DNA of 64,000 nt from Pseudomonadota bacterium (lineage in GTDB: Bacteria; Pseudomonadota; Alphaproteobacteria; Acetobacterales; Acetobacteraceae): positions 62,001-126,000 of the forward strand of contig JAJZSY010000002.1 of NCBI GenBank assembly GCA_021849425.1, given 5' to 3'. Shown one piece after another: positions 1 to 64,000 of the stretch (the stretch's first letter is position 1; the number at the start of each line of letters is the position of its first letter). A model generated the notes under the pieces. That model was not told the DNA's origin. It was given only the letters and a program-made list of their open reading frames with translations, and ran no database searches. Position numbers and translations under genes: made by a program.

Positions 1-1270
1 GGATCAGGCAGGGGACGAGGCAGCTCCAGCAGCGATGCGGATAGACGTAGCCGACCTCCTCATTGAAGGTGATGACCTTCTCGCCGCGATGGCTGAGCTT
101 GTCGTACCATTTCCAGAAATCGCCGAACTTGGCGTACCAGCCTGGATATTTCTGCTCGAACCACTCGAAGTCGGCCTCGCGCTGGGCCTCGATGCGCCAG
201 AAATTCACCGGCCAGCCGACAGCGAAGAACTGGGCGACGTGGTGGACGTAGAGCTTCTCGGTCAGGCGCTTCCAGGCGGCCTGGACATCGTCGTGGTGCA
301 CCTTGATGCCGTATTTCTCAAGCGGCAGCATGTAGGTCCGGTAGTAATCCTCGAAGATCCAGCGGTGCCACATCTCCGCGTAGGATTCCTTCGACTTGTC
401 GCGATTGGTGGTGCCGTATTCGATGAAGGTGCCGATCGCGGCATCGACGATCGCGTGGTTCTGCCAGAAGGCGTAGCGCAGGTCGCGCTCGAGCAGGAGA
501 TGATTTTCCGGCTCCTTGAGGGCGGCCATCAGCATCGAGTGTCCGTTGCCGATATGCCGACTCTCGTCGGACTGCACCGAGAGGAAGACGGTCGGCAGCG
601 CGTAGTCGCCGTTGCGGGCGGCCTCGGAGGGCATGGCAACGAACAGCGTGTTGGTGAAGGCGGTTTCAGCGACGACGGTGAGATACATGCAGGCGGCGGT
701 CATCGTGTCGCCGGTGATGAAGCCTTCGCCGAACTGCCGGCCGATCGTGGTCGCATAGCATTTGCCGAAGGCTTCCTCGGTGATGTCGAAGCCCGCCGGA
801 TCGATGTAGTTCTCCATGTACCATTTCTTGAGGTTCATCTGGATGGTCGAGTGACGGAATTCGTCGACCATCTGCATCGTGAACCCGGTGCGCAGGTCCT
901 CGCCCGGCGCGAGGCGGGCGACCATCGCCATCGAACGCGCCGCGGAGATTTCCGGGAAGGGGATGATCGCGAGGAACAGCTTCATCCATTCGACCCAGCG
1001 CGGCTCGACATTGCGGAACATGTCGCCGCGCAGCGCCGCATCGAGCGCGCCATAGACGCGGTTGTCCTTCTCTTCCTGCATCGGGAAGTAGGAGCGCAGC
1101 ACCTGCTTCATCGGATCGCGCGGGGCCTTGGTGATCTTGTAGTCGGTCGGGTAGGTCATCGCCTCCTGGACATAGGTCGGATTCCACCCGAGATCGGAAA
1201 TCTTCCTGGTTGCCTCGCCCACGGATATGCCGCGCTGCGAGGTGATCTTGTTGAGCGTCAGGGACGTCAT
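1..1270 (-). CDS. prmA: Propane/alkane monooxygenase hydroxylase large (alpha) subunit, 3' end cut by window edge
   Basis: Catalytic subunit of a soluble diiron monooxygenase that uses O2 to hydroxylate a short alkane (propane 2-monooxygenase type). About 423 codons are present from ATG 1270; family members are about 540 residues, so the C-terminus lies outside the window. The diiron ligands read as Glu107, Glu137/His140 (EFRH), Glu202 and Glu236/His239 (ESRH). The 30-, 62- and 34-residue spacings equal those of methane monooxygenase MmoX. Motifs such as QFGEGFITGD and FVAMPSEAARNGDY match PrmA/MimA proteins better than MmoX, as I remember those families. The ribosome site GGAGG sits 8-9 nt before the ATG. 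Reductase, beta and coupling subunits would be expected beyond the left edge. Transcription probably starts at the sigma-54 promoter at 1523-1538, giving a leader of about 240 nt. Substrate is inferred; acetone, butane or phenol are alternatives. Confidence 0.9.
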   Translation of the reverse strand, partial: MTSLTLNKITSQRGISVGEATRKISDLGWNPTYVQEAMTYPTDYKITKAPRDPMKQVLRSYFPMQEEKDNRVYGALDAALRGDMFRNVEPRWVEWMKLFLAIIPFPEISAARSMAMVARLAPGEDLRTGFTMQMVDEFRHSTIQMNLKKWYMENYIDPAGFDITEEAFGKCYATTIGRQFGEGFITGDTMTAACMYLTVVAETAFTNTLFVAMPSEAARNGDYALPTVFLSVQSDESRHIGNGHSMLMAALKEPENHLLLERDLRYAFWQNHAIVDAAIGTFIEYGTTNRDKSKESYAEMWHRWIFEDYYRTYMLPLEKYGIKVHHDDVQAAWKRLTEKLYVHHVAQFFAVGWPVNFWRIEAQREADFEWFEQKYPGWYAKFGDFWKWYDKLSHRGEKVITFNEEVGYVYPHRCWSCLVPCLI

Positions 1271-1522
1271 GTTTTCAAACCTCCACCTTGTTTGCGCCGC
1301 GGGTCCCGTGACCCGGGCGGAAAGCGGCTCAGGTGCCGCCGTGCGAGTTTCCGGATGGCCTGCGCCGCGTTGCGGGGCGTTGCCTGCCGGATCCCGGCAA
1401 AGGTCTTCGAACGATCCTGATCGGTGACAGCGCAGTGTCGCGCGAAGCCGATCCGGTTTCCTCCGTTCCTTCGTTCTTCTGGCACCGCGCCACGCGCGAT
1501 GATTTTCTTCTGGACAAATCAG

Positions 1523-1538
1523 AGCAAATCCCATGCCA
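1523..1538 (-). promoter_or_regulatory. Sigma-54 (RpoN) -24/-12 promoter of the monooxygenase operon
   Basis: On the minus strand this reads TGGCATGGGATTTGCT, against the consensus TGGCAC-G-N4-TTGCW: the -24 GG and -12 GC are 10 bp apart, as required, and the only deviation is T for C at the sixth position. It points at the monooxygenase gene, with predicted start near 1512. Related soluble methane and butane monooxygenases are sigma-54 dependent (MmoR, BmoR), which supports the call. The 1271-1510 leader also holds a small 6-bp hairpin at 1300-1315, just upstream of the ribosome site. Confidence 0.8.
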
Positions 1539-1613
1539 AAAGGCCGGCGGGATGGTCATGCGCACGAACGCGGCGGATATCGGAAAGTGCCGACGCAATG
1601 CCGCAACGCACAA

Positions 1614-1656
1614 TGTAAAGGAAATTTACATCTGTAAATGACAAGTGTAATACTTG
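1614..1656. promoter_or_regulatory. Cluster of three inverted repeats, candidate upstream activating sequence
   Basis: Three perfect inverted repeats follow one another: TGTAAA-N5-TTTACA (1614-1630), ATTTACA-TC-TGTAAAT (1624-1639) and CAAGT-N5-ACTTG (1642-1656). The first two share an arm. They lie about 75-130 bp upstream of the sigma-54 promoter, the usual place for enhancer-binding protein sites. They also lie just upstream of the divergent promoter at 1699-1728, so they could serve either side. The binding protein is unknown. Confidence 0.6.
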
Positions 1657-1698
1657 GCATATTTCAAATATAGATGAATATCACTTCAAACAATCAAA

Positions 1699-1728
1699 TT
1701 GACTTTCGCCCGCATGGGTGGCTAATTC
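1699..1728 (+). promoter_or_regulatory. Sigma-70-type promoter of the WD40-containing operon
   Basis: TTGACT (1699-1704), an 18-nt spacer and TAATTC (1723-1728) predict a start near 1735. This places the transcript start downstream of the in-frame GTG at 1718, so translation should begin at the GTG at 1784 instead. Confidence 0.5.
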
Positions 1729-1783
1729 TCGCCAAGCGACGATCGCCCAGCCGAGGCATGGCGATCGAGGCGAGGAGGCGCAG

Positions 1784-2257
1784 GTGCCCGACAAACAGCG
1801 GCCAGACATGGACCCGACATCTCCGGCGGCAGGCGGCGGAGACGTGACCGAGCAGCTGATCCGGCTGATGTCACGCGACCTGGTGTTCACCATGACCTTT
1901 CTCGGCGAAAGTCAGCACCGGATGCAGACGCATTTCGAGAGCTTCATCACCGCCTCGCTTGCCCGCGCCGGGATGAACCAGACCACCCACCCGATGATCC
2001 GGCTGTTCGTCGAGCGGCATGCCACGCTGTTGCGCGAGTTCGTGTTTTCCGGCGTCGCCCTGTCGCGACAGTTCGGGATCGGCGAGATCGAACATCTGAT
2101 CGGCGATGCTTCGTCGCTGCTGCGGATCGATATCTGGGACCAGCTGCGCAACCATATCGAGATGGCGGAGACGCGGTTCCGCGCGCAGATTCCTGACCTG
2201 CCAGGCCAGCTCGCGGATTTCGCCGCACCGGACGCGGCGCGGGGCGAAGCTCCATGA
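1784..2257 (+). CDS. Hypothetical protein, first gene of a four-gene operon
   Basis: A 157-residue, probably soluble and largely helical protein that I do not recognise. It has no signal peptide or membrane segment. After a polar N-terminus of about 25 residues, amphipathic segments follow (for example around RLMSRDLVFTMTFLGESQ and IEMAETRFRAQIPDL). GTG 1784 is chosen because GAGGAGG lies 6 nt upstream and the likely promoter at 1699-1728 excludes the earlier GTG at 1718. Its stop overlaps the next start (ATGA, 2254), so translation is probably coupled. It stands divergent from the monooxygenase gene, but no homology ties it to alkane oxidation. Confidence 0.75.
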   Translation: MPDKQRPDMDPTSPAAGGGDVTEQLIRLMSRDLVFTMTFLGESQHRMQTHFESFITASLARAGMNQTTHPMIRLFVERHATLLREFVFSGVALSRQFGIGEIEHLIGDASSLLRIDIWDQLRNHIEMAETRFRAQIPDLPGQLADFAAPDAARGEAP

Positions 2258-2562
2258 CCGGCGCCGATGCCGAGCGGCAGCAACTGCTGCGACGCAGGCT
2301 CGCCCTTGTCGGCGCCATCTCCGCGCTGAACGCCGAGGCGCTGCGCACCCTGCAGCAACTGGCCGGGCTCGAGATCGACATGCAGCGGCTTGAGGATGAT
2401 GCGCGCATGCAGGACTCGGGGTCGCTAAGTGCCGCAAACGGCGAAGCCGCCGCGCTGCGGGAGGCGCAGGCCGATTGCGCGGCGCGGATCGAGGCGGTGG
2501 AGGCGGTGGAGGCGGAAATGGCCGAGATCGACCGGCATCTGGCGGCTCTGGCGGGCAATTGA
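2254..2562 (+). CDS. Small coiled-coil protein, second gene of the unknown operon
   Basis: A 102-residue, mostly helical protein rich in Ala, Glu, Leu and Arg. Heptad-like stretches (RRRLALVGAISALNAEALR and IEAVEAVEAEMAEIDRHLA) indicate a coiled coil over most of its length, with a short Ser/Gly break near residue 55. It has no membrane segment or catalytic motif. The start overlaps the previous stop by 4 nt, and the WD40 gene follows after 16 nt. A coiled coil next to a beta-propeller suggests a scaffold or assembly role, which is inference only. Confidence 0.75.
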   Translation: MTGADAERQQLLRRRLALVGAISALNAEALRTLQQLAGLEIDMQRLEDDARMQDSGSLSAANGEAAALREAQADCAARIEAVEAVEAEMAEIDRHLAALAGN

Positions 2563-2578
2563 ACCGGGGAGACGGGCG

Positions 2579-3709
2579 ATGAACCAGACCGCGACGAAAC
2601 ACCTTACGCTGTTCGACCTGCTGGGCCGCGCCTGGCCATGCGCGGCGCCGGCTGGCCCGCCGTGCTTCAGCGCCGATGGTGCCGCGGTCGCTTTCGGCTG
2701 CGCCGACGGCACGGTAACGGTCGTGCCGATCGAGGATCCGGAGCCACCGGAGACGCGGATCCGGGTGAGCGGCGATGTCGGCCAGACGACGATCCGCCCG
2801 CGCAGCCGCCCGGCACCGCCCCCCGCCGTATCCGCCGCGCTGCATCAGGATGTGCCCCCCATCGTCGCCGGCGATAAAAGCGGCTTCCTGGTCGGCGCCG
2901 GTGATGGCAGCGTGCTGACGCTCGGGCCGGATGGCGCGGTGCGCGGCACGCGCGCGCGGATCGGAACGCCGGTCGTCGCTCTCGACCACGCGCGGGCCGC
3001 CTCGCTCACGGCCATCGCCGGCGGGGACGCGGTGCGGCTGTGCCAGGGCGCGGGCGCGCTGTCCGATCCGCTCGCCGATGATGGCGAGGGCGAGGTCGTC
3101 GCCATCCGGTTATCGCCTGCGGGACGTCACCTCGCGATCGCGCGCGCGGAAAGCCTGAGCATCGTCGCACTCGATGGGAGCGGCAGGGCGCCGATGGTCT
3201 TCGGCCTGCTGTCGCGCCCGCTGTCGCTCGCGTGGCGCGACGACGGGGCCTGGCTCGCCTGCACGCTGGAGGCGGGCGGCTTCCTGATGGTCGATCACGC
3301 CGGGGGGCGCAGCGGCACCGTCACCGGCTTTCCGATGGCGACGCGCGATGCGGCCTGGAGCATCCCCGCCGCGTCGATCGTCGCCTCGGGCGCCTATCGC
3401 GTCGCCGCCTGGTCGATGGCGACGCCGCCGCTCGATGGCGACATGACCGGCGCGCTGGTGAGCGGCCGGGCCGGGCTGGTGGCGGTGGAGAGTATCGCCG
3501 CCCATCCGGCGCGGCCGCTGGTTGCGGCCGGCTACGCCAACGGCCAGATCCTGCTCGTCCAGATCGGCGGGCGGGATGAAGTGCTCATCCGCCCCGAGGG
3601 CGGCGCGGTGACAGCGCTCGGCTGGTCGGACGACGGCCACCAACTCGCCGCCGCTGGCGCGGATGGAATGGTGAGCATCACCACGTTTCCGGAGCGGATG
3701 TTCAAATGA
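2579..3709 (+). CDS. WD40-like beta-propeller protein
   Basis: A 376-residue protein with repeated blades of the form (sequence)-DG-hydrophobic-(A/G)-G-DG-x-V: FSADGAAVAFGCADGTVTV near the N-terminus, LSPAGRHLAIARAESLSIVAL and WRDDGAWLACTLEAGGFLMV in the middle, WSDDGHQLAAAGADGMVSI at the C-terminus. The first and last blades look complementary, consistent with ring closure. No signal peptide or membrane segment, so probably cytoplasmic. ATG 2579 follows GGGGAGA at 2566-2572. An earlier in-frame extension (from 2429) overlaps the upstream gene and lacks a ribosome site. WD40 proteins usually scaffold multiprotein assemblies; the partners here may be the three small neighbours. The stop overlaps an ATG at 3706. 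Confidence 0.8.
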   Translation: MNQTATKHLTLFDLLGRAWPCAAPAGPPCFSADGAAVAFGCADGTVTVVPIEDPEPPETRIRVSGDVGQTTIRPRSRPAPPPAVSAALHQDVPPIVAGDKSGFLVGAGDGSVLTLGPDGAVRGTRARIGTPVVALDHARAASLTAIAGGDAVRLCQGAGALSDPLADDGEGEVVAIRLSPAGRHLAIARAESLSIVALDGSGRAPMVFGLLSRPLSLAWRDDGAWLACTLEAGGFLMVDHAGGRSGTVTGFPMATRDAAWSIPAASIVASGAYRVAAWSMATPPLDGDMTGALVSGRAGLVAVESIAAHPARPLVAAGYANGQILLVQIGGRDEVLIRPEGGAVTALGWSDDGHQLAAAGADGMVSITTFPERMFK

Positions 3710-3735
3710 CCGGCGACTCAGGAAGGGAGACCGAG

Positions 3736-3912
3736 ATGCAAATGGAGATGAACGACGAGCAGCGCAGCAAGGACGCGTACTTCCAGCGGGTTGCCGCGCT
3801 TGCCGAGGAAATGGTGGCGCGCCACGGACCTGATTTCACGATGGGGACGCTGGTGCTGGCCGCACGCTGGATTGCCGAGAACAGGATTGGCGGCGGCACG
3901 CCTCCCGCCTGA
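3736..3912 (+). CDS. Small acidic hypothetical protein, last gene of the unknown operon
   Basis: A 58-residue protein (68 if translation starts at the overlapping ATG 3706) that is polar at the N-terminus and helical in the centre (VAALAEEMVARHGPDFTM), ending in a short Gly/Pro tail. ATG 3736 is preferred because GGGAGA lies 5 nt upstream, but coupling through the ATGA at 3706 is also plausible. I recognise no family. No signal peptide, membrane segment or metal-binding motif is visible. It belongs to the same operon as the WD40 protein. Confidence 0.65.
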   Translation: MQMEMNDEQRSKDAYFQRVAALAEEMVARHGPDFTMGTLVLAARWIAENRIGGGTPPA

Positions 3913-3918
3913 GCCGGA

Positions 3919-4182
3919 TCAGGGAGACCGCCGGCGGTAGATGATGCATGCCGCGCGCAGCAGCGAGGCGAGATTGGCGATGTCGCCCAGCCAATCCACC
4001 GCTTCGTCATGCAACTGCGCGATGAGGCGGGGAACCGAAACGCCCTCGGCGGCGGCAATTTCATCCAGCGTGACCCAGAACACGCCTTCGAGCCGCACGC
4101 TGGTCGAACGGCCGGCCAGCCGGATCGAGCGGCTGGTCTGGGCGAAATGCCCCGGGTTCTGCCCCTGCAACAGATTGCACAT
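3919..4182 (-). CDS. Ribbon-helix-helix domain protein (RHH_4 type)
   Basis: An 87-residue protein whose core, from RSIRLAGRSTSVRLE through FWVTLDEIAAAEGVSVPRLI, matches the alphaproteobacterial RHH_4 family: a beta strand followed by two helices. The family is predicted to bind DNA as a dimer, but targets are generally unknown. ATG 4182 has an excellent ribosome site (GGGGAGGA). It is convergent with the WD40 operon (6 nt between stops), so it is not part of it. The 4183-4483 gap upstream holds a GGCGCC inverted repeat near 4198 and the promoter of the following gene. Confidence 0.75.
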   Translation of the reverse strand: MCNLLQGQNPGHFAQTSRSIRLAGRSTSVRLEGVFWVTLDEIAAAEGVSVPRLIAQLHDEAVDWLGDIANLASLLRAACIIYRRRSP

Positions 4183-4401
4183 CGTTCCTCCCCGAAGGCG
4201 CCTTGCGGCCAGGCGCCCGCGCCGGGCGGCCTGCCCGGCTTCGGATGTTTCAAAGCAAAAGCAATGCCAGACGCGCGGGGCGGCATGCATCGGGGCGCCG
4301 GCGGTGGTGCGGTGTTCTGAAACGGAACGAATGCGTACCGGCGCTGTTCTGCTTCCGGCCATGACATGCTGAACCGCCCGAACACCGCCTGCCGGAGAGG
4401 T

Positions 4402-4430
4402 TTGGGAAGAAGCTGCCGGCAGCCTATACA
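4402..4430 (+). promoter_or_regulatory. Sigma-70-type promoter of gloA
   Basis: TTGGGA (4402-4407), a 17-nt spacer and TATACA (4425-4430) precede the glyoxalase start by about 50 nt. This is the only clear signal in the 300-nt gap before that gene. Confidence 0.5.
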
Positions 4431-4483
4431 GCGCCGATGCAACCCGCGCCGGCCGCCCCGGCGCCGAACAGGAGGGACTGCGC

Positions 4484-4879
4484 ATGGCCAAGGCGATCCA
4501 CAGCATGATCCGCGTGCTCGACGAGGCGCGCTCGGTTGCGTTCTACGAGCAGGCGTTCAGTCTTGCGATCGCCGACCGGCTCGATTTCGACACGTTCACG
4601 CTGGTCTATCTGCGCAACGCGGAAAATGATTTCGAACTCGAACTGACGATCAACAAGGGCCGGGCCGAGCCCTATGCGCTCGGCGACGGCTATGGCCATA
4701 TCGCCTTCTGCGTCGACGATCTCGATGCCGAGCACGCACGCTTCGAGGCGGCAGGCTGGGCGCCGCGCAAGATCGTCGAGTTCAAGCGCGACGGCGCCCT
4801 GCTCGCGCGGTTTTTCTTCGTTGCCGACCCGGATGGATACCAGATCGAGGTGCTGCAACGCCACGGCCGCTATCGCTGA
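4484..4879 (+). CDS. gloA: Lactoylglutathione lyase (glyoxalase I)
   Basis: Isomerises the hemithioacetal of methylglyoxal and glutathione to S-lactoylglutathione in the cytoplasm. The 131 residues form two VOC modules. Likely metal ligands are His6 (AIHSMIRV), a Glu in FELELTIN, the His of YGHIAF and the Glu of YQIEVLQ. Length and spacing fit the short, bacterial Ni-type enzyme, although residues after SVAFYEQAF (SLAIADRLDF) diverge from E. coli GloA. The ribosome site AGGAGG is strong. It appears to be a single-gene unit between an RHH gene and the sulfide region. Confidence 0.85.
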   Translation: MAKAIHSMIRVLDEARSVAFYEQAFSLAIADRLDFDTFTLVYLRNAENDFELELTINKGRAEPYALGDGYGHIAFCVDDLDAEHARFEAAGWAPRKIVEFKRDGALLARFFFVADPDGYQIEVLQRHGRYR

Positions 4880-4894
4880 GCGGCCGGGACACGC

Positions 4895-5098
4895 TCAGCG
4901 GAAGGCGCAGCCCGGTTTCACCCCGAGCCGCCGCAGCAGCATGGCGGCGGGGCAGAAACCGGTGATGCCGGCCTGGAACAGGTTGAGCCCCACCAGTGCG
5001 GTGAGGACGTAGAACCATGGGCTGACCAGCCAGGCCAGCACGAGGCTGAGCAGCACCATGAAGCCCGCGAAGCTGAGAACGGTCTTGTCCACATTCAT
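4895..5098 (-). CDS. YgaP-like inner membrane protein (DUF2892)
   Basis: A 67-residue protein with two membrane helices (residues about 8-24 and 27-42) and the family signature GLNLFQAGITGFCPAAMLLRRLG, ending in CAFR. In E. coli YgaP this domain is fused to a rhodanese; here the rhodanese is a separate gene at 7530. It follows trxC and sqr on the same strand after 129 nt, a gap containing a long hairpin and a Fur-like box, so it may be expressed from the sqr operon or independently. ATG 5098 is preferred over 5125 because AAGGG lies closer. The role in sulfane-sulfur handling is inferred from YgaP. Confidence 0.8.
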   Translation of the reverse strand: MNVDKTVLSFAGFMVLLSLVLAWLVSPWFYVLTALVGLNLFQAGITGFCPAAMLLRRLGVKPGCAFR

Positions 5099-5120
5099 GA
5101 TTACATGTCCCTTGTCCTGG

Positions 5121-5156
5121 AGCACTTTCCGATCCTGTTGGATCGGATGCAGTGCT
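5121..5156. repeat. Long palindrome/hairpin between trxC and the DUF2892 gene
   Basis: TCCGATCC-TGTT-GGATCGGA (5128-5147) is a perfect 8-bp stem. Flanking arms AGCACT (5121-5126) and AGTGCT (5151-5156) extend it. There is no T-tract, so it is not a classical terminator. It may be an RNA processing or stabilising element, or a repeated extragenic palindrome: a shorter relative, CGATCC-GGAA-GGATCG, lies at 53901-53916. Confidence 0.55.
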
Positions 5157-5159
5157 CTA

Positions 5160-5174
5160 TGATATTCATTATCA
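5160..5174. promoter_or_regulatory. Fur-like 7-1-7 box upstream of the DUF2892 gene
   Basis: TGATATT-C-ATTATCA differs by one base from a perfect 7-1-7 Fur-family palindrome. It lies about 60 bp upstream of the DUF2892 start. It may mark a separate promoter or metal/redox control, but no clear -35/-10 pair accompanies it. Confidence 0.35.
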
Positions 5175-5227
5175 GAGCATCTTTATCCGGTCAGATAACT
5201 CCATCTGCTCGGATGGGGCTCTGAAAA

Positions 5228-5674
5228 TCACGCGGCCGCCGCGAGGTGACGGCGCGCGAAATCGACGATGGCCTGCGCGCTCATGGCCCCGGCGCTCTGG
5301 CCGATCACCCGGCCGCCCCTGAGCAGGAACAGCGACGGGATGCCGCGCACGCCGAGGCGGGAGGAGACCTCCGGCGCCTCGTCGGCATTGAGTTTGAGCA
5401 GCCGGACCTCCGGTTCCAGGATCGCCGCCGCCTGCTCGAATTGCGGCGCCATCATCCGGCACGGTCCGCACCACGGCGCCCAGACATCGAGCAGAAGGGG
5501 AATCCCGTCCCGCTCGGCGTGGCGCTCGAAGCCGGCCTGGTCGATCGCGACGGGATGGCCGTCGAACAGCTTGCGATGGCAGGCGCCGCATTGCGCGGCG
5601 CGGGCCGGGCGCGCCGGCGGGATGCGGTTCACCGCGCCGCAATGCGGACAGACGATATGGGTCGCGTCAGCCAT
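5228..5674 (-). CDS. trxC: Thioredoxin 2 (zinc-containing TrxC type)
   Basis: A cytoplasmic disulfide reductase of 148 residues. The N-terminal zinc-ribbon motif CPHCGAVN (about residue 9) and CGACHRKL (about residue 29) distinguish TrxC from TrxA. The active site WCGPC lies near residue 68 and the cis-proline in GIPSLFLL near residue 116. The start overlaps the end of sqr by 8 nt, so the two genes are very probably co-transcribed. Thioredoxin can reduce protein persulfides, which fits the sulfide context. Confidence 0.93.
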   Translation of the reverse strand: MADATHIVCPHCGAVNRIPPARPARAAQCGACHRKLFDGHPVAIDQAGFERHAERDGIPLLLDVWAPWCGPCRMMAPQFEQAAAILEPEVRLLKLNADEAPEVSSRLGVRGIPSLFLLRGGRVIGQSAGAMSAQAIVDFARRHLAAAA

Positions 5675-6974
5675 GGCCCGCTCCTTTCGCTGACTTGCGG
5701 TCGTTGTGATGAAGCTTGTGGATATTGAGCTGCTTCATCAGGAAGCGCTCGTAGAAGGGCTCGCTCTCGCCGGCGCGGATCTTGCGGAGGAAATATTTCT
5801 CGAAGCCGATCTTGGCGAGATGCACCCAGGCGCCGGTCGAGGCCCAGTTGACGTCGCGCGGCGGGATCTGCGGCTGGGCGACGAAGGCCACGCCGCCATC
5901 GCCGAAATCGGCGAGGCAGACGGCGTTCCACGTCGCCCGCGCGTGCGGCGCCTCGCCGCGCAGCAGCGCGCCGATGTTATGCGCCGTGGCGGTGACCATC
6001 GACTCGATCATGAACCCGGTTTTCGGCACGCCGACCGGCACCGGCGTCTTGCCCACGGGCGGGATCGCGACACAGACGCCGACGCCGAAGACGTTCGGAT
6101 AGGCCGGATTGCGCTGGTGCTCGTCGATCAGCACAAAGCCGCGCGGATTGACCAGCCCCTCGATGCCGCGCAGCGCCGGCACGCCGCGAAAGGCGGGCAG
6201 GAACATGGTGAAGCGGCTGGGCAGGTCGTGGGTCGCGATCGTCTGGCCGTCGGTGTCGACTTCCTCGGCCACGACCTTTTCCGCGTCCACCGCGGCGATC
6301 TTCGCGTTGGTGATCCACTTGATGTGGCGATGGCGCAACTCGCTCTCCATCAGCGACTTGGTGTCGCCCACGCCATCGAGCCCGAGATGGCCGATATAGG
6401 GTTCGGAGGTGACGAAGGTCATCGGCACCTTGCTGCGCAGGCGGCGCTTGCGCAGCTCGCGATCGAGGATGAAGGCGAATTCGTAGGCCGGGCCGAAGCA
6501 GGATGCGCCCTGCACCGCGCCGACCACGACCGGCCCCGGATTGGCGCAGAAGCGCTCGAACGCCTCGAAGGCGGACGCGGCGTGATCGGTCTGGCAGATC
6601 GAGACCGTGTTCCGCTCCGGGCCGCAGCCGGGAATCTCGTCGAAGGCGAGTTCGGGGCCAGTAGCGATGATCAGATAGTCGTAGGGGATGCTGTCGCCGC
6701 CATTCAGCTCGACGCGGTTTTCGGCAGGGTGCACACGGGCGGCGCCCTCGGTGCGGAAGGTGATGTTCTTGCGGCGCGTCACCTTGTCGAGCGAGACCTC
6801 GATATCCGCGCGGTCGCGCCAGCCGACGGCGACCCAGGGGTTCGACGGCGTGAACTGGAACGTGTTCCGCTCGCCGATCAGGGTAATCCTGTCTTCCGGC
6901 CGGATCTGTCCCGCGGTTTCGAACGCGGCGAGCGTGCCGCCGAGCCCCGCGCCAAGGACCACAATCTCTGCCAT
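5667..6974 (-). CDS. sqr: Sulfide:quinone oxidoreductase
   Basis: A peripheral membrane flavoprotein that oxidises sulfide to sulfane sulfur and passes electrons to quinone. It has 435 residues, the usual length. The N-terminal FAD motif is VVLGAGLGGT. The three redox cysteines fall at Cys127 (SICQ), Cys159 (GASCFGPAYEF) and Cys353 (NAVCLADFGD), nearly the same positions as in the Acidithiobacillus ferrooxidans enzyme, which it resembles throughout (VTSEPYIGHLG, DEHQRNP, GVPKTGFMIE). It heads the sqr-trxC unit, divergent from the ArsR gene. An FNR/FixK-type box at 7060-7073 lies at the right distance from a TTAACAT -10-like element near 7032, suggesting activation at low oxygen; the ArsR repressor may add sulfide control. 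Confidence 0.95.
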   Translation of the reverse strand: MAEIVVLGAGLGGTLAAFETAGQIRPEDRITLIGERNTFQFTPSNPWVAVGWRDRADIEVSLDKVTRRKNITFRTEGAARVHPAENRVELNGGDSIPYDYLIIATGPELAFDEIPGCGPERNTVSICQTDHAASAFEAFERFCANPGPVVVGAVQGASCFGPAYEFAFILDRELRKRRLRSKVPMTFVTSEPYIGHLGLDGVGDTKSLMESELRHRHIKWITNAKIAAVDAEKVVAEEVDTDGQTIATHDLPSRFTMFLPAFRGVPALRGIEGLVNPRGFVLIDEHQRNPAYPNVFGVGVCVAIPPVGKTPVPVGVPKTGFMIESMVTATAHNIGALLRGEAPHARATWNAVCLADFGDGGVAFVAQPQIPPRDVNWASTGAWVHLAKIGFEKYFLRKIRAGESEPFYERFLMKQLNIHKLHHNDRKSAKGAGHG

Positions 6975-7059
6975 GCTTTCCTGCCTTTCCGAACGCTCCG
7001 GCGAAGGCGGCGCTCCGCCGCGCCCGGGGCGATGTTAATTGGTTTGCGGCGACGCCGGC

Positions 7060-7073
7060 TTGACCTGGATCAA
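7060..7073. promoter_or_regulatory. FNR/FixK-type box upstream of sqr
   Basis: TTGACCTGGATCAA (minus: TTGATCCAGGTCAA) fits the anaerobox TTGAT-N4-(A/G)TCAA. Its centre is 41-42 bp upstream of a start predicted near 7025 by the -10-like TTAACAT on the minus strand. That is class II activator geometry for sqr-trxC. Confidence 0.65.
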
Positions 7074-7140
7074 CGCCCGCGCGGACAGCCGGGAGAACAC
7101 TGCCGCTGCGGTGCGGCCGGACGTTCCGGCGCCGCCACAA

Positions 7141-7170
7141 TTGACAATATATGCATATATTCGTATATAC
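7141..7170 (+). promoter_or_regulatory. Promoter with embedded AT-rich palindrome before the ArsR gene; probably leaderless
   Basis: TTGACA (7141-7146), exactly 17 nt, and TATATA (7164-7169) form a near-consensus promoter. The spacer is occupied by a perfect 14-bp palindrome, ATATATGCATATAT (7147-7160), followed by GTATATAC (7163-7170). AT-rich palindromes of this kind are bound by BigR/YgaV-type repressors, so autorepression is likely. The predicted start (7175-7177) coincides with the ATG at 7177 and no ribosome site is present. Confidence 0.75.
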
Positions 7171-7176
7171 GCAAGT

Positions 7177-7533
7177 ATGAAACTGGATGTCGACGCGATG
7201 AACCTGGCGGCCGATGAAGCCAGCGATCTGCTGAAATCGCTGGCCAACCGGCATCGCCTGCTCATTCTCTGCCAGCTGCTCGACGGCGAGCGGTCGGTGG
7301 GCGAGCTGGTCGCGTTCCTGCAGATCCGCGACAGCGCGGTCTCCCAGCACCTGGCGCTGCTGCGCAAGGACGGGCTGGTGACCGCACGGCGCGAGGGGCA
7401 GAGCATCCGGTATTCCATCGCCAGCGCACCGGCCCGCACCGTGATTGCGGCCCTTGCCGGAATTTATTGTAGTCCGGAGGGTGCGACCTGCGCGGCGCCC
7501 GATCCTTCATCGACAACGGAGATTTCGACATGA
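7177..7533 (+). CDS. ArsR-family repressor, BigR/SqrR persulfide-sensor type
   Basis: A 118-residue winged-helix regulator. The recognition helix lies around RDSAVSQHLALLRKDGLV. Cys32 (LCQLLDGE) and Cys98 (GIYCSPEG) are 66 residues apart, the same spacing as the persulfide-sensing pair Cys41/Cys107 of Rhodobacter SqrR; a third cysteine is at 105. No arsenic- or zinc-type CxC motif is seen. It probably represses its own operon and perhaps sqr when persulfide is absent. ATG 7177 sits at the predicted transcription start, so the mRNA appears leaderless. The stop overlaps the rhodanese start (ATGA). Confidence 0.88.
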   Translation: MKLDVDAMNLAADEASDLLKSLANRHRLLILCQLLDGERSVGELVAFLQIRDSAVSQHLALLRKDGLVTARREGQSIRYSIASAPARTVIAALAGIYCSPEGATCAAPDPSSTTEIST

Positions 7534-7892
7534 CGACACCTTCACCTCTGCGCGACCTCGACCCTGCCACCGTGCATGACGACCTGCGCGCCGGCCGCAT
7601 CCTGCTGGTCGATGTGCGCGAACCGCAGGAATTCGCGGTGGAGCGCATTCATGGCGCGATGCTGTTTCCGCTCTCCACCTTCGATCCGGCGATGTTGCCG
7701 CAGGACCCCGGCAAGCCGATCGTGTTTCAGTGCGGCTCGGGCAAGCGCTCGGCGATGGCGGCGGCGAAGTGTCGCGAGGCCGGCCTTGCGGTGAATGCCC
7801 ATCTCGCCGGCGGCATGATGGCGTGGAAAGCGGCGGGGATGCCGTATGTCGCGCTCGATTCCGCCACCGGCCAGGTGATCGACCGCCGCTGA
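7530..7892 (+). CDS. Single-domain rhodanese (sulfurtransferase)
   Basis: A 120-residue cytoplasmic rhodanese. The catalytic loop is QCGSGKRSA with Cys68, and the CH2A-like signature is LVDVREPQEFAVERIHGA. It would carry sulfane sulfur from persulfides. It resembles the N-terminal domain of YgaP; the matching membrane domain is a separate gene at 4895-5098. Translation is coupled to the ArsR gene by a 4-nt overlap, with GGAGA upstream. It precedes the RND adaptor gene by 39 nt, so the four genes probably form one operon. Confidence 0.9.
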   Translation: MTTPSPLRDLDPATVHDDLRAGRILLVDVREPQEFAVERIHGAMLFPLSTFDPAMLPQDPGKPIVFQCGSGKRSAMAAAKCREAGLAVNAHLAGGMMAWKAAGMPYVALDSATGQVIDRR

Positions 7893-7931
7893 CCTCCCGC
7901 CATCGCGCCGCCCCGGACAAGGAACGCCAGC

Positions 7932-8945
7932 ATGCCCCGCCCGCTCTCCCTTCCCGCCCTGCTGCTGCCGCTCCTGCTCCTGTTCGGGGCGGCGCCGGCA
8001 GGTGCCGCAACGACCGCGGCGACCTTCACCGTCGCCGCCCGCATGGTGCCGGACCAGAAGGCCGTGTTCGCCACCGTCGAAAGCCGCAACGTGGTGCCGG
8101 CGCGCACGCGGATCGGCGGGACCGTCGCCGCCCTGACGGTGCATGACGGCGACAGCGTGACGGCGGGGCAGGTCATCGCCACCGTGCACGACCGGAAGCT
8201 CGAATTGCAGATCAAGGCGCTGGACGCCGAGATCGCGGGGTTGCGGGCGAGCCTCGTCCAGGCGCAGACCGATCTACGGCGCACCACGGCGCTGGCGCAT
8301 AGCGGCGCGGTGTCGCGCCAGCAGCTCGACCAGGCGCGGACGGCGGTGGATGTTGCCGCCAGCACGCTCCGCGCGCGGATCGCGCAGCGCGCCGTGGCCG
8401 CCCAGCAGCAGGACGAGGGCGCGGTGCTGGCGCCGATCGCCGGGCGGGTGCTCAGCGTGCCGGTGACCGATGGCACGGTGGTGCTGCCGGGCGACACGGT
8501 CGCAACCGTCGCCGAGCAGAATTTCATTCTCCGCCTCAGGATTCCCGAACGGCACGCGCTGCATCTGAAGGTGGGCGACATGGTGCGGCTGGATGGCGGC
8601 GAATTCGGCCTGGCGGGGGCGCAATTCGGCCGCATCACCCTGGTCTATCCGCAGATCGTCGCCGGGGATGTGCGCGCCGATGCCGAGGTGAAGGGGATCG
8701 GCAGCTATTTCGTGGGCGAACGCGTGCGGGTTTTTGTGCCGGCAGGTGGGCGGCGGACGATCGTGGTGCCGTCCGGCTTCGTGTTCACCCGTTTCGGCCA
8801 GGATTATGTGAGGCTGCGGCAGAAGGATGGCAGCGTGATCGACGCACCGGTGCAGCTTGGGTTGCCGCTGCCGACCCGCGCGATGCCCGACGGGGTGCAG
8901 ATCCTTGCCGGCCTCGTGCCGGGCGACGTGCTGGTGCGGCCGTGA
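7932..8945 (+). CDS. RND efflux periplasmic adaptor (HlyD/MFP family)
   Basis: A 337-residue membrane-fusion protein joining an RND pump to an outer-membrane channel. An N-terminal signal sequence (residues 1-25, Leu-rich, ending AGA) is followed by a lipoyl half-motif (TRIGGTVAALTVHDGDSVTAG), an alpha-hairpin (about 95-155, AEIAGLRASLVQAQTDLRR), the second lipoyl half (APIAGRVLSVPVTDGTVV) and beta-barrel/membrane-proximal domains. It has no lipobox cysteine. The stop overlaps the pump start (GTGA). No outer-membrane factor gene is nearby. Presence in the ArsR-rhodanese operon suggests export of a sulfur-related or oxidised compound; the substrate is unknown. Confidence 0.88.
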   Translation: MPRPLSLPALLLPLLLLFGAAPAGAATTAATFTVAARMVPDQKAVFATVESRNVVPARTRIGGTVAALTVHDGDSVTAGQVIATVHDRKLELQIKALDAEIAGLRASLVQAQTDLRRTTALAHSGAVSRQQLDQARTAVDVAASTLRARIAQRAVAAQQQDEGAVLAPIAGRVLSVPVTDGTVVLPGDTVATVAEQNFILRLRIPERHALHLKVGDMVRLDGGEFGLAGAQFGRITLVYPQIVAGDVRADAEVKGIGSYFVGERVRVFVPAGGRRTIVVPSGFVFTRFGQDYVRLRQKDGSVIDAPVQLGLPLPTRAMPDGVQILAGLVPGDVLVRP

Positions 8946-11900
8946 GGCTCGGCATTTCCGGGCGGCTCGCCCGCGCCTTCATCCGCTCGCCGCTGACGCC
9001 GCTGTTCCTGCTCGCGGCGCTGGCCGCCGGGCTGGTCGCCATCACCACCATTCCGCGCGACGAGGACCCGCAGATCCATGTCCCGATGGTGGACGTGATG
9101 GTGCAGGCGAACGGGCTGAAGGCGGCCGACGCCGCGGAACTCGTGACCAAGCCGCTGGAGACGATCCTGAAGGCGATCCCCGGCGTCGAGCATATCTACA
9201 GCCAGACCCGCGACGACCAGGTGCTGGTCACCGCCCGCTTCCGGGTGGGGACCAACGAGGATGCCGCGGTGGTGCGGGTGAACGACAAGATCCGCGCCAA
9301 CATGAACCGCATCCCGATCGGCATTCCGCCGCCGCTGGTGGTCGGGCGCGGGATCGACGATGTCGCGATCCTCACCCTCACCCTCGCGCCGAAATCGGGA
9401 ACGGCGACACACTGGACCCAGGGCGCGCTGTCGCAGATCGCGACCAAGCTGCAGGACCAGCTGATCAAGGTTCCGAATGTCGGGCTCAGCTACATCGCCG
9501 GATCGGACCCGATGCAGATCCGCGTCGAGCCGGAACCGGACAAGCTGATGCTCTATGGCGTGACGCTGCAGCAGCTCGCTTCACGGGTGGCCGACGCCAA
9601 TCGCAGCTTCATCGCCGGCCGCGTGTTCGACCGTGGCGGGCTGCGCGACGTGGCCGCGGGGCAGACGCTGTTCGGCGTGCCGGATATCGGCCTGCTGCTG
9701 ATCACCACGCGGGACGGACGGCCGGTCTATCTGCGGGATGTCGCCCATGTCGTCGTCGGGCCGGCGCCGTTGCAGAGCCATGTCTTCGCCATCACGCATG
9801 ATGCCGGGCACTGGCGCACGGCGCCGGCGGTGACGGTGGCGCTGGCCAAGCGCGCGGGCAGCAACGCCGTGGTGGTGGCCGACGCCGCGCTGACGCGGGT
9901 GAAGAGCCTCGAAGGCTCGCTGATCCCCTCCGACATCTCGGTGCAGGTCACGCGGGATTACGGGCGCACCGCCAACGAGAAGGCGAACGAACTGCTGTTC
10001 CATCTCGGACTGGCGACGATTTCCATCGTCGTGCTGATCGCCTTCGCTGTGGGCTGGCGCGAGGCGGTGGTGACGCTGGTGGTGATTCCGACGACCATTC
10101 TCGCCACCGTGTTCGCCTCGGAAATGATGGGCTACTCGATCAACCGGGTGAGCCTGTTCGCGCTGATCTTCGCCATCGGCATCCTGGTGGACGACGCGAT
10201 CGTGGTGGTGGAGAACATCGCGCGGCACTGGGCGATGCCGGATACGCGCTCGCGCCGGCGGGCGGCGATCGAGGCGGTGGCGGAAGTGGGCAACCCGACG
10301 GTGGTCGCGACGCTGACGGTGATCGCGGCGCTGCTGCCGATGCTGTTCGTCTCGGGTCTGATGGGGCCGTACATGGCGCCGATCCCGGTGAACGCCTCGG
10401 CGGCGATGATGTTCTCGTTCTTCGCCGCGATGATCATCGCCCCGTGGCTGATGTACAAGCTGGCCGGGCGCGACCGCTTCACCGAGGAAGACCGGGCCGG
10501 AGACGTCGAGTTTCTCGAACTGACCACCCCTGCCCTCGCCCATGAGGCGGGGGTGGCGGCGGCGCATCCGGACCGGCTGGGGCGGCTCTACCGCGCCGTT
10601 GCCGCGCCGATCCTGCGCACACGGCGGCGCGCCGGGCTGTTTCTCGCCCTGGTTGGCATCGCCACCATCGCCGCCTGCGCGATGTTCTATACCGAGGCGG
10701 TGACGGTGAAGCTGCTGCCGTTCGACAACAAGTCGAGCCTGAACGTGCTGATCGACCTGCCCGCCGGCAGCGCCGTGCAGCAGACCGAGCAGACGCTGTT
10801 CGCCGCCGCGCGGATCGCCGGGACGATGCCGGAGGTGCGGTCCATGCAGGTGTATGCCGGCACGCCGCAGCCCTTCGATTTCAACGGGCTGGTGCGGCAT
10901 TATTACCTGCGCGACCAGCCCTGGCAGGGCGACCTGCACGTGATGCTGTCGCCCAAGGGCGAGCGGTCGCAGCAGAGCCACCAGATCGCGGGCGAGCTGC
11001 GCCGGCGCCTGCTCAGGCGCCTGGCGCTGCCGAAGGGAGCTGTGCTGAAAGTGGTCGAGGCGCCGCCGGGCCCGCCGGTCTTTGCCACCCTGCTCGCCGA
11101 GATTTACGGCCCGGACGAGGTGACGCGGCTCGCGGTCGCACAGGAGGTCAAGAAGCTGTTCAGGAAGGTGCCCTACATCGTCGATGTCGACGATTCCTGG
11201 GGGCATCGGCAGAAGCAGCTGCATATCGCGATCGACCAGGACCGGCTGGAATATTTCGGCGTGCGGCAGGCCGATGTCTATGACACGATCCAGGACCTCT
11301 TCGGCGGCATGAAGGTCGGCTATTCCTATCGCGGCGAGAACCGGCTGCCGCTCGAGATCGCGATCGGCCTGCCCAATCGGGCGCTCGACTGGAGCCAGCA
11401 ACTGGCGGATACGCCGGTGCCGGCCAACGCGGTGCCGGCGGACAAGTCGGTCGTCGAACTCGGGCAGGTGGTGCATGTGACGCGCAGCGAGGGCTCGCGC
11501 GTGCTCTACCGGCGCGACGGGCATTTCGCCGACATGGTCACCGCCGAGCTGGACGGAAAGTTCGAGGCACCGATCTATGCGATGTTCGCGGTGGACAAGC
11601 TGATCAACCAGCATGACTGGGGAAAGCTGCCGAAACCTGTGATCAGCTTCCGCGGCCAGCCGGCGAGCGAGGCGCACCCGACCCTGCTCTGGGATGGCGA
11701 ATGGGAGATCACCTATGTCACGTTCCGCGACATGGGGGCGGCGTTCCTCGTCGCGCTGCTCGGCATCTATGTTCTGGTGGTGGCACAGTTCCGCAGCTTC
11801 AAGGTGCCGCTGCTGGTGCTCACCCCGGTGCCGCTGACGCTGATCGGCATCATGCCCGGGCACTGGCTGCTGCACGCGCAGTTCACCGCGACCTCGATGA

Positions 11901-12211
11901 TCGGCTTCATCGCGCTGGCCGGCATCATCGTGCGCAACTCGATCCTGCTGGTGGACTTCATCCGCCACGGCGCGCGGCCGGGGCTGACACTGCGCGAGGT
12001 GCTGCTGGAGGCCGGCGCCATCCGCTTCCGGCCGATCCTGCTGACAGCGCTCGCGGCGATGATCGGCGCCTCGACGATCCTGCTCGACCCGATCTTCCAG
12101 GGCCTGGCGATCTCGCTGCTGTTCGGCCTCGCCTCGTCCACCCTGCTGACGGTGCTGGTGATCCCGGCGATCTACGTGGTGATGCGCGACCCGGACCGGA
12201 TCGTGTCCTGA
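8942..12211 (+). CDS. RND efflux transporter permease (AcrB/HAE1-like)
   Basis: A proton-driven inner-membrane pump of 1089 residues with the RND plan: TM1 near residue 20, a large periplasmic loop, TM2-TM6, an inserted cytoplasmic segment, TM7 (about 560), a second loop and TM8-TM12. The proton-relay pair is in TM4 (GILVDDAIVVVENIARHW). The TM10-11 region reads GFIALAGIIVRNSILLVDF. Start is GTG 8942, overlapping the adaptor stop by 4 nt. It resembles the subfamily found with single adaptors in sulfur-oxidising bacteria more than multidrug AcrB; the substrate is not deducible from sequence. Confidence 0.9.
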   Translation: MRLGISGRLARAFIRSPLTPLFLLAALAAGLVAITTIPRDEDPQIHVPMVDVMVQANGLKAADAAELVTKPLETILKAIPGVEHIYSQTRDDQVLVTARFRVGTNEDAAVVRVNDKIRANMNRIPIGIPPPLVVGRGIDDVAILTLTLAPKSGTATHWTQGALSQIATKLQDQLIKVPNVGLSYIAGSDPMQIRVEPEPDKLMLYGVTLQQLASRVADANRSFIAGRVFDRGGLRDVAAGQTLFGVPDIGLLLITTRDGRPVYLRDVAHVVVGPAPLQSHVFAITHDAGHWRTAPAVTVALAKRAGSNAVVVADAALTRVKSLEGSLIPSDISVQVTRDYGRTANEKANELLFHLGLATISIVVLIAFAVGWREAVVTLVVIPTTILATVFASEMMGYSINRVSLFALIFAIGILVDDAIVVVENIARHWAMPDTRSRRRAAIEAVAEVGNPTVVATLTVIAALLPMLFVSGLMGPYMAPIPVNASAAMMFSFFAAMIIAPWLMYKLAGRDRFTEEDRAGDVEFLELTTPALAHEAGVAAAHPDRLGRLYRAVAAPILRTRRRAGLFLALVGIATIAACAMFYTEAVTVKLLPFDNKSSLNVLIDLPAGSAVQQTEQTLFAAARIAGTMPEVRSMQVYAGTPQPFDFNGLVRHYYLRDQPWQGDLHVMLSPKGERSQQSHQIAGELRRRLLRRLALPKGAVLKVVEAPPGPPVFATLLAEIYGPDEVTRLAVAQEVKKLFRKVPYIVDVDDSWGHRQKQLHIAIDQDRLEYFGVRQADVYDTIQDLFGGMKVGYSYRGENRLPLEIAIGLPNRALDWSQQLADTPVPANAVPADKSVVELGQVVHVTRSEGSRVLYRRDGHFADMVTAELDGKFEAPIYAMFAVDKLINQHDWGKLPKPVISFRGQPASEAHPTLLWDGEWEITYVTFRDMGAAFLVALLGIYVLVVAQFRSFKVPLLVLTPVPLTLIGIMPGHWLLHAQFTATSMIGFIALAGIIVRNSILLVDFIRHGARPGLTLREVLLEAGAIRFRPILLTALAAMIGASTILLDPIFQGLAISLLFGLASSTLLTVLVIPAIYVVMRDPDRIVS

Positions 12212-12304
12212 CCGGCTCCTGACCCGTCGCCCGGCGCGCCGCTGCGTGCCGGGCGCATTCCTGCTGCGAACAAAATGCGTGCCGGTATGAGCTGCCGATT
12301 ATTT

Positions 12305-12336
12305 ATGATGGTTCAAACGCATGAGATGATGTTTCA
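12305..12336. promoter_or_regulatory. Direct repeat, candidate operator of the XRE regulator
   Basis: ATGATGGTTCA (12305-12315) and ATGATGTTTCA (12326-12336) match at 10 of 11 positions and are spaced 21 bp start to start, two helical turns. They end 3 bp before the regulator's ATG. No clear -35/-10 pair is visible, though TATGAT at 12304-12309 could be a -10. Confidence 0.45.
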
Positions 12337-12339
12337 TAC

Positions 12340-12594
12340 ATGATTTCTTCCGGTCAGTTGAAGGCGGCGCGCGCCCTGCTCGGCATCGACCAGCGGGATC
12401 TGGCGGAATTGTCCGGCCTGTCGCTGCCGACCATCCAGCGGATGGAGGCGAGCGAGGGGGTGATCCGCGGCAATGTCGACTCGCTGATGAAGCTGCTGGA
12501 CGCGCTGGATCGGGCGGGGATCATCGTGATCCGGCCCGGCGATGTATCGGATGCCACTGGCGGGCGCGGCGTGCGCCTCAAGAGCGGGACGTGA
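12340..12594 (+). CDS. XRE-family transcriptional regulator
   Basis: An 84-residue helix-turn-helix protein of the small Xre type. The HTH spans about residues 5-40 (LKAARALLGIDQRDLAELSG, then LSLPTIQRMEASEG). The C-terminus is short and basic. Its stop overlaps the GTG start of hyfB, so it is translationally tied to the hydrogenase-like complex and probably regulates it. The direct repeat immediately upstream is a candidate autoregulatory site. No ligand-binding domain is present, so a signal is not evident. Confidence 0.82.
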   Translation: MISSGQLKAARALLGIDQRDLAELSGLSLPTIQRMEASEGVIRGNVDSLMKLLDALDRAGIIVIRPGDVSDATGGRGVRLKSGT

Positions 12595-14606
12595 CGGCGG
12601 CGCTGCTGGTCTGCGCCCTGGCCTGGCTCGCGCTCGGCGCGGCGGGCGCCATTCTGTCCCGCCGCGATGCAGGGCGAATGGTTGTTTATGGCGGGTCGCT
12701 CGCCGTTTCACTGGTCGCACTTGCCATTGCCCTTGGCGCGCTCGGCGGCCGGGCACCGGGCGTCACCCTGCCGCTCGGCCTGCCGGGGATCGGCATGCGC
12801 TTCGCCGTCGATCCGCTATCGGCCGCGTTCCTCGTGCTGGTCGATCTCGGCGGTGCGGCCGCCAGTCTCTACGCGCTCGGCTACGGGCGGCACGAGGCCG
12901 AACCGTGGCGCGTGCTGCCCTTCTACCCGGTGTTTCTGGCGGCGATGAACCTCGTGGTGATCGCGGCCGACGCCTACGGGTTCCTGCTGTTCTGGGAGCT
13001 GATGTCGCTCGCCTCCTGGGCGCTGGTGATGGCGGACCACAAGCGGGCGGAGACGAGGCAGGCGGGGTTCGTCTATCTGCTGATGGCGAGCGCCGGCACG
13101 CTGATGCTGCTGCTCGCCTTCGGCCTGCTCGCCGGGCCGCGCGGGGCATACGCATTCGCCGCCATCATCGCCTCGCACAGACCGCAATGGACGGCTGATG
13201 TGGCGATGCTGCTGGCGCTGCTGGGGGCGGGGTCGAAGGCGGGGCTGATGCCGCTGCATGTCTGGCTGCCGCGCGCGCACCCCGCCGCACCGAGCCATGT
13301 CTCGGCGCTGATGAGCGGGGTGATGACGAAGGTGGCGGTCTATGCCTTCATCCGCATCGCCTTCGATCTCGCCGGGCCGGCCGCCTGGTGGTGGGGGCTC
13401 GTGGTGCTCGCGGCGGGGGCGGTTTCCGCCGTGCTCGGCGTGCTGCAGGCGCTGCTGGAAGACGATGTAAAGACCATGCTCGCCTACAGCACGATCGAGA
13501 ATATCGGACTGATCTTCGCGGGGCTGGGCCTTGCCCTCGCCTTCCGGGCCGATGGCCTGGCGCTGGCCGCGAGCCTCGCGCTCACCGCCGCCTTGTTCCA
13601 CGCCTTCAACCACATGCTGTTCAAGAGCACGCTGTTCTTCGGCGCCGGCGCGATCCAGCACGGCGCCGGCACGCGGCGGCTTTCCGAGCTTGGCGGGCTG
13701 ATCCACCGGATGCGGGTCAGCGCGGTGCCGATGCTGGTCGCGGCGATGGCGATCGCGGCCCTGCCGCCGCTGAACGGGTTCGCCTCGGAATGGCTCCTGT
13801 TGCAGGCGGTGCTGCTCAGCCCGTCGCTGCCGCAATTCGGGCTCAAGCTCGCGGTGCCGGCGGCCGGCGCGCTGCTGGCGCTGGCGGCGGCCTTTGCCAG
13901 CGCCTGTCTCGTCCGGCTTTACGGCATGGCCTATCTCGGCCGCCCCCGCAGCGCGGCCGCCGCCACGGCGCATGAGGCCGACGGGATCTCGCGCGCCGCG
14001 ATGATCGGGCTCGCGTCGCTCTGCGTGATCTTCGGGCTGATGCCGGCGCTGGCGCTCGGCCATCTCGCCCCGGTGGTACGGGAACTGGCCGGGGTGTCGC
14101 TGCCGGCGCGGCCGGGCTGGAGCGGGCTCACACTGCTGCCGGTGCCGGCGCGGCAGAGTTCATACGATCCGCTGCTGATCGCGCTGTTCATCGCGGTGAC
14201 CAGCGGTCTTGCGGCGCTGGGGCTGCATCGCTTCGGCTCGCGCGCCCTGCGCCGGGCGGTGCCCTGGGGGTGCGGCTTTCTCACCGCGGGCGACGCGGCG
14301 CTGCCGGCGGGCACGCAATATTCGCCCGCGGGGTTCAGCCAGCCGATCCGCCGCGTGTTCGCGACATTGCTGTTCCGCGCCCGCGACGAGGTGGTGATGC
14401 CACCGCCGGGAGCGACCGCGCCCGCTCGCTTCGCCGCGCGCATAACCGATCCGGTGTGGGATGGCGGCGCGCTGGCGCTGGCCGCACTGATCAATCGCGC
14501 CGCCGACCGTGCCAACCGGCTGCAATTCCTGACCATACGGCGCTATCTCGCGATGGTGTTCGTCACACTACTGATCCTGCTCGCGACGGTGGCGCTATGG
14601 GCCTGA
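12591..14606 (+). CDS. hyfB: Hydrogenase-4/Ehr complex antiporter-like subunit HyfB
   Basis: A 671-residue polytopic membrane protein of the NuoL/Mrp-antiporter family, expected to move protons or sodium. The conserved core is present: a Glu in FLLFWELMSLASWALV (about residue 139), a Lys in GSKAGLMPLHVWLPRAHPAAPSHVS (about 215), LMSGVMTKVAVYAFIR and the long DVKTMLAYSTIENIG segment. The C-terminal extension after about residue 500 is typical of HyfB rather than NuoL. GTG start 12591 overlaps the XRE stop. It is the first structural gene of a tightly overlapping operon. Confidence 0.9.
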   Translation: MTAALLVCALAWLALGAAGAILSRRDAGRMVVYGGSLAVSLVALAIALGALGGRAPGVTLPLGLPGIGMRFAVDPLSAAFLVLVDLGGAAASLYALGYGRHEAEPWRVLPFYPVFLAAMNLVVIAADAYGFLLFWELMSLASWALVMADHKRAETRQAGFVYLLMASAGTLMLLLAFGLLAGPRGAYAFAAIIASHRPQWTADVAMLLALLGAGSKAGLMPLHVWLPRAHPAAPSHVSALMSGVMTKVAVYAFIRIAFDLAGPAAWWWGLVVLAAGAVSAVLGVLQALLEDDVKTMLAYSTIENIGLIFAGLGLALAFRADGLALAASLALTAALFHAFNHMLFKSTLFFGAGAIQHGAGTRRLSELGGLIHRMRVSAVPMLVAAMAIAALPPLNGFASEWLLLQAVLLSPSLPQFGLKLAVPAAGALLALAAAFASACLVRLYGMAYLGRPRSAAAATAHEADGISRAAMIGLASLCVIFGLMPALALGHLAPVVRELAGVSLPARPGWSGLTLLPVPARQSSYDPLLIALFIAVTSGLAALGLHRFGSRALRRAVPWGCGFLTAGDAALPAGTQYSPAGFSQPIRRVFATLLFRARDEVVMPPPGATAPARFAARITDPVWDGGALALAALINRAADRANRLQFLTIRRYLAMVFVTLLILLATVALWA

Positions 14607-15553
14607 TCGTGCATCTGGCCCTGCAGGCGCTGGAAATGGCGATCGCGCTGCTGGCGGCACCGCTGCTGACCGGCTTCGTGCGCAAGGTCAAGGCGCGGTT
14701 GCAGCGCCGCGCCGGGCCGCCGCTGCTGCAAGTTTATCGCGATCTCGCCCGGCTGGTGGCGAAGGAGGCGGTGGTGCCGGAGGACTCCTCATGGCTATTC
14801 CGCGTCTCCCCTTACGTGATCTTCGCCGCCACCTGGGTCGCCGCGGCGCTGGTGCCGGAATTCGCGACCAATCTGCAATTCTCATGGTCGGGCGACCTGA
14901 TCGTGATCGCAGCCCTGCTCGGCAGCGCGCGCTTTTTCCAGATGCTGGCGGCACTCGATTCCGGCACCGCCTTTGGCGGCATCGGCGCGAGCCGGGAGGC
15001 GATGCTCGCCTCGCTCGCCGAACCGGCGATGCTGATGATCGTCTTCACCGTCGCCCTCGTCGCCGGCACCAGCCAGCTTTCGGCGATCGCCACCTTCATG
15101 CATTCCGGCGCCGAGGGGCTCAGGCTGTCGCTCGCGCTCGGCCTGGTCGCGCTGGTGATGGTGGGGCTGACCGAGACGGGGCGATTCCCGGTCGACAATC
15201 CGGCGACGCATCTGGAGCTGACCATGGTGCATGAGGCGATGGTGCTGGAATATTCCGGGCGGCACCTCGCGCTGATCGAGCTGGCCGGGGCGATGCGGCT
15301 GCTGCTCTACATGTCGCTGATCGCCTGCATCTTCGCGCCCTTCGGCATCGCGCCGCCGGGTGCCGGGCCCGCTGCCCTCGCGCTGGGGCTTGCGAGCTAT
15401 GCCGGCAAGCTGGGCTTCGGCGCGGTGGCGCTGGCCGGGTTCGAGACGACGATCGCCAAGATGCGGGTCTTCCGGATTCCGAATTTCGTCGGCGCGGCGC
15501 TGATGCTCGGCCTGCTCGGCACGCTGCTGCTGTTCATGTCGGCCTCGCTGTGA
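14597..15553 (+). CDS. hyfC: Hydrogenase-4/Ehr complex quinone-site-like membrane subunit HyfC
   Basis: A 318-residue NuoH/HycD-type membrane protein with about eight helices. The motif VHEAMVLEYSGRHLALIELAGAM includes acidic residues that, in the family, link the peripheral arm to the membrane arm. The N-terminal signature FVRKVKARLQRRAGPPLLQVYRDLARL is typical of HycD/HyfC. ATG 14597 overlaps the hyfB stop by 10 nt, and the stop overlaps the hyfE GTG by 4 nt. Confidence 0.9.
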   Translation: MGLIVHLALQALEMAIALLAAPLLTGFVRKVKARLQRRAGPPLLQVYRDLARLVAKEAVVPEDSSWLFRVSPYVIFAATWVAAALVPEFATNLQFSWSGDLIVIAALLGSARFFQMLAALDSGTAFGGIGASREAMLASLAEPAMLMIVFTVALVAGTSQLSAIATFMHSGAEGLRLSLALGLVALVMVGLTETGRFPVDNPATHLELTMVHEAMVLEYSGRHLALIELAGAMRLLLYMSLIACIFAPFGIAPPGAGPAALALGLASYAGKLGFGAVALAGFETTIAKMRVFRIPNFVGAALMLGLLGTLLLFMSASL

Positions 15554-16239
15554 CGCTGATGCTCGCCCCCTTCACCCCCGGCGCCACCGCCTTCGGCCTT
15601 GCCCATGTGCTGGCGGGCGCGCTGGTGCTGGTCAGCCTGATGATGCTGTATCAGGACCGGCTGCCCGCACTCGTCAATGTGCTGGCGCTGCACGCGGCCC
15701 TGCTCGGTATCGCGGTCGGCTGGCAGGCCTGGTTGCAGCGCGCACCGGAACTCTACATCACCGCGGCGATCGCGATCGGGTTCAAGGCGGTGGCGATTCC
15801 GCTGGCGCTGCACCGGATCATCGAGCGGCTCGACATCCATCGCGAGGTCGAGACGGTGGGCGGGATCAGCCTGACGATGCTGGCCGGGATCGGCCTCGTC
15901 GCGCTGTCGCTGCTGGTGATGCTGCGCACCGCCGCCCAGGCCGACGCGCTGGCGCGGGAGGATCTCGCACTCGCGCTGTCGGTCATCCTGATCGGCATGC
16001 TGATGATGGTCACACGGCGCAACGCGGTGAGCCAGATCGCCGGGTTCATGATGCTGGAGAACGGGCTGATCCTCGCCGCCGCGGGTGCCGAGGGCATGCC
16101 GCTGGTGGTGGAGATCAGCGTCGCCTTCTCGATCCTGATCGCCTTCATCGTGATCGGCGTGTTCCTGTTCCGCATCCGCGAGCGGTTCGACACGGTGGAC
16201 AGCGCGGCGCTGGACGCGTTCCGGGGAGAATTGCAATGA
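15550..16239 (+). CDS. hyfE: Hydrogenase-4/Ehr complex subunit HyfE (NuoK/MrpC-like)
   Basis: A 229-residue membrane protein. The C-terminal half (about residues 130-215) is the NuoK-like part, with a buried Glu in GFMMLENGLILAA and a second in VVEISVAFSILIAF. The N-terminal part adds several helices, as in E. coli HyfE. The start is GTG 15550, overlapping the hyfC stop, and the stop overlaps the hyfF ATG. It likely anchors the antiporter subunits to the complex. Confidence 0.88.
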   Translation: MTLMLAPFTPGATAFGLAHVLAGALVLVSLMMLYQDRLPALVNVLALHAALLGIAVGWQAWLQRAPELYITAAIAIGFKAVAIPLALHRIIERLDIHREVETVGGISLTMLAGIGLVALSLLVMLRTAAQADALAREDLALALSVILIGMLMMVTRRNAVSQIAGFMMLENGLILAAAGAEGMPLVVEISVAFSILIAFIVIGVFLFRIRERFDTVDSAALDAFRGELQ

Positions 16240-17690
16240 CCGGGGCGGGCGCCGCCTTCGCCGCGGTGATTGGCACCCTCGCCATTCCGGGCGGCGCCAT
16301 GCTGCTGCTCGCCTTCATACCCTCATGGCGGCTGGCCGCGCGGCTGAACGCGCTGGCGAGTTTCGCGACGGTTGCCGCCGCCGCCGTGCTGCTGTTCCGC
16401 CAGCCGGCGCCGGACGGGCTGTTCCTGGTCGATGGGCTGAACATCGCCTTCCTGCTGCTGAACGGTCTGGTCGGCTTCACCACCAGCCTGTTCAGCGCGA
16501 GCTATATCGGCCACGAGATCGACACCGGCCGCCTCGCGCCGCATCACCTGCGGCTCTATCACGCGATGTATCAGGCGATGATGCTTGGGATGAATCTCGC
16601 GCTGGTCAGCAACAATCTCGGGCTGATGTGGTTCGGCGTCGAACTCGCCACGCTGTCGACGGTGATGATGGTGGGGCTTTACCGCACGCCGGCGGCGATC
16701 GAGGCATCGTGGAAATATCTCATCCTCGGCAGTGTGGGCATCGCGCTCGCGCTGTTCGGCACGATCCTGGTCTATCTCGCGGCCCAGCCGGCGCTGGGCG
16801 GCGGAATGAAGGCGATGCAGTGGACCGGCCTGCTCCGCCATGCCGCCGCGCTCGACCCCGCGCTGCTCGATGTCGGCTTCGTGTTCCTGCTGATCGGCTA
16901 TGGCACCAAATCCGGGCTGGTGCCGATGCACGCCTGGCTGCCCGACGCTCATGCCGAGGGACCGACGCCGATTTCGGCCGTGCTGTCCGGCCTGTTGCTG
17001 AACGTGGCGCTCTATGCGCTGCTGCGCTTCAAGATCCTGCTCGCCGCCAGCCATGCGAGCATCGCCGCCGGGAGACTGATGGAGGGGTTCGGCCTCGTCA
17101 CGCTGTTCTTCGCCGCCATCATGCTCTACCGCAGGCGCGACATCAAACGCCTGTTCGCCTATTCCTCGATCGAGCACATGGGCATCATCACCTTCGCCTT
17201 CGGCATTGGCGGGCCGATCGGCAATCTCGCCGGGCTGTTGCAGATGGCGATGCACAGTCTGACCAAGTCGGCAATCTTCTTCGCGGTCGGGCATGTGGCG
17301 CAGGCCAAGGGGACGCAGAAAATCGCCGAGATCGGCGGACTGACGGCGAGCCACCCCTTTCTCGGCTGGACACTCGTGGCCGGCATCGCGGCGATTGCGG
17401 GCCTGCCGCCCTTCGGCATCTTCACCTCCGAATTCCTGCTGATCACCTCGACCTTCGCCCGCGCCCCGCTGCTCGCGGTGCTGCTCGGCCTCGGCATCCT
17501 GCTCGCCTTCGGCGCGCTGCTGCTGCGGATGACCGGGCTTTGCTTCGGCGCGCCGAGCCCGGGCGACGCACCGAGTTCCGCCGCCGCGACGCCGCTGCTG
17601 CTGCATCTCGCGCTCGTGCTCGCCGTCGGCATCGCGCTGCCGGGATTTCTGTATGACTGGTTCGCCCATGCCGCCGCCCTGCTCGGCTGA
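16236..17690 (+). CDS. hyfF: Hydrogenase-4/Ehr complex antiporter-like subunit HyfF
   Basis: A second antiporter-like subunit, 484 residues, of the NuoN/MrpD type. Family landmarks are the Glu of LMWFGVELATLSTVMMVGLYR, the Lys of GYGTKSGLVPMHAWLPDAH and HAEGPTPISAVLSG, and a later Lys in MAMHSLTKSAIFFAVGH. It differs clearly from HyfB, so the complex carries two distinct ion-translocating modules; HyfD is absent. ATG 16236 overlaps the hyfE stop, and the end overlaps the start proposed for hyfG by 38 nt. Confidence 0.9.
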   Translation: MTGAGAAFAAVIGTLAIPGGAMLLLAFIPSWRLAARLNALASFATVAAAAVLLFRQPAPDGLFLVDGLNIAFLLLNGLVGFTTSLFSASYIGHEIDTGRLAPHHLRLYHAMYQAMMLGMNLALVSNNLGLMWFGVELATLSTVMMVGLYRTPAAIEASWKYLILGSVGIALALFGTILVYLAAQPALGGGMKAMQWTGLLRHAAALDPALLDVGFVFLLIGYGTKSGLVPMHAWLPDAHAEGPTPISAVLSGLLLNVALYALLRFKILLAASHASIAAGRLMEGFGLVTLFFAAIMLYRRRDIKRLFAYSSIEHMGIITFAFGIGGPIGNLAGLLQMAMHSLTKSAIFFAVGHVAQAKGTQKIAEIGGLTASHPFLGWTLVAGIAAIAGLPPFGIFTSEFLLITSTFARAPLLAVLLGLGILLAFGALLLRMTGLCFGAPSPGDAPSSAAATPLLLHLALVLAVGIALPGFLYDWFAHAAALLG

Positions 17691-19101
17691 CGCGCCGCTT
17701 ATGGTCGATGCCGCCGGATGGCGCGCCGCCGGCGCTTCGCTCGCCGCGGGGGCGCGGGTGCTGGTCGCGGTCTGGGCGACAGGAGATGACGCGGGTTCGC
17801 GCGTTCATCTCGCGACACGGCGGCCGGATGGGAGCGATCTCGCGGTGATCGCGCTGCGCGCGGAGGACGGCACCTATCCCTCGATCGGACAATATCATCC
17901 GGGGGCGATCCTGATGGAGCGGGCCTTGCAGGATGCGAGCGGGCTGCGCGCCGAAGGACTGCCCGATCCTCGCCCTTGGCTCGACCATGAGCGGGATTTC
18001 GCGTTCCTGCCCGCCGAGGGCGAGGGGCTGCACCGGATTCCGGTGGGGCCGATCCATGCCGGGACGATCGAGCCGGGGCATTTCCGCTTCACGGTGAACG
18101 GCGAGACGATCGTGCGGCTGGAGGCGCGGCTGGGCTACACGCGCAAGGGCACGCTCGGGCTGATGCAGGGCAGCGCGCCCGATGCCGCGGTGCGGCTGGC
18201 CGGGCGGGTTTCCGGCGATTCGACCGTGGCCTATGCGTGGGCCTTTTCGCGGGCGGTGGAGGCGGCGCGCGAGGTTGCCGTGCCGCCACGAGCCTCCGCC
18301 CTGCGCGGGGTGATGGCGGAACTCGAACGTCTCGCCAATCATGCCGGCGATTTCGGGGCGATCTGCAACGATGCCGGATTCCCGCTGATCAACGCCCATG
18401 CCGGCGCGCTGCGCGAGACGATCCTGCGCCAGGCCGATGCCTGTTTCGGCCACCGGCTGATGATGGACCGCATTGTCCCCGGCGGCGTTGCCGCCGATCT
18501 GGCGCCCGTGGCCGCCGCGTCCCTGCGGGCCGAGCTGCCGGCGTGGCTCGGGCGGTTCGAGAGGCTGGTCGAACTCTATGGCAAGACCGCCTCGTTGCAG
18601 GACCGGGTGGTCGGCGCGGGGCGGCTCGCTCCCGATCTCGCCCGCCGCCTTGGCTGCGGCGGCTATGTCGGCCGCGCCGCGGGGCAGGATTTCGACGCCC
18701 GGCGCGATGCGCCCTACCCGCCCTATGACCGCCACGCGCCCGCCGTGCCGTCGCTCTCGGCCGGTGACGTCGATGCGCGGGCGCGGATCAGGATCGCCGA
18801 GATCCGCGCCAGCGCCGCGCTGATCGGCGACATGCTCGACGCGTTGCCGGAGGGCGGCATTCGTGCGGCGCTGCCGGAAAGCGGCGGCGAGGCATTCGGC
18901 TGCGCGCTGGCGGAAGGGTTCAGGGGCGATATCTTCGCCGCGGTGCGGCTGTGCGGCCCGGTGGTGGCGGATGCGTTCCTGCGCGATCCGTCGTGGTTTC
19001 TCTGGCCGGCGCTGGAAGCGGCGATCGAGGGCAACATCGTCGCCGACTTCCCGCTCTGCAACAAGAGCTTCAATGCCGCCTATTCGGGGTGCGACCTGTA
19101 A
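17653..19101 (+). CDS. hyfG: HyfG-like large subunit without [NiFe] ligands (Ehr complex)
   Basis: A 482-residue protein joining a NuoC/HycE-like N-terminal domain (about 1-120) to a NuoD/hydrogenase-large-subunit-like domain from VGPIHAGTIEPGHFRF (131). True [NiFe] enzymes carry RxCGxC and a C-terminal DPCxxC. Here the first site reads AGRVSGDSTVAYAWAF (184-199), without cysteine, and the C-terminus is LCNKSFNAAYSGCDL, without CxxC. Ni-Fe binding and hydrogenase activity are therefore not expected. Other fold markers remain (ERLANHAGDFGAICNDAGF, FGHRLMMDRIVPGG). ATG 17653 has weak GGGA upstream; ATG 17701 is an alternative without overlap. Confidence 0.88.
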   Translation: MTGSPMPPPCSADAPLMVDAAGWRAAGASLAAGARVLVAVWATGDDAGSRVHLATRRPDGSDLAVIALRAEDGTYPSIGQYHPGAILMERALQDASGLRAEGLPDPRPWLDHERDFAFLPAEGEGLHRIPVGPIHAGTIEPGHFRFTVNGETIVRLEARLGYTRKGTLGLMQGSAPDAAVRLAGRVSGDSTVAYAWAFSRAVEAAREVAVPPRASALRGVMAELERLANHAGDFGAICNDAGFPLINAHAGALRETILRQADACFGHRLMMDRIVPGGVAADLAPVAAASLRAELPAWLGRFERLVELYGKTASLQDRVVGAGRLAPDLARRLGCGGYVGRAAGQDFDARRDAPYPPYDRHAPAVPSLSAGDVDARARIRIAEIRASAALIGDMLDALPEGGIRAALPESGGEAFGCALAEGFRGDIFAAVRLCGPVVADAFLRDPSWFLWPALEAAIEGNIVADFPLCNKSFNAAYSGCDL

Positions 19102-19604
19102 TGCGCAGAACGCTTTTCGAGAGCCTCCATCGCGGCACCCTGACCGAGCCGGCTCCGCCGCACGACACCGAGACCGCCGCGCTGGTCGCGGAACTCGACC
19201 GCGCAGCGCTGCGGCGGCTTGGAAGGTCGCTGGCGATCCGCGCGGTGGATGCGGGATCGTGCAACGGGTGCGAGCTGGAAATCATCGCCCTCGGCAACGT
19301 GCTCTACGATCTGGAGCGGTTCGGGCTGAAACTGGTCGCCTCGCCGCGCCATGCGGATGTGCTGCTGGTCACCGGCCCGATGACGCGGAACATGAGCGCC
19401 GCGACGCGGCTGGCCTATGAGGCGATGCCGGCGCCGAAATTCGTCGTCGCCGTGGGCGATTGCGGGCGCGATGGCGGGGTGTTCGCGGCGAGCCCGGACT
19501 GCCTCGGGGGCACGGCGTCGGTCCTGCCGGTCACGCTCACGATTCCGGGCTGCCCGCCGCCGCCCGCTATGCTGCTGCGCGGGCTGATCGGCCTGCTGGG
19601 GTAG
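19101..19604 (+). CDS. hyfI: HyfI-like small subunit with [4Fe-4S] cluster (NuoB-like)
   Basis: A 167-residue NuoB/HycG-like subunit. All four ligands of the proximal N2-type [4Fe-4S] cluster are present: Cys54 and Cys57 (SCNGCE), Cys121 (VGDCGRDGG) and Cys151 (PGCPPPP). An intact small subunit beside a large subunit without Ni-Fe ligands defines an Ehr-type complex. The start overlaps the hyfG stop (TAATG). No ferredoxin-like HyfA/HyfH, formate dehydrogenase or nickel-maturation gene (hyp) accompanies the operon, so the electron donor is unknown. Confidence 0.9.
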   Translation: MRRTLFESLHRGTLTEPAPPHDTETAALVAELDRAALRRLGRSLAIRAVDAGSCNGCELEIIALGNVLYDLERFGLKLVASPRHADVLLVTGPMTRNMSAATRLAYEAMPAPKFVVAVGDCGRDGGVFAASPDCLGGTASVLPVTLTIPGCPPPPAMLLRGLIGLLG

Positions 19605-19619
19605 CGGTTCGGCAACCGC
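19604..19619. terminator. Small hairpin between convergent hyfI and ferritin-like gene
   Basis: GCGGTT-CGGC-AACCGC is a 6-bp stem directly after the hyfI stop, between two convergent genes. It has no T-tract, so it is at most a weak or factor-assisted bidirectional terminator. Confidence 0.3.
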
Positions 19620-19631
19620 GCGGCAGTCGTT

Positions 19632-20192
19632 TCAGCCGTGGCCGCCGGTCTCGATCGAGAGCAGGTCCTGCATGTCGGTCGCGTGCTCGCTTTCCTCTTC
19701 GAGGATGTTGGCGAGCATCAGCGCGGTGACCTGGTCGTGCGGCTCGAAATGGTCGATCATCCGGCGGTAGAGGCCGATCACCTCGCGCTCGGCGGCGAGG
19801 TTCTGTTCGACGAGGCCGGCGAGATCCGCCCTGGTGCCGAATTCGCCGAAGCGGGTCTCGAGCCCGTGCGGGGAGAAATCCGGCGTGCCGCCGAGTTCGC
19901 GGATGCGCTGGGCGATGGCGACCATGTGGCGGCGCTCGTCATTCGCCTGTTCCTGGAACTCGGCGCCGATGCGCGGCTGTTTCAGCCCGGCCAGCGAGAC
20001 CGACATCATGGTGTAGCGCCAGACGCAGAGAATCTCGGCGGTCAGCGCGCTTTGCAGCAGGACAAGCGCGGGGTCGGCACCCGCCGCGTGTTCCTCGCGG
20101 AACGCGCCCTGCATCTGCGCCGATACGGCGCGCACGTCATTGAGGAAGGCGTTCGGCGCTGCATGTTCGACCTGGTCCATCACGCTGTCCAC
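19632..20192 (-). CDS. Ferritin-like/bacterioferritin-type diiron protein
   Basis: A 186-residue four-helix-bundle protein. Diiron motifs are Glu in TAEILCVWRYT, E-x-x-H in NDERRHM, Glu in NLAAEREVIGLYRRM and E-x-x-H in EEESEHATDMQDLL, as in bacterioferritins and related ferritin-like proteins. It probably oxidises and stores iron in the cytoplasm. A longer N-terminus (about 25 residues) than classical Bfr and no clear haem-ligand methionine make a strict bfr assignment uncertain. It lies 57 nt downstream of trmJ on the same strand. Confidence 0.8.
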   Translation of the reverse strand: MDSVMDQVEHAAPNAFLNDVRAVSAQMQGAFREEHAAGADPALVLLQSALTAEILCVWRYTMMSVSLAGLKQPRIGAEFQEQANDERRHMVAIAQRIRELGGTPDFSPHGLETRFGEFGTRADLAGLVEQNLAAEREVIGLYRRMIDHFEPHDQVTALMLANILEEESEHATDMQDLLSIETGGHG

Positions 20193-20249
20193 TCCGCTGA
20201 TCGCCGCCTCGCTGCGGCGGCCTCATGATGACAGAATGGGGACGCCGAC

Positions 20250-21020
20250 TCAACGCGCGCGACGACCGCGCGCGAGTTCGGTGACGATGCCATGCAGCGT
20301 GCGCAATTCCTGTTCCGTCACCTCGCCGCGCTGGAAGAAATGGCGGATGTTGCGCACCATGCCGGGGCGCTTCTGCTCGTTGCGCAGGAACCCGGCCTCG
20401 TCGCATTCGGCGATCAGGTGGGTGAGGAAGTTTTCCAGCTCGCCCTTGGTCGCGACATGGGTCTTGTGGGTTTGCAACGTGCGGACCGGCGCGGCCTCGC
20501 CGGCGATCCACCATTCATAGGCCATCACCATCACCGCCTGCGCGAGGTTGAGGGACATGAAGCGCGGGTTGAGCGGGTAGCGGATCAGGCTGTCGGCGCA
20601 GGCGATGTCGTCATTGTCGAGGCCGGCGCGCTCGGGGCCGAACAGGATGCCGCATTTGAGGCCGCGGGCGCCGACCTCGCGCAGTTCTGCGGCGGCACCG
20701 CGGGCGGTGAGCAGCGGCTTGACGATGTGGCGCGGGCGCGGACAGGTGGCGAAGACGCGGTGCAGGTCGGCCACCGCATCGGCCACCGTGTCATGCACCG
20801 TCGCGGCTTCAAGGATGCGGTAGGCGCCGGAGGCGGTGCGCATCGCCCGGTCCTGCGGCCAGCCGTCGCGCGGGGCGACGAGGCGGAGATGGAACAGCCC
20901 GCCATTGCCCATCGCCCGCGCGACCGAGCCGATATTCTCGGCCAGCTGCGGGCGGACCAGGATGATGACGGGGGATGGGTCGATCGGCGCCAGATCGGCG
21001 CCTTCGTCGCGGCCGGTCAT
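20250..21020 (-). CDS. trmJ: tRNA (Cm32/Um32) methyltransferase TrmJ
   Basis: A SPOUT-class methyltransferase, 256 residues, that 2'-O-methylates position 32 of tRNA. The core has the N-terminal [17 protein letters not shown] motif, [16 protein letters not shown] and the knot-forming [25 protein letters not shown]-terminal extension of about 85 residues is typical of TrmJ. ATG 21020 overlaps the cysS stop (ATGA), so both are one operon; an in-frame upstream extension inside cysS is ignored. Confidence 0.92.
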
Positions 21021-22366
21021 GCGCGCCGCCAGATGGTGCCGCCGGGACCATCCTCGAGCAGGATGCCGGCGGCGGCGAGTTCGGCGCGGATTGCGTCGGC
21101 GCGGGCGAAATCCTTGTTCCTCCGCGCGGCGAGGCGTTCGGCGATCAGCGCGTCGATCCGCGCATCGTCGGCCACATCGCCGCGGAACCACTGGCCGGCC
21201 GTCTGGTTGAAAATGCCGATCAGCTCGCCGGCGGCGCGCAGGCTTGCGGCGCTGGCGGCATTGCCCTGCATCGCCGCGTCGGCCAGCGCATGAAGTTCGG
21301 CGATGGCGCCGGGCGTGTTCAGATCATCCGCCAGCGCCTCGATGAAGGCGGCGGGCGGTGTGGCGGCGGGCGCGGGGTCGGCGTGTTTTTCCAGTGCGCG
21401 GTAGAACCGGTCGAGCTCCCGCTTGGCCTCGGCCAGCGCGGCGGTGGAAAAGTCGAGCACGCCGCGATACTGCGTCTTGAGCAGCAGGAAGCGCACCGCC
21501 TCGCCTGGCGCCTCGCCCAGCACGTCCTGCACGGTGCGGAAATTGCCGAGGGATTTCGACATTTTCTGCCCGTTCACCTGCAACATGCCGGCATGCACCC
21601 AGACGCGGGCGAGTTCCGAGCCGGGAAAGGCGCAGCAGGACTGGGCGATCTCGTTCTCATGATGCGGGAAGATGAGGTCAGCACCGCCGCCATGGATGTC
21701 GATCGTCTCGCCGAGCGTGGCGTGGATCATCGCCGAGCATTCGATGTGCCAGCCCGGCCGGCCGCTTCCCCAGGGGCTGTCCCAGCCCGGCAGGTCGGGC
21801 GGCGAGGGTTTCCAGAGCACGAAATCGCCCGGATCGCGCTTGTATGTGGCGACATCCACCCGCGCGCCGGCCAGCAGCTCCTCGGGCGAGCGGCCGGAGA
21901 ACTTGCCGTATTGCGCGTCTGTCGCGACGGCGAACAGGACATGGCCCTCGGCGGCATAGGCGTGGCCGCGGGCGATCAGGCGCTCGATCAGGGCGATGAT
22001 ATCGCCGATATGGCCGGTTGCGCGCGGCTCGATATCGGGTGGCGTGCAATACAACGCCGCCATGTCGTTATGAAACCAGCTTGTGGTCCGCGCGGTGATC
22101 TCGCCGATCGGCTCGCCGGTTTCGGCGGCGCGGGCGTTGATCTTGTCATCGATGTCGGTGATGTTCCGCACATAGGTGACGCGCGGAAACAGGTGGCGCA
22201 GCAGGCGGACCAGCGTGTCGAACACCACCACGGTGCGCGCATTGCCGAGATGCGCCCGGTCATAGACCGTGGGACCGCAGACATAGAGCTTCACATGCGC
22301 GGGGTCGGCGGGAGCGAAGGGCTCGCGCCGGCGTGTTTTCGTGTTGTGCAGCTTGATCTGGATCAT
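21017..22366 (-). CDS. cysS: Cysteinyl-tRNA synthetase
   Basis: Charges tRNA-Cys with cysteine; class I synthetase of 449 residues. The HIGH-type region is [16 protein letters not shown] near the N-terminus, the Zn-site Cys lies in the same CGPTVYD motif with partners around [11 protein letters not shown] and HHENEIAQS, and the KMSKS loop reads [14 protein letters not shown] 22366 (MIQIKLHN) starts at the canonical N-terminus; an upstream in-frame extension is non-coding. It is divergent from the NRAMP transporter gene. Confidence 0.95.
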
Positions 22367-22439
22367 GGCCGCGGATTTCCTCTCCGGGCAAGCGGAAGTC
22401 AACCGGCGCGTCGGCGGCAGCGATGAATCGGCCCGCTCG

Positions 22440-22468
22440 TTGACAGGACCTGAGAGGTCCTGTATCCA
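22440..22468 (+). promoter_or_regulatory. Promoter of the NRAMP gene with an embedded 21-bp palindromic operator
   Basis: TTGACA (22440-22445), a 17-nt spacer and TATCCA (22463-22468). A perfect inverted repeat with 8-bp arms, ACAGGACC-TGAGA-GGTCCTGT (22443-22463), fills the space from the -35 to the edge of the -10, an ideal position for repression. The cognate repressor is unknown; the symmetry and size fit a TetR-type protein. Confidence 0.65.
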
Positions 22469-22482
22469 TCGTGACCAGTAAT

Positions 22483-22497
22483 TGAGAATAATTCTCA
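22483..22497. promoter_or_regulatory. Perfect 7-1-7 Fur-type box in the NRAMP leader
   Basis: TGAGAAT-A-ATTCTCA is a perfect palindrome of Fur-family 7-1-7 architecture, followed by a further ATTCTCA half-site. It lies about 10 nt downstream of the predicted start (near 22475) and 26 nt before the translation start. Fur or a manganese-responsive relative (Mur) is the natural candidate. Confidence 0.65.
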
Positions 22498-22523
22498 TTC
22501 TCAATTTATCCCGGAGACCGCTC

Positions 22524-23774
22524 TTGTCGCAGACCGCCGTGTCACCGCGTTCCCGTCGTTCGCGCCTGCCCTTTCTCGCCGTGCTCGGCCCTGGCATCGT
22601 GGTCATGCTCGCGGATACCGAGGTGGGCAGCATCATCACGGCGTCGCAATCCGGCGTCGCCTGGGGGTATCGGCTGCTGCTGCTGCAGTTCATCCTGATC
22701 CCCATCCTGTATGTCGTGCAGGAGCTGACCGTCCGGCTCGGCATCTTCACCGGCAAGGGCCATGGCGAGCTGATCCGCGACACGTTCGGCAAGGGCTGGG
22801 CGTGGCTCTCGGCCGCGGGCCTCGCGGTCGCCACGATCGGGGCGCTGCTGTCGGAATTCTCGGGCGTGGCCGGCGTGGGCGAGCTTTATGGCATCCCCCG
22901 CGCGGCGACGCTGACGCTCTCGGTGGTGTTCCTGCTCGTGGTCGCGTTCACCGGCTCCTATCGCCGGGTCGAGCGGGTGGCGATCGGGCTCGGGCTGTTT
23001 GAGCTGGTGTTCTTTGTCATCGCTTTCGTCTCGCGGCCGGATGCGGGGCAGATCGCCGCCCAGACCTTCCAGCCGGCGCTCGGCGATCCGGGCTATCTCT
23101 ACCTCGTCGCCGCCAATATCGGCGCCGTCATCATGCCGTGGATGATCTTCTACCAGCAATCGGCGGTGGCGGATAAGCGGCTGACCCCGGCGGATTTCAA
23201 ATATGCGCGCTGGGATACCGCGATCGGCGCCATCGTCACCCAGCTCGTCATGGCGGCGGTGCTGATCTCGACCGCCGCGACGATCGGCCGGCACAACCCC
23301 AATGCGAGCCTGAACACGGTGGGCGACATCACCGCGGCCCTCACCCCCTATCTCGGCGTGGCGATGGGCAAGCTCGTGTTCGGCGCCGGCGTGCTCGGCG
23401 CCGGGCTGGTGGCGGCCATCGTCGCCTCGCTGGCGCTGGCCTGGGGACTTGGCGAGGTGGCGGGCTATCGCCGCTCGCTGGAGGATCATCCGCTGCGCGC
23501 GAGGTGGTTCTATGGTGTGTATGCCGCCTGCCTGATCCTCGGCGCGGTGCTGGTCGGCGTGGTGCCGAATCTGGTTATCCTGAACATCGCCGTCGAGGTG
23601 ATGAACGCGCTGCTGCTGCCGCTGGTGCTCGGCTTCCTGGTGATGCTCGGCCTCAAGGCGCTGCCGCCGCAGGTGCGGCTGCGGGGCTGGTATGCCGGGC
23701 TCGCGATCGCGATGTCGGTGCTGACGGCGGGGCTTGGCGTCTATGGCGGTCTGTCGGGGGCCGGTCTGTTCTGA
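22524..23774 (+). CDS. NRAMP-family divalent metal transporter (variant motif)
   Basis: A 416-residue inner-membrane transporter with about 11 helices, likely for Mn2+/Fe2+ uptake. The TM1 motif, DPGN in classical MntH, reads ADTEVGS: the Asp remains and the Asn is lost. In TM6, MPH becomes [13 protein letters not shown]: the metal-binding Met remains. This places it in a divergent NRAMP subgroup, so substrate cannot be fixed. TTG 22524 is proposed as start because CGGAGA lies about 8 nt upstream and the Fur box falls outside the coding region; an earlier TTG (22482) overlaps that box. Confidence 0.85.
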
Positions 23775-23845
23775 TCCTGCCCGCCCTTGCTTGACAGGGG
23801 CAGCTGCGGCTTCTCAAATCATCGCCAGAATAACGGGAGGCGGCG

Positions 23846-25129
23846 ATGACACTGGAGCCGGATCTGGCGGCACGATTGATGGACGCCGTGGATGCCGGCT
23901 TCGACGAGCAGATCGCCTTCACCCAGGCGCTGGTGCGCTTCCCCTCCATCCGCGGCGCCGAGGCGCCGATCCAGGATTTTGTTCATCGCGCGCTGCGGGA
24001 CCGCGGCTATGCGATGGACCGCTTCACGATGGACCGCGACGCGCTGGCGCGGCATGCGGGCGCGGGCCGGATTTCGGCCGAACATTCCGATGCGCCGATC
24101 GTGATCGGCACCCATCGCCCGCGGCGCGATGCCAGCCGGTCGCTGATCCTGCAGGCGCATGTCGATGTCGTGCCGACGGGCCCGGCGGATATGTGGCGCC
24201 ATCCGCCCTTCGAGCCGGTGATCGCGGAGGGGTGGATGCACGGGCGGGGTGCTGCCGACATGAAGGCCGGCCACGCCGCCAATATCTTCGCGCTCGACGC
24301 GCTGCGCCGCGCCGGGTTCCAGCCGGCGGGCACCGTGCATGTCGAATCGGTGGTCGAGGAGGAATCGACCGGCAATGGCGCGCTGATGACGCATCTACGC
24401 GGCTATCGCGCCGACGCCGCGCTGATTCCCGAACCGCAGGACGAGCGGCTGGTGCGCGCCAATGTCGGCGTGCTCTGGTTCGAGATCGAGGTGCGCGGCG
24501 CGCCGGCGCATGTGCGCGCCATGGCGGAGGGCGCGAACGCGATCGATGCCGCGTATCGCATCATCGCCGATCTGCGCGGGCTGGAGGCGGAGTGGAACGC
24601 GCGCAAGGGCGCGCATCCGCATTTCGCCGCCGAGCGGCACCCGATCAACCTCAATCTCGGCCGGATCGAGGGCGGGGACTGGGCCTCCTCGGTGCCGAGC
24701 CAATGCCGGCTTTCCTGCCGCATCTCGCTCTATCCCGGTACGCGAGCCTCCGATGCCGCGCGCGAGATCGAGGCGCGGATCGCTGCCTTCGCGACGACCG
24801 ACCCGATGCTTGCGAACAACAAGCCTCGCGTCAGCTTCAACGGCTTCTTCGCCGAGGGCTATGTGCTGGAACCGGGATCGGCGGCGGAGGCAGCGCTGGC
24901 CGACGCCCATGCGGCGGCGACCGGCGCGCCGCTCGGCACGATGACCACCGGCGCCTATCTCGATGCGCGGGTTCACGCGCTCTACGACCGGATTCCGGCG
25001 CTGTGCTACGGCCCGGTCTCGCGCGGCATTCACGGGATCGACGAGGCGGTCGACCTTGCCTCGGTGCGGCGGGTGACGAAGGCGATCGCGCTCTTCGTCG
25101 CCGCCTGGTGCGGATTGGAGCCGGGCTGA
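23846..25129 (+). CDS. M20-family metallopeptidase (ArgE/DapE-like deacylase)
   Basis: A cytoplasmic zinc hydrolase of amide bonds, 427 residues. Metal and catalytic residues are in HVDVVPTG (His and catalytic Asp), GRGAADMKAG (bridging Asp), SVVEEEST (catalytic and metal Glu) and, C-terminally, GIHGIDE. The lid/dimerisation domain spans about 200-320. The substrate is unknown; ArgE, DapE or N-acyl-amino-acid deacylase functions are all possible. It has a GGGAGG ribosome site and sits 25 nt upstream of an amidase gene, so the pair may degrade N-acylated or amide compounds together. Confidence 0.85.
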   Translation: MTLEPDLAARLMDAVDAGFDEQIAFTQALVRFPSIRGAEAPIQDFVHRALRDRGYAMDRFTMDRDALARHAGAGRISAEHSDAPIVIGTHRPRRDASRSLILQAHVDVVPTGPADMWRHPPFEPVIAEGWMHGRGAADMKAGHAANIFALDALRRAGFQPAGTVHVESVVEEESTGNGALMTHLRGYRADAALIPEPQDERLVRANVGVLWFEIEVRGAPAHVRAMAEGANAIDAAYRIIADLRGLEAEWNARKGAHPHFAAERHPINLNLGRIEGGDWASSVPSQCRLSCRISLYPGTRASDAAREIEARIAAFATTDPMLANNKPRVSFNGFFAEGYVLEPGSAAEAALADAHAAATGAPLGTMTTGAYLDARVHALYDRIPALCYGPVSRGIHGIDEAVDLASVRRVTKAIALFVAAWCGLEPG

Positions 25130-25154
25130 ACCGGCGGAGACGACAGGAGCGACA

Positions 25155-26576
25155 ATGACCGAACTTTGGCACCTCACCGCATCCGACCTCGCCGGGCGCA
25201 TCCGCCGGCGGGAGGTTTCGGCACGCGAGGCGGCAGCCGCCGCGCTCGCCCGGCTGGACGAGGCGAACCCGGCGATCAACGCCGTGATCGACCATCGCCC
25301 GGAGCAGGCGCTGGCCGCCGCGGCACGGATCGACGAGGCACTCGCCCGCGGCGACGATCCGGGCCCGCTCGCCGGCGTTCCCATCACGGTGAAGGTGAAT
25401 ATCGACCAGAAGGGCTTCGCCACCACCAACGGCATCCGCCTGCAGAAAGACCTGGTCGCGCAGCGCAGCAGCCCGGTGGTCGACAATCTCGAACGCGCGG
25501 GCGCGGTCATCATCGGCCGCACCAATACCCCCGCCTTCTCGATGCGCTGGTTCACGACCAACCTGCTGCACGGCGATACGCGCAATCCGCATGACCCGGC
25601 GCTGACCCCCGGCGGCTCGTCCGGCGGGGCGGCGGCGGCGGTCGCGAGCGGGATCGGCGCTTTCGCCCACGGCACCGACATTGCCGGCTCGATCCGCTAC
25701 CCTGCCTATGCCTGCGGCCTGCACGGATTGCGGCCCAGCATCGGCCGTGTTCCAGCGTTCAACGCCTCGGGGCCCGAGCGCGGCATCGGCGCGCAGATCA
25801 CCGCCGTCTCCGGCCCGATCGGGCGCAGCATGGCGGATCTGCGGCTGGCCCTGGCGGCGATGGCGCAGCCGGATCCTGATCCGGACGGCCCGCGCGACCC
25901 GTGGTGGTGCCCCGCACCGCTCGATGGGCCGGATCTGCCGCGCCGGGCGGCACTCTGCCTGCGCCCCGGCGGCATGGCGGTGGCGCCGGAGGTCGAGGCG
26001 GCGCTGATCGCGGCCGGCCGGGCGCTTGAGAGTGCGGGCTGGACGGTCGAGACGATCGACGACCTGCCGCATATGCGCGAGGCGGTCGAGGTGCAGATCC
26101 AGCTCTGGCTTGGCGACGGGTTCGCCACGCTGGCCGCGACCGTGGCGCAGGAAGGCGATCCGGGCGCGATGACGGTGATCGACTCGTTCCGCGAGCAGGC
26201 ACAATCCTGGCCGGGCGACGTGGTTGCCCAGGCGCTGAAGCGCCGCGCCACCATCGCCCGCGCCTGGCGCCAGCAGCTCGCCCGCTTCCCGGTGCTGATG
26301 ATGCCCACATCCGGCGAACTGCCCTTCCGCGACGGGCTCGACCTTGCCGGGCCCGATGCGTTCCGCCGTGTGTGGGACGCGCAGGCGACGCAGATCGCGC
26401 TGCCCCTGGTCGGCCTGCCGGGGCTGAATGTCGCGACCGGGTTCGCCGGCCGCGCGCCGCTGGGCGTGCAACTCGTCGCAGCCCCCTTCCGCGAGGACGT
26501 GCTGCTCGCCGCCGGCGCCGCGATTGCGCGAGACGATGCGCCGATCATGCCGGTCGACCCGCGCGGCGCCGGCTGA
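25155..26576 (+). CDS. Amidase (amidase signature family)
   Basis: Hydrolyses an amide to acid and ammonia; 473 residues. The Ser-Ser-Lys triad is visible: Lys in GVPITVKVNID (about residue 84), the cis-Ser in TPGGSSGGAAAAVASG (about 156) and the nucleophile in HGTDIAGSIRYPAYACG (about 180). GatA of the amidotransferase is excluded by the absence of GatB/GatC neighbours and by divergence after residue 230. It follows the M20 gene after 25 nt with GGAG upstream. The substrate is unknown. Confidence 0.88.
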   Translation: MTELWHLTASDLAGRIRRREVSAREAAAAALARLDEANPAINAVIDHRPEQALAAAARIDEALARGDDPGPLAGVPITVKVNIDQKGFATTNGIRLQKDLVAQRSSPVVDNLERAGAVIIGRTNTPAFSMRWFTTNLLHGDTRNPHDPALTPGGSSGGAAAAVASGIGAFAHGTDIAGSIRYPAYACGLHGLRPSIGRVPAFNASGPERGIGAQITAVSGPIGRSMADLRLALAAMAQPDPDPDGPRDPWWCPAPLDGPDLPRRAALCLRPGGMAVAPEVEAALIAAGRALESAGWTVETIDDLPHMREAVEVQIQLWLGDGFATLAATVAQEGDPGAMTVIDSFREQAQSWPGDVVAQALKRRATIARAWRQQLARFPVLMMPTSGELPFRDGLDLAGPDAFRRVWDAQATQIALPLVGLPGLNVATGFAGRAPLGVQLVAAPFREDVLLAAGAAIARDDAPIMPVDPRGAG

Positions 26577-26590
26577 TCTTCCGCTGCGTT

Positions 26591-26612
26591 CCGGTTGGCG
26601 CCCGGTTGGCGC
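26591..26612 (+). repeat. Perfect tandem 11-bp duplication
   Basis: CCGGTTGGCGC occurs twice in immediate succession in the 144-nt gap between the amidase and SHOCT genes. It is probably a local slippage product; no regulatory role is evident. Confidence 0.7.
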
Positions 26613-26720
26613 AAGCCAGCGTTACGCGGAGCGCCGGGGCTTATCCATATAGATCAATGCCGAGACGGGCGTGATACCGCGATATTGGCCTCGTAATCTG
26701 ATGGATAAGGAGGCTCGATC

Positions 26721-27065
26721 ATGAACAGGCTGAAACGGATTGCGGCACCGGCCGCGCTCGTCGCCCTGCCAGGCCTCGCCTTCGCGCAGGCCGGGACGGG
26801 ACCGGGCGGATTCGGCTACGGGCCGGGCATGATGTGGTGGGATGATGGGTGGACGACGATGTTTCTCGGACCTTTTTTCATGATCCTCGTTCTCGCCGTG
26901 ATCGTCATGGTGGCGGTGGCGGTGCTGCGTTCCGCCGGAATGTTCACCCACGGGCCGGCGCATCCGCCGCAGCGCACGGCGCTCGACATTCTCAAGGAGC
27001 GGTTCGCGCGCGGCGAGATCGACGCCGCCGAATTCGAGTCGCGGCGCCGGCTGCTGGGGGATTGA
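26721..27065 (+). CDS. SHOCT-domain membrane protein
   Basis: A 114-residue protein with a cleavable N-terminal signal (residues 1-23, ending AFA-Q), a Gly/Trp/Met-rich stretch (FGYGPGMMWWDDGW), one strong membrane helix (about 48-71) and a C-terminal SHOCT motif (ALDILKERFARGEIDAAEFESRRRLL). SHOCT tails are short helical oligomerisation modules. Function is unknown; similar proteins often lie near copper or respiratory genes, which is not the case here. It has a GGAGG ribosome site and is a single gene followed by a GC-rich hairpin. Confidence 0.8.
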   Translation: MNRLKRIAAPAALVALPGLAFAQAGTGPGGFGYGPGMMWWDDGWTTMFLGPFFMILVLAVIVMVAVAVLRSAGMFTHGPAHPPQRTALDILKERFARGEIDAAEFESRRRLLGD

Positions 27066-27086
27066 GCCCCCGGCGATGCCGGGGGC
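27066..27086. terminator. GC-rich hairpin after the SHOCT gene
   Basis: GCCCCCGGC-GAT-GCCGGGGGC is a perfect 9-bp stem with a 3-nt loop, beginning right after the stop codon and 23 nt from the convergent hslU stop. It lacks a T-tract, so efficiency is uncertain. It may act on both strands. Confidence 0.55.
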
Positions 27087-27109
27087 CAAAGCCGTTACAG
27101 CCAGAGCCG

Positions 27110-28429
27110 TTACAGGATGAAGCGGCCGAGATCGCCGCGCGCGGCGAGCGGGGCAACCTTCTCCTCGACGAGTGCTGCATCGACCGTCACCGTCTCGCCG
27201 GCGCGGTCGGTCGCGGCGAAGCTGATCTCCTCGAGCAGCCGCTCCAGCACCGTGGCGAGCCGGCGCGCGCCGATATTCTCGACCCGGTCGTTGATGTCGG
27301 CGGCGAGTGCTGCCACCGCCTCGATCGCATCGTCGGTGAAGTGCAGGTCGACAGTCTCGGTCTTGAGCAGGGCGACATACTGCTTCAGCAGCGAGTGTTC
27401 CGGCTCGGTCAGGATACGGCGGAAATCCTCGCGCGAGAGCGAGGCGAGCTCGACGCGGATCGGCAGCCGCCCCTGCAGTTCCGGCAGCAGGTCGGACGGC
27501 TTGGCGACGTGAAAGGCGCCGGAGGCGATGAAGAGGATATGATCGGTCTTCACCGGGCCGTATTTGGTCGAGACCGTCGTGCCCTCGATCAGCGGAAGCA
27601 GGTCGCGCTGCACGCCTTCGCGCGAGACATCGCCGCCGCGAAAGCCGCTCTCGGTGCGGGCGCAGATCTTGTCGATCTCGTCGAGAAAGACGATGCCGTG
27701 GGTCTCGGCATGCAGGCGGGCGTCGGCGTTGAGCTGTTCGTTGTCGAGCAGGCGGTCGGCCTCCTCGCGCTCCAGCGCGGCGCGGGCGGCCGAGACGGTC
27801 ATGCGCTTGCGGCCGTGCTGGCGGCCGAACATCGACTTCATCATGTCGCCAAGATTGATGGCTCCGCCCGGCGGCATGCCCGGCATGTCCATCTGGCCGA
27901 TCACGTTGGGCGGCGCCTCGCTCACGTCGACATCGATCTCCTTGTCCTCCAGCTCGCCATCGCGCAGCATGCGGCGGAAGCGGTTGCGCGTTTCCGACGA
28001 GGCGCCCTCGCCCACCAGCGCGGTGAGCAGGCGATCCTCGGCGGCAAGCTCGGCGCGGGCCTGCACGCCCTTGCGGCTCATCTCGCGCAGCATGGTGAGG
28101 GACACCTCGACAAGATCGCGCACGATGCTTTCGACATCGCGGCCGACATAGCCGACCTCGGTGAATTTCGTCGCCTCGACCTTGATGAAGGGCGCCTGCG
28201 CGAGCTTGGCCAGGCGGCGGGCGATCTCGGTCTTGCCGCAGCCGGTCGGGCCGATCATCAGGATGTTCTTCGGTACCACCTCCTCGCGCAGCCCCTCGGG
28301 GAGCTGCTGGCGGCGCCAGCGGTTGCGAAGGGCGATGGCGACGGCGCGCTTCGCGTCCTGCTGGCCGATGATGAACCGGTCGAGCTCGGAGACGATTTCG
28401 CGCGGCGTGTAGGTCGGGCTGTCGATCAC
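27110..28429 (-). CDS. hslU: ATP-dependent protease ATPase subunit HslU
   Basis: AAA+ unfoldase of the HslVU protease, 439 residues. Walker A is [15 protein letters not shown], Walker B is [12 protein letters not shown], and the C-terminal tail ends GDLGRFIL, the element that inserts into HslV. The I-domain lies between about 110 and 240 and is Met/Gly-rich around [15 protein letters not shown]. The start is GTG 28429, overlapping the hslV stop by 4 nt. Confidence 0.96.
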
Positions 28430-28977
28430 AGGATTTCCACCGTTACGTGATGGTTGGTGTAGACGCAGATGTCGCCGGCGATCTTCATCGCTCGCCGGGC
28501 GATGTCCTCGGCGGTCATGCCGTCCACCGAGATCAGCGCGCGCGCCGCGGCGAGGGCGTAATTCCCGCCGGAGCCGATGGCGATGATGCCGTCCTCGGGT
28601 TCAAGCACGTCGCCATTGCCGGTGAGGGTAAAGGCGTGGGTGCGGTCGGCCACCGCCATCATCGCCTCGAGCCGGCGGAGATAACGGTCGGTCCGCCAGT
28701 CCTTGGCGAGTTCGACACAGGCGCGCTCAAGCTGGTTGGGGAAGCGCTCCAGCTTCGCCTCGAGCCGTTCGAGCAGGGTGAAGGCATCGGCCGTGGCACC
28801 GGCGAACCCGGCCACGACGTTGCCGTTGCCGATGCGCCGCACCTTGCGCGCATTGCCCTTCACCACGGTGTTGCCGAGCGAGACCTGGCCATCGCCGGCC
28901 ATGGCCACCTGCCCGTCCCGCTGCACACAGAGAATGGTCGTGCCGTGCCAGCCGACCGGATCATTGGAGTTCATCAT
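28426..28977 (-). CDS. hslV: ATP-dependent protease peptidase subunit HslV
   Basis: Threonine peptidase of HslVU, 183 residues. The N-terminus carries an extension ([12 protein letters not shown]) before [10 protein letters not shown], as is common in alphaproteobacteria, so the catalytic N-terminal threonine should be Thr13 after processing at Gly12. Other landmarks are [16 protein letters not shown]-like FAGATADAF and [14 protein letters not shown]. It is first in the hslVU operon; hslVU beside the his genes is a common alphaproteobacterial arrangement, here interrupted by two extra genes. Confidence 0.95.
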
Positions 28978-29115
28978 GCCCTCCAGATGGCACCGCGCGA
29001 AGGGGCGGGCAAGCCGCCCAAGGGGACAGGGCGATGCAAGCCTGAGTGCCTTTCATGCATGCAAGCGATGAAAAAACCGCTATATTCCCCGTCGCGGCTT
29101 CGGGGAGACCAGAGG

Positions 29116-29553
29116 ATGGACCGCCGGTTCGGCAGCAGGGCCTATCAGTATTTCGAATTCATCGTCGTCCAGGCGGTGACGTTGCTGATGGCGATCGTGG
29201 TGACGGCGGCGCTCGCGCATCTCGTCGTGAACATCGCGCACGACATTCTCGCCACGACGTTCGACCCCACCAACGCGGCGGTGTTCCAGTCGGTGTTCGG
29301 GGGAATCTTCACCGTCGTCATCGCGCTGGAATTCAAACGCTCGATCCTGGTGACCAGCGAGCGCGACGAGGGGCCGGTGCGCGTGCGGGTGGTCATCCTG
29401 ATCGGGATGCTCGCGATCGTTCGCAAGCTGATCATCATGGATCTGGCGCATGAGAACGCGCTGCAGCTCATGGCGCTTTCGGTCGCGTTCCTGTCGCTCG
29501 GCATCGTCTATTGGCTGGTGCGCGACCAGGACCGCCGGGAACAGCGGGATTGA
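29116..29553 (+). CDS. PsiE-like membrane protein
   Basis: A 145-residue integral membrane protein with four predicted helices (about 13-36, 53-70, 85-103 and 117-133) matching the phosphate-starvation-inducible PsiE family. The family function is not established. ATG 29116 is preferred (GAGG just upstream) over 29068, which has no ribosome site. It is divergent from hslV across a 138-nt gap; no Pho box was recognised there. Confidence 0.7.
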   Translation: MDRRFGSRAYQYFEFIVVQAVTLLMAIVVTAALAHLVVNIAHDILATTFDPTNAAVFQSVFGGIFTVVIALEFKRSILVTSERDEGPVRVRVVILIGMLAIVRKLIIMDLAHENALQLMALSVAFLSLGIVYWLVRDQDRREQRD

Positions 29554-29650
29554 CCGGCCCCCGTGGCAGGCCCGGCTTGCCAGGTTTCCGGGCCCGGGCT
29601 TAGTGTTGGCTACCCAAATTTACCGATAAAAAACATTCAGGGAGACTCAC

Positions 29651-31066
29651 ATGCAGGACCGGATGCAGGACCGGACTGCGGCGACGATCGCCGCCCGCCT
29701 CGACCGCCTGCCGCCGTCACGCGCGGTCTGGACCATCATCGTCCTGATCTCGCTGGGTGGCATTTTCGAGTTCTACGACCTGTTCTTCACCGGCTATGTC
29801 GCGCCGGGCATGGTGGGCGAAGGGCTGTTCAAGCCGGAATCGCTCGGCTTCCTGGCGGGGCTCAGCGTGCTGAAGGTCGCGGGCTTCGGCACTTTCGTGT
29901 TCGCCACCTTCGCCGGGCTCTGGGTTGGCGCGCTGCTGTTCGGACAGATCGCCGACAAGTTCGGACGCCGCGCGGTCTTCACCGGGGCGCTGCTGTGGTA
30001 CATGGTCTGCACCGCGATCATGGCGTTTCAGACCAGCGGGCTCGCGCTCGATATCTGGCGGTTCATCGCCGGCATCGGCATCGGCGTCGAACTCGTGACC
30101 ATCGATACCTTCATTTCGGAACTCATCCCCCGGGGCGAGCGCGGCAAGGCCTTCGCGGTGAACCAGTTCATCACGTTTCTCGTGGTGCCGCTGATCGCCT
30201 TCCTGGCCTATGCGATGAAGGGAGCCAAACCGTTCGGGCTGGACTACTGGCGGGTGCTGATCCTGATCGGCTCGGTCGGCGCCGTCGTGGTGTTTGCCCT
30301 GCAACGGGGCATTCCGGAGAGCCCGCGCTGGCTGGCCCGCCACGGCCGGATGGCGGAGGCGGAGGCGGAGGCGATCGTCGCCGGTATCGAGCGGCGGGTG
30401 GCCGCAGAAACCGGCCATCCCCTGCCGCCGCCGCAGCCCGCCGCGCCGGAAGAAGGCGGCGCGGGGTCGATCATGGAGATCTTCGGCGACGAGTATCTGC
30501 GGCGGACCATCATCCTGTCGGTCTTCAACATGGCGCAGGTGATCGGCTTCTACGGCTTCGCCGCCTGGGTGCCGACGCTGCTCATCCATCGCGGCATCAC
30601 CGTGACGCACAGTCTCGAATACGCCTTCATCATCGCCATCGCCAATCCGTTCGGCCCGCTGCTCGGCACGGTTTTCGCCGACCGGATCGAACGCAAGACG
30701 CAGATCATCGGCGCGCTCGTGATCATGGCGGTGGTGATCGGCCTGTTCGCGCAAAGCTCGGCGCCGCCGGTGCTGATCGCCCTCGGCGTGCTGTTCACCC
30801 TCGCGTCGAACGTGATGTCCTTCGCCTATCATGGCTACCAGCCTGAGTTGTATCCCACCCGGATTCGCGCCCGCGCGGTCGGGTTCGTGTATTCGTGGAG
30901 CCGGCTGGCGGCAGCCTTCGCCGGCCTCGCGATCGGCGTTCTGCTCGCCCGGTACGGCGTGCCGGGAGTGGCGGTGTTCATCGGGATCGCGATGCTGGTG
31001 GGCATCGCGATGATCGCGCTCGGCCCCTCGACCAGGGGGCTCGCGCTCGAACAGATCAACCACTGA
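29651..31066 (+). CDS. MFS transporter, metabolite:H+ symporter type
   Basis: A 12-helix inner-membrane transporter of 471 residues. The signature loop GQIADKFGRRAVFTG follows TM2, FISELIPRGERGKAFA follows TM4, and the central cytoplasmic loop (about 225-280, Glu/Ala/Pro-rich) separates two six-helix halves. ESPRWLARHGR is typical of the sugar-porter/metabolite symporter subgroup. The substrate is unknown; aromatic acids or sugars are common for relatives. It has a GGGAGA ribosome site and ends in a hairpin at 31073-31106. Confidence 0.88.
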   Translation: MQDRMQDRTAATIAARLDRLPPSRAVWTIIVLISLGGIFEFYDLFFTGYVAPGMVGEGLFKPESLGFLAGLSVLKVAGFGTFVFATFAGLWVGALLFGQIADKFGRRAVFTGALLWYMVCTAIMAFQTSGLALDIWRFIAGIGIGVELVTIDTFISELIPRGERGKAFAVNQFITFLVVPLIAFLAYAMKGAKPFGLDYWRVLILIGSVGAVVVFALQRGIPESPRWLARHGRMAEAEAEAIVAGIERRVAAETGHPLPPPQPAAPEEGGAGSIMEIFGDEYLRRTIILSVFNMAQVIGFYGFAAWVPTLLIHRGITVTHSLEYAFIIAIANPFGPLLGTVFADRIERKTQIIGALVIMAVVIGLFAQSSAPPVLIALGVLFTLASNVMSFAYHGYQPELYPTRIRARAVGFVYSWSRLAAAFAGLAIGVLLARYGVPGVAVFIGIAMLVGIAMIALGPSTRGLALEQINH

Positions 31067-31072
31067 GCGAAG

Positions 31073-31106
31073 TTTCGCCGGCCGGCTGATTGGCGGGCCG
31101 GCGAAA
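31073..31106 (+). terminator. Strong inverted repeat between the MFS gene and hisB
   Basis: TTTCGCCGGCC (31073-31083) pairs perfectly with GGCCGGCGAAA (31096-31106) across a 12-nt loop. No T-run follows. It probably ends MFS transcription and lies 20 nt before hisB, so an attenuation-like role for the his operon cannot be excluded; no His-rich leader peptide was seen. Confidence 0.5.
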
Positions 31107-31125
31107 TTGGGCTAGGCCAGCCCGC

Positions 31126-31716
31126 ATGAGCCGAACTGCAAGCATCACGCGCACCACATCCGAAACCTCGATCGAGCTGATGCTCGACCTCGATGGCGCC
31201 GGCAACACCGACATCGCCACCGGAATCGGGTTCTTCGATCACATGCTGACCGCACTCGGCCGGCACGCCATGCTGGACCTGATCGTCCGCGCCGAGGGCG
31301 ACCTGCATATCGATGCCCATCATACTGTCGAGGATGTCGGCATCGTGCTCGGCCAGGCGATCCGCGAGGCGCTGGGCGACAAGCGCGGCGTCACCCGCTT
31401 CGGCTTCGCCGCGACTCCGATGGACGAAGCGCTGTGCGAGGCCGCGATCGACCTTTCCGGCCGCGGCTTCCTGGTGTTCGACGTGCCGTTCGAGCGGCAG
31501 ACGATCGGCGACATGGACACCCAGCTCGTGCAGGAATTCTTCCAGGCGCTGACCGCCAATGGCGGCTTCGCGCTGCACCTGACCCGCCGCGCCGGGCACA
31601 ACGCGCATCACGTGGCCGAGGCCGCGTTCAAGGCCGCGGCGCGGGCGCTGCGGATGGCGGTCGAGCCCGATCCGCGTGCCGCCGGCGCGATTCCCTCGAC
31701 CAAGGGGGTGCTGTGA
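31126..31716 (+). CDS. hisB: Imidazoleglycerol-phosphate dehydratase
   Basis: Sixth step of histidine biosynthesis; 196 residues, the monofunctional form without the phosphatase domain. Mn-binding motifs are FFDHMLTALGRHA, HHTVEDVGIVLG and, C-terminally, RRAGHNAHHVAEAAFKA. ATG 31126 gives the usual N-terminus. It is first in an overlapping operon; the stop overlaps hisH by 4 nt. Confidence 0.97.
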   Translation: MSRTASITRTTSETSIELMLDLDGAGNTDIATGIGFFDHMLTALGRHAMLDLIVRAEGDLHIDAHHTVEDVGIVLGQAIREALGDKRGVTRFGFAATPMDEALCEAAIDLSGRGFLVFDVPFERQTIGDMDTQLVQEFFQALTANGGFALHLTRRAGHNAHHVAEAAFKAAARALRMAVEPDPRAAGAIPSTKGVL

Positions 31717-32348
31717 GGATTGCGGTCATCGATTACGGCAGCGGCAATCTCGCCTCGGCGGCGCGCGGGCTCGAACTCGCCGCCTCCCGGCTCGGGCTCG
31801 ATGCGGCCGTCTCGATCACCGACGATGCCGGGATCGTCGGTGACGCCGACCGCATCGTGCTGCCCGGTCAGGGCGCCTTCGCCGATTGCGCGCACGGGCT
31901 CGCCGCCCGCCCCGGCCTTGCCGCCGCAATGCATCGCCGGGTCGAGGCCGGAGCGCCGTTCCTTGGTATCTGCGTCGGTATGCAGCTGATGGCCGAACGC
32001 GGGCTCGAACACGAAACCACGCCCGGCTTCGGCTGGATTCGCGGCGATATCGCGCCGATTCGCGCCGATGGCCTGCGCCTGCCGCATATGGGCTGGAACG
32101 AGCTGGCCTTCACCCCGGGCGCGCATCCGCTGCTCGAGGGGCTGACGCCGGGCGACCATGCCTATTTCGTGCATTCCTACGCCCTGCGCACGGACGACCG
32201 CAGCACGGTGATCGCCACCACCTCGTACGGTGAAGAGATCGTGGCAATGGTTGCAACCGGGAACCGGGCGGGTACACAATTCCACGTTGAGAAAAGCCAG
32301 GAGGTCGGCCTGACCATTCTGGGGAATTTCCTGCGCTGGATGCCATGA
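31713..32348 (+). CDS. hisH: Imidazole glycerol phosphate synthase, glutaminase subunit
   Basis: Provides ammonia to HisF; class I glutamine amidotransferase of 211 residues. The nucleophile is in FLGICVGMQLMAE (about Cys89) and the His/Glu pair in GTQFHVEKSQE near the C-terminus, where the usual QFHPEKS carries Val for Pro. It starts at GTG 31713 overlapping hisB, and its end overlaps the GNAT start. IAVIDYGSGNLAS at the N-terminus is diagnostic. Confidence 0.96.
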   Translation: MRIAVIDYGSGNLASAARGLELAASRLGLDAAVSITDDAGIVGDADRIVLPGQGAFADCAHGLAARPGLAAAMHRRVEAGAPFLGICVGMQLMAERGLEHETTPGFGWIRGDIAPIRADGLRLPHMGWNELAFTPGAHPLLEGLTPGDHAYFVHSYALRTDDRSTVIATTSYGEEIVAMVATGNRAGTQFHVEKSQEVGLTILGNFLRWMP

Positions 32349-32905
32349 TGACCCGTTCCGATCTTTGCGACCTGCCGCCACCATCGAGCATGCAGGTGGA
32401 CCGCCTGACATCGCTCGCCGATGACGACATGCAGACGCTGTGCGAGGCGGCCGATGCGGCGATCATCGATGGCGGCGGGTTCGGCTGGCTGCGCCCGCCG
32501 GGGCGCGCGGCACTCGAACAGTATTTCCGCGGCGTCGTGATGGTGCCGGAGCGGGAGCTGTTCGTCGGCCGGATGGATGGCGTGATCTATGGCGCAGCCC
32601 AACTCGTCCGCCCGCCCCGCAACAACGAGGCGCAGGCTTTCGGCGCGACGCTCGCGCATAATTTCGTCGCCCCCTACGCACGCGGCCATGGCCTCGCCCG
32701 GCTGATCGTCCAGCGGGTAGAAGACCGCGCGCGCGCGCTCGGCTATCAGGTGCTCAACCTCGATGTCCGCGAGACCCAGACCGCCGCCATCGCGCTCTAC
32801 GAGGCGGTTGGCTTCATCCGCTGGGGCACCCATCCGGCCTATGCCCGCACCGATGGGCAGACGATCGGCGGTCATTTCTACTACAAGATGTTGCAGGCGT
32901 CCTGA
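32345..32905 (+). CDS. GNAT-family N-acetyltransferase within the his operon
   Basis: A 186-residue acetyltransferase. The acetyl-CoA site corresponds to [19 protein letters not shown] (about 117-135), followed by [21 protein letters not shown], a typical GNAT motif B. The target is unknown. It is inserted between hisH (4-nt overlap) and hisA (1-nt gap), so it is co-translated with histidine enzymes; whether it modifies a pathway intermediate or is a passenger cannot be told. Confidence 0.85.
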
Positions 32906-32906
32906 C

Positions 32907-33647
32907 ATGGCTCTGACCCTCTACCCGGCGATCGACCTCAAGGATGGCGCCTGCGTGCGGCTGCGCCGCGGCGAGATGGACGAGGCGACGATCTATGCCG
33001 AGGACCCGGCCGCCCAGGCCCGCGCCTTCGAGGCCGCCGGATTTGCCGCGTTGCACGTTGTCGACCTGAACGGGGCCTTTGCCGGGCGGCCGGTGAATGG
33101 CGCGGCGGTGCGCGCGATCCTCGCCGCGGTGGCGATGCCGGTGCAGCTTGGCGGCGGCATCCGCGACATGGCGGGCATCGCCGCCTGGATCGAGCTTGGC
33201 ATCTCGCGCGTCATTCTCGGCAGCGCCGCGGTGAAGAACCCTGGCCTAGTGCGCGAGGCGGCCGCCGCCTTTCCGGGGCGGATCGTCGTCGGCATCGACG
33301 CGCGGGACGGCATGGTCGCCACCGAGGGTTGGGCCGAGACATCGTCGCTACCGGCGACCGAGATGGCGATGCGGCTGCAGGATGCCGGCATCGCCGCGAT
33401 CATCCATACCGATATCGCGCGCGACGGCATGCTGCAGGGCCTCAATCTCGATGCCACCGAAGCCCTCGCCGCCACCATCACCATCCCGGTGATCGCCTCG
33501 GGCGGTGTAGCCGGCATCGAGGATATCCGTAACCTGCGCGCCGCCGCCGGCCGCACGCCGAACCTTGCCGGCACGATCATCGGCCGCGCCCTCTACGATG
33601 GCCGGATCAATCCGCAGGCGGCGCTGGCGGAGGCCGCTTCATGCTGA
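32907..33647 (+). CDS. hisA: ProFAR isomerase (HisA)
   Basis: Fourth step of histidine biosynthesis, the Amadori rearrangement of ProFAR; a (beta/alpha)8 barrel of 246 residues. The N-terminal catalytic Asp is in [14 protein letters not shown], the second in [12 protein letters not shown], and phosphate-binding loops are QLGGGIRD and VIASGGVAG. It overlaps hisF by 7 nt. Confidence 0.96.
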
Positions 33648-34405
33648 AGCTGCGCGTCATTCCCTGCCTCGACGTGAAGGACGGGCGCGTGGTGAAGGGG
33701 GTGAACTTCGTCTCGCTGCGCGATGCCGGCGATCCGGTGGAGCAGGCCGTGGTCTATGACCGCGCGGGCGCCGACGAACTCACCTTTCTCGACATCACCG
33801 CGAGCCACGAGAACCGCGACACGATCATCGACGTGGTCGGCCGCACCGCAGCCAAAGTGTTCCTGCCGCTGACCGTCGGCGGCGGCATCCGCACGACGGA
33901 TGACATGCGCCGCCTGCTGCTGGCTGGTGCGGACAAGTGCAGCATCAACTCCGCCGCCATATCCCGGCCTGACTTCATCAACGAGGCGGCGCGGAAATTC
34001 GGCAGCCAGTGCGTCGTCGTCGCGGTCGATGCGCGGCGCGGCGGCGATGGCTGGGAAGTATTCACCCATGGCGGGCGGCGCGGCACCGGGATCGACGCGG
34101 TCGGCTGGTGCGCCGAGATGGCGGCGCGCGGCGCCGGCGAGATCCTGCTTACCTCGATGGACCGCGACGGCACCGGCCTCGGCTTCGATCTCGACCTGCT
34201 GCGCGCCGTGACCACGCGGGTGAACATCCCCGTGATCGCCTCGGGCGGCGTCGGCACGCTCGCGCATTTCGTCGAGGGTGCCGCGGCGGGCGCGACCGGC
34301 CTGCTTGCTGCCAGTGTGTTCCATTTTGGCCAGTTCACCATCGCCGAGGTGAAGGCCGCTCTTGCCGCCGCCGGCCTGCCGGTTCGCCCGGTCGGCCCGC
34401 GCTAG
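33641..34405 (+). CDS. hisF: Imidazole glycerol phosphate synthase, cyclase subunit
   Basis: Partner of HisH; closes the imidazole ring and releases AICAR. A 254-residue barrel with catalytic Asp residues in [17 protein letters not shown] and [14 protein letters not shown], and phosphate loops [10 protein letters not shown] and [11 protein letters not shown]. It starts within the end of hisA, and hisE follows after 9 nt. Confidence 0.97.
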
Positions 34406-34414
34406 AGGTTCCCC

Positions 34415-34912
34415 ATGCCCAAGAAACCCGTGAAATCCACCCTGCCGGATACCAAGGCGAAGAAGGCGGGCAGCAAGACCGCCGCCAAACCGAAAGCCAA
34501 GCCCAAGGCTCGCGCGGCGGCGACCCATCCGCCGGTTCCGCCACTTAACCCGGCAGCCCCCAACGCCCAGGTTCTCGACCGGCTGTGGTCGACCATCCTT
34601 GCCCGCAAGTCGGCCGATCCGCTGGTCAGCCATTCGGCGCGGCTGCTGTCGCGCGGGATCAACAAGGTGGCGCAGAAATTCGGCGAGGAAGCGGTCGAGT
34701 GCCTGATCGAGGCCATCTCCGGCAATCGTGAGGCGCTGATCGCCGAGAGCGCGGACGTGCTGTATCACCTGCTGGTGATGTGGGTGGCGGCCGGGCTGCG
34801 GCCGGAGGATGTCTGGCTGGAACTCCAGCGCCGGGAAGGGATATCCGGGATCGCCGAAAAAGCGTCCCGCCCGATGCTGCTGTCGATCGCGGAAACGAGG
34901 AAAATTCCATGA
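34415..34912 (+). CDS. hisE: Phosphoribosyl-ATP pyrophosphatase with a basic N-terminal extension
   Basis: Second step of histidine biosynthesis. The catalytic domain (about residues 53-150) has the MazG-like motif [17 protein letters not shown] with acidic metal ligands, then [14 protein letters not shown]. It is preceded by about 50 residues rich in Lys, Ala and Pro ([19 protein letters not shown] and onward), not found in typical 90-110-residue HisE proteins. The total is 165 residues. The extension starts with the only well-placed ATG. The stop overlaps the HIT gene (ATGA). Confidence 0.92.
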
Positions 34913-35292
34913 AACCAGGTGTGAGCGGCAAGCCGCCCTATGACGAGCAGAACGTCTTCGCCAAAATCCTGCGCGGCGAAATCCCCTGCCGGAAAGTGTT
35001 CGAAACCGAATTCGCCCTCGCCTTTCACGACATCAACCCGCAGGCGCCGCAGCATGTGCTGGTGATCCCGAAGGGGAAATACGTCTCCTTCGCCGATTTC
35101 TCGGCCACCGCCAGCGACGCCGAGATCGCCGGTTTCGTGCGCGCGGTGGGCGAGGTGGCGCGGCAGATCGGCGCGGAAGAGACCGGCTATCGGCTGCTCG
35201 CAAATATGGGGCCGGACAGCCACCAGGAAGTGCCGCATCTGCACGTTCATGTCTTTGCCGGCCATCCGCTGGGGCCGATGCTCGTCCGCTGA
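34909..35292 (+). CDS. hinT: HIT-family (HinT-like) purine nucleoside phosphoramidase
   Basis: A 127-residue histidine-triad hydrolase acting on nucleotide phosphoramidates. The triad is [14 protein letters not shown] near the C-terminus, and [18 protein letters not shown] is the typical N-terminus. It overlaps hisE by 4 nt, so it is expressed with the histidine genes; HIT at the end of his operons is frequent in Rhodospirillales. Its stop is 4 nt before the NagA-MurQ gene. Confidence 0.9.
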
Positions 35293-35296
35293 GCCG

Positions 35297-37348
35297 ATGC
35301 TGATCGCGGCGGACCGCCTGTTCCGCGACGGGGCGATCACCGGCCCCGGCGCGGTCGTTGTCGAGGGCGGGCGGATCGCCGCGGTGCTTGACTACGATCC
35401 CGCGAACCCGGATTTGCGGCTTGAGGGCGGCGTCCTCGCCCCCGGCCTGATCGATCTGCACAATAACGGCGCCTTCGGCGTCGATTGCGCCGAGGCGGAC
35501 ACCGAGGGATTCCGCCATCTCTGCCGGAACCTCGCCGCGCGGGGCGTCACCAGCTTCGCGCCCACGGTCATCACCGCGCCTTTCGCCGCCCTGCACGGCG
35601 CGGCGCGGCGCCTGCGCGCGGCGATGCCGGCGATGGCGGGCGAACCGGCCGCGCGTATGCTTGGCCTGCATCTCGAAGGCCCGTTCCTCGCACCGAACCG
35701 GCGCGGCGCCCACCGCGCGGACTGGCTGCGGGAGCCGACCGGCGCGGCGCTGGACGAGCTTCTGGCCGACCCCGATCTTGCCGCCACGCTGAAGCTCGTC
35801 ACCCTCGCGCCGGAGCGGCCGGGCGGGCTTGCGGCGGTGCGGCGGCTGACGGGCGCGGGGGTGGCGGTGGCACTGGGCCACAGCGATGCCGATGCGGCAG
35901 CCGCGCAAGCCGCGATCGAGGCCGGCGCCCGCCTGGTGACGCATGTGTTCACTGCGATGCGGCCGTTTCATCATCGCGATCCGGGGCTGATCGGCGTCGC
36001 CCTCGCCGATGCGCGGGTGCATGCGTGTTTCATCGCCGACGGCGTGCATGCGGATGCGCTGGCGTTGCGCTTCGGCTTCGCCGCCGCCGGGGCGCGGGCG
36101 GTGGCGGTGACCGACTCTGTCAGCCTCGCCGGCCTGCCCGAGGGCTGCATGGCACGCTTCGGCGGCGATTCCGCGCAGGCGCGGGACGGCGCCGCGCGGC
36201 GACCGGACGGGTCGCTCACCGGTGCGACGATCACGCTCGATGAAGGGCTGCGCCGCCTGATCGGTGCCGGCATCGCACCCGCTGCCGCGCTGTCTGCTGC
36301 GACCGAAGCCCCCGCCGCAGCCCTCGGCCTGGCAGATCGGGGGCGGCTCGCCGCCGGGTGCCTGGCCGATCTCGTCTGGTTCGACGATGGATTCGAGATC
36401 CGCAATGCCTGGATCGGCGGCGCGGCGCTGCATCCCCTGCCCGCGCCGGCGCGCCACGCCCCCGCCATGCCGGCGACGGAGACGATCCGCCGCGATCTCG
36501 ACGAACTCGACCGGGCGGCCACCGGCACGATCATGGGCGCGTTGCTGGATCAGGAACAGGGAGCGGCGGCGGCGGTGAAGCGAGCCATTCCGTCGCTCGC
36601 CCGGCTGGCGGAGGAGGTGGCGGCGCGGCTCGAAGCCGGCGGGCGGCTGTTCTATGCCGGTGCTGGAACCTCCGGCCGCCTCGCGGTGCTCGATGCGGTG
36701 GAATGCGGCCCGACCTTCTCGCTGCCGGACGGGGTGATCATTCCCCTGATCGCCGGTGGCCGCGCGGCGGTGACCGGCGCGGTCGAGGGCGCCGAAGACG
36801 ATGAGCATGCCGCTGCCGCCCTGCTCGATGAGCACAAGGCGGGCCCGGCGGATGGTCTCGTCGGCATCGCCGCCTCCGGGCGCACGCCGTTCACCCTCGG
36901 CGCGCTGCGCGCCGCCGCCGCGCGCGGCCTGCTGACCGGGGCGATCGTCAATGCCGATGGCCCGCTCGCCACCGCCGCCGACATCGCGGTGGTGATCGCG
37001 ACGGGTGCTGAGGTGCTCGCCGGCTCGACCCGGCTTTCGGCCGGCACTAGCCAGAAACTGGCGCTCAACGCGCTCTCCACCACGGTGATGATGCGCCTCG
37101 GCAAGACGTTCGGCCCCTATATGGTCGATCTCCGCGCCACCAATGCGAAGCTGCGCGCCCGCGCCATCCGCATCGTCCGCGCGATTGCCGGCGCGTCCGA
37201 GGCCGATGCCAAAGATGCCCTTGAAACAAGCGGTTACGAAGTAAAAACGGCGATCGTCATGCTGGTGTTGCGAATCGGCACGACCGAGGCGCGCCTGCGG
37301 CTTGGCGCGGCGGGCGGGCGATTGCGCGCCGCCCTGGAAAGGGCATAG
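35297..37348 (+). CDS. Bifunctional NagA-MurQ fusion: GlcNAc-6-P deacetylase and MurNAc-6-P etherase
   Basis: One continuous 683-residue frame. Residues 1 to about 380 are NagA: DLHNNG (54-59), HLEGPF with Glu127, GHS with His195, His216 (THVF), His251 (GVH) and catalytic Asp273 (VTDS). From about 393 it is MurQ: SIS domain with YAGAGTSGRLAVLDAVEC (Glu469), VEGAEDD (about 496-502), GIAASGRTPFT and GTSQKLALNALSTTVMM, then VDLRATNAKLRARA. MurQ turns MurNAc-6-P into GlcNAc-6-P and lactate, and NagA deacetylates that product, so the fusion joins consecutive steps of murein recycling. No stop or frameshift separates the parts; the linker (380-392) is Pro/Ala-rich. It is 4 nt after hinT. Confidence 0.93.
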   Translation: MLIAADRLFRDGAITGPGAVVVEGGRIAAVLDYDPANPDLRLEGGVLAPGLIDLHNNGAFGVDCAEADTEGFRHLCRNLAARGVTSFAPTVITAPFAALHGAARRLRAAMPAMAGEPAARMLGLHLEGPFLAPNRRGAHRADWLREPTGAALDELLADPDLAATLKLVTLAPERPGGLAAVRRLTGAGVAVALGHSDADAAAAQAAIEAGARLVTHVFTAMRPFHHRDPGLIGVALADARVHACFIADGVHADALALRFGFAAAGARAVAVTDSVSLAGLPEGCMARFGGDSAQARDGAARRPDGSLTGATITLDEGLRRLIGAGIAPAAALSAATEAPAAALGLADRGRLAAGCLADLVWFDDGFEIRNAWIGGAALHPLPAPARHAPAMPATETIRRDLDELDRAATGTIMGALLDQEQGAAAAVKRAIPSLARLAEEVAARLEAGGRLFYAGAGTSGRLAVLDAVECGPTFSLPDGVIIPLIAGGRAAVTGAVEGAEDDEHAAAALLDEHKAGPADGLVGIAASGRTPFTLGALRAAAARGLLTGAIVNADGPLATAADIAVVIATGAEVLAGSTRLSAGTSQKLALNALSTTVMMRLGKTFGPYMVDLRATNAKLRARAIRIVRAIAGASEADAKDALETSGYEVKTAIVMLVLRIGTTEARLRLGAAGGRLRAALERA

Positions 37349-37393
37349 TCCCTCCCGCACCGGCCAGCTCCCGGCCGGAAAATGGAGGAACTC

Positions 37394-38680
37394 ATGAGCC
37401 AGACGGCAGTCCAGGGCTTCGAAAGCGTCTTCACGCTCGAAGCCACCCAGTTGAAATACGGAATCGGCGCGGCTGACGAGCTCGGCTGGGAGGCGAAGCG
37501 CCTTGGCCTTCGCCATGTCATCCTGGTTGCCGACCCGATGCTGCACCAGTTCGGCCTGATCGAGCGGATCGAGGGAATCCTCGCCGCATCCGGCATCACC
37601 TTCGACCGGTTCGAGGATATCCATGTCGAGCCGACGATTGACAGTTTCGCCCGCGGCGCGGCCTTCGCGGAGGCGCATCCCTGCGACGGGTTCATCGCCT
37701 TGGGCGGCGGCTCGACGATCGATACCGCGAAAGTCGCCAACCTGATCAGCACCCATGGCGGGGCGGTGATCGACTATGTCAACCCGCCGATCGGCGGCGG
37801 CAAGAAGCCGCCCGGACCGCTGCGGCCGCTGATCGCGCTGCCGACCACATCCGGCTCGGGATCGGAGGCGACCACCGTCGCCGTGCTCGATATCCCCGAA
37901 CTGAAGGTCAAGAGCGGCATCTCGCATCGCTACATGCGGCCGACCCTCGCCATGGTCGATCCCGCCCTCGCCCGCACCACGCCGGCGGGCGTGACGGCCT
38001 CTGCCGGGCTCGACGTGATCTGCCACGCAGTCGAGAGCTATATCTCGAAACCGTTCAACCAGCGGCCGAAACCGGCCTCGCCGGACGATCGGCCGCCCTA
38101 TCAGGGCTCGAACCCGGTGGCCGATATCTGGTCGCTCCAGGCGATCGAGTTCGGCGGGAAATATCTCGCCCGCGCCGTGGCCGATGGCGAGGATTACGAG
38201 GCGCGCGGGACGATGATGCTCGGCGCGACGATGGCCGGCATCGGCTTCGGCACCGCCGGCGTGCACATTCCCCATGCCTGCGCCTATCCGATCGCCGGGC
38301 TGAAGCACGTCTATCACGCGCCCGGCTATTCGCGGAACCACGCCTTCGTGCCGCACGGGTTTTCGGTGATCGTCACGTCGCCGGCGGCATTCCGCTACAC
38401 CTATGACGCGGCACCCGAGAAACATATCCGCGCCGCCAGCCTGCTGCGCGGCCACGATATCGAGACCCCCGGCCCGGACTCGCTGCCGGCGGCACTGATC
38501 GACCTGATGAAGGCCGTCGGCGCCCCGTCGGGCATCGCCGAACTCGGCTACACCGAGGCGGATATTCCCGCGATCATCGACGGCGCGCTGAAACAGCAGC
38601 GCCTGCTCGCCGGATCGCCCAAGCCGGTGGATGCCGGCATTCTGGAGACCATACTCCGCCAGTCGATGCGCAATTGGTAA
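37394..38680 (+). CDS. Iron-containing alcohol dehydrogenase, hydroxyacid-oxoacid transhydrogenase type (BlcB-like)
   Basis: A group III, metal-dependent alcohol dehydrogenase of 428 residues. The nucleotide motif is ALGGGSTIDTAK; metal ligands are expected in ASAGLDVICHAVESY and HIPHACAYPIAGLKHVYH and NHAFVPHG. The inserted segments (NQRPKPASPDDRPPYQGSNP) match the HOT/ADHFE1 subgroup, which oxidises gamma-hydroxybutyrate to succinic semialdehyde. The lactonase gene 27 nt downstream makes a gamma-hydroxybutyrate role likely. ATG 37394 follows GGAGGAA. Confidence 0.85.
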   Translation: MSQTAVQGFESVFTLEATQLKYGIGAADELGWEAKRLGLRHVILVADPMLHQFGLIERIEGILAASGITFDRFEDIHVEPTIDSFARGAAFAEAHPCDGFIALGGGSTIDTAKVANLISTHGGAVIDYVNPPIGGGKKPPGPLRPLIALPTTSGSGSEATTVAVLDIPELKVKSGISHRYMRPTLAMVDPALARTTPAGVTASAGLDVICHAVESYISKPFNQRPKPASPDDRPPYQGSNPVADIWSLQAIEFGGKYLARAVADGEDYEARGTMMLGATMAGIGFGTAGVHIPHACAYPIAGLKHVYHAPGYSRNHAFVPHGFSVIVTSPAAFRYTYDAAPEKHIRAASLLRGHDIETPGPDSLPAALIDLMKAVGAPSGIAELGYTEADIPAIIDGALKQQRLLAGSPKPVDAGILETILRQSMRNW

Positions 38681-38707
38681 AACCTCAATAACACAAGGGT
38701 AAGGAAA

Positions 38708-39496
38708 ATGTCAGACATCAGGCTCTACATGTTCAGCTGCGGCACGCTCAAGACCGTGACCGCCTCGATCAAGATGAACCAGGGCAACGATCCCTACGAA
38801 ATCCCGGTGCCGTGGTTCCTCATCACGCATCCGAAAGGCAATATCGTGATCGATGGCGGCAATGCCGCCGAGGTCGCCGAGGACATGCGGGCGCATTGGG
38901 GCGCGGTCTGCGATGTCTACCTCCCGGTGATGACGCGCGAGGAAGCCTGCCTGCCGCAGTTGCAGAAGCTCGGCATCGATCCGGCCAGCGTGCGCTACGT
39001 GCTGCAATCGCATCTGCATCTCGACCATACCGGGGCGATCGGCCGGTTTCCGAACGCGACCCATCTCGTGCAGCGGGCGGAATACGAATATGCCTACACG
39101 CCGGACTGGTTCGCCGCCGGCGGCTATATCCGCAAGGATTTCGACAGGCCGGGCCTGAAATGGCAGTTCCTCAACGGCGCCGCCGATGATTTCTACGATC
39201 TCTACGGCGATGGAGTGATCCGCACCGTCTTCACCCCCGGCCACGCGCCCGGGCATCAATCGTTCCTCGTCACGCTGCCGAAGGCGGGCCCGATGCTGCT
39301 GACGGTGGATGCCGCCTATACGACCGATCACTGGGATGAGAAGGCGCTGCCGGGCTTCCTTGCCAGCACGGTGGATACCGTGCGCTCGGTGCAGAAGCTG
39401 CGCACGCTCGCCGAGAAGACCGGTGCGACGGTGGTGACTGGCCATGATCCGATCGCCTGGCCGAGCTTCAAACACGCGCCTGGCTATTACGGCTGA
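38708..39496 (+). CDS. Metallo-beta-lactamase-fold lactonase (AttM/BlcC-like)
   Basis: A 262-residue lactonase. The dinuclear zinc motif HLHLDHTG has His102, His104, Asp106 and His107; further ligands are in FTPGHAPGHQS and LTVDAAY, and VVTGHDP near the C-terminus. It is closest to AttM/BlcC-type N-acyl-homoserine lactonases, whose physiological substrate in Agrobacterium is gamma-butyrolactone. Pairing with the BlcB-like dehydrogenase supports lactone catabolism over quorum quenching; a BlcA (succinic semialdehyde dehydrogenase) is not in the window. It ends before a strong terminator. Confidence 0.87.
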   Translation: MSDIRLYMFSCGTLKTVTASIKMNQGNDPYEIPVPWFLITHPKGNIVIDGGNAAEVAEDMRAHWGAVCDVYLPVMTREEACLPQLQKLGIDPASVRYVLQSHLHLDHTGAIGRFPNATHLVQRAEYEYAYTPDWFAAGGYIRKDFDRPGLKWQFLNGAADDFYDLYGDGVIRTVFTPGHAPGHQSFLVTLPKAGPMLLTVDAAYTTDHWDEKALPGFLASTVDTVRSVQKLRTLAEKTGATVVTGHDPIAWPSFKHAPGYYG

Positions 39497-39520
39497 GCCT
39501 CGCCCTTCGCGGCAAAGACG

Positions 39521-39553
39521 AACCCGCCCGGAGACGATCCGGGCGGGTTTTTT
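39521..39553 (+). terminator. Strong intrinsic terminator after the lactonase gene
   Basis: A perfect 12-bp stem, AACCCGCCCGGA (39521-39532) and TCCGGGCGGGTT (39538-39549), with loop GACGA and a run of six T (39548-39553). It is the clearest rho-independent terminator in the window and separates the lactone pair from the convergent SDR gene. Confidence 0.92.
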
Positions 39554-39575
39554 GTCGGTCGGAGATGACGCGCGA

Positions 39576-40337
39576 TCAGAACTGCACGCCGCGGGTCAGC
39601 GCGCCGTCGACCACGAGATTGGTGCCGGTAACGAAGCTCGCCGCCGGGCTGGCGAGGAACACCACGCCGCGCGCCACCTCGTCAGGCCGGCCCATGCGCC
39701 CGGTCGGGTTGAGGGCGAGCGCCTCCTTGAACAGCGCCGGATTGCCGTGCTCGATCTTTTCCCACACGCCGCCGGGAAAATAGGTATTGCCCGGCGAGAG
39801 CGCGTTGACGCGGATGCCCTTGCCGGCGAGCTGGAACGACAGACCCTTGGCGTAATGGATCAGCGCCGCCTTGAACACGCCATAAGGGCCGGCGGCGAAA
39901 TCCACCTCGCGGCCCGAGACCGAGGAGATCACCACGATCGAGGCGGCATCGGATTTTTCGAGGAACGGCATCGCCGCGTTCACCGCGGTCACCGTGCCCA
40001 TCATGTCGGTCTCGAATTCCGCCCGCCACGACGTTTCGTCCTGCCCGATCGAGAGCGCCGACACATTGGCGACGACGATGTCGATCCCGCCGAACTCCGA
40101 GCCGACATCGGCGATCCAGGTCGCCAACGCCGCATGATCCGCAACGTCGACGGCGCGGCCGGTGGCGCGCACGCCCGCGCCGCGCAGCTCCGCCACCGCG
40201 CTCTCGACCTCCTGCGCGTTGCGCGCGCAGATGGCGACATCGGTGCCTTCCTGCGCCAGCAGCTCGGCCACCGAACGGCCGATCCCCTTGGTGCCGCCGG
40301 TGATGACGGCGCGTTTGCCTTTCAGTCCAAGATCCAT
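39576..40337 (-). CDS. SDR-family oxidoreductase (canonical catalytic residues)
   Basis: A 253-residue classical short-chain dehydrogenase. The cofactor motif is TGGTKGIG, NVSALS takes the place of NNAG, catalytic Ser is in VVISSVSG and Tyr/Lys in PYGVFKAAL (Y-x-x-x-K). The C-terminal ASFVTGTNLVVDGALTRG is family-typical. The substrate is unknown. ATG 40337 begins one base after the acetamidase stop, with GGGGAGA upstream, so it is the second gene of an operon with that amidase. Confidence 0.87.
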   Translation of the reverse strand: MDLGLKGKRAVITGGTKGIGRSVAELLAQEGTDVAICARNAQEVESAVAELRGAGVRATGRAVDVADHAALATWIADVGSEFGGIDIVVANVSALSIGQDETSWRAEFETDMMGTVTAVNAAMPFLEKSDAASIVVISSVSGREVDFAAGPYGVFKAALIHYAKGLSFQLAGKGIRVNALSPGNTYFPGGVWEKIEHGNPALFKEALALNPTGRMGRPDEVARGVVFLASPAASFVTGTNLVVDGALTRGVQF

Positions 40338-40338
40338 G

Positions 40339-41349
40339 TCAGCCTGTCTCCCCATCGATGTATTTCTTCAGGATACCGGCGCCGACCGTGTAATTCGGGT
40401 CGACGAAATTGCCGAGCCGCACCCGGCCGCACTGGCTCAGCATCATGTAGGCGTCCCACCGGTCGAACCCGTATTCCGCCTCGAGCCACAAGACGAGATC
40501 GCGATAGGCGATGCGCGTCGCATCCTCAAGCGGCCGGGCCGAGCCGATCGCCATGATGAAATCCTCGCGCTCCAGCCGCGGCCATTCGAGCGCCCAGTTC
40601 TTGATCAGGTCGACACGGATGGTGGTTTCCGAGGCGTATTCCACCGCCGTGCCGCACACCTCGCCATCGCCCTGGCAGGCATGGGCATCGCCGATGAACA
40701 GCCGCGCGCCCAGCGAGCGCACCGGCAGATAGGTGATGCTGCCCGGCCCCATGTCCGGCAGATCCATGTTGCCGCCATGCGAACCGGGCGTCAGCGAGTT
40801 GATGCTGTCGATTTCCGGCGAGGTGGAGAGCGTGCCGATATGCGGCGCATAGGGCAGCACGACGCGCGCGCTCCAGCGCACCTCCTTCTCGTTCACCGGC
40901 ACCTTGCGGGTGATTTCGGGCAGCGGCGGATTGAGTGTTGCGGTAAGGGCTGTGCCGGTGAGCGCGCCGAATTGCGGGATCATGCAGCAGGTGCCGTGCG
41001 GATCATCGCCGCGCGGGCGCATCCGTTCGATATGCACGGCGATCGCATCGCCGGGTTCCGCGCCTTCGATCATGATCGGGCCGTTCTGCGGATTGACGAA
41101 GGGCATGCGCAGGCGGCGGCTCGGCTTGTCGCGCTCGGTGCGGATCGCGCCCTCGAAGGCGTCGCGGGTCTCGACCACGATACGGTCCCCGGGATCAACC
41201 GTCAGCACCGGTTCGGAATAGGGGCCGATCGTGTAGTGATACTGGCCCTGCATGTCCTCGGTGAGCTGGTGGACGCGCGGCTTGCGGGCCCAGCCGACGC
41301 CCCGCCGCGCCACGATCGATCTCGCAATCCAGTTCGTCGCCTTCGCCAT
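40339..41349 (-). CDS. Acetamidase/formamidase family protein
   Basis: Hydrolyses short amides to acid and ammonia; 336 residues. Family motifs are GDRIVVETRDAFEGAI, PFVNPQNGPIMIEGAEPGD, SHGGNMD and FIGDAHACQGDGEVCGTAVE, the last carrying the conserved His/Glu. The protein is shorter than FmdA of Methylophilus (about 400), so the exact substrate is uncertain. ATG 41349 has GGGGAGAC upstream. It is divergent from another SDR gene across a 173-nt gap, in which I see no clear promoter or operator. Confidence 0.86.
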   Translation of the reverse strand: MAKATNWIARSIVARRGVGWARKPRVHQLTEDMQGQYHYTIGPYSEPVLTVDPGDRIVVETRDAFEGAIRTERDKPSRRLRMPFVNPQNGPIMIEGAEPGDAIAVHIERMRPRGDDPHGTCCMIPQFGALTGTALTATLNPPLPEITRKVPVNEKEVRWSARVVLPYAPHIGTLSTSPEIDSINSLTPGSHGGNMDLPDMGPGSITYLPVRSLGARLFIGDAHACQGDGEVCGTAVEYASETTIRVDLIKNWALEWPRLEREDFIMAIGSARPLEDATRIAYRDLVLWLEAEYGFDRWDAYMMLSQCGRVRLGNFVDPNYTVGAGILKKYIDGETG

Positions 41350-41522
41350 GTCTCCCCTCCATCGCCGCGCGGACACAGCGCCCGCCAGCCGCAAGTGCCG
41401 TCGCCTCAACGGCCGGATGATGCGGCGTTTGCGCGCCCCGCGCAATTGCATCCAGCCCCCGGAACCCCACATCCGCCAGCATATCCGTGCCGTCACGAAA
41501 CAATTTGCCGAAGGAGAAAACG

Positions 41523-42299
41523 ATGGATCTCGGCCTGAGCGGAAAGCGTGTGCTGGTGACCGGCGGCTCGAAGGGCATCGGCTTTGCCTGCGCCGCGGCA
41601 TTCATCGCCGAGGGGGCGGAAGTCGCGATCTGCTCGCGCCAGCAGGCCAATCTCGATGCGGCGAGGGCGACGTTGCGGGTCGGCGCGGCCTTCGCGGCCG
41701 ATCTCAGCGATCCTGGTCAGGCGGGCGCAATGGTGGCGGCGGCCGAGGCCGAACTCGGCCCGATCGACATTCTCGTCAACAGCGCCGGCGCGGCGCGGCG
41801 CACCCCGCCCGACGAGCTGACCCCAGCCCATTGGCGCGCCGCGATGGACGCCAAGTATTTCAGCTACATCAACGTGATCGATCCGCTGGTGAAGCTGATG
41901 GCGGCGCGCGGCGGCGGGGTGATCGTCAACGTGATCGGCAATGGCGGGAAGATCGCCTCGCCGGTGCATCTGGCCGGCGGGGCGGCGAACGCGGCGCTGA
42001 TGCTGGCAACCGCCGGCCTTGCCACCGCCTATGCGAAACAGAGGGTGCGGGTTGTCGGCCTCAATCCGGGACTGACCGAGACCGGGCGCGTCGCCGAGGG
42101 GCTTGCCTCGGATGCGCGGCTCGCCGGGATCAGCGTCGACGAGGCGCGAGCCCGCGGCATCGCCCGGATTCCGCTTGGTCGGATGGCGACGCCGGAGGAC
42201 ATCGCCAATACGGTGCTGTTCCTCGCCTCGCCCCGCGCCAGCTATGTGACGGGCGTGAACATCACAATGGACGGCGCTTCCACCGCCTGCGTCGTTTGA
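41523..42299 (+). CDS. SDR-family protein lacking the Ser/Tyr/Lys catalytic residues
   Basis: A 258-residue Rossmann-fold protein. The NAD(P) motif TGGSKGIGFA and NSAGAA are intact, and the C-terminus ASYVTGVNITMDGAS is normal. Where YxxxK should lie it reads HLAGGAANAALML, with no Tyr or Lys, and the catalytic Ser strand reads VNVIGNGGK. The classical mechanism is therefore unavailable. It may be a non-enzymatic or mechanistically different member. GGAG lies upstream of ATG 41523. The next SDR starts 19 nt later, also altered. Confidence 0.85.
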   Translation: MDLGLSGKRVLVTGGSKGIGFACAAAFIAEGAEVAICSRQQANLDAARATLRVGAAFAADLSDPGQAGAMVAAAEAELGPIDILVNSAGAARRTPPDELTPAHWRAAMDAKYFSYINVIDPLVKLMAARGGGVIVNVIGNGGKIASPVHLAGGAANAALMLATAGLATAYAKQRVRVVGLNPGLTETGRVAEGLASDARLAGISVDEARARGIARIPLGRMATPEDIANTVLFLASPRASYVTGVNITMDGASTACVV

Positions 42300-42318
42300 C
42301 AACGAAAGGTTGGATGAC

Positions 42319-43029
42319 ATGACGGATCAAGCCAGACGGCATTATCGCCGCGCCCTGATCGTCGGCGCCGGCAGCGGGCTGAGCGCCGCCCTCGCCCGAC
42401 GTTTCACCGCGCAGGGCATGAGCGTTGCACTCGCCGCGCGGAATCCCGACAAGCTCGCGCCGCTCTGCGACGGTATCGGGGCGCAATCCTTTGCCTGCGA
42501 TGCCGCCGACGCGGCGGCGGTCGCCACGCTGTTCGAACAGGTGGAAGCCAAGGGCGGTGCGCCGGATGTGGTCGTCTACAACGCGTCGGGACGGGTGCGC
42601 GGCCCGGTCGCGACCCTCGATCCCGAGGCGGTTGCGCGCGCCCTCGCGGTTTCGGCCTTTGGCGGCTTTCTCGTCGGCCAGCGCGCGGCGCGGCGGATGC
42701 TGGATGCCGGAAGCGGCGCCATCCTGTTCACCGGCGCCTCGGCCAGCGTGAAGGGCTATGCCGAATCGGCCGCCTTCGCGATGGGCAAGTTCGCCTTGCG
42801 CGGCCTTGCCCAGAGCATGGCGCGGGAACTCGCGCCGAAGGGCATCCATGTCGCGCATTTCGTCATCGATGGCGGCATCAGCTCCGCCAGCCGCCCGGTG
42901 CCGGCGGATGCGCCGGACAGCCTGCTCGACCCGGAGGCCATCGCCGAGACCTATCTCCATGTCCTGCACCAGCCGCGCAGCGCCTGGACCTGGGAGGTTG
43001 AACTCAGGCCGTGGGTCGAGCGGTTCTGA
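42319..43029 (+). CDS. SDR-family protein with Phe in place of catalytic Tyr
   Basis: A 236-residue Rossmann protein. The cofactor loop is VGAGSGLSAALA, slightly unlike the classical TGxxxGIG. The active-site segment reads SAAFAMGKFALRGLAQSMAREL: the Lys is kept but the Tyr is Phe. A Ser is present in FTGASASVKG. Reduction by the usual route would need another acid. It follows the Tyr/Lys-less SDR, and an acyl-CoA ligase follows after 84 nt. ATG 42319 is preferred to TTG 42310. Confidence 0.83.
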   Translation: MTDQARRHYRRALIVGAGSGLSAALARRFTAQGMSVALAARNPDKLAPLCDGIGAQSFACDAADAAAVATLFEQVEAKGGAPDVVVYNASGRVRGPVATLDPEAVARALAVSAFGGFLVGQRAARRMLDAGSGAILFTGASASVKGYAESAAFAMGKFALRGLAQSMARELAPKGIHVAHFVIDGGISSASRPVPADAPDSLLDPEAIAETYLHVLHQPRSAWTWEVELRPWVERF

Positions 43030-43113
43030 GCGTCCGTCCCGCCCGGCGATTGCGCGCGCCGATGGTTTGACGCATGTTCCGCGCACAAAGAAACCAAAGA
43101 ACGGGAGCCGTCC

Positions 43114-44748
43114 ATGCTGGGCCTGATGCAGCACCATGAACTGATGATCTCGGACTTTCTGGTCCACGCCGCCCGGCATCATCCGCGGGCGGAAATCGTC
43201 TCGCGCCTCGCCGGCGGCATTCATCGCCAGAGCTGGGTGGATACGGCGCGGCGGGCCCGCCAGCTTGCCCGCGCGCTCGGCCGGCTCGGCGTGCGGCCGG
43301 GTGACCGCGTGGCCACCCTCGCCTGGAACAATCATCGGCATGTCGAACTCTATTTCGCGATTTCCGGCTCGGCCGCCGTGGTCAACACCGTCAATCCGCG
43401 CCTCGCGCCCGACGACATCGCCTATATTCTGGAGCACGCCGAGGATGGCGTGCTGTTCGCCGAGGCCGATTTCGCGTCCCTTGTCGAACAGGTTGCCGGC
43501 AAGCTGCCGGCGGGATTGCTGCGCCATGTGGTGTTTCTCTGCGACGCGGCGGACCTGCCCTGCATCACCCTGCCCGCCGGCGTGGCGATCGCCGATTACG
43601 AAAGCCTGATCGGCGCCGAAACCGATGACTACGACTGGCCCCGCTTCGACGAGCGGACCGCCAGCGGCCTCTGCTACACCTCGGGCACGACGGGCCGGCC
43701 GAAGGGCGTGCTCTATACCCATCGTTCCACCGTGCTGAAGGCGATGGCGGTGAACGCGGCGGATGCGATTGGCCTCAAGGCGGCCGACCGGCTGATGCCG
43801 GTGGTGCCGATGTTCCATGTCAACGCCTGGTCCCTGCCCTATGCCGCCGCCGCCGCCGGCACCTCTCTCGTGATGCCCGGCCGCTTTCTCGACGGGCAGA
43901 GCCTTTACGACCTGATCGAGGCCGAACGCGTGACCTACGCCTCCGGCGTGCCGACGGTCTGGCTCGGCGTGCTCGCCCATGTGCAGAAGACCGGCGCCCG
44001 CTTCACCACGCTCGAACGCATGGCCGTCGGCGGCTCTGCCTGCCCGGAGGCGCTGTTCGATGCGTATGACGCGCTGGGCGTCACCATCGTCCATGCCTGG
44101 GGCATGACCGAGAGCAGCCCGATCGCCACGGTGGCGACCCCGGTGCCCGGCGTCGATGCCGCAACCGCGCGGCGGCAGCGGCTGAGCCAGGGGCGAGTGC
44201 TGTTCGGGATCGACCTGCGGGCGCGGCGCGGCGCCGAGGAAGTGCCGTGGGACGGCGAGACCGCCGGCGACATCGAGCTGCGCGGCCATTGGGTAACCAC
44301 CGGCTATTACCGGATGCCGAAAGGCACGACCGAGGATGGCTGGTTTCCCACCGGCGATGTCGGCATGGTCGACCCCGACGGATTCGTGATCCTCACCGAT
44401 CGGAGCAAGGACCTGATCAAGTCGGGCGGCGAATGGATCAGCTCGATCGATATCGAGAACATCGCGGTCAGCCATCCGGCGGTCGCCGAGGCCGCGGCGA
44501 TCGCGGCGAAACACCCGAAATGGGACGAGCGGCCGGTGGTGATCGTCGCGCTGAAGCCGGGCGCGAGCACCACCCGCGAGGAACTGCTCGCGGTCTATGA
44601 GGGCAAGGTGGCGCGCTGGGCGGTGCCGGATGACGTGATCTTCGTCGACGAACTGCCGCATGGCGCGACCGGCAAGCTGCTCAAGACCGAGCTGCGCGCC
44701 CGCTTCGCCAACCACCTGACCGGCAAGGCGGATAGCGCGACGGGCTGA
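43114..44748 (+). CDS. Acyl-CoA synthetase (AMP-forming, medium/long-chain type)
   Basis: Activates a carboxylic acid to its CoA ester; 544 residues of the ANL superfamily. The P-loop is [16 protein letters not shown] (about 189-204); other motifs are [58 protein letters not shown] (in parts) and the C-terminal catalytic Lys in [11 protein letters not shown]. It is closest to fatty-acyl-CoA ligases of the DmdB/AlkK type. It is the last gene of the SDR-rich cluster and convergent with gdh. Confidence 0.88.
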
Positions 44749-44766
44749 GCGGCGCCGCCTCCGGCC

Positions 44767-47700
44767 TCAGCCGCACAGCCGGCGCAGCGCGCGGGCGGCG
44801 ACCACCAGTGCGGCGAGATCGGGCATCAGGGCGGCTTCGTGCGCGAGTGCGATGGCACCTTCGGCGGCATTGCCCAGGGTAAAGCGCAGGGACGCCGGAT
44901 CGCCGCCGCCAGCCAGCGTCGCCTCGACCAGCGCGCTCTGGATCTCGTTCAGCTCATCCGCCAGCGCGCCGACCGCCCTTGTGGTCCAGCCGCCACCGGC
45001 CGAGACACCGGCAAGCGCCGCGCGCAACGGGTTGAGCATGAAGACCTCGCCGGCGTCGGACCAGATCATGTGCACCATCTGCGGCGCGTGGCCGTGCCGG
45101 CCGGCGAGCCGGACCACGATCGGCGCCACCATCAGCTCAGGCAGGGCCACGGTGAAGGCGGCGAGCGGCTGCGGCACCCCATGCGCGACAAGGGCGCGCA
45201 CGTCTTCCGATTCCGCGAGCCTCGCACAGGAAGCGGCGCCGAGTTCCGCGAGACCGGACCGCAGCGCCTCGACCTCGTCGCCGATCGCGCGCAGGGGCGG
45301 GCCGGCCAGCAGGATACGCGCGGCCGCCTCCTGCAGACGGCGCAGGGCGAAGAGCATCGCGAGGCGCTGCGCCGCCGGCACCGCCATGCCCAGCGCCTCG
45401 ACCTCGTGGCAGCGGGAGGGCAGATCGAACGCGGCGGCAGCGACCAGTGCCGCGAGGGCGATTGCCGGCGGTTCCTGCCCGGATTCGAGCGCGATCCGCC
45501 CGAAGGACGCCGCGCCCATCCGGTTGATCAACTCGTTGGTCACCGTCGTGCCGATCAGCGCGCGGCGCAGCCGGTGCCCGTCGATCTCGGCGCGGAAGCG
45601 TTCGCGCAGCGTGTGCGGAAAATAGTCGGCGAGAAGGTGGCCGAGTGCGGGATCGTCGACCAGCGTCGAGGCGTCGATCGCAGCGCCGACATGCAGCTTG
45701 GCATGCGCCATCAGCGTGCAGAGTTCGGGACGGGTCAACGGCTGGCCAGCGGCCGCGCGCGCCGCCATCGCCACCGCGTCCGGCAGGCCGGCCACCGCGC
45801 GGTCGAGCACGCCGGCCGCTTCCAGCTGGCTCATCAGCGCGTTCTGGGCCGGCAGATCGGCGGCGCCGCCAAGCGCATCGAGCGAGATCGCCTGCGATTG
45901 CTGGTGATTGTCGCGGAGCACCAGGGCGGCCACCTCGTCCGTCATCGAGCCGAGCAGATCGACCCTCTGATGCGTCGTGAGGCGGCCTGCCTCCATGGCA
46001 CTCGCCAGCAGGATCTTGATGTTGACCTCGTGGTCGGAGGTCGAGACGCCGGCGGAATTGTCGAGCGCGTCGGTGTTGAGCCGAACGCCGGCCTGCGCCG
46101 CCTCGATCCGCCCCGCCTGGGTGACGCCGAGATTGGCCCCCTCGCCGATCACCCGCGCGCGGATCTGCCGGCCATCGACGCGGATCGCGTCGTTCGCGCG
46201 GTCGCCGGCATCGGCCTGGCTTTCGGACCCCGCCTTCACATAGGTGCCGATGCCGCCGAAATACAGCAGATCGACCCGCATGGAGAGGATCGCGCGCATG
46301 ACCCGCTCGGGCTCATGCGCACCGGCTTCGAGCCCAAGCATCGCCGCCGCCGCCGCACTCAGCTCGACGGTCTTGGCGTGGCGCGGAAACACCCCGCCGC
46401 CCGCGCTGATCAGCGCTGAATCATAATCGGCCCAGGACGAGCGCTTCAGCCCGAACAGCCGCTGCCGTTCCGCGTGGCTTTTCGCCGGATCGGGGTCGGG
46501 ATCGAGGAAGATGTGGCGATGATCGAAGGCGGCCAGCAGCTTCGTGTGGCGGCTGACCAGCAGCCCGTTGCCGAAAACGTCGCCCGACATGTCGCCGACG
46601 CCGGCGCAGCTGAAGTCCTCCCTCTGGATGTCGTGGCCGAGCTCGTCGAAATGCCGCGCGATATTCACCCAGGCGCCGCGCGCGGTGATGCCCATCGCCT
46701 TGTGGTCGTAGCCGACAGAACCGCCGGAGGCGAAGGCATCGCCCAGCCAGAAGCCGCGGGCGACCGCGATCTCGTTGGCGATGTCGCTGAAGGTCGCGGT
46801 GCCCTTGTCGGCGGCGACGACGAGATAGGGATCGTCGCCATCGCGCCGGACGATGCGCGGCGGTGTGGTCACGGCGCCGCCTTCGAGATTGTCCGTCACG
46901 TCGAGCATCGCGTTGATCAGCAGCCGGTAGCAGGCGATGCCCTCGGCCATGAACGCCTCGCGGTCGGCATTGGCGTCGCCGCTCGGCGCCGGCGGGCGCT
47001 TGAGCACGAATCCGCCCTTGGCGCCGACCGGCACGATGACGACGTTCTTGACCATCTGCGCCTTCATCAGGCTCAGGATCTCGGTGCGGAAATCGTCCCG
47101 CCGGTCCGACCAGCGGATGCCGCCGCGCGCGATCATGCCGCCGCGCAGATGACAGCCCTCCATCCGCGCGCCATGCACGAAGATCTCGAACATCGGCCGC
47201 GGCAGCGGCATGTCGCCGGCATGGGCGCTGTCGATCTTGAGGGCGATCACCGGCGTCGCTTCATCGTGGAAATTGGTCCGCAGCACCGCATCCAGCAGCC
47301 GGCGGTAGCGGCGCAGAATGCGGTCTTCCTCGGGATTGGGGACCGCATCGAGCAGGTCGCGCCAGCGCGTATCCAACGCCGCCTCGGCCTCCGGCTCGCG
47401 CACCCGGTCAGGGTCGAAGCGGGTGTGAAACAGCTCGATCAGCAAGCGGGTGGCCGCCGGGTTGGCGGCGAGCGCCGCCTCCACCGCGTTCTGGCTGAAG
47501 GGGGCGCGCACCTGGCGGCACCATTTGAACATCGCGCGCATCAGCCAGACCTCGCGCCAGTCGAGCCCGGCGCGGAGGATCAGGCGGTTGAACCCGTCGA
47601 CTTCGACGCGCTGGTCGGATTCCGCCTCGATCGCGTCCAGCACCGCGCCAGCCCGTCCGGCAAGGTCGAAGACGGCGCCATCCGCCGTCTCCAGCGTCAG

Positions 47701-49527
47701 GCGCTGGAGCATCACCGCGCCGTCACGCGCCGCAAGGCGATATGGCACCTCCTCGATCACCCGCAGGCCGAGGCTTTCGATCAGCGGCACGATGTCGGAC
47801 AGCGCCACCGCCTCGCCAGCCCGGAAGAGCTTGAGAACCACCCGGTCCTCCGCCATGCCGAAGGGCCGGGCGAGGGCGAGGCGAAAGCGGCCGGAGGCGC
47901 GCGCCGCGGAGGCCGCCTCGATATCCCGCACGGCGACATGGGCGGGGGTCGAGGCGGCATATTCCGGCGGAAAGGCATCACCCCAGCCGGCCAGCGTCGC
48001 CGCCGCCAGCATGTCGCCCTGCTCGCCGGCCAGCGCATCGGCCAGCCTTTCGCGGAAGCTGCGAGCCGCCTCCTTCATTGCCGCCTCGAGTGCGGCGACA
48101 TCCAGCGCCCGCGCCCGCTGCGGATCGGCGGCGATGATGAAATTGACCCGCGCCAGCGGCCCATCGCCCATCGCCGTCGCGTAGCCGGCGAGTTCCCCGC
48201 CCACGGCGCGGTTGATCATCTCCGCGAGGGCGAGGCGCAGCGCCGTGTCGAACCGGTCGCGCGGCACGAACACGATGGCCGAGACATGGCGCCCGAACGG
48301 ATCGCGCCGCAGGAAAAGCGCCAGTTCCGGCCGCACTTGCAGCCCCATCACCCGCATCGCCGCGGCGAGGATGTCTTCCGGTGGTCCCTGAAAGAGATCG
48401 TCGCGCGGCCAGGTATCGAGAATGTGCCGCAGCGTCCGGCCGTCATGCCCGGAGAGGCCGACGCCCGAATCCTGCATGATCCGCTCCACCTTCTCGCGCA
48501 GCATCGGAATGCTGCGGGGGTTGCGGTTGTAGGAGTCGGGCGCGAACAGGCCGGCGAACAGGGTGAGACCGACCGGCCGACCCTGCGCGTCGCAGCGCTT
48601 CACCACGACGACGTCGTAGAGCTGGGACCGCTGCACGCGGCTGCGGATGTCGGCCTTGGCGACGGCGACGCGGCCGAACCGGTCGAGCGCCTCCTCCGCC
48701 ACCGCGCGCCACGATCCGGCATCGCGCAGGATGTCGAACAGCGCGACATCGGGCGCGCGCAGCACGCCAAGCCCCTCGGCGGCGGGGGCGAGGGCGAGAT
48801 CAGCCGCGAAGCCGATCTGCCGCACCCCGAGGAGGATGAAATTGTCATCGGCGATCCAGCCCAGCAGGTCGCGCTCGGGCCCTTCGGCCAGTTCGGCGAG
48901 TTGCGCGGCGAGGTGCCGGTTCATGGCGACGGCATCGGCGACGGCGGCGGCGGCATCCTCCATCGCGCGGGAGATTTCGCCGCCGATCGTCTCCAGCCGG
49001 GCCGGATCGGTCTCGGGGCCAAACGCGACCTGGATCATCGATTCCGCGGCGCCGGCACCGATGCGACGCAGCGCCCCGGCCTCGTCGCGCTCGACCGCGA
49101 GCACCGGATGCACCAGCGCATGCACGGGCAGATCGAAACGCTGCAGCACCGCAAGGGCGGATTCGACGAGGAACGGCCGGTCGTCGTTGATCAGTTCCAG
49201 CACCGCGTTCGCATGGCCCCAGCCCTCGCCGCCACCACGCGGGTTGAAGACGCGCAGCCGGCTTTCGCCCGGCCGGCGTTCCTGGGCGAAGGACCAGAGC
49301 GACAGCGCCGCCGCCGCAACCTCCTCCGCCGGTCGCGCCGCGAGATCCGCCGTCGCGATCCCCGCCGCGTAATGATCGAGGAAGACGCAGGCCGCCTCCG
49401 CCTGCGGCCCGTGCAGGAAGCGGCGGATGGCGGCGGCAACCCCTCCCAGAAGCGCCTCGCGCGCCGGCCCCTGCCGCGCGCCCACTGTTGCGTCCTGGTT
49501 GCCCGAAACGCTGCCAGCCGGGCTCAT
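44767..49527 (-). CDS. gdh: NAD-specific glutamate dehydrogenase, large (about 180 kDa) type
   Basis: Oxidatively deaminates glutamate to 2-oxoglutarate and ammonia; 1586 residues. N-terminal ACT-like regulatory regions (about 1-600) precede the dehydrogenase core, where GGIRWSDRRDDFRTEILSLM, VPVGAKGGFVLKRP and DGDDPYLVVAADKGTATFSD-type segments and FASGGSVGYDHKAMGITARG mark the substrate and NAD sites; a long helical C-terminal domain follows. ATG 49527 with GAGG 8 nt upstream is chosen over an in-frame extension to 49827 that crosses the divergent promoter region. It suggests amino acids as carbon source. Confidence 0.93.
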   Translation of the reverse strand: MSPAGSVSGNQDATVGARQGPAREALLGGVAAAIRRFLHGPQAEAACVFLDHYAAGIATADLAARPAEEVAAAALSLWSFAQERRPGESRLRVFNPRGGGEGWGHANAVLELINDDRPFLVESALAVLQRFDLPVHALVHPVLAVERDEAGALRRIGAGAAESMIQVAFGPETDPARLETIGGEISRAMEDAAAAVADAVAMNRHLAAQLAELAEGPERDLLGWIADDNFILLGVRQIGFAADLALAPAAEGLGVLRAPDVALFDILRDAGSWRAVAEEALDRFGRVAVAKADIRSRVQRSQLYDVVVVKRCDAQGRPVGLTLFAGLFAPDSYNRNPRSIPMLREKVERIMQDSGVGLSGHDGRTLRHILDTWPRDDLFQGPPEDILAAAMRVMGLQVRPELALFLRRDPFGRHVSAIVFVPRDRFDTALRLALAEMINRAVGGELAGYATAMGDGPLARVNFIIAADPQRARALDVAALEAAMKEAARSFRERLADALAGEQGDMLAAATLAGWGDAFPPEYAASTPAHVAVRDIEAASAARASGRFRLALARPFGMAEDRVVLKLFRAGEAVALSDIVPLIESLGLRVIEEVPYRLAARDGAVMLQRLTLETADGAVFDLAGRAGAVLDAIEAESDQRVEVDGFNRLILRAGLDWREVWLMRAMFKWCRQVRAPFSQNAVEAALAANPAATRLLIELFHTRFDPDRVREPEAEAALDTRWRDLLDAVPNPEEDRILRRYRRLLDAVLRTNFHDEATPVIALKIDSAHAGDMPLPRPMFEIFVHGARMEGCHLRGGMIARGGIRWSDRRDDFRTEILSLMKAQMVKNVVIVPVGAKGGFVLKRPPAPSGDANADREAFMAEGIACYRLLINAMLDVTDNLEGGAVTTPPRIVRRDGDDPYLVVAADKGTATFSDIANEIAVARGFWLGDAFASGGSVGYDHKAMGITARGAWVNIARHFDELGHDIQREDFSCAGVGDMSGDVFGNGLLVSRHTKLLAAFDHRHIFLDPDPDPAKSHAERQRLFGLKRSSWADYDSALISAGGGVFPRHAKTVELSAAAAAMLGLEAGAHEPERVMRAILSMRVDLLYFGGIGTYVKAGSESQADAGDRANDAIRVDGRQIRARVIGEGANLGVTQAGRIEAAQAGVRLNTDALDNSAGVSTSDHEVNIKILLASAMEAGRLTTHQRVDLLGSMTDEVAALVLRDNHQQSQAISLDALGGAADLPAQNALMSQLEAAGVLDRAVAGLPDAVAMAARAAAGQPLTRPELCTLMAHAKLHVGAAIDASTLVDDPALGHLLADYFPHTLRERFRAEIDGHRLRRALIGTTVTNELINRMGAASFGRIALESGQEPPAIALAALVAAAAFDLPSRCHEVEALGMAVPAAQRLAMLFALRRLQEAAARILLAGPPLRAIGDEVEALRSGLAELGAASCARLAESEDVRALVAHGVPQPLAAFTVALPELMVAPIVVRLAGRHGHAPQMVHMIWSDAGEVFMLNPLRAALAGVSAGGGWTTRAVGALADELNEIQSALVEATLAGGGDPASLRFTLGNAAEGAIALAHEAALMPDLAALVVAARALRRLCG

Positions 49528-49776
49528 GACCGGTCCTCGCCGCGGTTCGGTCGGCGCGCGTGCGCGCGGCAGGATGCCGGCGGCACGCAGAACAGACCCG
49601 AAATTGCGCGCTGGGTTCTCCTTGTACCGGACAACGCCGCAGCCTTGCCGACACTCGTCGCTGACTCGAGCATGACGCGCTTCCCTTCGTCCGCCGTGTC
49701 GCAGGACTGTCGATCCCGGCCGGAGGCTTGTCAATTCACGTCTCCCGCAGCTTGCCTCTCGCCCCGCATGTCCGGT

Positions 49777-49817
49777 TTGATCCGGCTCAAGGCGGGCGGA
49801 GCCGGGAGGGCTAGACT
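49777..49817 (+). promoter_or_regulatory. FNR/FixK-like activated promoter of ftsH
   Basis: TTGATCCGGCTCAA (49777-49790) matches TTGAT-N4-(A/G)TCAA at all but one position of the second half. TAGACT (49812-49817) predicts a start near 49824, placing the box centre at about -40/-41, class II geometry. No -35 hexamer is seen, which fits activator dependence. The rest of the 49528-49846 gap shows nothing distinctive. Confidence 0.5.
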
Positions 49818-49846
49818 GTCGCCGCAACCTTCAGGGCCCGACGGAC

Positions 49847-51742
49847 ATGGACATCAGGCGCGAGCACAAGATCAATTTCTGGTTTCTGATCGCGGCGATG
49901 ATCGGCGTGCTGCTGATCCAGACCCTCATCGCCCGTCCGCCAGACGTTCGCTCGATCCCGTACAGCACGTTTCTCTCACTGGTGAAGTCTGGCGGGGTGA
50001 CCGACCTGCGGATCGACCAGGACCGGATCACCGGCCGTTTCACCAATCCCGCGCCCAAGACGCCGGCAACCTTCGAGACCAACCGCGTCGATCCCGCACT
50101 GGCAACGACGCTCGGGACCGCGGGCATCAGCTTCGCCGCCACACCCGGGCCCACGCTGATCGAACGCGCGCTCGGCTGGATTCTGCCGGTGTTTCTCTTC
50201 GGGCTCATCTGGCTGTTCCTGATCCGCCGCATGGCGGGGGATTCGGGTGTTGGCGGCATGATGTCGATCAGCAAGAGCCGGGCGAAAATCTATGTCGAGA
50301 AGGACATCAAGGTGACCTTCGCCGATGTCGCCGGAGTCGACGAGGCGAAGGCCGAGTTGCAGGAAGTGGTCGATTTCCTGCGGGATCCGAAGGAATACGG
50401 GCGGCTCGGCGCGCGCATCCCGAAGGGGATCCTGCTGGTCGGCCCACCCGGCACCGGCAAGACGCTGCTGGCCCGCGCCGTCGCCGGCGAGGCGGGGGTG
50501 ACGTTCTTCTCGATTTCGGGGTCGGAATTCGTCGAGATGTTCGTCGGCGTCGGCGCAGCACGGGTGCGCGACCTGTTCGAGCAGGCGCGGCGGCAGGCGC
50601 CGGCGATCGTCTTCATCGACGAACTCGATGCGCTCGGCCGCGCGCGCGGCGGCATCTTCACCGGCGGCGGGCACGACGAGAAGGAGCAGACGCTGAACCT
50701 GTTGCTCACCGAGCTTGACGGGTTCGACAGCAGTACCGGCGTCGTTCTCCTCGCCGCGACCAACCGGCCCGAGATTCTCGACGCAGCCTTGCTGCGCGCC
50801 GGCCGGTTCGACCGTCAGGTGCTGGTCGACCGGCCCGACCGCAAGGGGCGCATCGCCATACTGGGCATCCACGCGAAGCGGATCACCCTCGCTCCGGATG
50901 TCTCGATCGAGCAGGTCGCGGCGCTGACGCCGGGCTTCACCGGTGCCGATCTCGCCAATCTCGTAAACGAGGCGGCACTGCTCGCCACCCGCCGCCGGGC
51001 CGATGCCGTGACGCTGGAGGATTTCAACCAGGCGATCGAGCGGATCGTTGCCGGGCTGGAAAAGCGCAACCGGCTGCTCAATCCGCATGAGCGGGACATC
51101 GTCGCCCATCACGAAACCGGCCATGCGCTGGTCGCCATGGCGCTGCCGGGTGCTGATCCGGTGCAGAAGATCTCGATCATCCCGCGCGGGATCGCCGCTC
51201 TTGGCTACACGATCCAGCGCCCGCTCGAGGACCGCTACCTGATGGACCGGCGGGAGCTGTTCCAGCGGATGACGGTGCTGCTGGCCGGGCGCGCCGCCGA
51301 ATCGCTGGTGTTCGACGAGGTCTCGACCGGGGCGGCCGACGATTTCGTCAAGGCCACCGAAATCGCCCGCAGCATGGTGCTGCGCTATGGCATGGTGCCG
51401 GAGCTGGGGCTGGTCGCCTACGAAACGGATACGGGCAGCGCCTGGCTCGGCGGGGCTGCTTCCGGCGATCTCCGACCGCGCCGGTATGGCGAGCGGACGG
51501 CGGATGCGATCGATGCCGCCGTGCGGGACATTCTCGATACCGCCTTCGAAGCGGCGCGGCTGATCCTGCGGCAGAACCGCGCCCTGCTCGACGAGGTGGC
51601 GGATGATCTGCTCCGCCGCGAAACGCTCGCCGCCGCCGAACTGCGGCTCGTCGAGGCCCGTGTGATCCGGCCCTCCGCCCTGCCCTTCCTGCCGGCGCCG
51701 GATCAGCCGCAGGCGGCGGCGAGCGTCACCACGATCGGGTGA
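49847..51742 (+). CDS. FtsH-family ATP-dependent zinc metalloprotease
   Basis: Membrane-anchored AAA+ protease, 631 residues. Two membrane helices flank a small periplasmic domain (residues about 11-28 and 109-127). Walker A GPPGTGKT is at 199-206, Walker B VFIDELD near 255-261 (usual EID is ELD), second region of homology [18 protein letters not shown], and zinc motif HETGH at 422-426 (HEAGH in housekeeping FtsH). These deviations and the FNR-like promoter suggest an accessory, condition-specific FtsH. Its last 40 nt overlap the convergent neighbour. Confidence 0.92.
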
Positions 51743-52311
51743 TGGTCCGAGCTGCCGCGCGCCAGCACCCGCGTCTCGTGCGCGTGCAAGCCACGCACCA
51801 TGCAGCGATCGAGCCGGAACGGCACCATCTCGCCGGCACGACAGGTGGTCTGGCGCGGCCCGACATCGCGAAACCCCCTGAGGCGGATCGGGCCGACCGC
51901 GTTGTAGTCGCCAAGGATCGCCGCCGGGCCATCGATGAGCCGCGCAATATGACGAAGCTGCAGCCGGTTGAGCATCTGGCCGTGCGAGAGGTGAACGTTG
52001 GCAAACGTGATCCCGCCCGCCTCCACCACCAGAGCGAGGCGCGGCGGCACCCGGCCGGGCATCACCGAAGCGGGCAACCGCACCGTTCCGGGCTCGATCA
52101 GCTGCACCGGGCTCCATGCCGCGAGTCCGTAGATCCGCCCCTGCATCGGCGCGCGATAGAACCAGCCGCCGCAGAGATCGGTAACCTGCGCGATGGATTC
52201 GGTGGCCTCCTGCATCAGCATGAGATCCGGTTTGTGTTCATCGATCAGCGCCGCGACCTCGCGGGCCTCGGCGCCGACCCGGCGAAGCAGGTTCCAGCTG
52301 ATCAACCGCAT
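51703..52311 (-). CDS. Endonuclease/exonuclease/phosphatase-family protein
   Basis: A 202-residue Mg2+-dependent phosphoesterase fold, shorter than most relatives. Landmarks in order are ISWNLLRR, LMLMQEA (catalytic Glu), ANVHLSHGQ, ILGDYNAVG (Asp/Asn) and SSDHHPIVV (Asp-His). The substrate could be nucleic acid or a phospholipid headgroup. ATG 52311 has GGGAG upstream; ATG 52329 is an alternative. It is divergent from the cardiolipin synthase gene and its 3' end overlaps ftsH by 40 nt. Confidence 0.82.
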   Translation of the reverse strand: MRLISWNLLRRVGAEAREVAALIDEHKPDLMLMQEATESIAQVTDLCGGWFYRAPMQGRIYGLAAWSPVQLIEPGTVRLPASVMPGRVPPRLALVVEAGGITFANVHLSHGQMLNRLQLRHIARLIDGPAAILGDYNAVGPIRLRGFRDVGPRQTTCRAGEMVPFRLDRCMVRGLHAHETRVLARGSSDHHPIVVTLAAACG

Positions 52312-52426
52312 CCGCACGTCTCCCGTCATCCGCGCGGCAGGACCCGCCGGCCGCTTGTTGCATATCAGGATATGGTGGCAACGCCCCGATCTTGTGTATG
52401 CATGTCGGCATGGCAGCCCATGACGG

Positions 52427-53839
52427 GTGGCGCGGATGCCGCCGCTGATCCTCCTGGCTCTGGCGATCCATATCGGCATCGCCGCCGCGGTGACCCGGCA
52501 CGCCCTGCTGCGCAAGGCGGATGTGCGGGCGGCGCTCGGCTGGATCGCCGTGGCCTGGCTTTCGGCGATCATCGGCGGTCCGCTTTACTTCGCCTTCGGT
52601 ATCAATCGAATCAACCGCCGCGCGGGGCGCCTCTCCACGCAAGCCGAAAACCTCGGCGTCCGCTTCGGCGACGCCGCACCGCCCGAAGCGCCGCCCCCGC
52701 TGCAGGCGCTTGCCCGCGTCGGCCAGCGCGTCACCGGCGTGCCTGTGCGGCAAGGCAATGCCGTCGCGATCCTGCATGGCGGGGACCGGGCCTATCCGGC
52801 CATGCTCGATGCGATCGGCGGGGCGCGGCACAGCATCGCCCTCGCCTCCTACATCTTCCGCCATGACGATGTCGGTCGCGCCTTCATCGCAGCGCTTGCG
52901 GCGGCGCAGGCGCGCGGGGTCGCGGTACGCGTTCTGATTGATGGCGTCGGCGGCGGCTGGCTGCGCGCGGCCACCTTCCGCGCGCTGCGCCGCTCCGGCG
53001 TGCCATGCGCGAAGTTTCTCCATAGCTGGGCCCCCTGGCGCATGCCGCTGCTGAACCTGCGCAATCACAAGAAGCTGTTGATCGTCGATGGCGAAGCCGG
53101 CTTCACCGGCGGTCTGAACATCGGCGCCGAGAATCTTGCGCATGGCGAGGCGCGCAAGCGGGTGGACGATGTTCACCTGCGCATCGAGGGACCACTTGCC
53201 CGGCAGTTGATGGCGAGCTTCGCGCAGGACTGGCTGTTCACCACCGGCGAGGCGCTGGACGGCCCGGCATGGTGGCCGGAGATCGCGGACGCCGGCGCAA
53301 CCCCCGCGCGCGGCATCCGCTCCGGGCCGGACGGCGACCTGTTCAACCTCGAGACGATCCTTGGAGCCGCGCTGACCCTCGCCGAGCGCCGGATCAGAAT
53401 CGTCACCCCCTATTTCCTGCCTGATACGCGGCTGGAATTCGCCCTCGCCCAGGCGGCGCTGCGCGGGGTCGAACTGCAGATCGTGATCCCGGCGCGGAGC
53501 GACCACAGGCTGATGGACTGGGCGATGCGCGCCCATCTGCGCTTCTTTCCCGCCATCCGCCCGCATGTCCGGCTCGGCGCGGCGCCCTTCAACCACGCCA
53601 AGCTGGTCACGATCGATGGCGCCTGGTGCCTTGTCGGCAGTTCCAACTGGGATACGCGGAGCCTGCGGCTGAATTTCGAGTTCGACGTCGAATGCTATGA
53701 TCCCCGGCTCTGCGCCGAAATCGATGCTCTGATCGACGGCAAGGTCGCCGCCGCGGCGGCGTTGCCGCAAGTGCCGGCTTCGACCGGCCTCGCGCCGCTG
53801 CGTGACGCGGCGGCGAGGCTGCTTTTGCCCTATCTGTGA
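52427..53839 (+). CDS. cls: Cardiolipin synthase (phospholipase D family)
   Basis: Condenses phosphatidylglycerol to cardiolipin at the inner membrane; 470 residues. Two N-terminal membrane helices (about 5-22 and 37-57) are followed by two HKD motifs: NHKKLLIVDGEAGFTGGLN and NHAKLVTIDGAWCLVGSSNWD. The architecture is ClsA-like. Start GTG 52427 or ATG 52436; neither has a strong ribosome site. No PLD-nuclease-like secretion features are present. Confidence 0.88.
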   Translation: MARMPPLILLALAIHIGIAAAVTRHALLRKADVRAALGWIAVAWLSAIIGGPLYFAFGINRINRRAGRLSTQAENLGVRFGDAAPPEAPPPLQALARVGQRVTGVPVRQGNAVAILHGGDRAYPAMLDAIGGARHSIALASYIFRHDDVGRAFIAALAAAQARGVAVRVLIDGVGGGWLRAATFRALRRSGVPCAKFLHSWAPWRMPLLNLRNHKKLLIVDGEAGFTGGLNIGAENLAHGEARKRVDDVHLRIEGPLARQLMASFAQDWLFTTGEALDGPAWWPEIADAGATPARGIRSGPDGDLFNLETILGAALTLAERRIRIVTPYFLPDTRLEFALAQAALRGVELQIVIPARSDHRLMDWAMRAHLRFFPAIRPHVRLGAAPFNHAKLVTIDGAWCLVGSSNWDTRSLRLNFEFDVECYDPRLCAEIDALIDGKVAAAAALPQVPASTGLAPLRDAAARLLLPYL

Positions 53840-53925
53840 TTGACGACCGCCTGGCCGGGCGGAGCGCTAGCTTTCAACGCATACAATAGAGGCCCACATC
53901 CGATCCGGAAGGATCGCAAACCGAT

Positions 53926-54771
53926 CTACGGCAGCAACCCGAGCGCCGTGCGGGTCAGTTCGCCATCCGGGCGCCGCAGCGCGTCCAGGATGGTGAAATG
54001 ATCGGCTCCCGCCACCGGCACCAGCGGCCCCGGCGCGTGGCTCGCGGCGCGCAACGCGTGCAGGTCGCGGCTATCGCTCACCAAAGCCGCGAGTTCCCGG
54101 CTTCCATAGGCGATGGCGAGCGGCTTCGCGACCACTGGCAGCCGCAGCGGCGACAGCGCGGCCACCTGCTCGTCGGTGAGGTGGAGCTTCTCGTCGAGAT
54201 AGGTATCGCGCAGCGGCCCAAGCTCGAACACGCCGGAAATGGCGAGGCCGGCCGTCACGCGCGGATGGTTCAGCCCCATCGCCGCGAGATGCCCGCCGGC
54301 CGACCAGCCCGAAAGCACCACCGGTCCGGTGACACCTTGGGCGGCGCCGTGTGCGGCCAGCCAGTCCAGCGCCTGATGGATCTCGGCAACGATTTCGGCG
54401 AGCGTGACCTCCGGCGCGAGCGTGTAGCCCGGCAGGGCGCAGGACCAGCCATGCGCGCGCACGCCCTCGGCGAGGCAGGCGAAATCCTCCCGCCGGTTGC
54501 GCTGCCAGTATCCCCCGTGAATGAACACGAGGCACGGCGCTCCGGGCGTCTCCGCCGGGTAGATGTCCCACAGATTGCGCTCGCGCGGGCCGTAACGCAG
54601 GTCGAGCGCCGTGGCGTGGCGGGCGCGGTATTCGCGCGAGGCGGCGATCCGCGCCTCGTTCAGCGCCGGGCTTTCCGGCACCGCTGACGTGTTGTCATAG
54701 GCGCGGTCGCGCTCGGTGCGGCTCATCCGGCCCCATTCGGCGCAGAGCCCGCGCAAGGGCGGCATGGTCAT
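53926..54771 (-). CDS. Alpha/beta hydrolase, arylformamidase (kynurenine formamidase)-like
   Basis: A 281-residue hydrolase. The oxyanion motif is HGGYWQRNRREDFA, as in AFMID-type kynurenine formamidases, the nucleophile elbow is SGWSAGGHLAAM, and the C-terminal His is in AGADHFTIL. An N-terminal extension (about 45 residues) with RAYDNTSAVPES resembles the same family. The substrate is not certain; N-formylkynurenine or a similar amide/ester is suggested. No kynurenine pathway gene is nearby. It lies 24 nt downstream of the polyprenyl synthase gene on the same strand. Confidence 0.83.
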   Translation of the reverse strand: MTMPPLRGLCAEWGRMSRTERDRAYDNTSAVPESPALNEARIAASREYRARHATALDLRYGPRERNLWDIYPAETPGAPCLVFIHGGYWQRNRREDFACLAEGVRAHGWSCALPGYTLAPEVTLAEIVAEIHQALDWLAAHGAAQGVTGPVVLSGWSAGGHLAAMGLNHPRVTAGLAISGVFELGPLRDTYLDEKLHLTDEQVAALSPLRLPVVAKPLAIAYGSRELAALVSDSRDLHALRAASHAPGPLVPVAGADHFTILDALRRPDGELTRTALGLLP

Positions 54772-54795
54772 GCGTTGTCTCTCCCGGCAGCAGGG

Positions 54796-55785
54796 TCAGC
54801 GATGGCGGGAGACGGCGTAATCCGCCGCCTCCATCATGAGGGCGCGCAGCGGATCGTCCGGCAGGGCGGCCAGCGCGGCCTTCGCCTTGTGCGCGAAGGC
54901 GCCGGCTTCGCGAAGGGTCTGCCCGATGGCATCGTGCCTGGCGATGAGATCGAGCGCGGTGGCGAGATCGGTTTCGGTCTGCTCGCCGGTCTCGATGGTC
55001 CGCCGCCAGAACGCGCGCTCGGCGTCGTCGCCGCCGGCATGGGCGACCAGAACCGGATAGGTCAGCTTGCCCTCGCGGAAATCGTCACCCACGGTCTTGC
55101 CCAGCTCGTTCTGATCGGCCGCGTAGTCCAGCGCGTCGTCGACAAGCTGGAACGCCATGCCGAGTGCCGCGCCATAGGCCGAAAGTGCCGCGCAGATGTC
55201 CCGGTCGCATCCGGCGACGACACCGCCAACCTCGCAGGCGGCGGCGAAGAGCGCGGCCGTCTTGCCTTCGATCACCTTGAAATAGCGCGGTATGTCGGTG
55301 CCGAGATCGTTCTGGGTCGAAAGCTGGAGCACCTCGCCCTCGGCGATGGTGGCCGAGGCGTTGCAGAGAATCCGCAGCACCTCCAGCGAGCCATCCTCGA
55401 CCATCAGCTCGAAGGCGCGGGCGAACAGAAAATCGCCCACCAGCACCGAGGCCTTGTTGCCGAAGACGGCGTTGGCGCTGGCCAGCCCGCGGCGCAGCTC
55501 GCTATCGTCCACCACGTCGTCATGCAGCAGCGTGGCGGTGTGGATGAACTCGACGCAGGCGGCGAGGCGGATATGGCGCTCGCCGCGATAGCCGCAGAGC
55601 CGCGCGGCCGCCAGGGTGAGCAATGGCCGCAGCCGCTTGCCGCCCGCGGCCACGAGATGCGCGGCGAGTTGCGGGATCAATTGGACATCGCTCGCCATGC
55701 GGGCGACGATCGTCCGGTTCGTCTCGTCCAGATCGTCCCGCAGGACGGAGGCAAGCCGATTCAGTGAGTCGTCATGCGAATGCAT
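54796..55785 (-). CDS. ispB: Polyprenyl diphosphate synthase (octaprenyl/decaprenyl type)
   Basis: Makes the isoprenoid tail of ubiquinone; 329 residues. First aspartate-rich motif LLHDDVVDDSELRRG, second QLVDDALDYAAD, with GGKRLRPLLTLAAARL at the N-terminal substrate site. Chain length cannot be fixed; alphaproteobacteria usually make Q-10. Start ATG 55785 is chosen by homology to the normal N-terminus; upstream in-frame starts are possible. Confidence 0.92.
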   Translation of the reverse strand: MHSHDDSLNRLASVLRDDLDETNRTIVARMASDVQLIPQLAAHLVAAGGKRLRPLLTLAAARLCGYRGERHIRLAACVEFIHTATLLHDDVVDDSELRRGLASANAVFGNKASVLVGDFLFARAFELMVEDGSLEVLRILCNASATIAEGEVLQLSTQNDLGTDIPRYFKVIEGKTAALFAAACEVGGVVAGCDRDICAALSAYGAALGMAFQLVDDALDYAADQNELGKTVGDDFREGKLTYPVLVAHAGGDDAERAFWRRTIETGEQTETDLATALDLIARHDAIGQTLREAGAFAHKAKAALAALPDDPLRALMMEAADYAVSRHR

Positions 55786-55939
55786 GCGCGCGTTTCCGGC
55801 ATCCTGTCCCGACGTCAGCAGTCCATCCACAGCCGGTGTCAACCTTGTGTTTCCATTGAGATACGAACAGCATATCGGCCGGAAGGTTGAGGGGTCAAGG
55901 CGGCGGGTCATCCGCCCCAACCCGCGGGAGACGAGCGGC

Positions 55940-56146
55940 GTGGAAACGATCATAGCGTCCAACGACACGATCAGGCTGAATTTCCTGATGGCGCTGCTGC
56001 GCGATGCAGGGCTGGCGCCAGTGTTGCTCGATCAGAACATCGCCGCGATCGAGGGCAATATCGGCGCCTTTCCGCGCCGGATCGCCGTTGCCGCGGACGA
56101 GGCGGCGCAAGCCCGCCGGATTCTGCTCGAAGCCGGCGAGACATGA
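55940..56146 (+). CDS. DUF2007 (putative signal-transducing) domain protein
   Basis: A 68-residue protein matching DUF2007: METIIASNDTIRLNFLMALL, LLDQNIAAIEGNIGAFPRRIAV and a C-terminal helix (ARRILLEAGE). The fold resembles a small ferredoxin-like/PII-like domain; function is unknown. The start is GTG 55940 with GGGAGA upstream. It overlaps the methyltransferase gene (ATGA at 56143), a pairing common in alphaproteobacteria. Confidence 0.83.
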   Translation: METIIASNDTIRLNFLMALLRDAGLAPVLLDQNIAAIEGNIGAFPRRIAVAADEAAQARRILLEAGET

Positions 56147-56862
56147 CCCGCACCGAAGGCACCTTGCTCGCCGGCCGCATCCGATACGCCCAGCCGGCAA
56201 CCGGGCATCGCAGCGGAATCGAGCCCGTGCTGCTCGCCGCCGTTGTGCCGGCGCGGCGCGGCCAGCGGGTGATCGAGGCCGGAACCGGCGCCGGCGCCGG
56301 GCTGCTCTGCCTTTCCCACCGGGTAGCGGGACTATGCGGCGCCGGCATCGAGCGTGACCCTGCGCTGGCCGCCATCGCCCACGCCAACCTGCGCGCGAAC
56401 GGGCAGGAGGGACTCGCCGTCATTGCCGCCGACATCACCTGCCCGCCTCTCGCCGGGCCGTTCGACCACGCTTTCGCCAACCCGCCCTGGCGCGCCCCGG
56501 CCGACACGCCATCGCCCGATCCCGGCCGGCGACTCGCCTATGAGGCGCCAGGCGGGCTGCTGGCGGCCTGGACGGCATCTCTCGCAAGCCTGCTGCGCCC
56601 GCGGGGGAGCCTGTCGCTGATCCTGCCCGCCGCCTCGATCGACGCGGCACTCGAGGCCACCCGCGCCGCCGGCTGCGGCTCCCTGCGCATCCTGCCGCTC
56701 TGGCCGCGGCCGGGCCGGCCTGCGAAGCTGTTCATCCTCCAGGCCATCCGCGGCGGTCGCGGCCCGACCGTGCTGCTTCCGGGACTCGTATTGCACGAGG
56801 GCGAAGGGTTCAGCGAAGCCGCCAATCTCGTGCTGCGCGACGGGGCGGCGATCGATCTCTGA
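56143..56862 (+). CDS. TrmN6/YfiC-like methyltransferase
   Basis: A 239-residue class I SAM-dependent N-methyltransferase. The SAM loop is VIEAGTGAGAGLLCLSHRV (about 43-61) and the catalytic N6-adenine motif is FANPPWRAPA, the NPPY/W type seen in tRNA1(Val) A37 methyltransferases. The target is inferred from the family. It overlaps the DUF2007 gene by 4 nt and is convergent with the host-attachment-family gene. Confidence 0.82.
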   Translation: MTRTEGTLLAGRIRYAQPATGHRSGIEPVLLAAVVPARRGQRVIEAGTGAGAGLLCLSHRVAGLCGAGIERDPALAAIAHANLRANGQEGLAVIAADITCPPLAGPFDHAFANPPWRAPADTPSPDPGRRLAYEAPGGLLAAWTASLASLLRPRGSLSLILPAASIDAALEATRAAGCGSLRILPLWPRPGRPAKLFILQAIRGGRGPTVLLPGLVLHEGEGFSEAANLVLRDGAAIDL

Positions 56863-56872
56863 GCCCACGGCC

Positions 56873-57340
56873 TCATCGCCGCGCGGGATGCAGGCCGGCC
56901 GGCAGCACCGGCTCCAGATGCGGCCAGAGGTCCGGGTCGGGCACTTTCACCAGATCGTGCGCCAGCGTGCCGATCAGGTTGCGCGCCGGCAGCGGAGCGA
57001 GCGCATCGCGCAGCGTCGTCAGAAGGCGGGTTGGCGCCACCAGGATCAGCCCGCCGAAACTGCCTTCCGGCAGGGCGTTCAGTTCAGAGGCGACGGTGCG
57101 GGCAAAATCGGTCTTTTCCATCTGGTGCGGATCATGCCGGGGCTGCACCGCATGATGCGCCGTTGCGCCGGTATGAAACGAGGCGCCGGGGCCATCGCTG
57201 CGCAGATCCGACGAACGCAGATGCGCGGTCACGGATTCGAAGCGCCGCTCGGTCTCGAACTTGCCGGGAGGGCGGACCCGCACGAACCGGGCCTGCGCGC
57301 CATCGGCGATCACGATCAGGAGATTCTCGCTGCTGGCCAT
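56873..57340 (-). CDS. Host attachment family protein
   Basis: A 155-residue protein of the 'protein required for attachment to host cells' family, with LLIVIADGAQARFVRVRPPG at the N-terminus and LILVAPTRLLTTLRDAL toward the C-terminus. The fold is related to the release-factor 1-like (baeRF) families; despite the name its function is not established. ATG 57340 with GGAG upstream is preferred over GTG 57355. It is divergent from aarC. Confidence 0.8.
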   Translation of the reverse strand: MASSENLLIVIADGAQARFVRVRPPGKFETERRFESVTAHLRSSDLRSDGPGASFHTGATAHHAVQPRHDPHQMEKTDFARTVASELNALPEGSFGGLILVAPTRLLTTLRDALAPLPARNLIGTLAHDLVKVPDPDLWPHLEPVLPAGLHPARR

Positions 57341-57527
57341 CGTGGCGGGCTCCACACGATCTGATCGGCCGATCCTAGCCCAACGTGCCGGCTGAGGGAG
57401 TTGTCTGATCGGGTGAAGATGCGCAGCTTATCAGGCAGACAGGAGCCGGTGCGCGGCCTGTGGGGCCGCCATCCTTGACGATCCGCACGCCAGCCATGCG
57501 CAACAACCGTGGCAGCGCGTGGTCCGG

Positions 57528-57541
57528 TTGATTTCCGTCAT
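57528..57541. promoter_or_regulatory. FNR/FixK-like box upstream of aarC
   Basis: TTGATTTCCGTCAT matches TTGAT-N4-GTCAA except the last base. It is about 70 nt before the aarC ATG. A -10 at the expected distance is not obvious, so the assignment is tentative. Confidence 0.35.
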
Positions 57542-57610
57542 GGAAACGTTTCGCAATCGCAGGCACACCGCGCCGCCGGAAATACCGGCAACACAGGGAG
57601 TTCACGCGGG

Positions 57611-59104
57611 ATGTATCGTGACCGGATCAGGCAGGAAACACTCTGGGGCAAGGTGATGTCGGCCGAGGAGGCCGCGCTGTCGATCAGGAACGGAATGGTG
57701 GTCGGCATGAGCGGCTTCACCCGGGCGGGTGACGCCAAGGAGGTGCCGGTGGCCCTCGCCGAGCGCGCCCGGCACGATCCGCTGCGGATCACGCTGATGA
57801 CCGGCGCCTCGCTCGGCAACGATATCGACAAGACGCTGGCAGAAGCCAACGTGATCGCCCGCCGCATGCCCTTTCAGGCAGATCCGGCGCTGCGACGGCG
57901 GATCAACGACGGCAAGGTGATGTTCATCGACCAGCACCTGTCCGAAACGGTGGAGCAACTGCGTGCGCGCCAGCTTCGCCCGGTCGATATCGCCGTGGTC
58001 GAGGCGACGGCGATCAACGAGAAAGGCGGCATCGTGCCGACCACCTCGGTCGGCAACGCCGCGAGCTTCGCGGTGCTGGCGGAGAAGGTGATCGTCGAGA
58101 TCAACATGACGATGCCGCAGGAACTCGAAGGCCTGCACGACATCTACTTCCCCTCGCGCCGCCCCTATCGCGAGCCGCTCGGCGTGATGCGGCCGAGCGA
58201 CCGGATCGGCCTGCCCTATGTGCCGATCGACCCGCAGAAGATCATCGGCATCGTCATCACCAGCAAGGCGGACAGCCCCTCGCGCATCGAGCCGCCCGAT
58301 GACCACACCGCCGCGATCGCCGGGCACCTGCTGGAGTTCCTCGACCACGAGGTGCGCGAGGCCCGGCTCTCACCTTCGCTGATGCCGTTGCAGGCCGGCA
58401 TCGGCAGCATCGCCAACGCGGTGCTGCACGGCTTCACCGAAAGCCGCTTCGGCAACCTCACCATGTATTCCGAGGTGCTGCAGGACAGCACGATTGCCCT
58501 GCTCGACAGCGGCCGCCTCGTCTTCGCCTCCGGCTCGTCGATGACACTGTCGAAACCGCTCTACGAGCGGGTTCTGGGCGATATCGGCCGCTATCGCGAC
58601 CGGCTGGTGCTGCGCCCGCAGGAAATCAGCAATCACCCTGAAATCGTCCGCCGCCTCGGTATCATCGGCATCAACACGGCGCTGGAGGTGGACATCTACG
58701 GCAACGTCAACTCCACCCATGTCGGCGGCACGCACATGATGAACGGTATCGGCGGCTCCGGTGATTTCGCGCGGAACGGCCATCTCTCCGTGTTCGTCAC
58801 CAAGTCGCTGGCCAAGGGCGGCAAGATTTCGAGCATCGTGCCGATGGTCTCGCATGTCGACCATACCGAGCACGACGTGGATGTGATCGTCACCGAACGG
58901 GGGCTGGCCGATCTGCGCGGCCTCGCCCCGCGCGAGCGGGCGTCGCTTGTCATCGACACCTGCGCGCATCCGCTCTACCGCGAGGCGCTGCGCGATTATT
59001 TCAACGAGGCAGCCCGCAGCCGGGGCGGGCAGACGCCGCATCTGATAGAGCAGGCGCTGAGCTGGCACGCCCGGCTGCGCGAGACCGGCTCCATGCTGGA
59101 GTGA
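57611..59104 (+). CDS. aarC: Succinyl-CoA:acetate CoA-transferase
   Basis: Transfers CoA from succinyl-CoA to acetate, replacing succinyl-CoA synthetase in the acetic acid bacteria TCA variant; 497 residues. The active-site glutamate is Glu288 in MYSEVLQDS, preceded by the QAGIGSIANAVLHGF loop; GGSGDFARNGHLS and IVPMVSHVDHTEHDVDVIVTE (in parts) are typical of AarC/Cat1. ATG 57611 is the canonical N-terminus (MYRDRI). An acetyl-CoA hydrolase activity is possible. fumC lies 4.5 kb downstream. Confidence 0.92.
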   Translation: MYRDRIRQETLWGKVMSAEEAALSIRNGMVVGMSGFTRAGDAKEVPVALAERARHDPLRITLMTGASLGNDIDKTLAEANVIARRMPFQADPALRRRINDGKVMFIDQHLSETVEQLRARQLRPVDIAVVEATAINEKGGIVPTTSVGNAASFAVLAEKVIVEINMTMPQELEGLHDIYFPSRRPYREPLGVMRPSDRIGLPYVPIDPQKIIGIVITSKADSPSRIEPPDDHTAAIAGHLLEFLDHEVREARLSPSLMPLQAGIGSIANAVLHGFTESRFGNLTMYSEVLQDSTIALLDSGRLVFASGSSMTLSKPLYERVLGDIGRYRDRLVLRPQEISNHPEIVRRLGIIGINTALEVDIYGNVNSTHVGGTHMMNGIGGSGDFARNGHLSVFVTKSLAKGGKISSIVPMVSHVDHTEHDVDVIVTERGLADLRGLAPRERASLVIDTCAHPLYREALRDYFNEAARSRGGQTPHLIEQALSWHARLRETGSMLE

Positions 59105-59148
59105 GGCTTTGGTGCCACGCGCGGAAGCTCCGGCGCAACACCGCGGCG

Positions 59149-60273
59149 TCAGACCCGCATCGGCATGAGAACGAAGATCGCGCTCTCGTCGCCGGCGGCG
59201 CGCACCAGGGTCGGCGCGGCGCCGTCGGCGAAGCAGAACTCCACCTTGCCCTTGATCTGCTCCGTCACATCGTTGAGGTAGCGGGCCTGAAAGCCGATCT
59301 CGAGCGGTGTCGAATGATATTCGACCTGCGCGGCATCGAGTTCCTCGGTCGCCGTGCCCTGGTCGGGGCTGGTGGCGGAAAGCACCAGGAGGTCGCGCCC
59401 CACGGACAGTTTGACCGGCTTGTTGCGCTCGGAGGCGATGGCCGAGACGCGCGCGACCGCGGCCGAGAATTCCGCCGTCTCGACACGCAGCACCTTGTCG
59501 TTGCCGATCGGGATGACCTTGGAATAGTCGGGATAGGTGCCATCGATCAGCTTGCTGGTCATCCGCATCGTGTCCAGCTCGAACTGGATGCGGGTTTCCG
59601 ACAGCGCGATCGAGACATCGCCGGAGGCCTCGTCGAGCAGCTTGCGGATTTCATTCACCGTCTTGCGCGGGACAATCACGCCGGGCATCCCCGCCGCGCC
59701 CTCGGGCAGCGGCTCCTCGACCCGGGCGAGACGATGCCCGTCCGTCGCCACGGCACGCAGGACCGGCACACCGTCCGATTCGGCGGCGTGCAGGTAGATG
59801 CCGTTGAGATAGTAGCGGGTTTCCTCGGTCGAGATCGCGAACCGGGTGCGGTCGATCAGCCCGCGCAGCGCCTGCGCCGGCACCGCGAAACGGTGGGTCA
59901 GCTTGCCGGCGTCGAGCTTCGGAAACTCATCGGTCGGCAGCACGACGAGCTTGGTCGCATAGCGCCCGGCGCGCAGCGCGAGCGGCGCGTCACCGCCCGG
60001 ATGGTCGAGTTCGATCTCGGCATTGTCCGGCTGACGGCGCACGATCTCATAGAGGGTCGCGGCCGGCGCGGTCACCGATCCGTCCCGCATGGTCGTCGCG
60101 GCGACGTCCTCGATCAGCGCGATTTCGAGATCGGTCGCGGCGACCGTCAGCCGCCCTTCCCTCACCGCCAGCAGCACATTGGCCAGGATGGGAATCGTGT
60201 TGCGTTTTTCGACCACGTTCTGAACATGGGCCAGCGCCTTCAGCAGCGTTGCCCGATCCGCCTTGAGCTTCAT
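59149..60273 (-). CDS. dnaN: DNA polymerase III beta sliding clamp
   Basis: Ring-forming processivity clamp, 374 residues, with three repeated domains and the C-terminal MPMRV end that closes the ligand-binding cleft. MKLKADRATLLKALAHVQNVVEKRNTIPILANV (in parts) is the classical N-terminus; ATG 60273 has GGAAGG upstream. No dnaA, recF or gyrB is adjacent and no DnaA-box cluster was seen, so it is not at a standard dnaA-dnaN-recF origin locus. Confidence 0.96.
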   Translation of the reverse strand: MKLKADRATLLKALAHVQNVVEKRNTIPILANVLLAVREGRLTVAATDLEIALIEDVAATTMRDGSVTAPAATLYEIVRRQPDNAEIELDHPGGDAPLALRAGRYATKLVVLPTDEFPKLDAGKLTHRFAVPAQALRGLIDRTRFAISTEETRYYLNGIYLHAAESDGVPVLRAVATDGHRLARVEEPLPEGAAGMPGVIVPRKTVNEIRKLLDEASGDVSIALSETRIQFELDTMRMTSKLIDGTYPDYSKVIPIGNDKVLRVETAEFSAAVARVSAIASERNKPVKLSVGRDLLVLSATSPDQGTATEELDAAQVEYHSTPLEIGFQARYLNDVTEQIKGKVEFCFADGAAPTLVRAAGDESAIFVLMPMRV

Positions 60274-60470
60274 GCGATCCTTCCAGTCAGCCTCGCCGGG
60301 CGGCTTCCGCACCCGGGTTTTGCTGCATAGCCCAGTTCGAACCGGAATTGAACCATCCGCGCGCCGGCGGTGGGTGACAGCGACGGAAAGCCGGGCTAAG
60401 GCAGGACAAGCGGGGTGCAGCGCCCGGCTTCAGTTCGACAATCGGCACTCGTTTCAAAGCGGATCGGCAC

Positions 60471-62204
60471 ATGACACGACCAGTCCCGCCCGCCCTCGTT
60501 CATGGCCGCCGGCTGCCCAACGCGTGGGACGCGGCGGCGATCGCCCTAGTCTTCGCCCTGCTGATCGGGGTCGCGCATGTGGCACAGGGAACGCTGACGC
60601 CGCTCGCGCGGATGCAATCGGGCCAGATTCATCTGAACCCGGCGTGGCTGCCCGGCTACGCGCTGCGCACGACGCTGCGGATGTTCGCCGCCCTGCTGGT
60701 CTCGCTCGGCTTCACCTTCACGGTGGCAACCCTGGCCGCGAAGAGCCGGCGCGCGGCGATCATCGTCATCCCGATTCTCGACATCCTCCAGTCGATCCCC
60801 ATTCTGGGCTTCATCTCCTTCACCGTGCTGTTCTTCCTGCACCTGTTCCCGGGGCAGGAACTCGGCGCCGAACTGGCCGTCGTTTTCGTCATCTTCACCA
60901 GCCAGGCCTGGAACATGGCGTTCAGCTTCTATCAGTCGCTCACCACCGAACCGGCCGACCTGATCGAGGCCTGCCGCAGTTTCGGACTGACGCCCTGGCA
61001 ACGTTTCTGGCGGCTCGACGTGCCCTTCGCCGTGCCCGGCCTCGTGTGGAACACCATGCTGTCGATGTCAGGCGGCTGGTTCTTCGTCGTCGCCTCGGAG
61101 GCGATCACGGTCGGCAACACCACCTTCACCCTGCCGGGGATCGGCTCCTATGTCGCGGTCGCGCTGCAACACCGTGATTTCGCGGCGATCGTCTATGCGC
61201 TGCTGGCCATGCTGGTGGTGATCCTGCTTTACGACCAGCTGCTGTTCCGCCCGCTCGTCGCCTGGTCCGGCAAGTTCCGGTTCGAGACCGTGCCCTCCGC
61301 CGGCGAGGCCGAGCCCTGGGTACTGCGGCTGCTGCGCCGGACCTTTCTTCTCCGCGCGGCGGGGGACTGGCTGAGCGACCAGTTCGCCCACGTCGTTCGC
61401 CTGCGCCTTGGCAGGGCGGAACGGACATTCGCCTCCGCCGGGCGAGACCGCGCCGCCAGCCGGATCGGCGACGCCGCCTTCTATGCCGTCGTGATCATCG
61501 CGGCCGGCATCGCCTCGGCGCAGGTGGTCGCGTTCTGCGCGCGGACGATGCACTGGAGCGATCTTGCCCGTTGTATCGTGCTCGCCTTCTACACGCTGGC
61601 CCGCGTGATCGCGGCGCTGGCGATCTCGTGCCTGGTCTGGGTGCCCGTCGGCGTCTGGGTCGGGTTCAGGCCGTGGGCGACGCGCCTGGTTCAGCCGGCC
61701 GCACAGTTCCTCGCCGCCTTTCCGGCCAATCTGGTCTTCCCGGTCGTGGTCGCGGGCGTGGTCTATTTCCGCCTCGCCCCTGATATCTGGCTGACGCCGC
61801 TGATGATCCTCGGCACGCAGTGGTACATCCTGTTCAACGTCGTTGCCGGCGCCGCCGCGCTGCCTGGCGATCTCCGGGAGGCGGCGGCGAATTTCCGCCT
61901 GCGCGGGCTGCTGCGCTGGCGCCGGCTGATCATTCCCGGCATTTTGCCCTATTTCGTCACCGGCGCGCTCACCGCGACGGGTGCGGCATGGAACGCCTCG
62001 ATCGTCGCGGAAGTGGCGTCCTGGGGCCACACCACGCTGGTCGCGCGCGGGCTCGGCGCCTATATCGCGCAGGCGACGGTTGCGGGCGATACCAGCCGCA
62101 TCGTGCTCGGCGTGGCGGTGATGGCGGCGTTCGTGCTCGGCTTCAACCGGCTGGTCTGGCGGCCGCTCTACGCCTATGCCAGCCGACGGACCAATTTCGG
62201 ATAA
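60471..62204 (+). CDS. ABC transporter fused double permease (NitT/TauT-like)
   Basis: A 577-residue protein with two BPD_transp_1 modules fused head to tail. The first EAA loop is IEACRSFGLTPWQRFWRLD (about 163-181) and the second is LREAAANFRLRGLLRWRRL in the C-terminal half. About 12 helices are predicted. Such fused permeases occur in nitrate/sulfonate/bicarbonate-like importers. No periplasmic binding protein gene is next to it. The ATPase gene follows after 9 nt with GGAGGAG upstream. The substrate is unknown. Confidence 0.87.
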   Translation: MTRPVPPALVHGRRLPNAWDAAAIALVFALLIGVAHVAQGTLTPLARMQSGQIHLNPAWLPGYALRTTLRMFAALLVSLGFTFTVATLAAKSRRAAIIVIPILDILQSIPILGFISFTVLFFLHLFPGQELGAELAVVFVIFTSQAWNMAFSFYQSLTTEPADLIEACRSFGLTPWQRFWRLDVPFAVPGLVWNTMLSMSGGWFFVVASEAITVGNTTFTLPGIGSYVAVALQHRDFAAIVYALLAMLVVILLYDQLLFRPLVAWSGKFRFETVPSAGEAEPWVLRLLRRTFLLRAAGDWLSDQFAHVVRLRLGRAERTFASAGRDRAASRIGDAAFYAVVIIAAGIASAQVVAFCARTMHWSDLARCIVLAFYTLARVIAALAISCLVWVPVGVWVGFRPWATRLVQPAAQFLAAFPANLVFPVVVAGVVYFRLAPDIWLTPLMILGTQWYILFNVVAGAAALPGDLREAAANFRLRGLLRWRRLIIPGILPYFVTGALTATGAAWNASIVAEVASWGHTTLVARGLGAYIAQATVAGDTSRIVLGVAVMAAFVLGFNRLVWRPLYAYASRRTNFG

Positions 62205-62213
62205 GGAGGAGAG

Positions 62214-63533
62214 ATGGACCAGCAAACCGCGCCCGGCATCCTGCTCGATGTCCGCAACTGCCGGCAATCCTATCCGAAGGAAGCCAACAGCGAACTCATC
62301 GTGCTGGACGACGTCAACGTGACCCTGCGCGAGGGCGAGATCGTCGGCCTGCTCGGACGCTCCGGCTCGGGCAAGTCAACATTGCTGCGGATCATCGCCG
62401 GCCTGCTGCGCCCGACCCGCGGCGACGTGTCGTGGAAGGGCGCGCCGGTGAGCGGCCCGGTGCGCGGCGTGGCCATGGTGTTCCAGAGTTTCGCCCTGTT
62501 TCCCTGGCTCACGGTGCAGGAAAACGTTGAACTCGGACTGGAGGCGCAGGGCGTGGCCCGGCGCGAGCGCGAGGAGCGCGCCGAGGAGGCGATCGACCTG
62601 ATCGGCCTCGGCGGGTATGACGGCGCCTATCCCAAGGAACTCTCGGGCGGGATGCGCCAGCGCGTCGGCCTTGCCCGCGCGCTGGTGACCCATCCCGACC
62701 TGCTGCTGATGGACGAGCCGTTCTCGGCGCTCGACGTGCTGACCGCCGAAACCCTGCGCACCGACCTCATCGACCTCTGGTCCGAACACAAGCTGCCGGT
62801 CAAGTCGATCCTGATCGTGACCCACAATATCGAGGAAGCGGTGCTGATGTGCGACCGTATCCTCGTGTTTTCGTCCGATCCCGGGCGGGTCGCGCACGAG
62901 CTGCGGGTTCCGTTTCCGCATCCGCGCAACCGGCTCGACCCCGCCTTCCGCAAGATGGTGGACGACATTTACGCGGTGATGACGCGGCGCAAGTCGCCGG
63001 CCGATCTGAAGGCCGAGGCCGCACGCCCGGCGACCGGCTTCGCCACCCCACTGCATCCGATCGGCACCAACCTGATGTCCGGCCTGATGGAAACCCTCGC
63101 CGCCCCGCCCTATGACGGGCGGGCCGACCTGCCGGCGCTCGCCTCGGTGCTGCAATACGAGGCCGACGAATTGCTGCCGCTCGGCGAAACCCTGCAACTG
63201 CTGCGGTTCGCCGAGCTTGAGGATGGCGACATCCGCCTCACCGAGCAGGGGCGCAACTTCGTCAATGCCGACACCGAGGAGCGCAAGCAGATCTTCGCCG
63301 CGGCGGCGCTGGCCAATGTCAAACTGGTCGCCGAAATTCGCCAGGTCATCGACGAGCGCTGGAACCACCGCGCCTCCGCCGTTCGCTTCCGCGACGAGCT
63401 TGAGGATCACATGTCGCCCGAGCGCGCCGAGGAAACCCTGCGCACGGCGATCTCCTGGGGGCGCTACGCCGAGATCTATTCCTATGACGAGGAAGCCCAG
63501 CAGTTCAGCCTCGAGGATATCGAGGAAGAATAA
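62214..63533 (+). CDS. ABC transporter ATP-binding protein with C-terminal AAA-associated domain
   Basis: A 439-residue ATPase. Walker A GRSGSGKST, Q-loop VFQSFALFPWLTV, signature LSGGMRQRVGLARAL, Walker B LLLMDEPFSALD and the switch His in VTHNIEEAV lie in residues 1-260. From about 300 on there is the AAA-associated C-terminal domain found with nitrate/sulfonate-type ATPases, a likely regulatory domain. It pairs with the double permease. Confidence 0.9.
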   Translation: MDQQTAPGILLDVRNCRQSYPKEANSELIVLDDVNVTLREGEIVGLLGRSGSGKSTLLRIIAGLLRPTRGDVSWKGAPVSGPVRGVAMVFQSFALFPWLTVQENVELGLEAQGVARREREERAEEAIDLIGLGGYDGAYPKELSGGMRQRVGLARALVTHPDLLLMDEPFSALDVLTAETLRTDLIDLWSEHKLPVKSILIVTHNIEEAVLMCDRILVFSSDPGRVAHELRVPFPHPRNRLDPAFRKMVDDIYAVMTRRKSPADLKAEAARPATGFATPLHPIGTNLMSGLMETLAAPPYDGRADLPALASVLQYEADELLPLGETLQLLRFAELEDGDIRLTEQGRNFVNADTEERKQIFAAAALANVKLVAEIRQVIDERWNHRASAVRFRDELEDHMSPERAEETLRTAISWGRYAEIYSYDEEAQQFSLEDIEEE

Positions 63534-63594
63534 GTGCCACCAGCCTCGCCCCTGCCCGCTTTAACCGGCGGGGGCGGCACGCCATGTGATTTTG

Positions 63595-64000
63595 ATGAGC
63601 ATCGGGCCAGAAAGACTGCGTGACGTGCCGGTCGGCATCGATGCGACCGGCACCCGCACCGAGCATGATTCGATGGGCGCGATCAAGGTGCCGGCGGATC
63701 GCTACTGGGGGGCCCAGACCCAGCGCAGCCTGCGCCATTTCGCCATCGGCGAACGGATGCCGCTCGCGCTCTACCGTGCCTATGCGCTGGTCAAGAAGGC
63801 GGCGGCCCAGGCGAATGCCGAGCTTGGCGCGCTGCCCGGCTGGAAGGCGGCGGCGATCGTCCGCGCCGCCGAGGACGCCATGGACGGCGCGCTGGACGAT
63901 CATTTCCCGCTGCATGTCTACCAGACCGGCTCGGGCACGCAGTCCAACATGAATCTCAACGAGGTGCTGGCCGCGCGGGCGAACCAGATGCTCGGCGCCG
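63595..64000 (+). CDS. fumC: Fumarate hydratase class II, 3' end cut by window edge
   Basis: TCA-cycle fumarase, iron-independent; about 135 codons are visible of about 460. [25 protein letters not shown] (in parts) and [17 protein letters not shown] identify class II fumarase; aspartase would read GGAGTSTNMN here. ATG 63595 has no strong ribosome site; the protein begins with about 20 residues before the conserved part, so the true start may be slightly downstream. Confidence 0.88.

Follow-up and report, generated by a model that had tools for sequence, protein, structure and literature searches.

BmoR and MimR are sigma-54 activators that act in the RpoN-dependent control of monooxygenases. 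An excerpt of PMC6778391 presents MmoR of Methylocella as a sigma-54 activator for monooxygenase control. The locus analyzed here has in common with RpoN/MmoR-type control a -24/-12 promoter, upstream palindromes and a GAF-AAA-Fis activator with a GAFTGA loop. By description, it differs from the MmoR, BmoR and MimR systems in its TGTAA-N7-TTACA element, in the SRPTLYR helix of its activator and in the location of the activator gene on another contig.

The enzymes closest to ours are those of the prmABCD/mimABCD systems (SDIMO groups 5/6), represented by the PrMO of Methylocella and by actinobacterial MimABCD with MimG and an amidohydrolase; the A-B-C-D set is shared with them. As described in an excerpt of PMC7176365, MimABCD of actinobacteria is involved in acetone hydroxylation and the Mim cluster includes a GroEL-like protein, an alcohol dehydrogenase and an amidohydrolase. 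The GroEL-like chaperone and the amidohydrolase are common to that cluster and the operon examined here. In contrast to known prm/mim systems, the activator and the alcohol dehydrogenase were found on other contigs, and in contrast to Methylocella, the operon is preceded by a structured leader, the model of which had no match in the Methylocella locus (L191). In enzyme and control the locus represents a known kind in well-preserved form, and the leader is the variant part. The leader, absent from the first-pass annotation of this DNA, is also the most novel feature of the locus.

The window is the whole stretch analyzed, 64,000 nucleotides corresponding to bases 62001-126000 of contig C54 in a genome of 2.9 Mb; the assembly is 94% complete and comprises 65 contigs, in which location on another contig carries no linkage information. 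For comparison we used 80 fetched relatives out of 533 similar stretches found, a host-family sample of 200 genomes in which the own genome is counted, and 14 host-family loci, a set that includes three copies from the own genus. The features of the locus are listed in Table 1.

Table 1. Features at the start of the prmA operon and in its divergent neighborhood (window coordinates)
Feature	Position	Strand	Basis or remark
prmA/mimA-type hydroxylase alpha subunit, 5' part	1..1270	-	ORF, Pfam, phmmer, diiron ligands
Ribosome-binding sequence of prmA, GGTGGAGG	1280..1287	-	GGAG invariant in alignment A2
Whole match of leader RNA model R1	1377..1516	-	E = 1.9e-20 in own genome
Leader motif 2, ACCTTTGCC	1396..1404	-	CCTTT is the 3' side of the P2 closing helix
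Leader motif 1, AAGAACGAAGGA	1467..1478	-	GAAGG (1468-1472) pairs with CCTTT (1399-1403)
5' hairpin P1 of leader	1483..1501	-	Covaries across relatives
Expected transcription start	1512	-	12 bases from the -12 C, inferred from sequence
RpoN (-24/-12) promoter, TGGCATGGGATTTGCT	1523..1538	-	Exact consensus; conserved in relatives
Probable activator site, ATGTAAA-N5-TTTACAT	1613..1631	.	Perfect, arms 7; conserved as TGTAA-N7-TTACA
Palindrome ATTTACA-N2-TGTAAAT	1624..1639	.	Arms 7; overlaps 1613-1631
Weaker palindrome CAAGT-N5-ACTTG around a TGTAA half-site	1642..1656	.	Arms 5
Palindrome ATATTT-N-AAATAT	1659..1671	.	Arms 6
p17, 149 aa, unknown family	1808..2257	+	Divergent neighbor in 68/80 relatives, 0/14 host-family loci
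p10, 102 aa, unknown family	2254..2562	+	In 59/80 relatives, 0/14 host-family loci
WD40-repeat protein	2579..3709	+	tblastn match (E <= 1e-3) in 80/80 relatives, 12/14 host-family loci

A propane monooxygenase-type operon

The prmA reading frame begins at the ATG at 1270 on the minus strand, crosses the left edge of the window at base 1 and continues for another 398 bases, giving a full-length PrmA of 555 aa. The protein matched the Pfam family Phenol_Hydrox (E = 4e-61) and the solved MMO alpha chains (phmmer, 2e-64). All six diiron ligands are kept (E107, E137, H140, E202, E236 and H239), and the spacings between the glutamates, 30/65/34, are the same as those between E114, E144, E209 and E243 of MmoX, which we take as the residue numbers for this comparison. 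The description of a hydroxylase with six diiron ligands at methane-monooxygenase spacing in the first-pass annotation was thus confirmed. The same annotation had pointed to the DNA left of the window as the place to look for prmB, prmC, prmD and GroEL, and had named missing subunit genes among the observations that would speak against it. On the minus strand the operon runs in the order alpha subunit (555 aa), reductase (364 aa), beta subunit (351 aa), coupling protein (122 aa), amidohydrolase (354 aa) and GroEL (544 aa), so that the remaining subunits are all present left of the window. The reductase is of the 2Fe-2S/FAD/NAD type and the coupling protein of the MmoB/DmpM type; Pfam analysis of the operon revealed Phenol_Hydrox twice, a Fer2/FAD/NAD reductase and MmoB_DmpM, with all subunits in one operon.

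Two minor features of the distal part were observed. The amidohydrolase and GroEL genes are separated here by only 45 bases. Plasmids of Aminobacter, Bradyrhizobium and Caballeronia carry an 'iron-sulfur cluster assembly protein' gene in this gap (L194 16564-17364), the best own match of which is on contig C18 and not in the operon. The gene on the opposite strand past GroEL looks unrelated, as judged by eye from its sequence.

Comparison with plasmid records by tblastn revealed PrmA identities of 94% to Aminobacter, 76% to Methylocella tundrae and 64% to Rhodococcus. The NCBIfam model for MimD scored 109 bits, below its cut-off of 150, and no NCBIfam family was detected for the alpha subunit at E <= 0.01. 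The MimD score below cut-off, taken with the identities of the relatives, assigns the enzyme by sequence to the propane-monooxygenase type (prm/mimABCD), as a relative and not as a certified equivalog. Its predicted and most likely activity is the oxidation of propane and/or of the corresponding alcohol and ketone, 2-propanol and acetone, each of these three C3 compounds being a plausible candidate substrate in this host. The first-pass annotation was right about the parts of the locus but went too far in predicting gaseous-alkane oxidation.

An RpoN promoter preceded by palindromes

A near-perfect RpoN promoter facing the hydroxylase had been proposed from the letters of the window. The sequence TGGCATGGGATTTGCT proved to be an exact match, and the only zero-mismatch occurrence of TGGCAYG-N4-TTGCW in the 64 kb. 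Sites with up to two mismatches numbered 12 compared with 16.6 expected, showing no excess over chance, and single weaker RpoN-like sites in the window are therefore meaningless. When sites with at least 10 of the 12 consensus letters were sought within 700 bases upstream of prmA, one faced prmA in 72 of the 80 relatives and none was found on the reverse strand (0/80); shuffled controls of the 80 loci gave a mean of 1.4 and a largest value of 6 in 50 shuffles. For the host family, a site faced prmA at 11 of 14 loci and lay on the reverse strand at 2 of 14. We also considered whether the divergent genes use an RpoN promoter in common with prmA and rejected this, as a 10/12 site facing p17 was present in none of the 68 loci with p17.

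Three perfect inverted repeats had been reported upstream of this promoter. Their presence was upheld and their number was revised to four, two of them overlapping, at 75-133 bp from the -24 end. This palindrome count was reached by 0 of 500 same-composition shuffles, yet when the 64 kb were divided into 457 windows of 140 bp, 5 of these held as many. The element TGTAAAN5TTTACA with up to two mismatches occurred once in the window compared with 0.03 expected. In its conserved form, TGTAA-N7-TTACA, it was found upstream of prmA in 50 of 80 relatives, where shuffled controls averaged 0.04 and never exceeded 1, and in none of the 14 host-family prmA promoters; within the own assembly it occurs in one place only, the prmA promoter. 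Tandem half-sites similar to the overlapping palindrome were seen by eye in relatives. In host-family promoters, repeats of the TGTCGCA/TGTCCCA type seemingly replace TGTAA (upstream regions of L114-L127, by eye).

A candidate activator on another contig

RpoN is encoded in the own genome (Sigma54_DBD on C56, E = 1.2e-64), which also gave nine strong and three weak Sigma54_activat matches; one of the nine is on C54, approximately 97 kb from prmA. The DNA left of the window had also been named as the place to look for an acoR/bmoR-like regulator. A search with six activators gave no match in the reading frames of the 16-kb region that surrounds the operon start (L003), and the likely regulator is instead located on contig C20. 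This protein (L089, identical to L097) is GAF-AAA-Fis by Pfam and contains a GAFTGA loop in its sequence. Counting reading frames of at least 300 aa only, it was the best own match of the locus activator in 42 of 80 relatives (47.6-65.7% identity), and in most of these 42 loci the activator gene lies behind GroEL on the opposite strand. Among the 200 family genomes, own included, 15 carried PrmA, 19 an L089-like activator (E <= 1e-100) and 14 both. The first-pass annotation had called gaseous-alkane oxidation unexpected in the acidophilic heterotroph that the window suggested; the gene is present in those 15 genomes of the family. PrmA and the activator were likewise on different contigs in three genomes (G012, G018 and G039).

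The recognition helix SRPTLYR was found in the own activator and in 56 of 56 activators of fetched loci with an identity of 47% or more and an alignment that reaches the C-terminus. It was found in 0 of 18 host-family activators, five of which come from genomes without a PrmA match. Since the rhizobial type has both SRPTLYR and the TGTAA palindrome and the host family has neither, operator and helix differ together. The own activator was 60-66% identical to those of L194, L006, L008, L012 and L055, which were 65-77% identical among themselves, while the PrmA proteins of these five loci were 91-96% identical; the activators of two more distant relatives were 48-60% identical to the own. The identity of only 48-66% to the relatives' activators is a point against the proposed control, though compatible with co-transfer. 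As judged from these comparisons, the C20 activator is likely to be the cognate regulator of prmA.

Control of prmA by a different activator, for example L092 on C18, is improbable. Eighteen relatives have an L092-like activator, which lies across prmA at 2.3-4.8 kb of the fetched locus, and L092 adjoins an alcohol dehydrogenase gene in the own genome. However, the identity between L092 and these 18 proteins is only 38-42%, compared with 48-66% for the C20 protein in the 42 of 80 loci where it is the best own match; the helix of the relatives' L092-like proteins that were examined is a different one (SRTT); and the alcohol dehydrogenase gene on C18 has an RpoN-like site of its own. The earlier proposal of control by RpoN and an enhancer-binding activator, here the C20 protein, agrees with an arrangement conserved in relatives, an encoded RpoN and the presence of a likely cognate GAF-AAA-Fis activator.

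Signs of horizontal acquisition

In a PrmA tree of 61 rows, a 100/99 branch separated the own sequence and 38 rhizobial-type rows from 14 host-family rows, with eight further rows outside this 39-versus-14 count. The own PrmA lies in the Rhizobiales/Rhodobacterales group, apart from Methylocella PrmA. It was 80-82% identical to host-family copies and 95% identical to the best rhizobial loci. The G+C content was 0.59-0.64 from prmA to the amidohydrolase gene, 0.68-0.71 for GroEL and 0.64-0.74 for the flanks; as GroEL is like the flanks, composition backs import of the first operon part only. Taken together, the tree, the identities and the composition form a pattern of acquisition from a rhizobial-type donor, and by these sequence criteria the operon looks horizontally acquired. 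PrmA matches were present in 28 plasmid records, of which 5 are typed as conjugative, that of Bradyrhizobium among them, and 11 as mobilizable.

In Aminobacter, the Fe-S assembly gene, an aquaporin gene, the activator and an alcohol dehydrogenase are linked. The end of the own contig C18 (L098 6470-11113) carries the activator L092, an alcohol dehydrogenase (66%), a second amidohydrolase and the Fe-S assembly gene, which shows 48% identity over its first half and runs to the contig end. An RpoN-like site with 11 of 12 letters is located ahead of the alcohol dehydrogenase gene, at about 8521-8536 of L098. The C18 cluster is possibly the rest of the pathway.

A conserved leader RNA upstream of prmA

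The leader from promoter to start is approximately 240 nt long. When the upstream DNA of 28 sequences, own included, was aligned, the leader was found to contain two stretches conserved as strictly as the promoter, AAGAACGAAGG and ACCTTTGCC, with varying letters around them. The first, AAGAACGAAGG, was exact in 78 of 80 loci, had one mismatch in L080 and was absent in L043; the second near-invariant leader motif is ACCUUUGCC. The possibility that the leader is a coding extension of prmA was rejected on the basis of an in-frame stop in 68 of 80 leaders, the own leader being among the 12 without one.

We built a leader RNA model, R1, on 42 sequences, own included, and compared covariation in this alignment, on a structure predicted from the alignment itself, with shuffles that carry no kinship correction. 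Paired cells amounted to 86.1% compared with 77.3% in shuffles (0/500 as high), a percentage biased upward because the structure was predicted from the same alignment. Double-change cells numbered 82 compared with 35.8 in shuffles (0/500 as high) and 17-39 in slid structures, and the covariation score was 0.289 compared with 0.148 (reached by 0/500). Shuffles equaled the number of pair types in 5 of 500 cases, and the 10 double-change pairs observed were reached in 103 of 500. The P2 segment folded better than its shuffles (mean z -2.39, with 50 of 80 below -2); for P1 the mean z was only -1.55, with 22 of 80 below -2.

The helix that closes P2 is nearly unvaried: among 80 leaders (own and 79 loci), GAAGG was found in 79, and CCUUU in 78 with CCUUC in the other 2. 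This constancy, and the rigidity in sequence of motifs lying close behind a promoter, would also be expected if conservation acted at the DNA level, with motifs 1 and 2 binding further regulators and the hairpins as by-products. We regard such an origin as very unlikely, since the distance between the two motifs varies widely (P2 segment length 55-111 nt across leaders), the pairing of P1 is kept while its sequence changes, and the Bradyrhizobium leader L190 alters both sides of the closing helix, from GAAGG:CCUUU to GAGGG:CCCUU (pairing read by eye). L190 was outside the training of R1 and was matched at E = 6.2e-8; together with the compensatory change, this match is the strongest independent point for the leader structure. 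A further leader outside the training set, L194, was matched at E = 1.9e-28. The alignments support the interpretation of the leader as a conserved folded RNA element tied to the prmA operon.

Whole-genome scans were performed on the genomes behind 38 of the 80 loci and revealed 37 strong R1 matches, one per genome, all ending no more than 300 bases upstream of prmA; with the own genome, strong matches in whole-genome scans numbered 38. The genome of L043 (Rhodoblastus, PrmA 92%) gave no R1 match, and its operon is without the leader. Twelve further matches were weak (E 0.006-0.83). Nine of these were inspected and are taken as chance, as AAGAACGAAGG was absent from the inspected stretches and most lay inside long reading frames. 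A scan of 385 class genomes with stricter filters gave one match, the own; only 3 of the 385 have PrmA. No R1 match was detected at prmA of the 14 host-family loci, Methylocella, Caballeronia, Azospirillum or Rhodococcus. A second exact AAGAACGAAGG in the own genome, on C23, was discarded as it lies at the end of a reading frame and has no R1 match. Use of the leader at several genes, like an ordinary riboswitch, was also rejected, strong R1 matches in the scanned genomes being found just upstream of prmA only. In L148, a distant prmA locus, a weak match (1261-1334, E = 0.13) lies right behind the RpoN site; the hairpin followed by AAACAAGGA at this position may be a divergent form of the leader.

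Three leaders searched against Rfam 15 gave no match above a family threshold; one overlap, P11 on the L006 leader, was at chance level (13 bits, threshold 70, E = 1.9). Like Rfam cis-regulatory RNAs, the present element is a 5' leader in which variable stems are flanked by conserved single-stranded motifs; it differs from them in having no family above threshold and strong model matches only at prmA. In the open-licence literature, no such leader was found reported, propane monooxygenase was not joined with a riboswitch or a relevant untranslated region, and the motif letters led only to papers looking unrelated by title and abstract. The chances appear about even that the leader represents a new cis-regulatory RNA family specific to Rhizobiales/Rhodobacterales propane-monooxygenase operons, one that would add translational or stability control above RpoN, possibly by metabolite or protein sensing, and would move with the operon between families.

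Proposed role of the leader in operon control

We consider it probable that the locus is an acquired prm/mimABCD operon for C3 substrates, controlled by RpoN and the C20 activator and equipped with a structured leader that acts post-transcriptionally. The operon prmABCD-amidohydrolase-groEL would be read leftwards from the RpoN promoter. The C20 activator (GAF-AAA+-Fis) would sense substrate or product, bind TGTAA-N7-TTACA and neighboring half-sites 75-118 bp upstream, and drive RpoN polymerase to start near the expected position. The transcript is predicted to open with the leader, consisting of P1, a single-stranded AAGAAC and P2 closed by GAAGG:CCUUU, and the leader would then act after transcription start, on the translation or stability of the prmA message. 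The alcohol dehydrogenase is possibly supplied by the separate C18 cluster.

Among the ways in which such a leader could act, a riboswitch or RNA thermometer in which the tail after motif 2 masks the ribosome site of prmA is doubtful. In 48 leaders, tail and ribosome site paired better with their own partner (2 of 5000 swaps were as good, in a swap test without kinship correction), and the matching letters differ from clade to clade. However, in partition functions for 36 leaders the tail accounted on average for 0.28 of the ribosome-site pairing, and the mean unpaired share of this site was 0.32 both before and after the tail was covered. Moreover, strong leader matches were found at one operon only, whereas most riboswitches occur at more than one. 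Ribosome-site masking by the leader is weakly supported. It is also rather unlikely that the leader merely stabilizes the message as a 5' hairpin with no regulatory input; this would agree with the position of P1 directly at the predicted 5' end, but gives no reason for the near-invariance of AAGAACGAAGG and ACCUUUGCC, which flank a stem segment of 55-111 nt.

If the leader does exert post-transcriptional control, it would place diiron monooxygenase genes under a second layer of control. Such enzymes matter for gas seeps, for the co-metabolic degradation of pollutants and for the turnover of C3 ketones, and the leader is open to bench tests in harmless, culturable bacteria such as Aminobacter or Mesorhizobium. 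Because helix (SRPT) and operator (TGTAA) change as a pair, they may be useful as a regulator-operator combination in biosensors. From the acquired operon it further seems that joint transfer of promoter, leader and activator between families is possible, even with the activator on another contig.

Divergent neighbors of the operon

The predicted fold of p17 had a pLDDT of 76 and a best PDB match at E = 1.4; in Pfam searches at E <= 1, any one family was hit by at most 3 of the 23 members, with a best E of 0.008. The WD40-repeat protein looks, from its co-occurrence with prmA, like an uncharacterized partner of this enzyme type; in the open-licence literature, propane monooxygenase was not joined with WD40. 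Further into the window, translations read by eye revealed ArsR-like regulator and rhodanese-like genes at 7039-7533 and 7530-7892 on the plus strand, and a sulfide:quinone-reductase-like gene at 5667-6974 on the minus strand.
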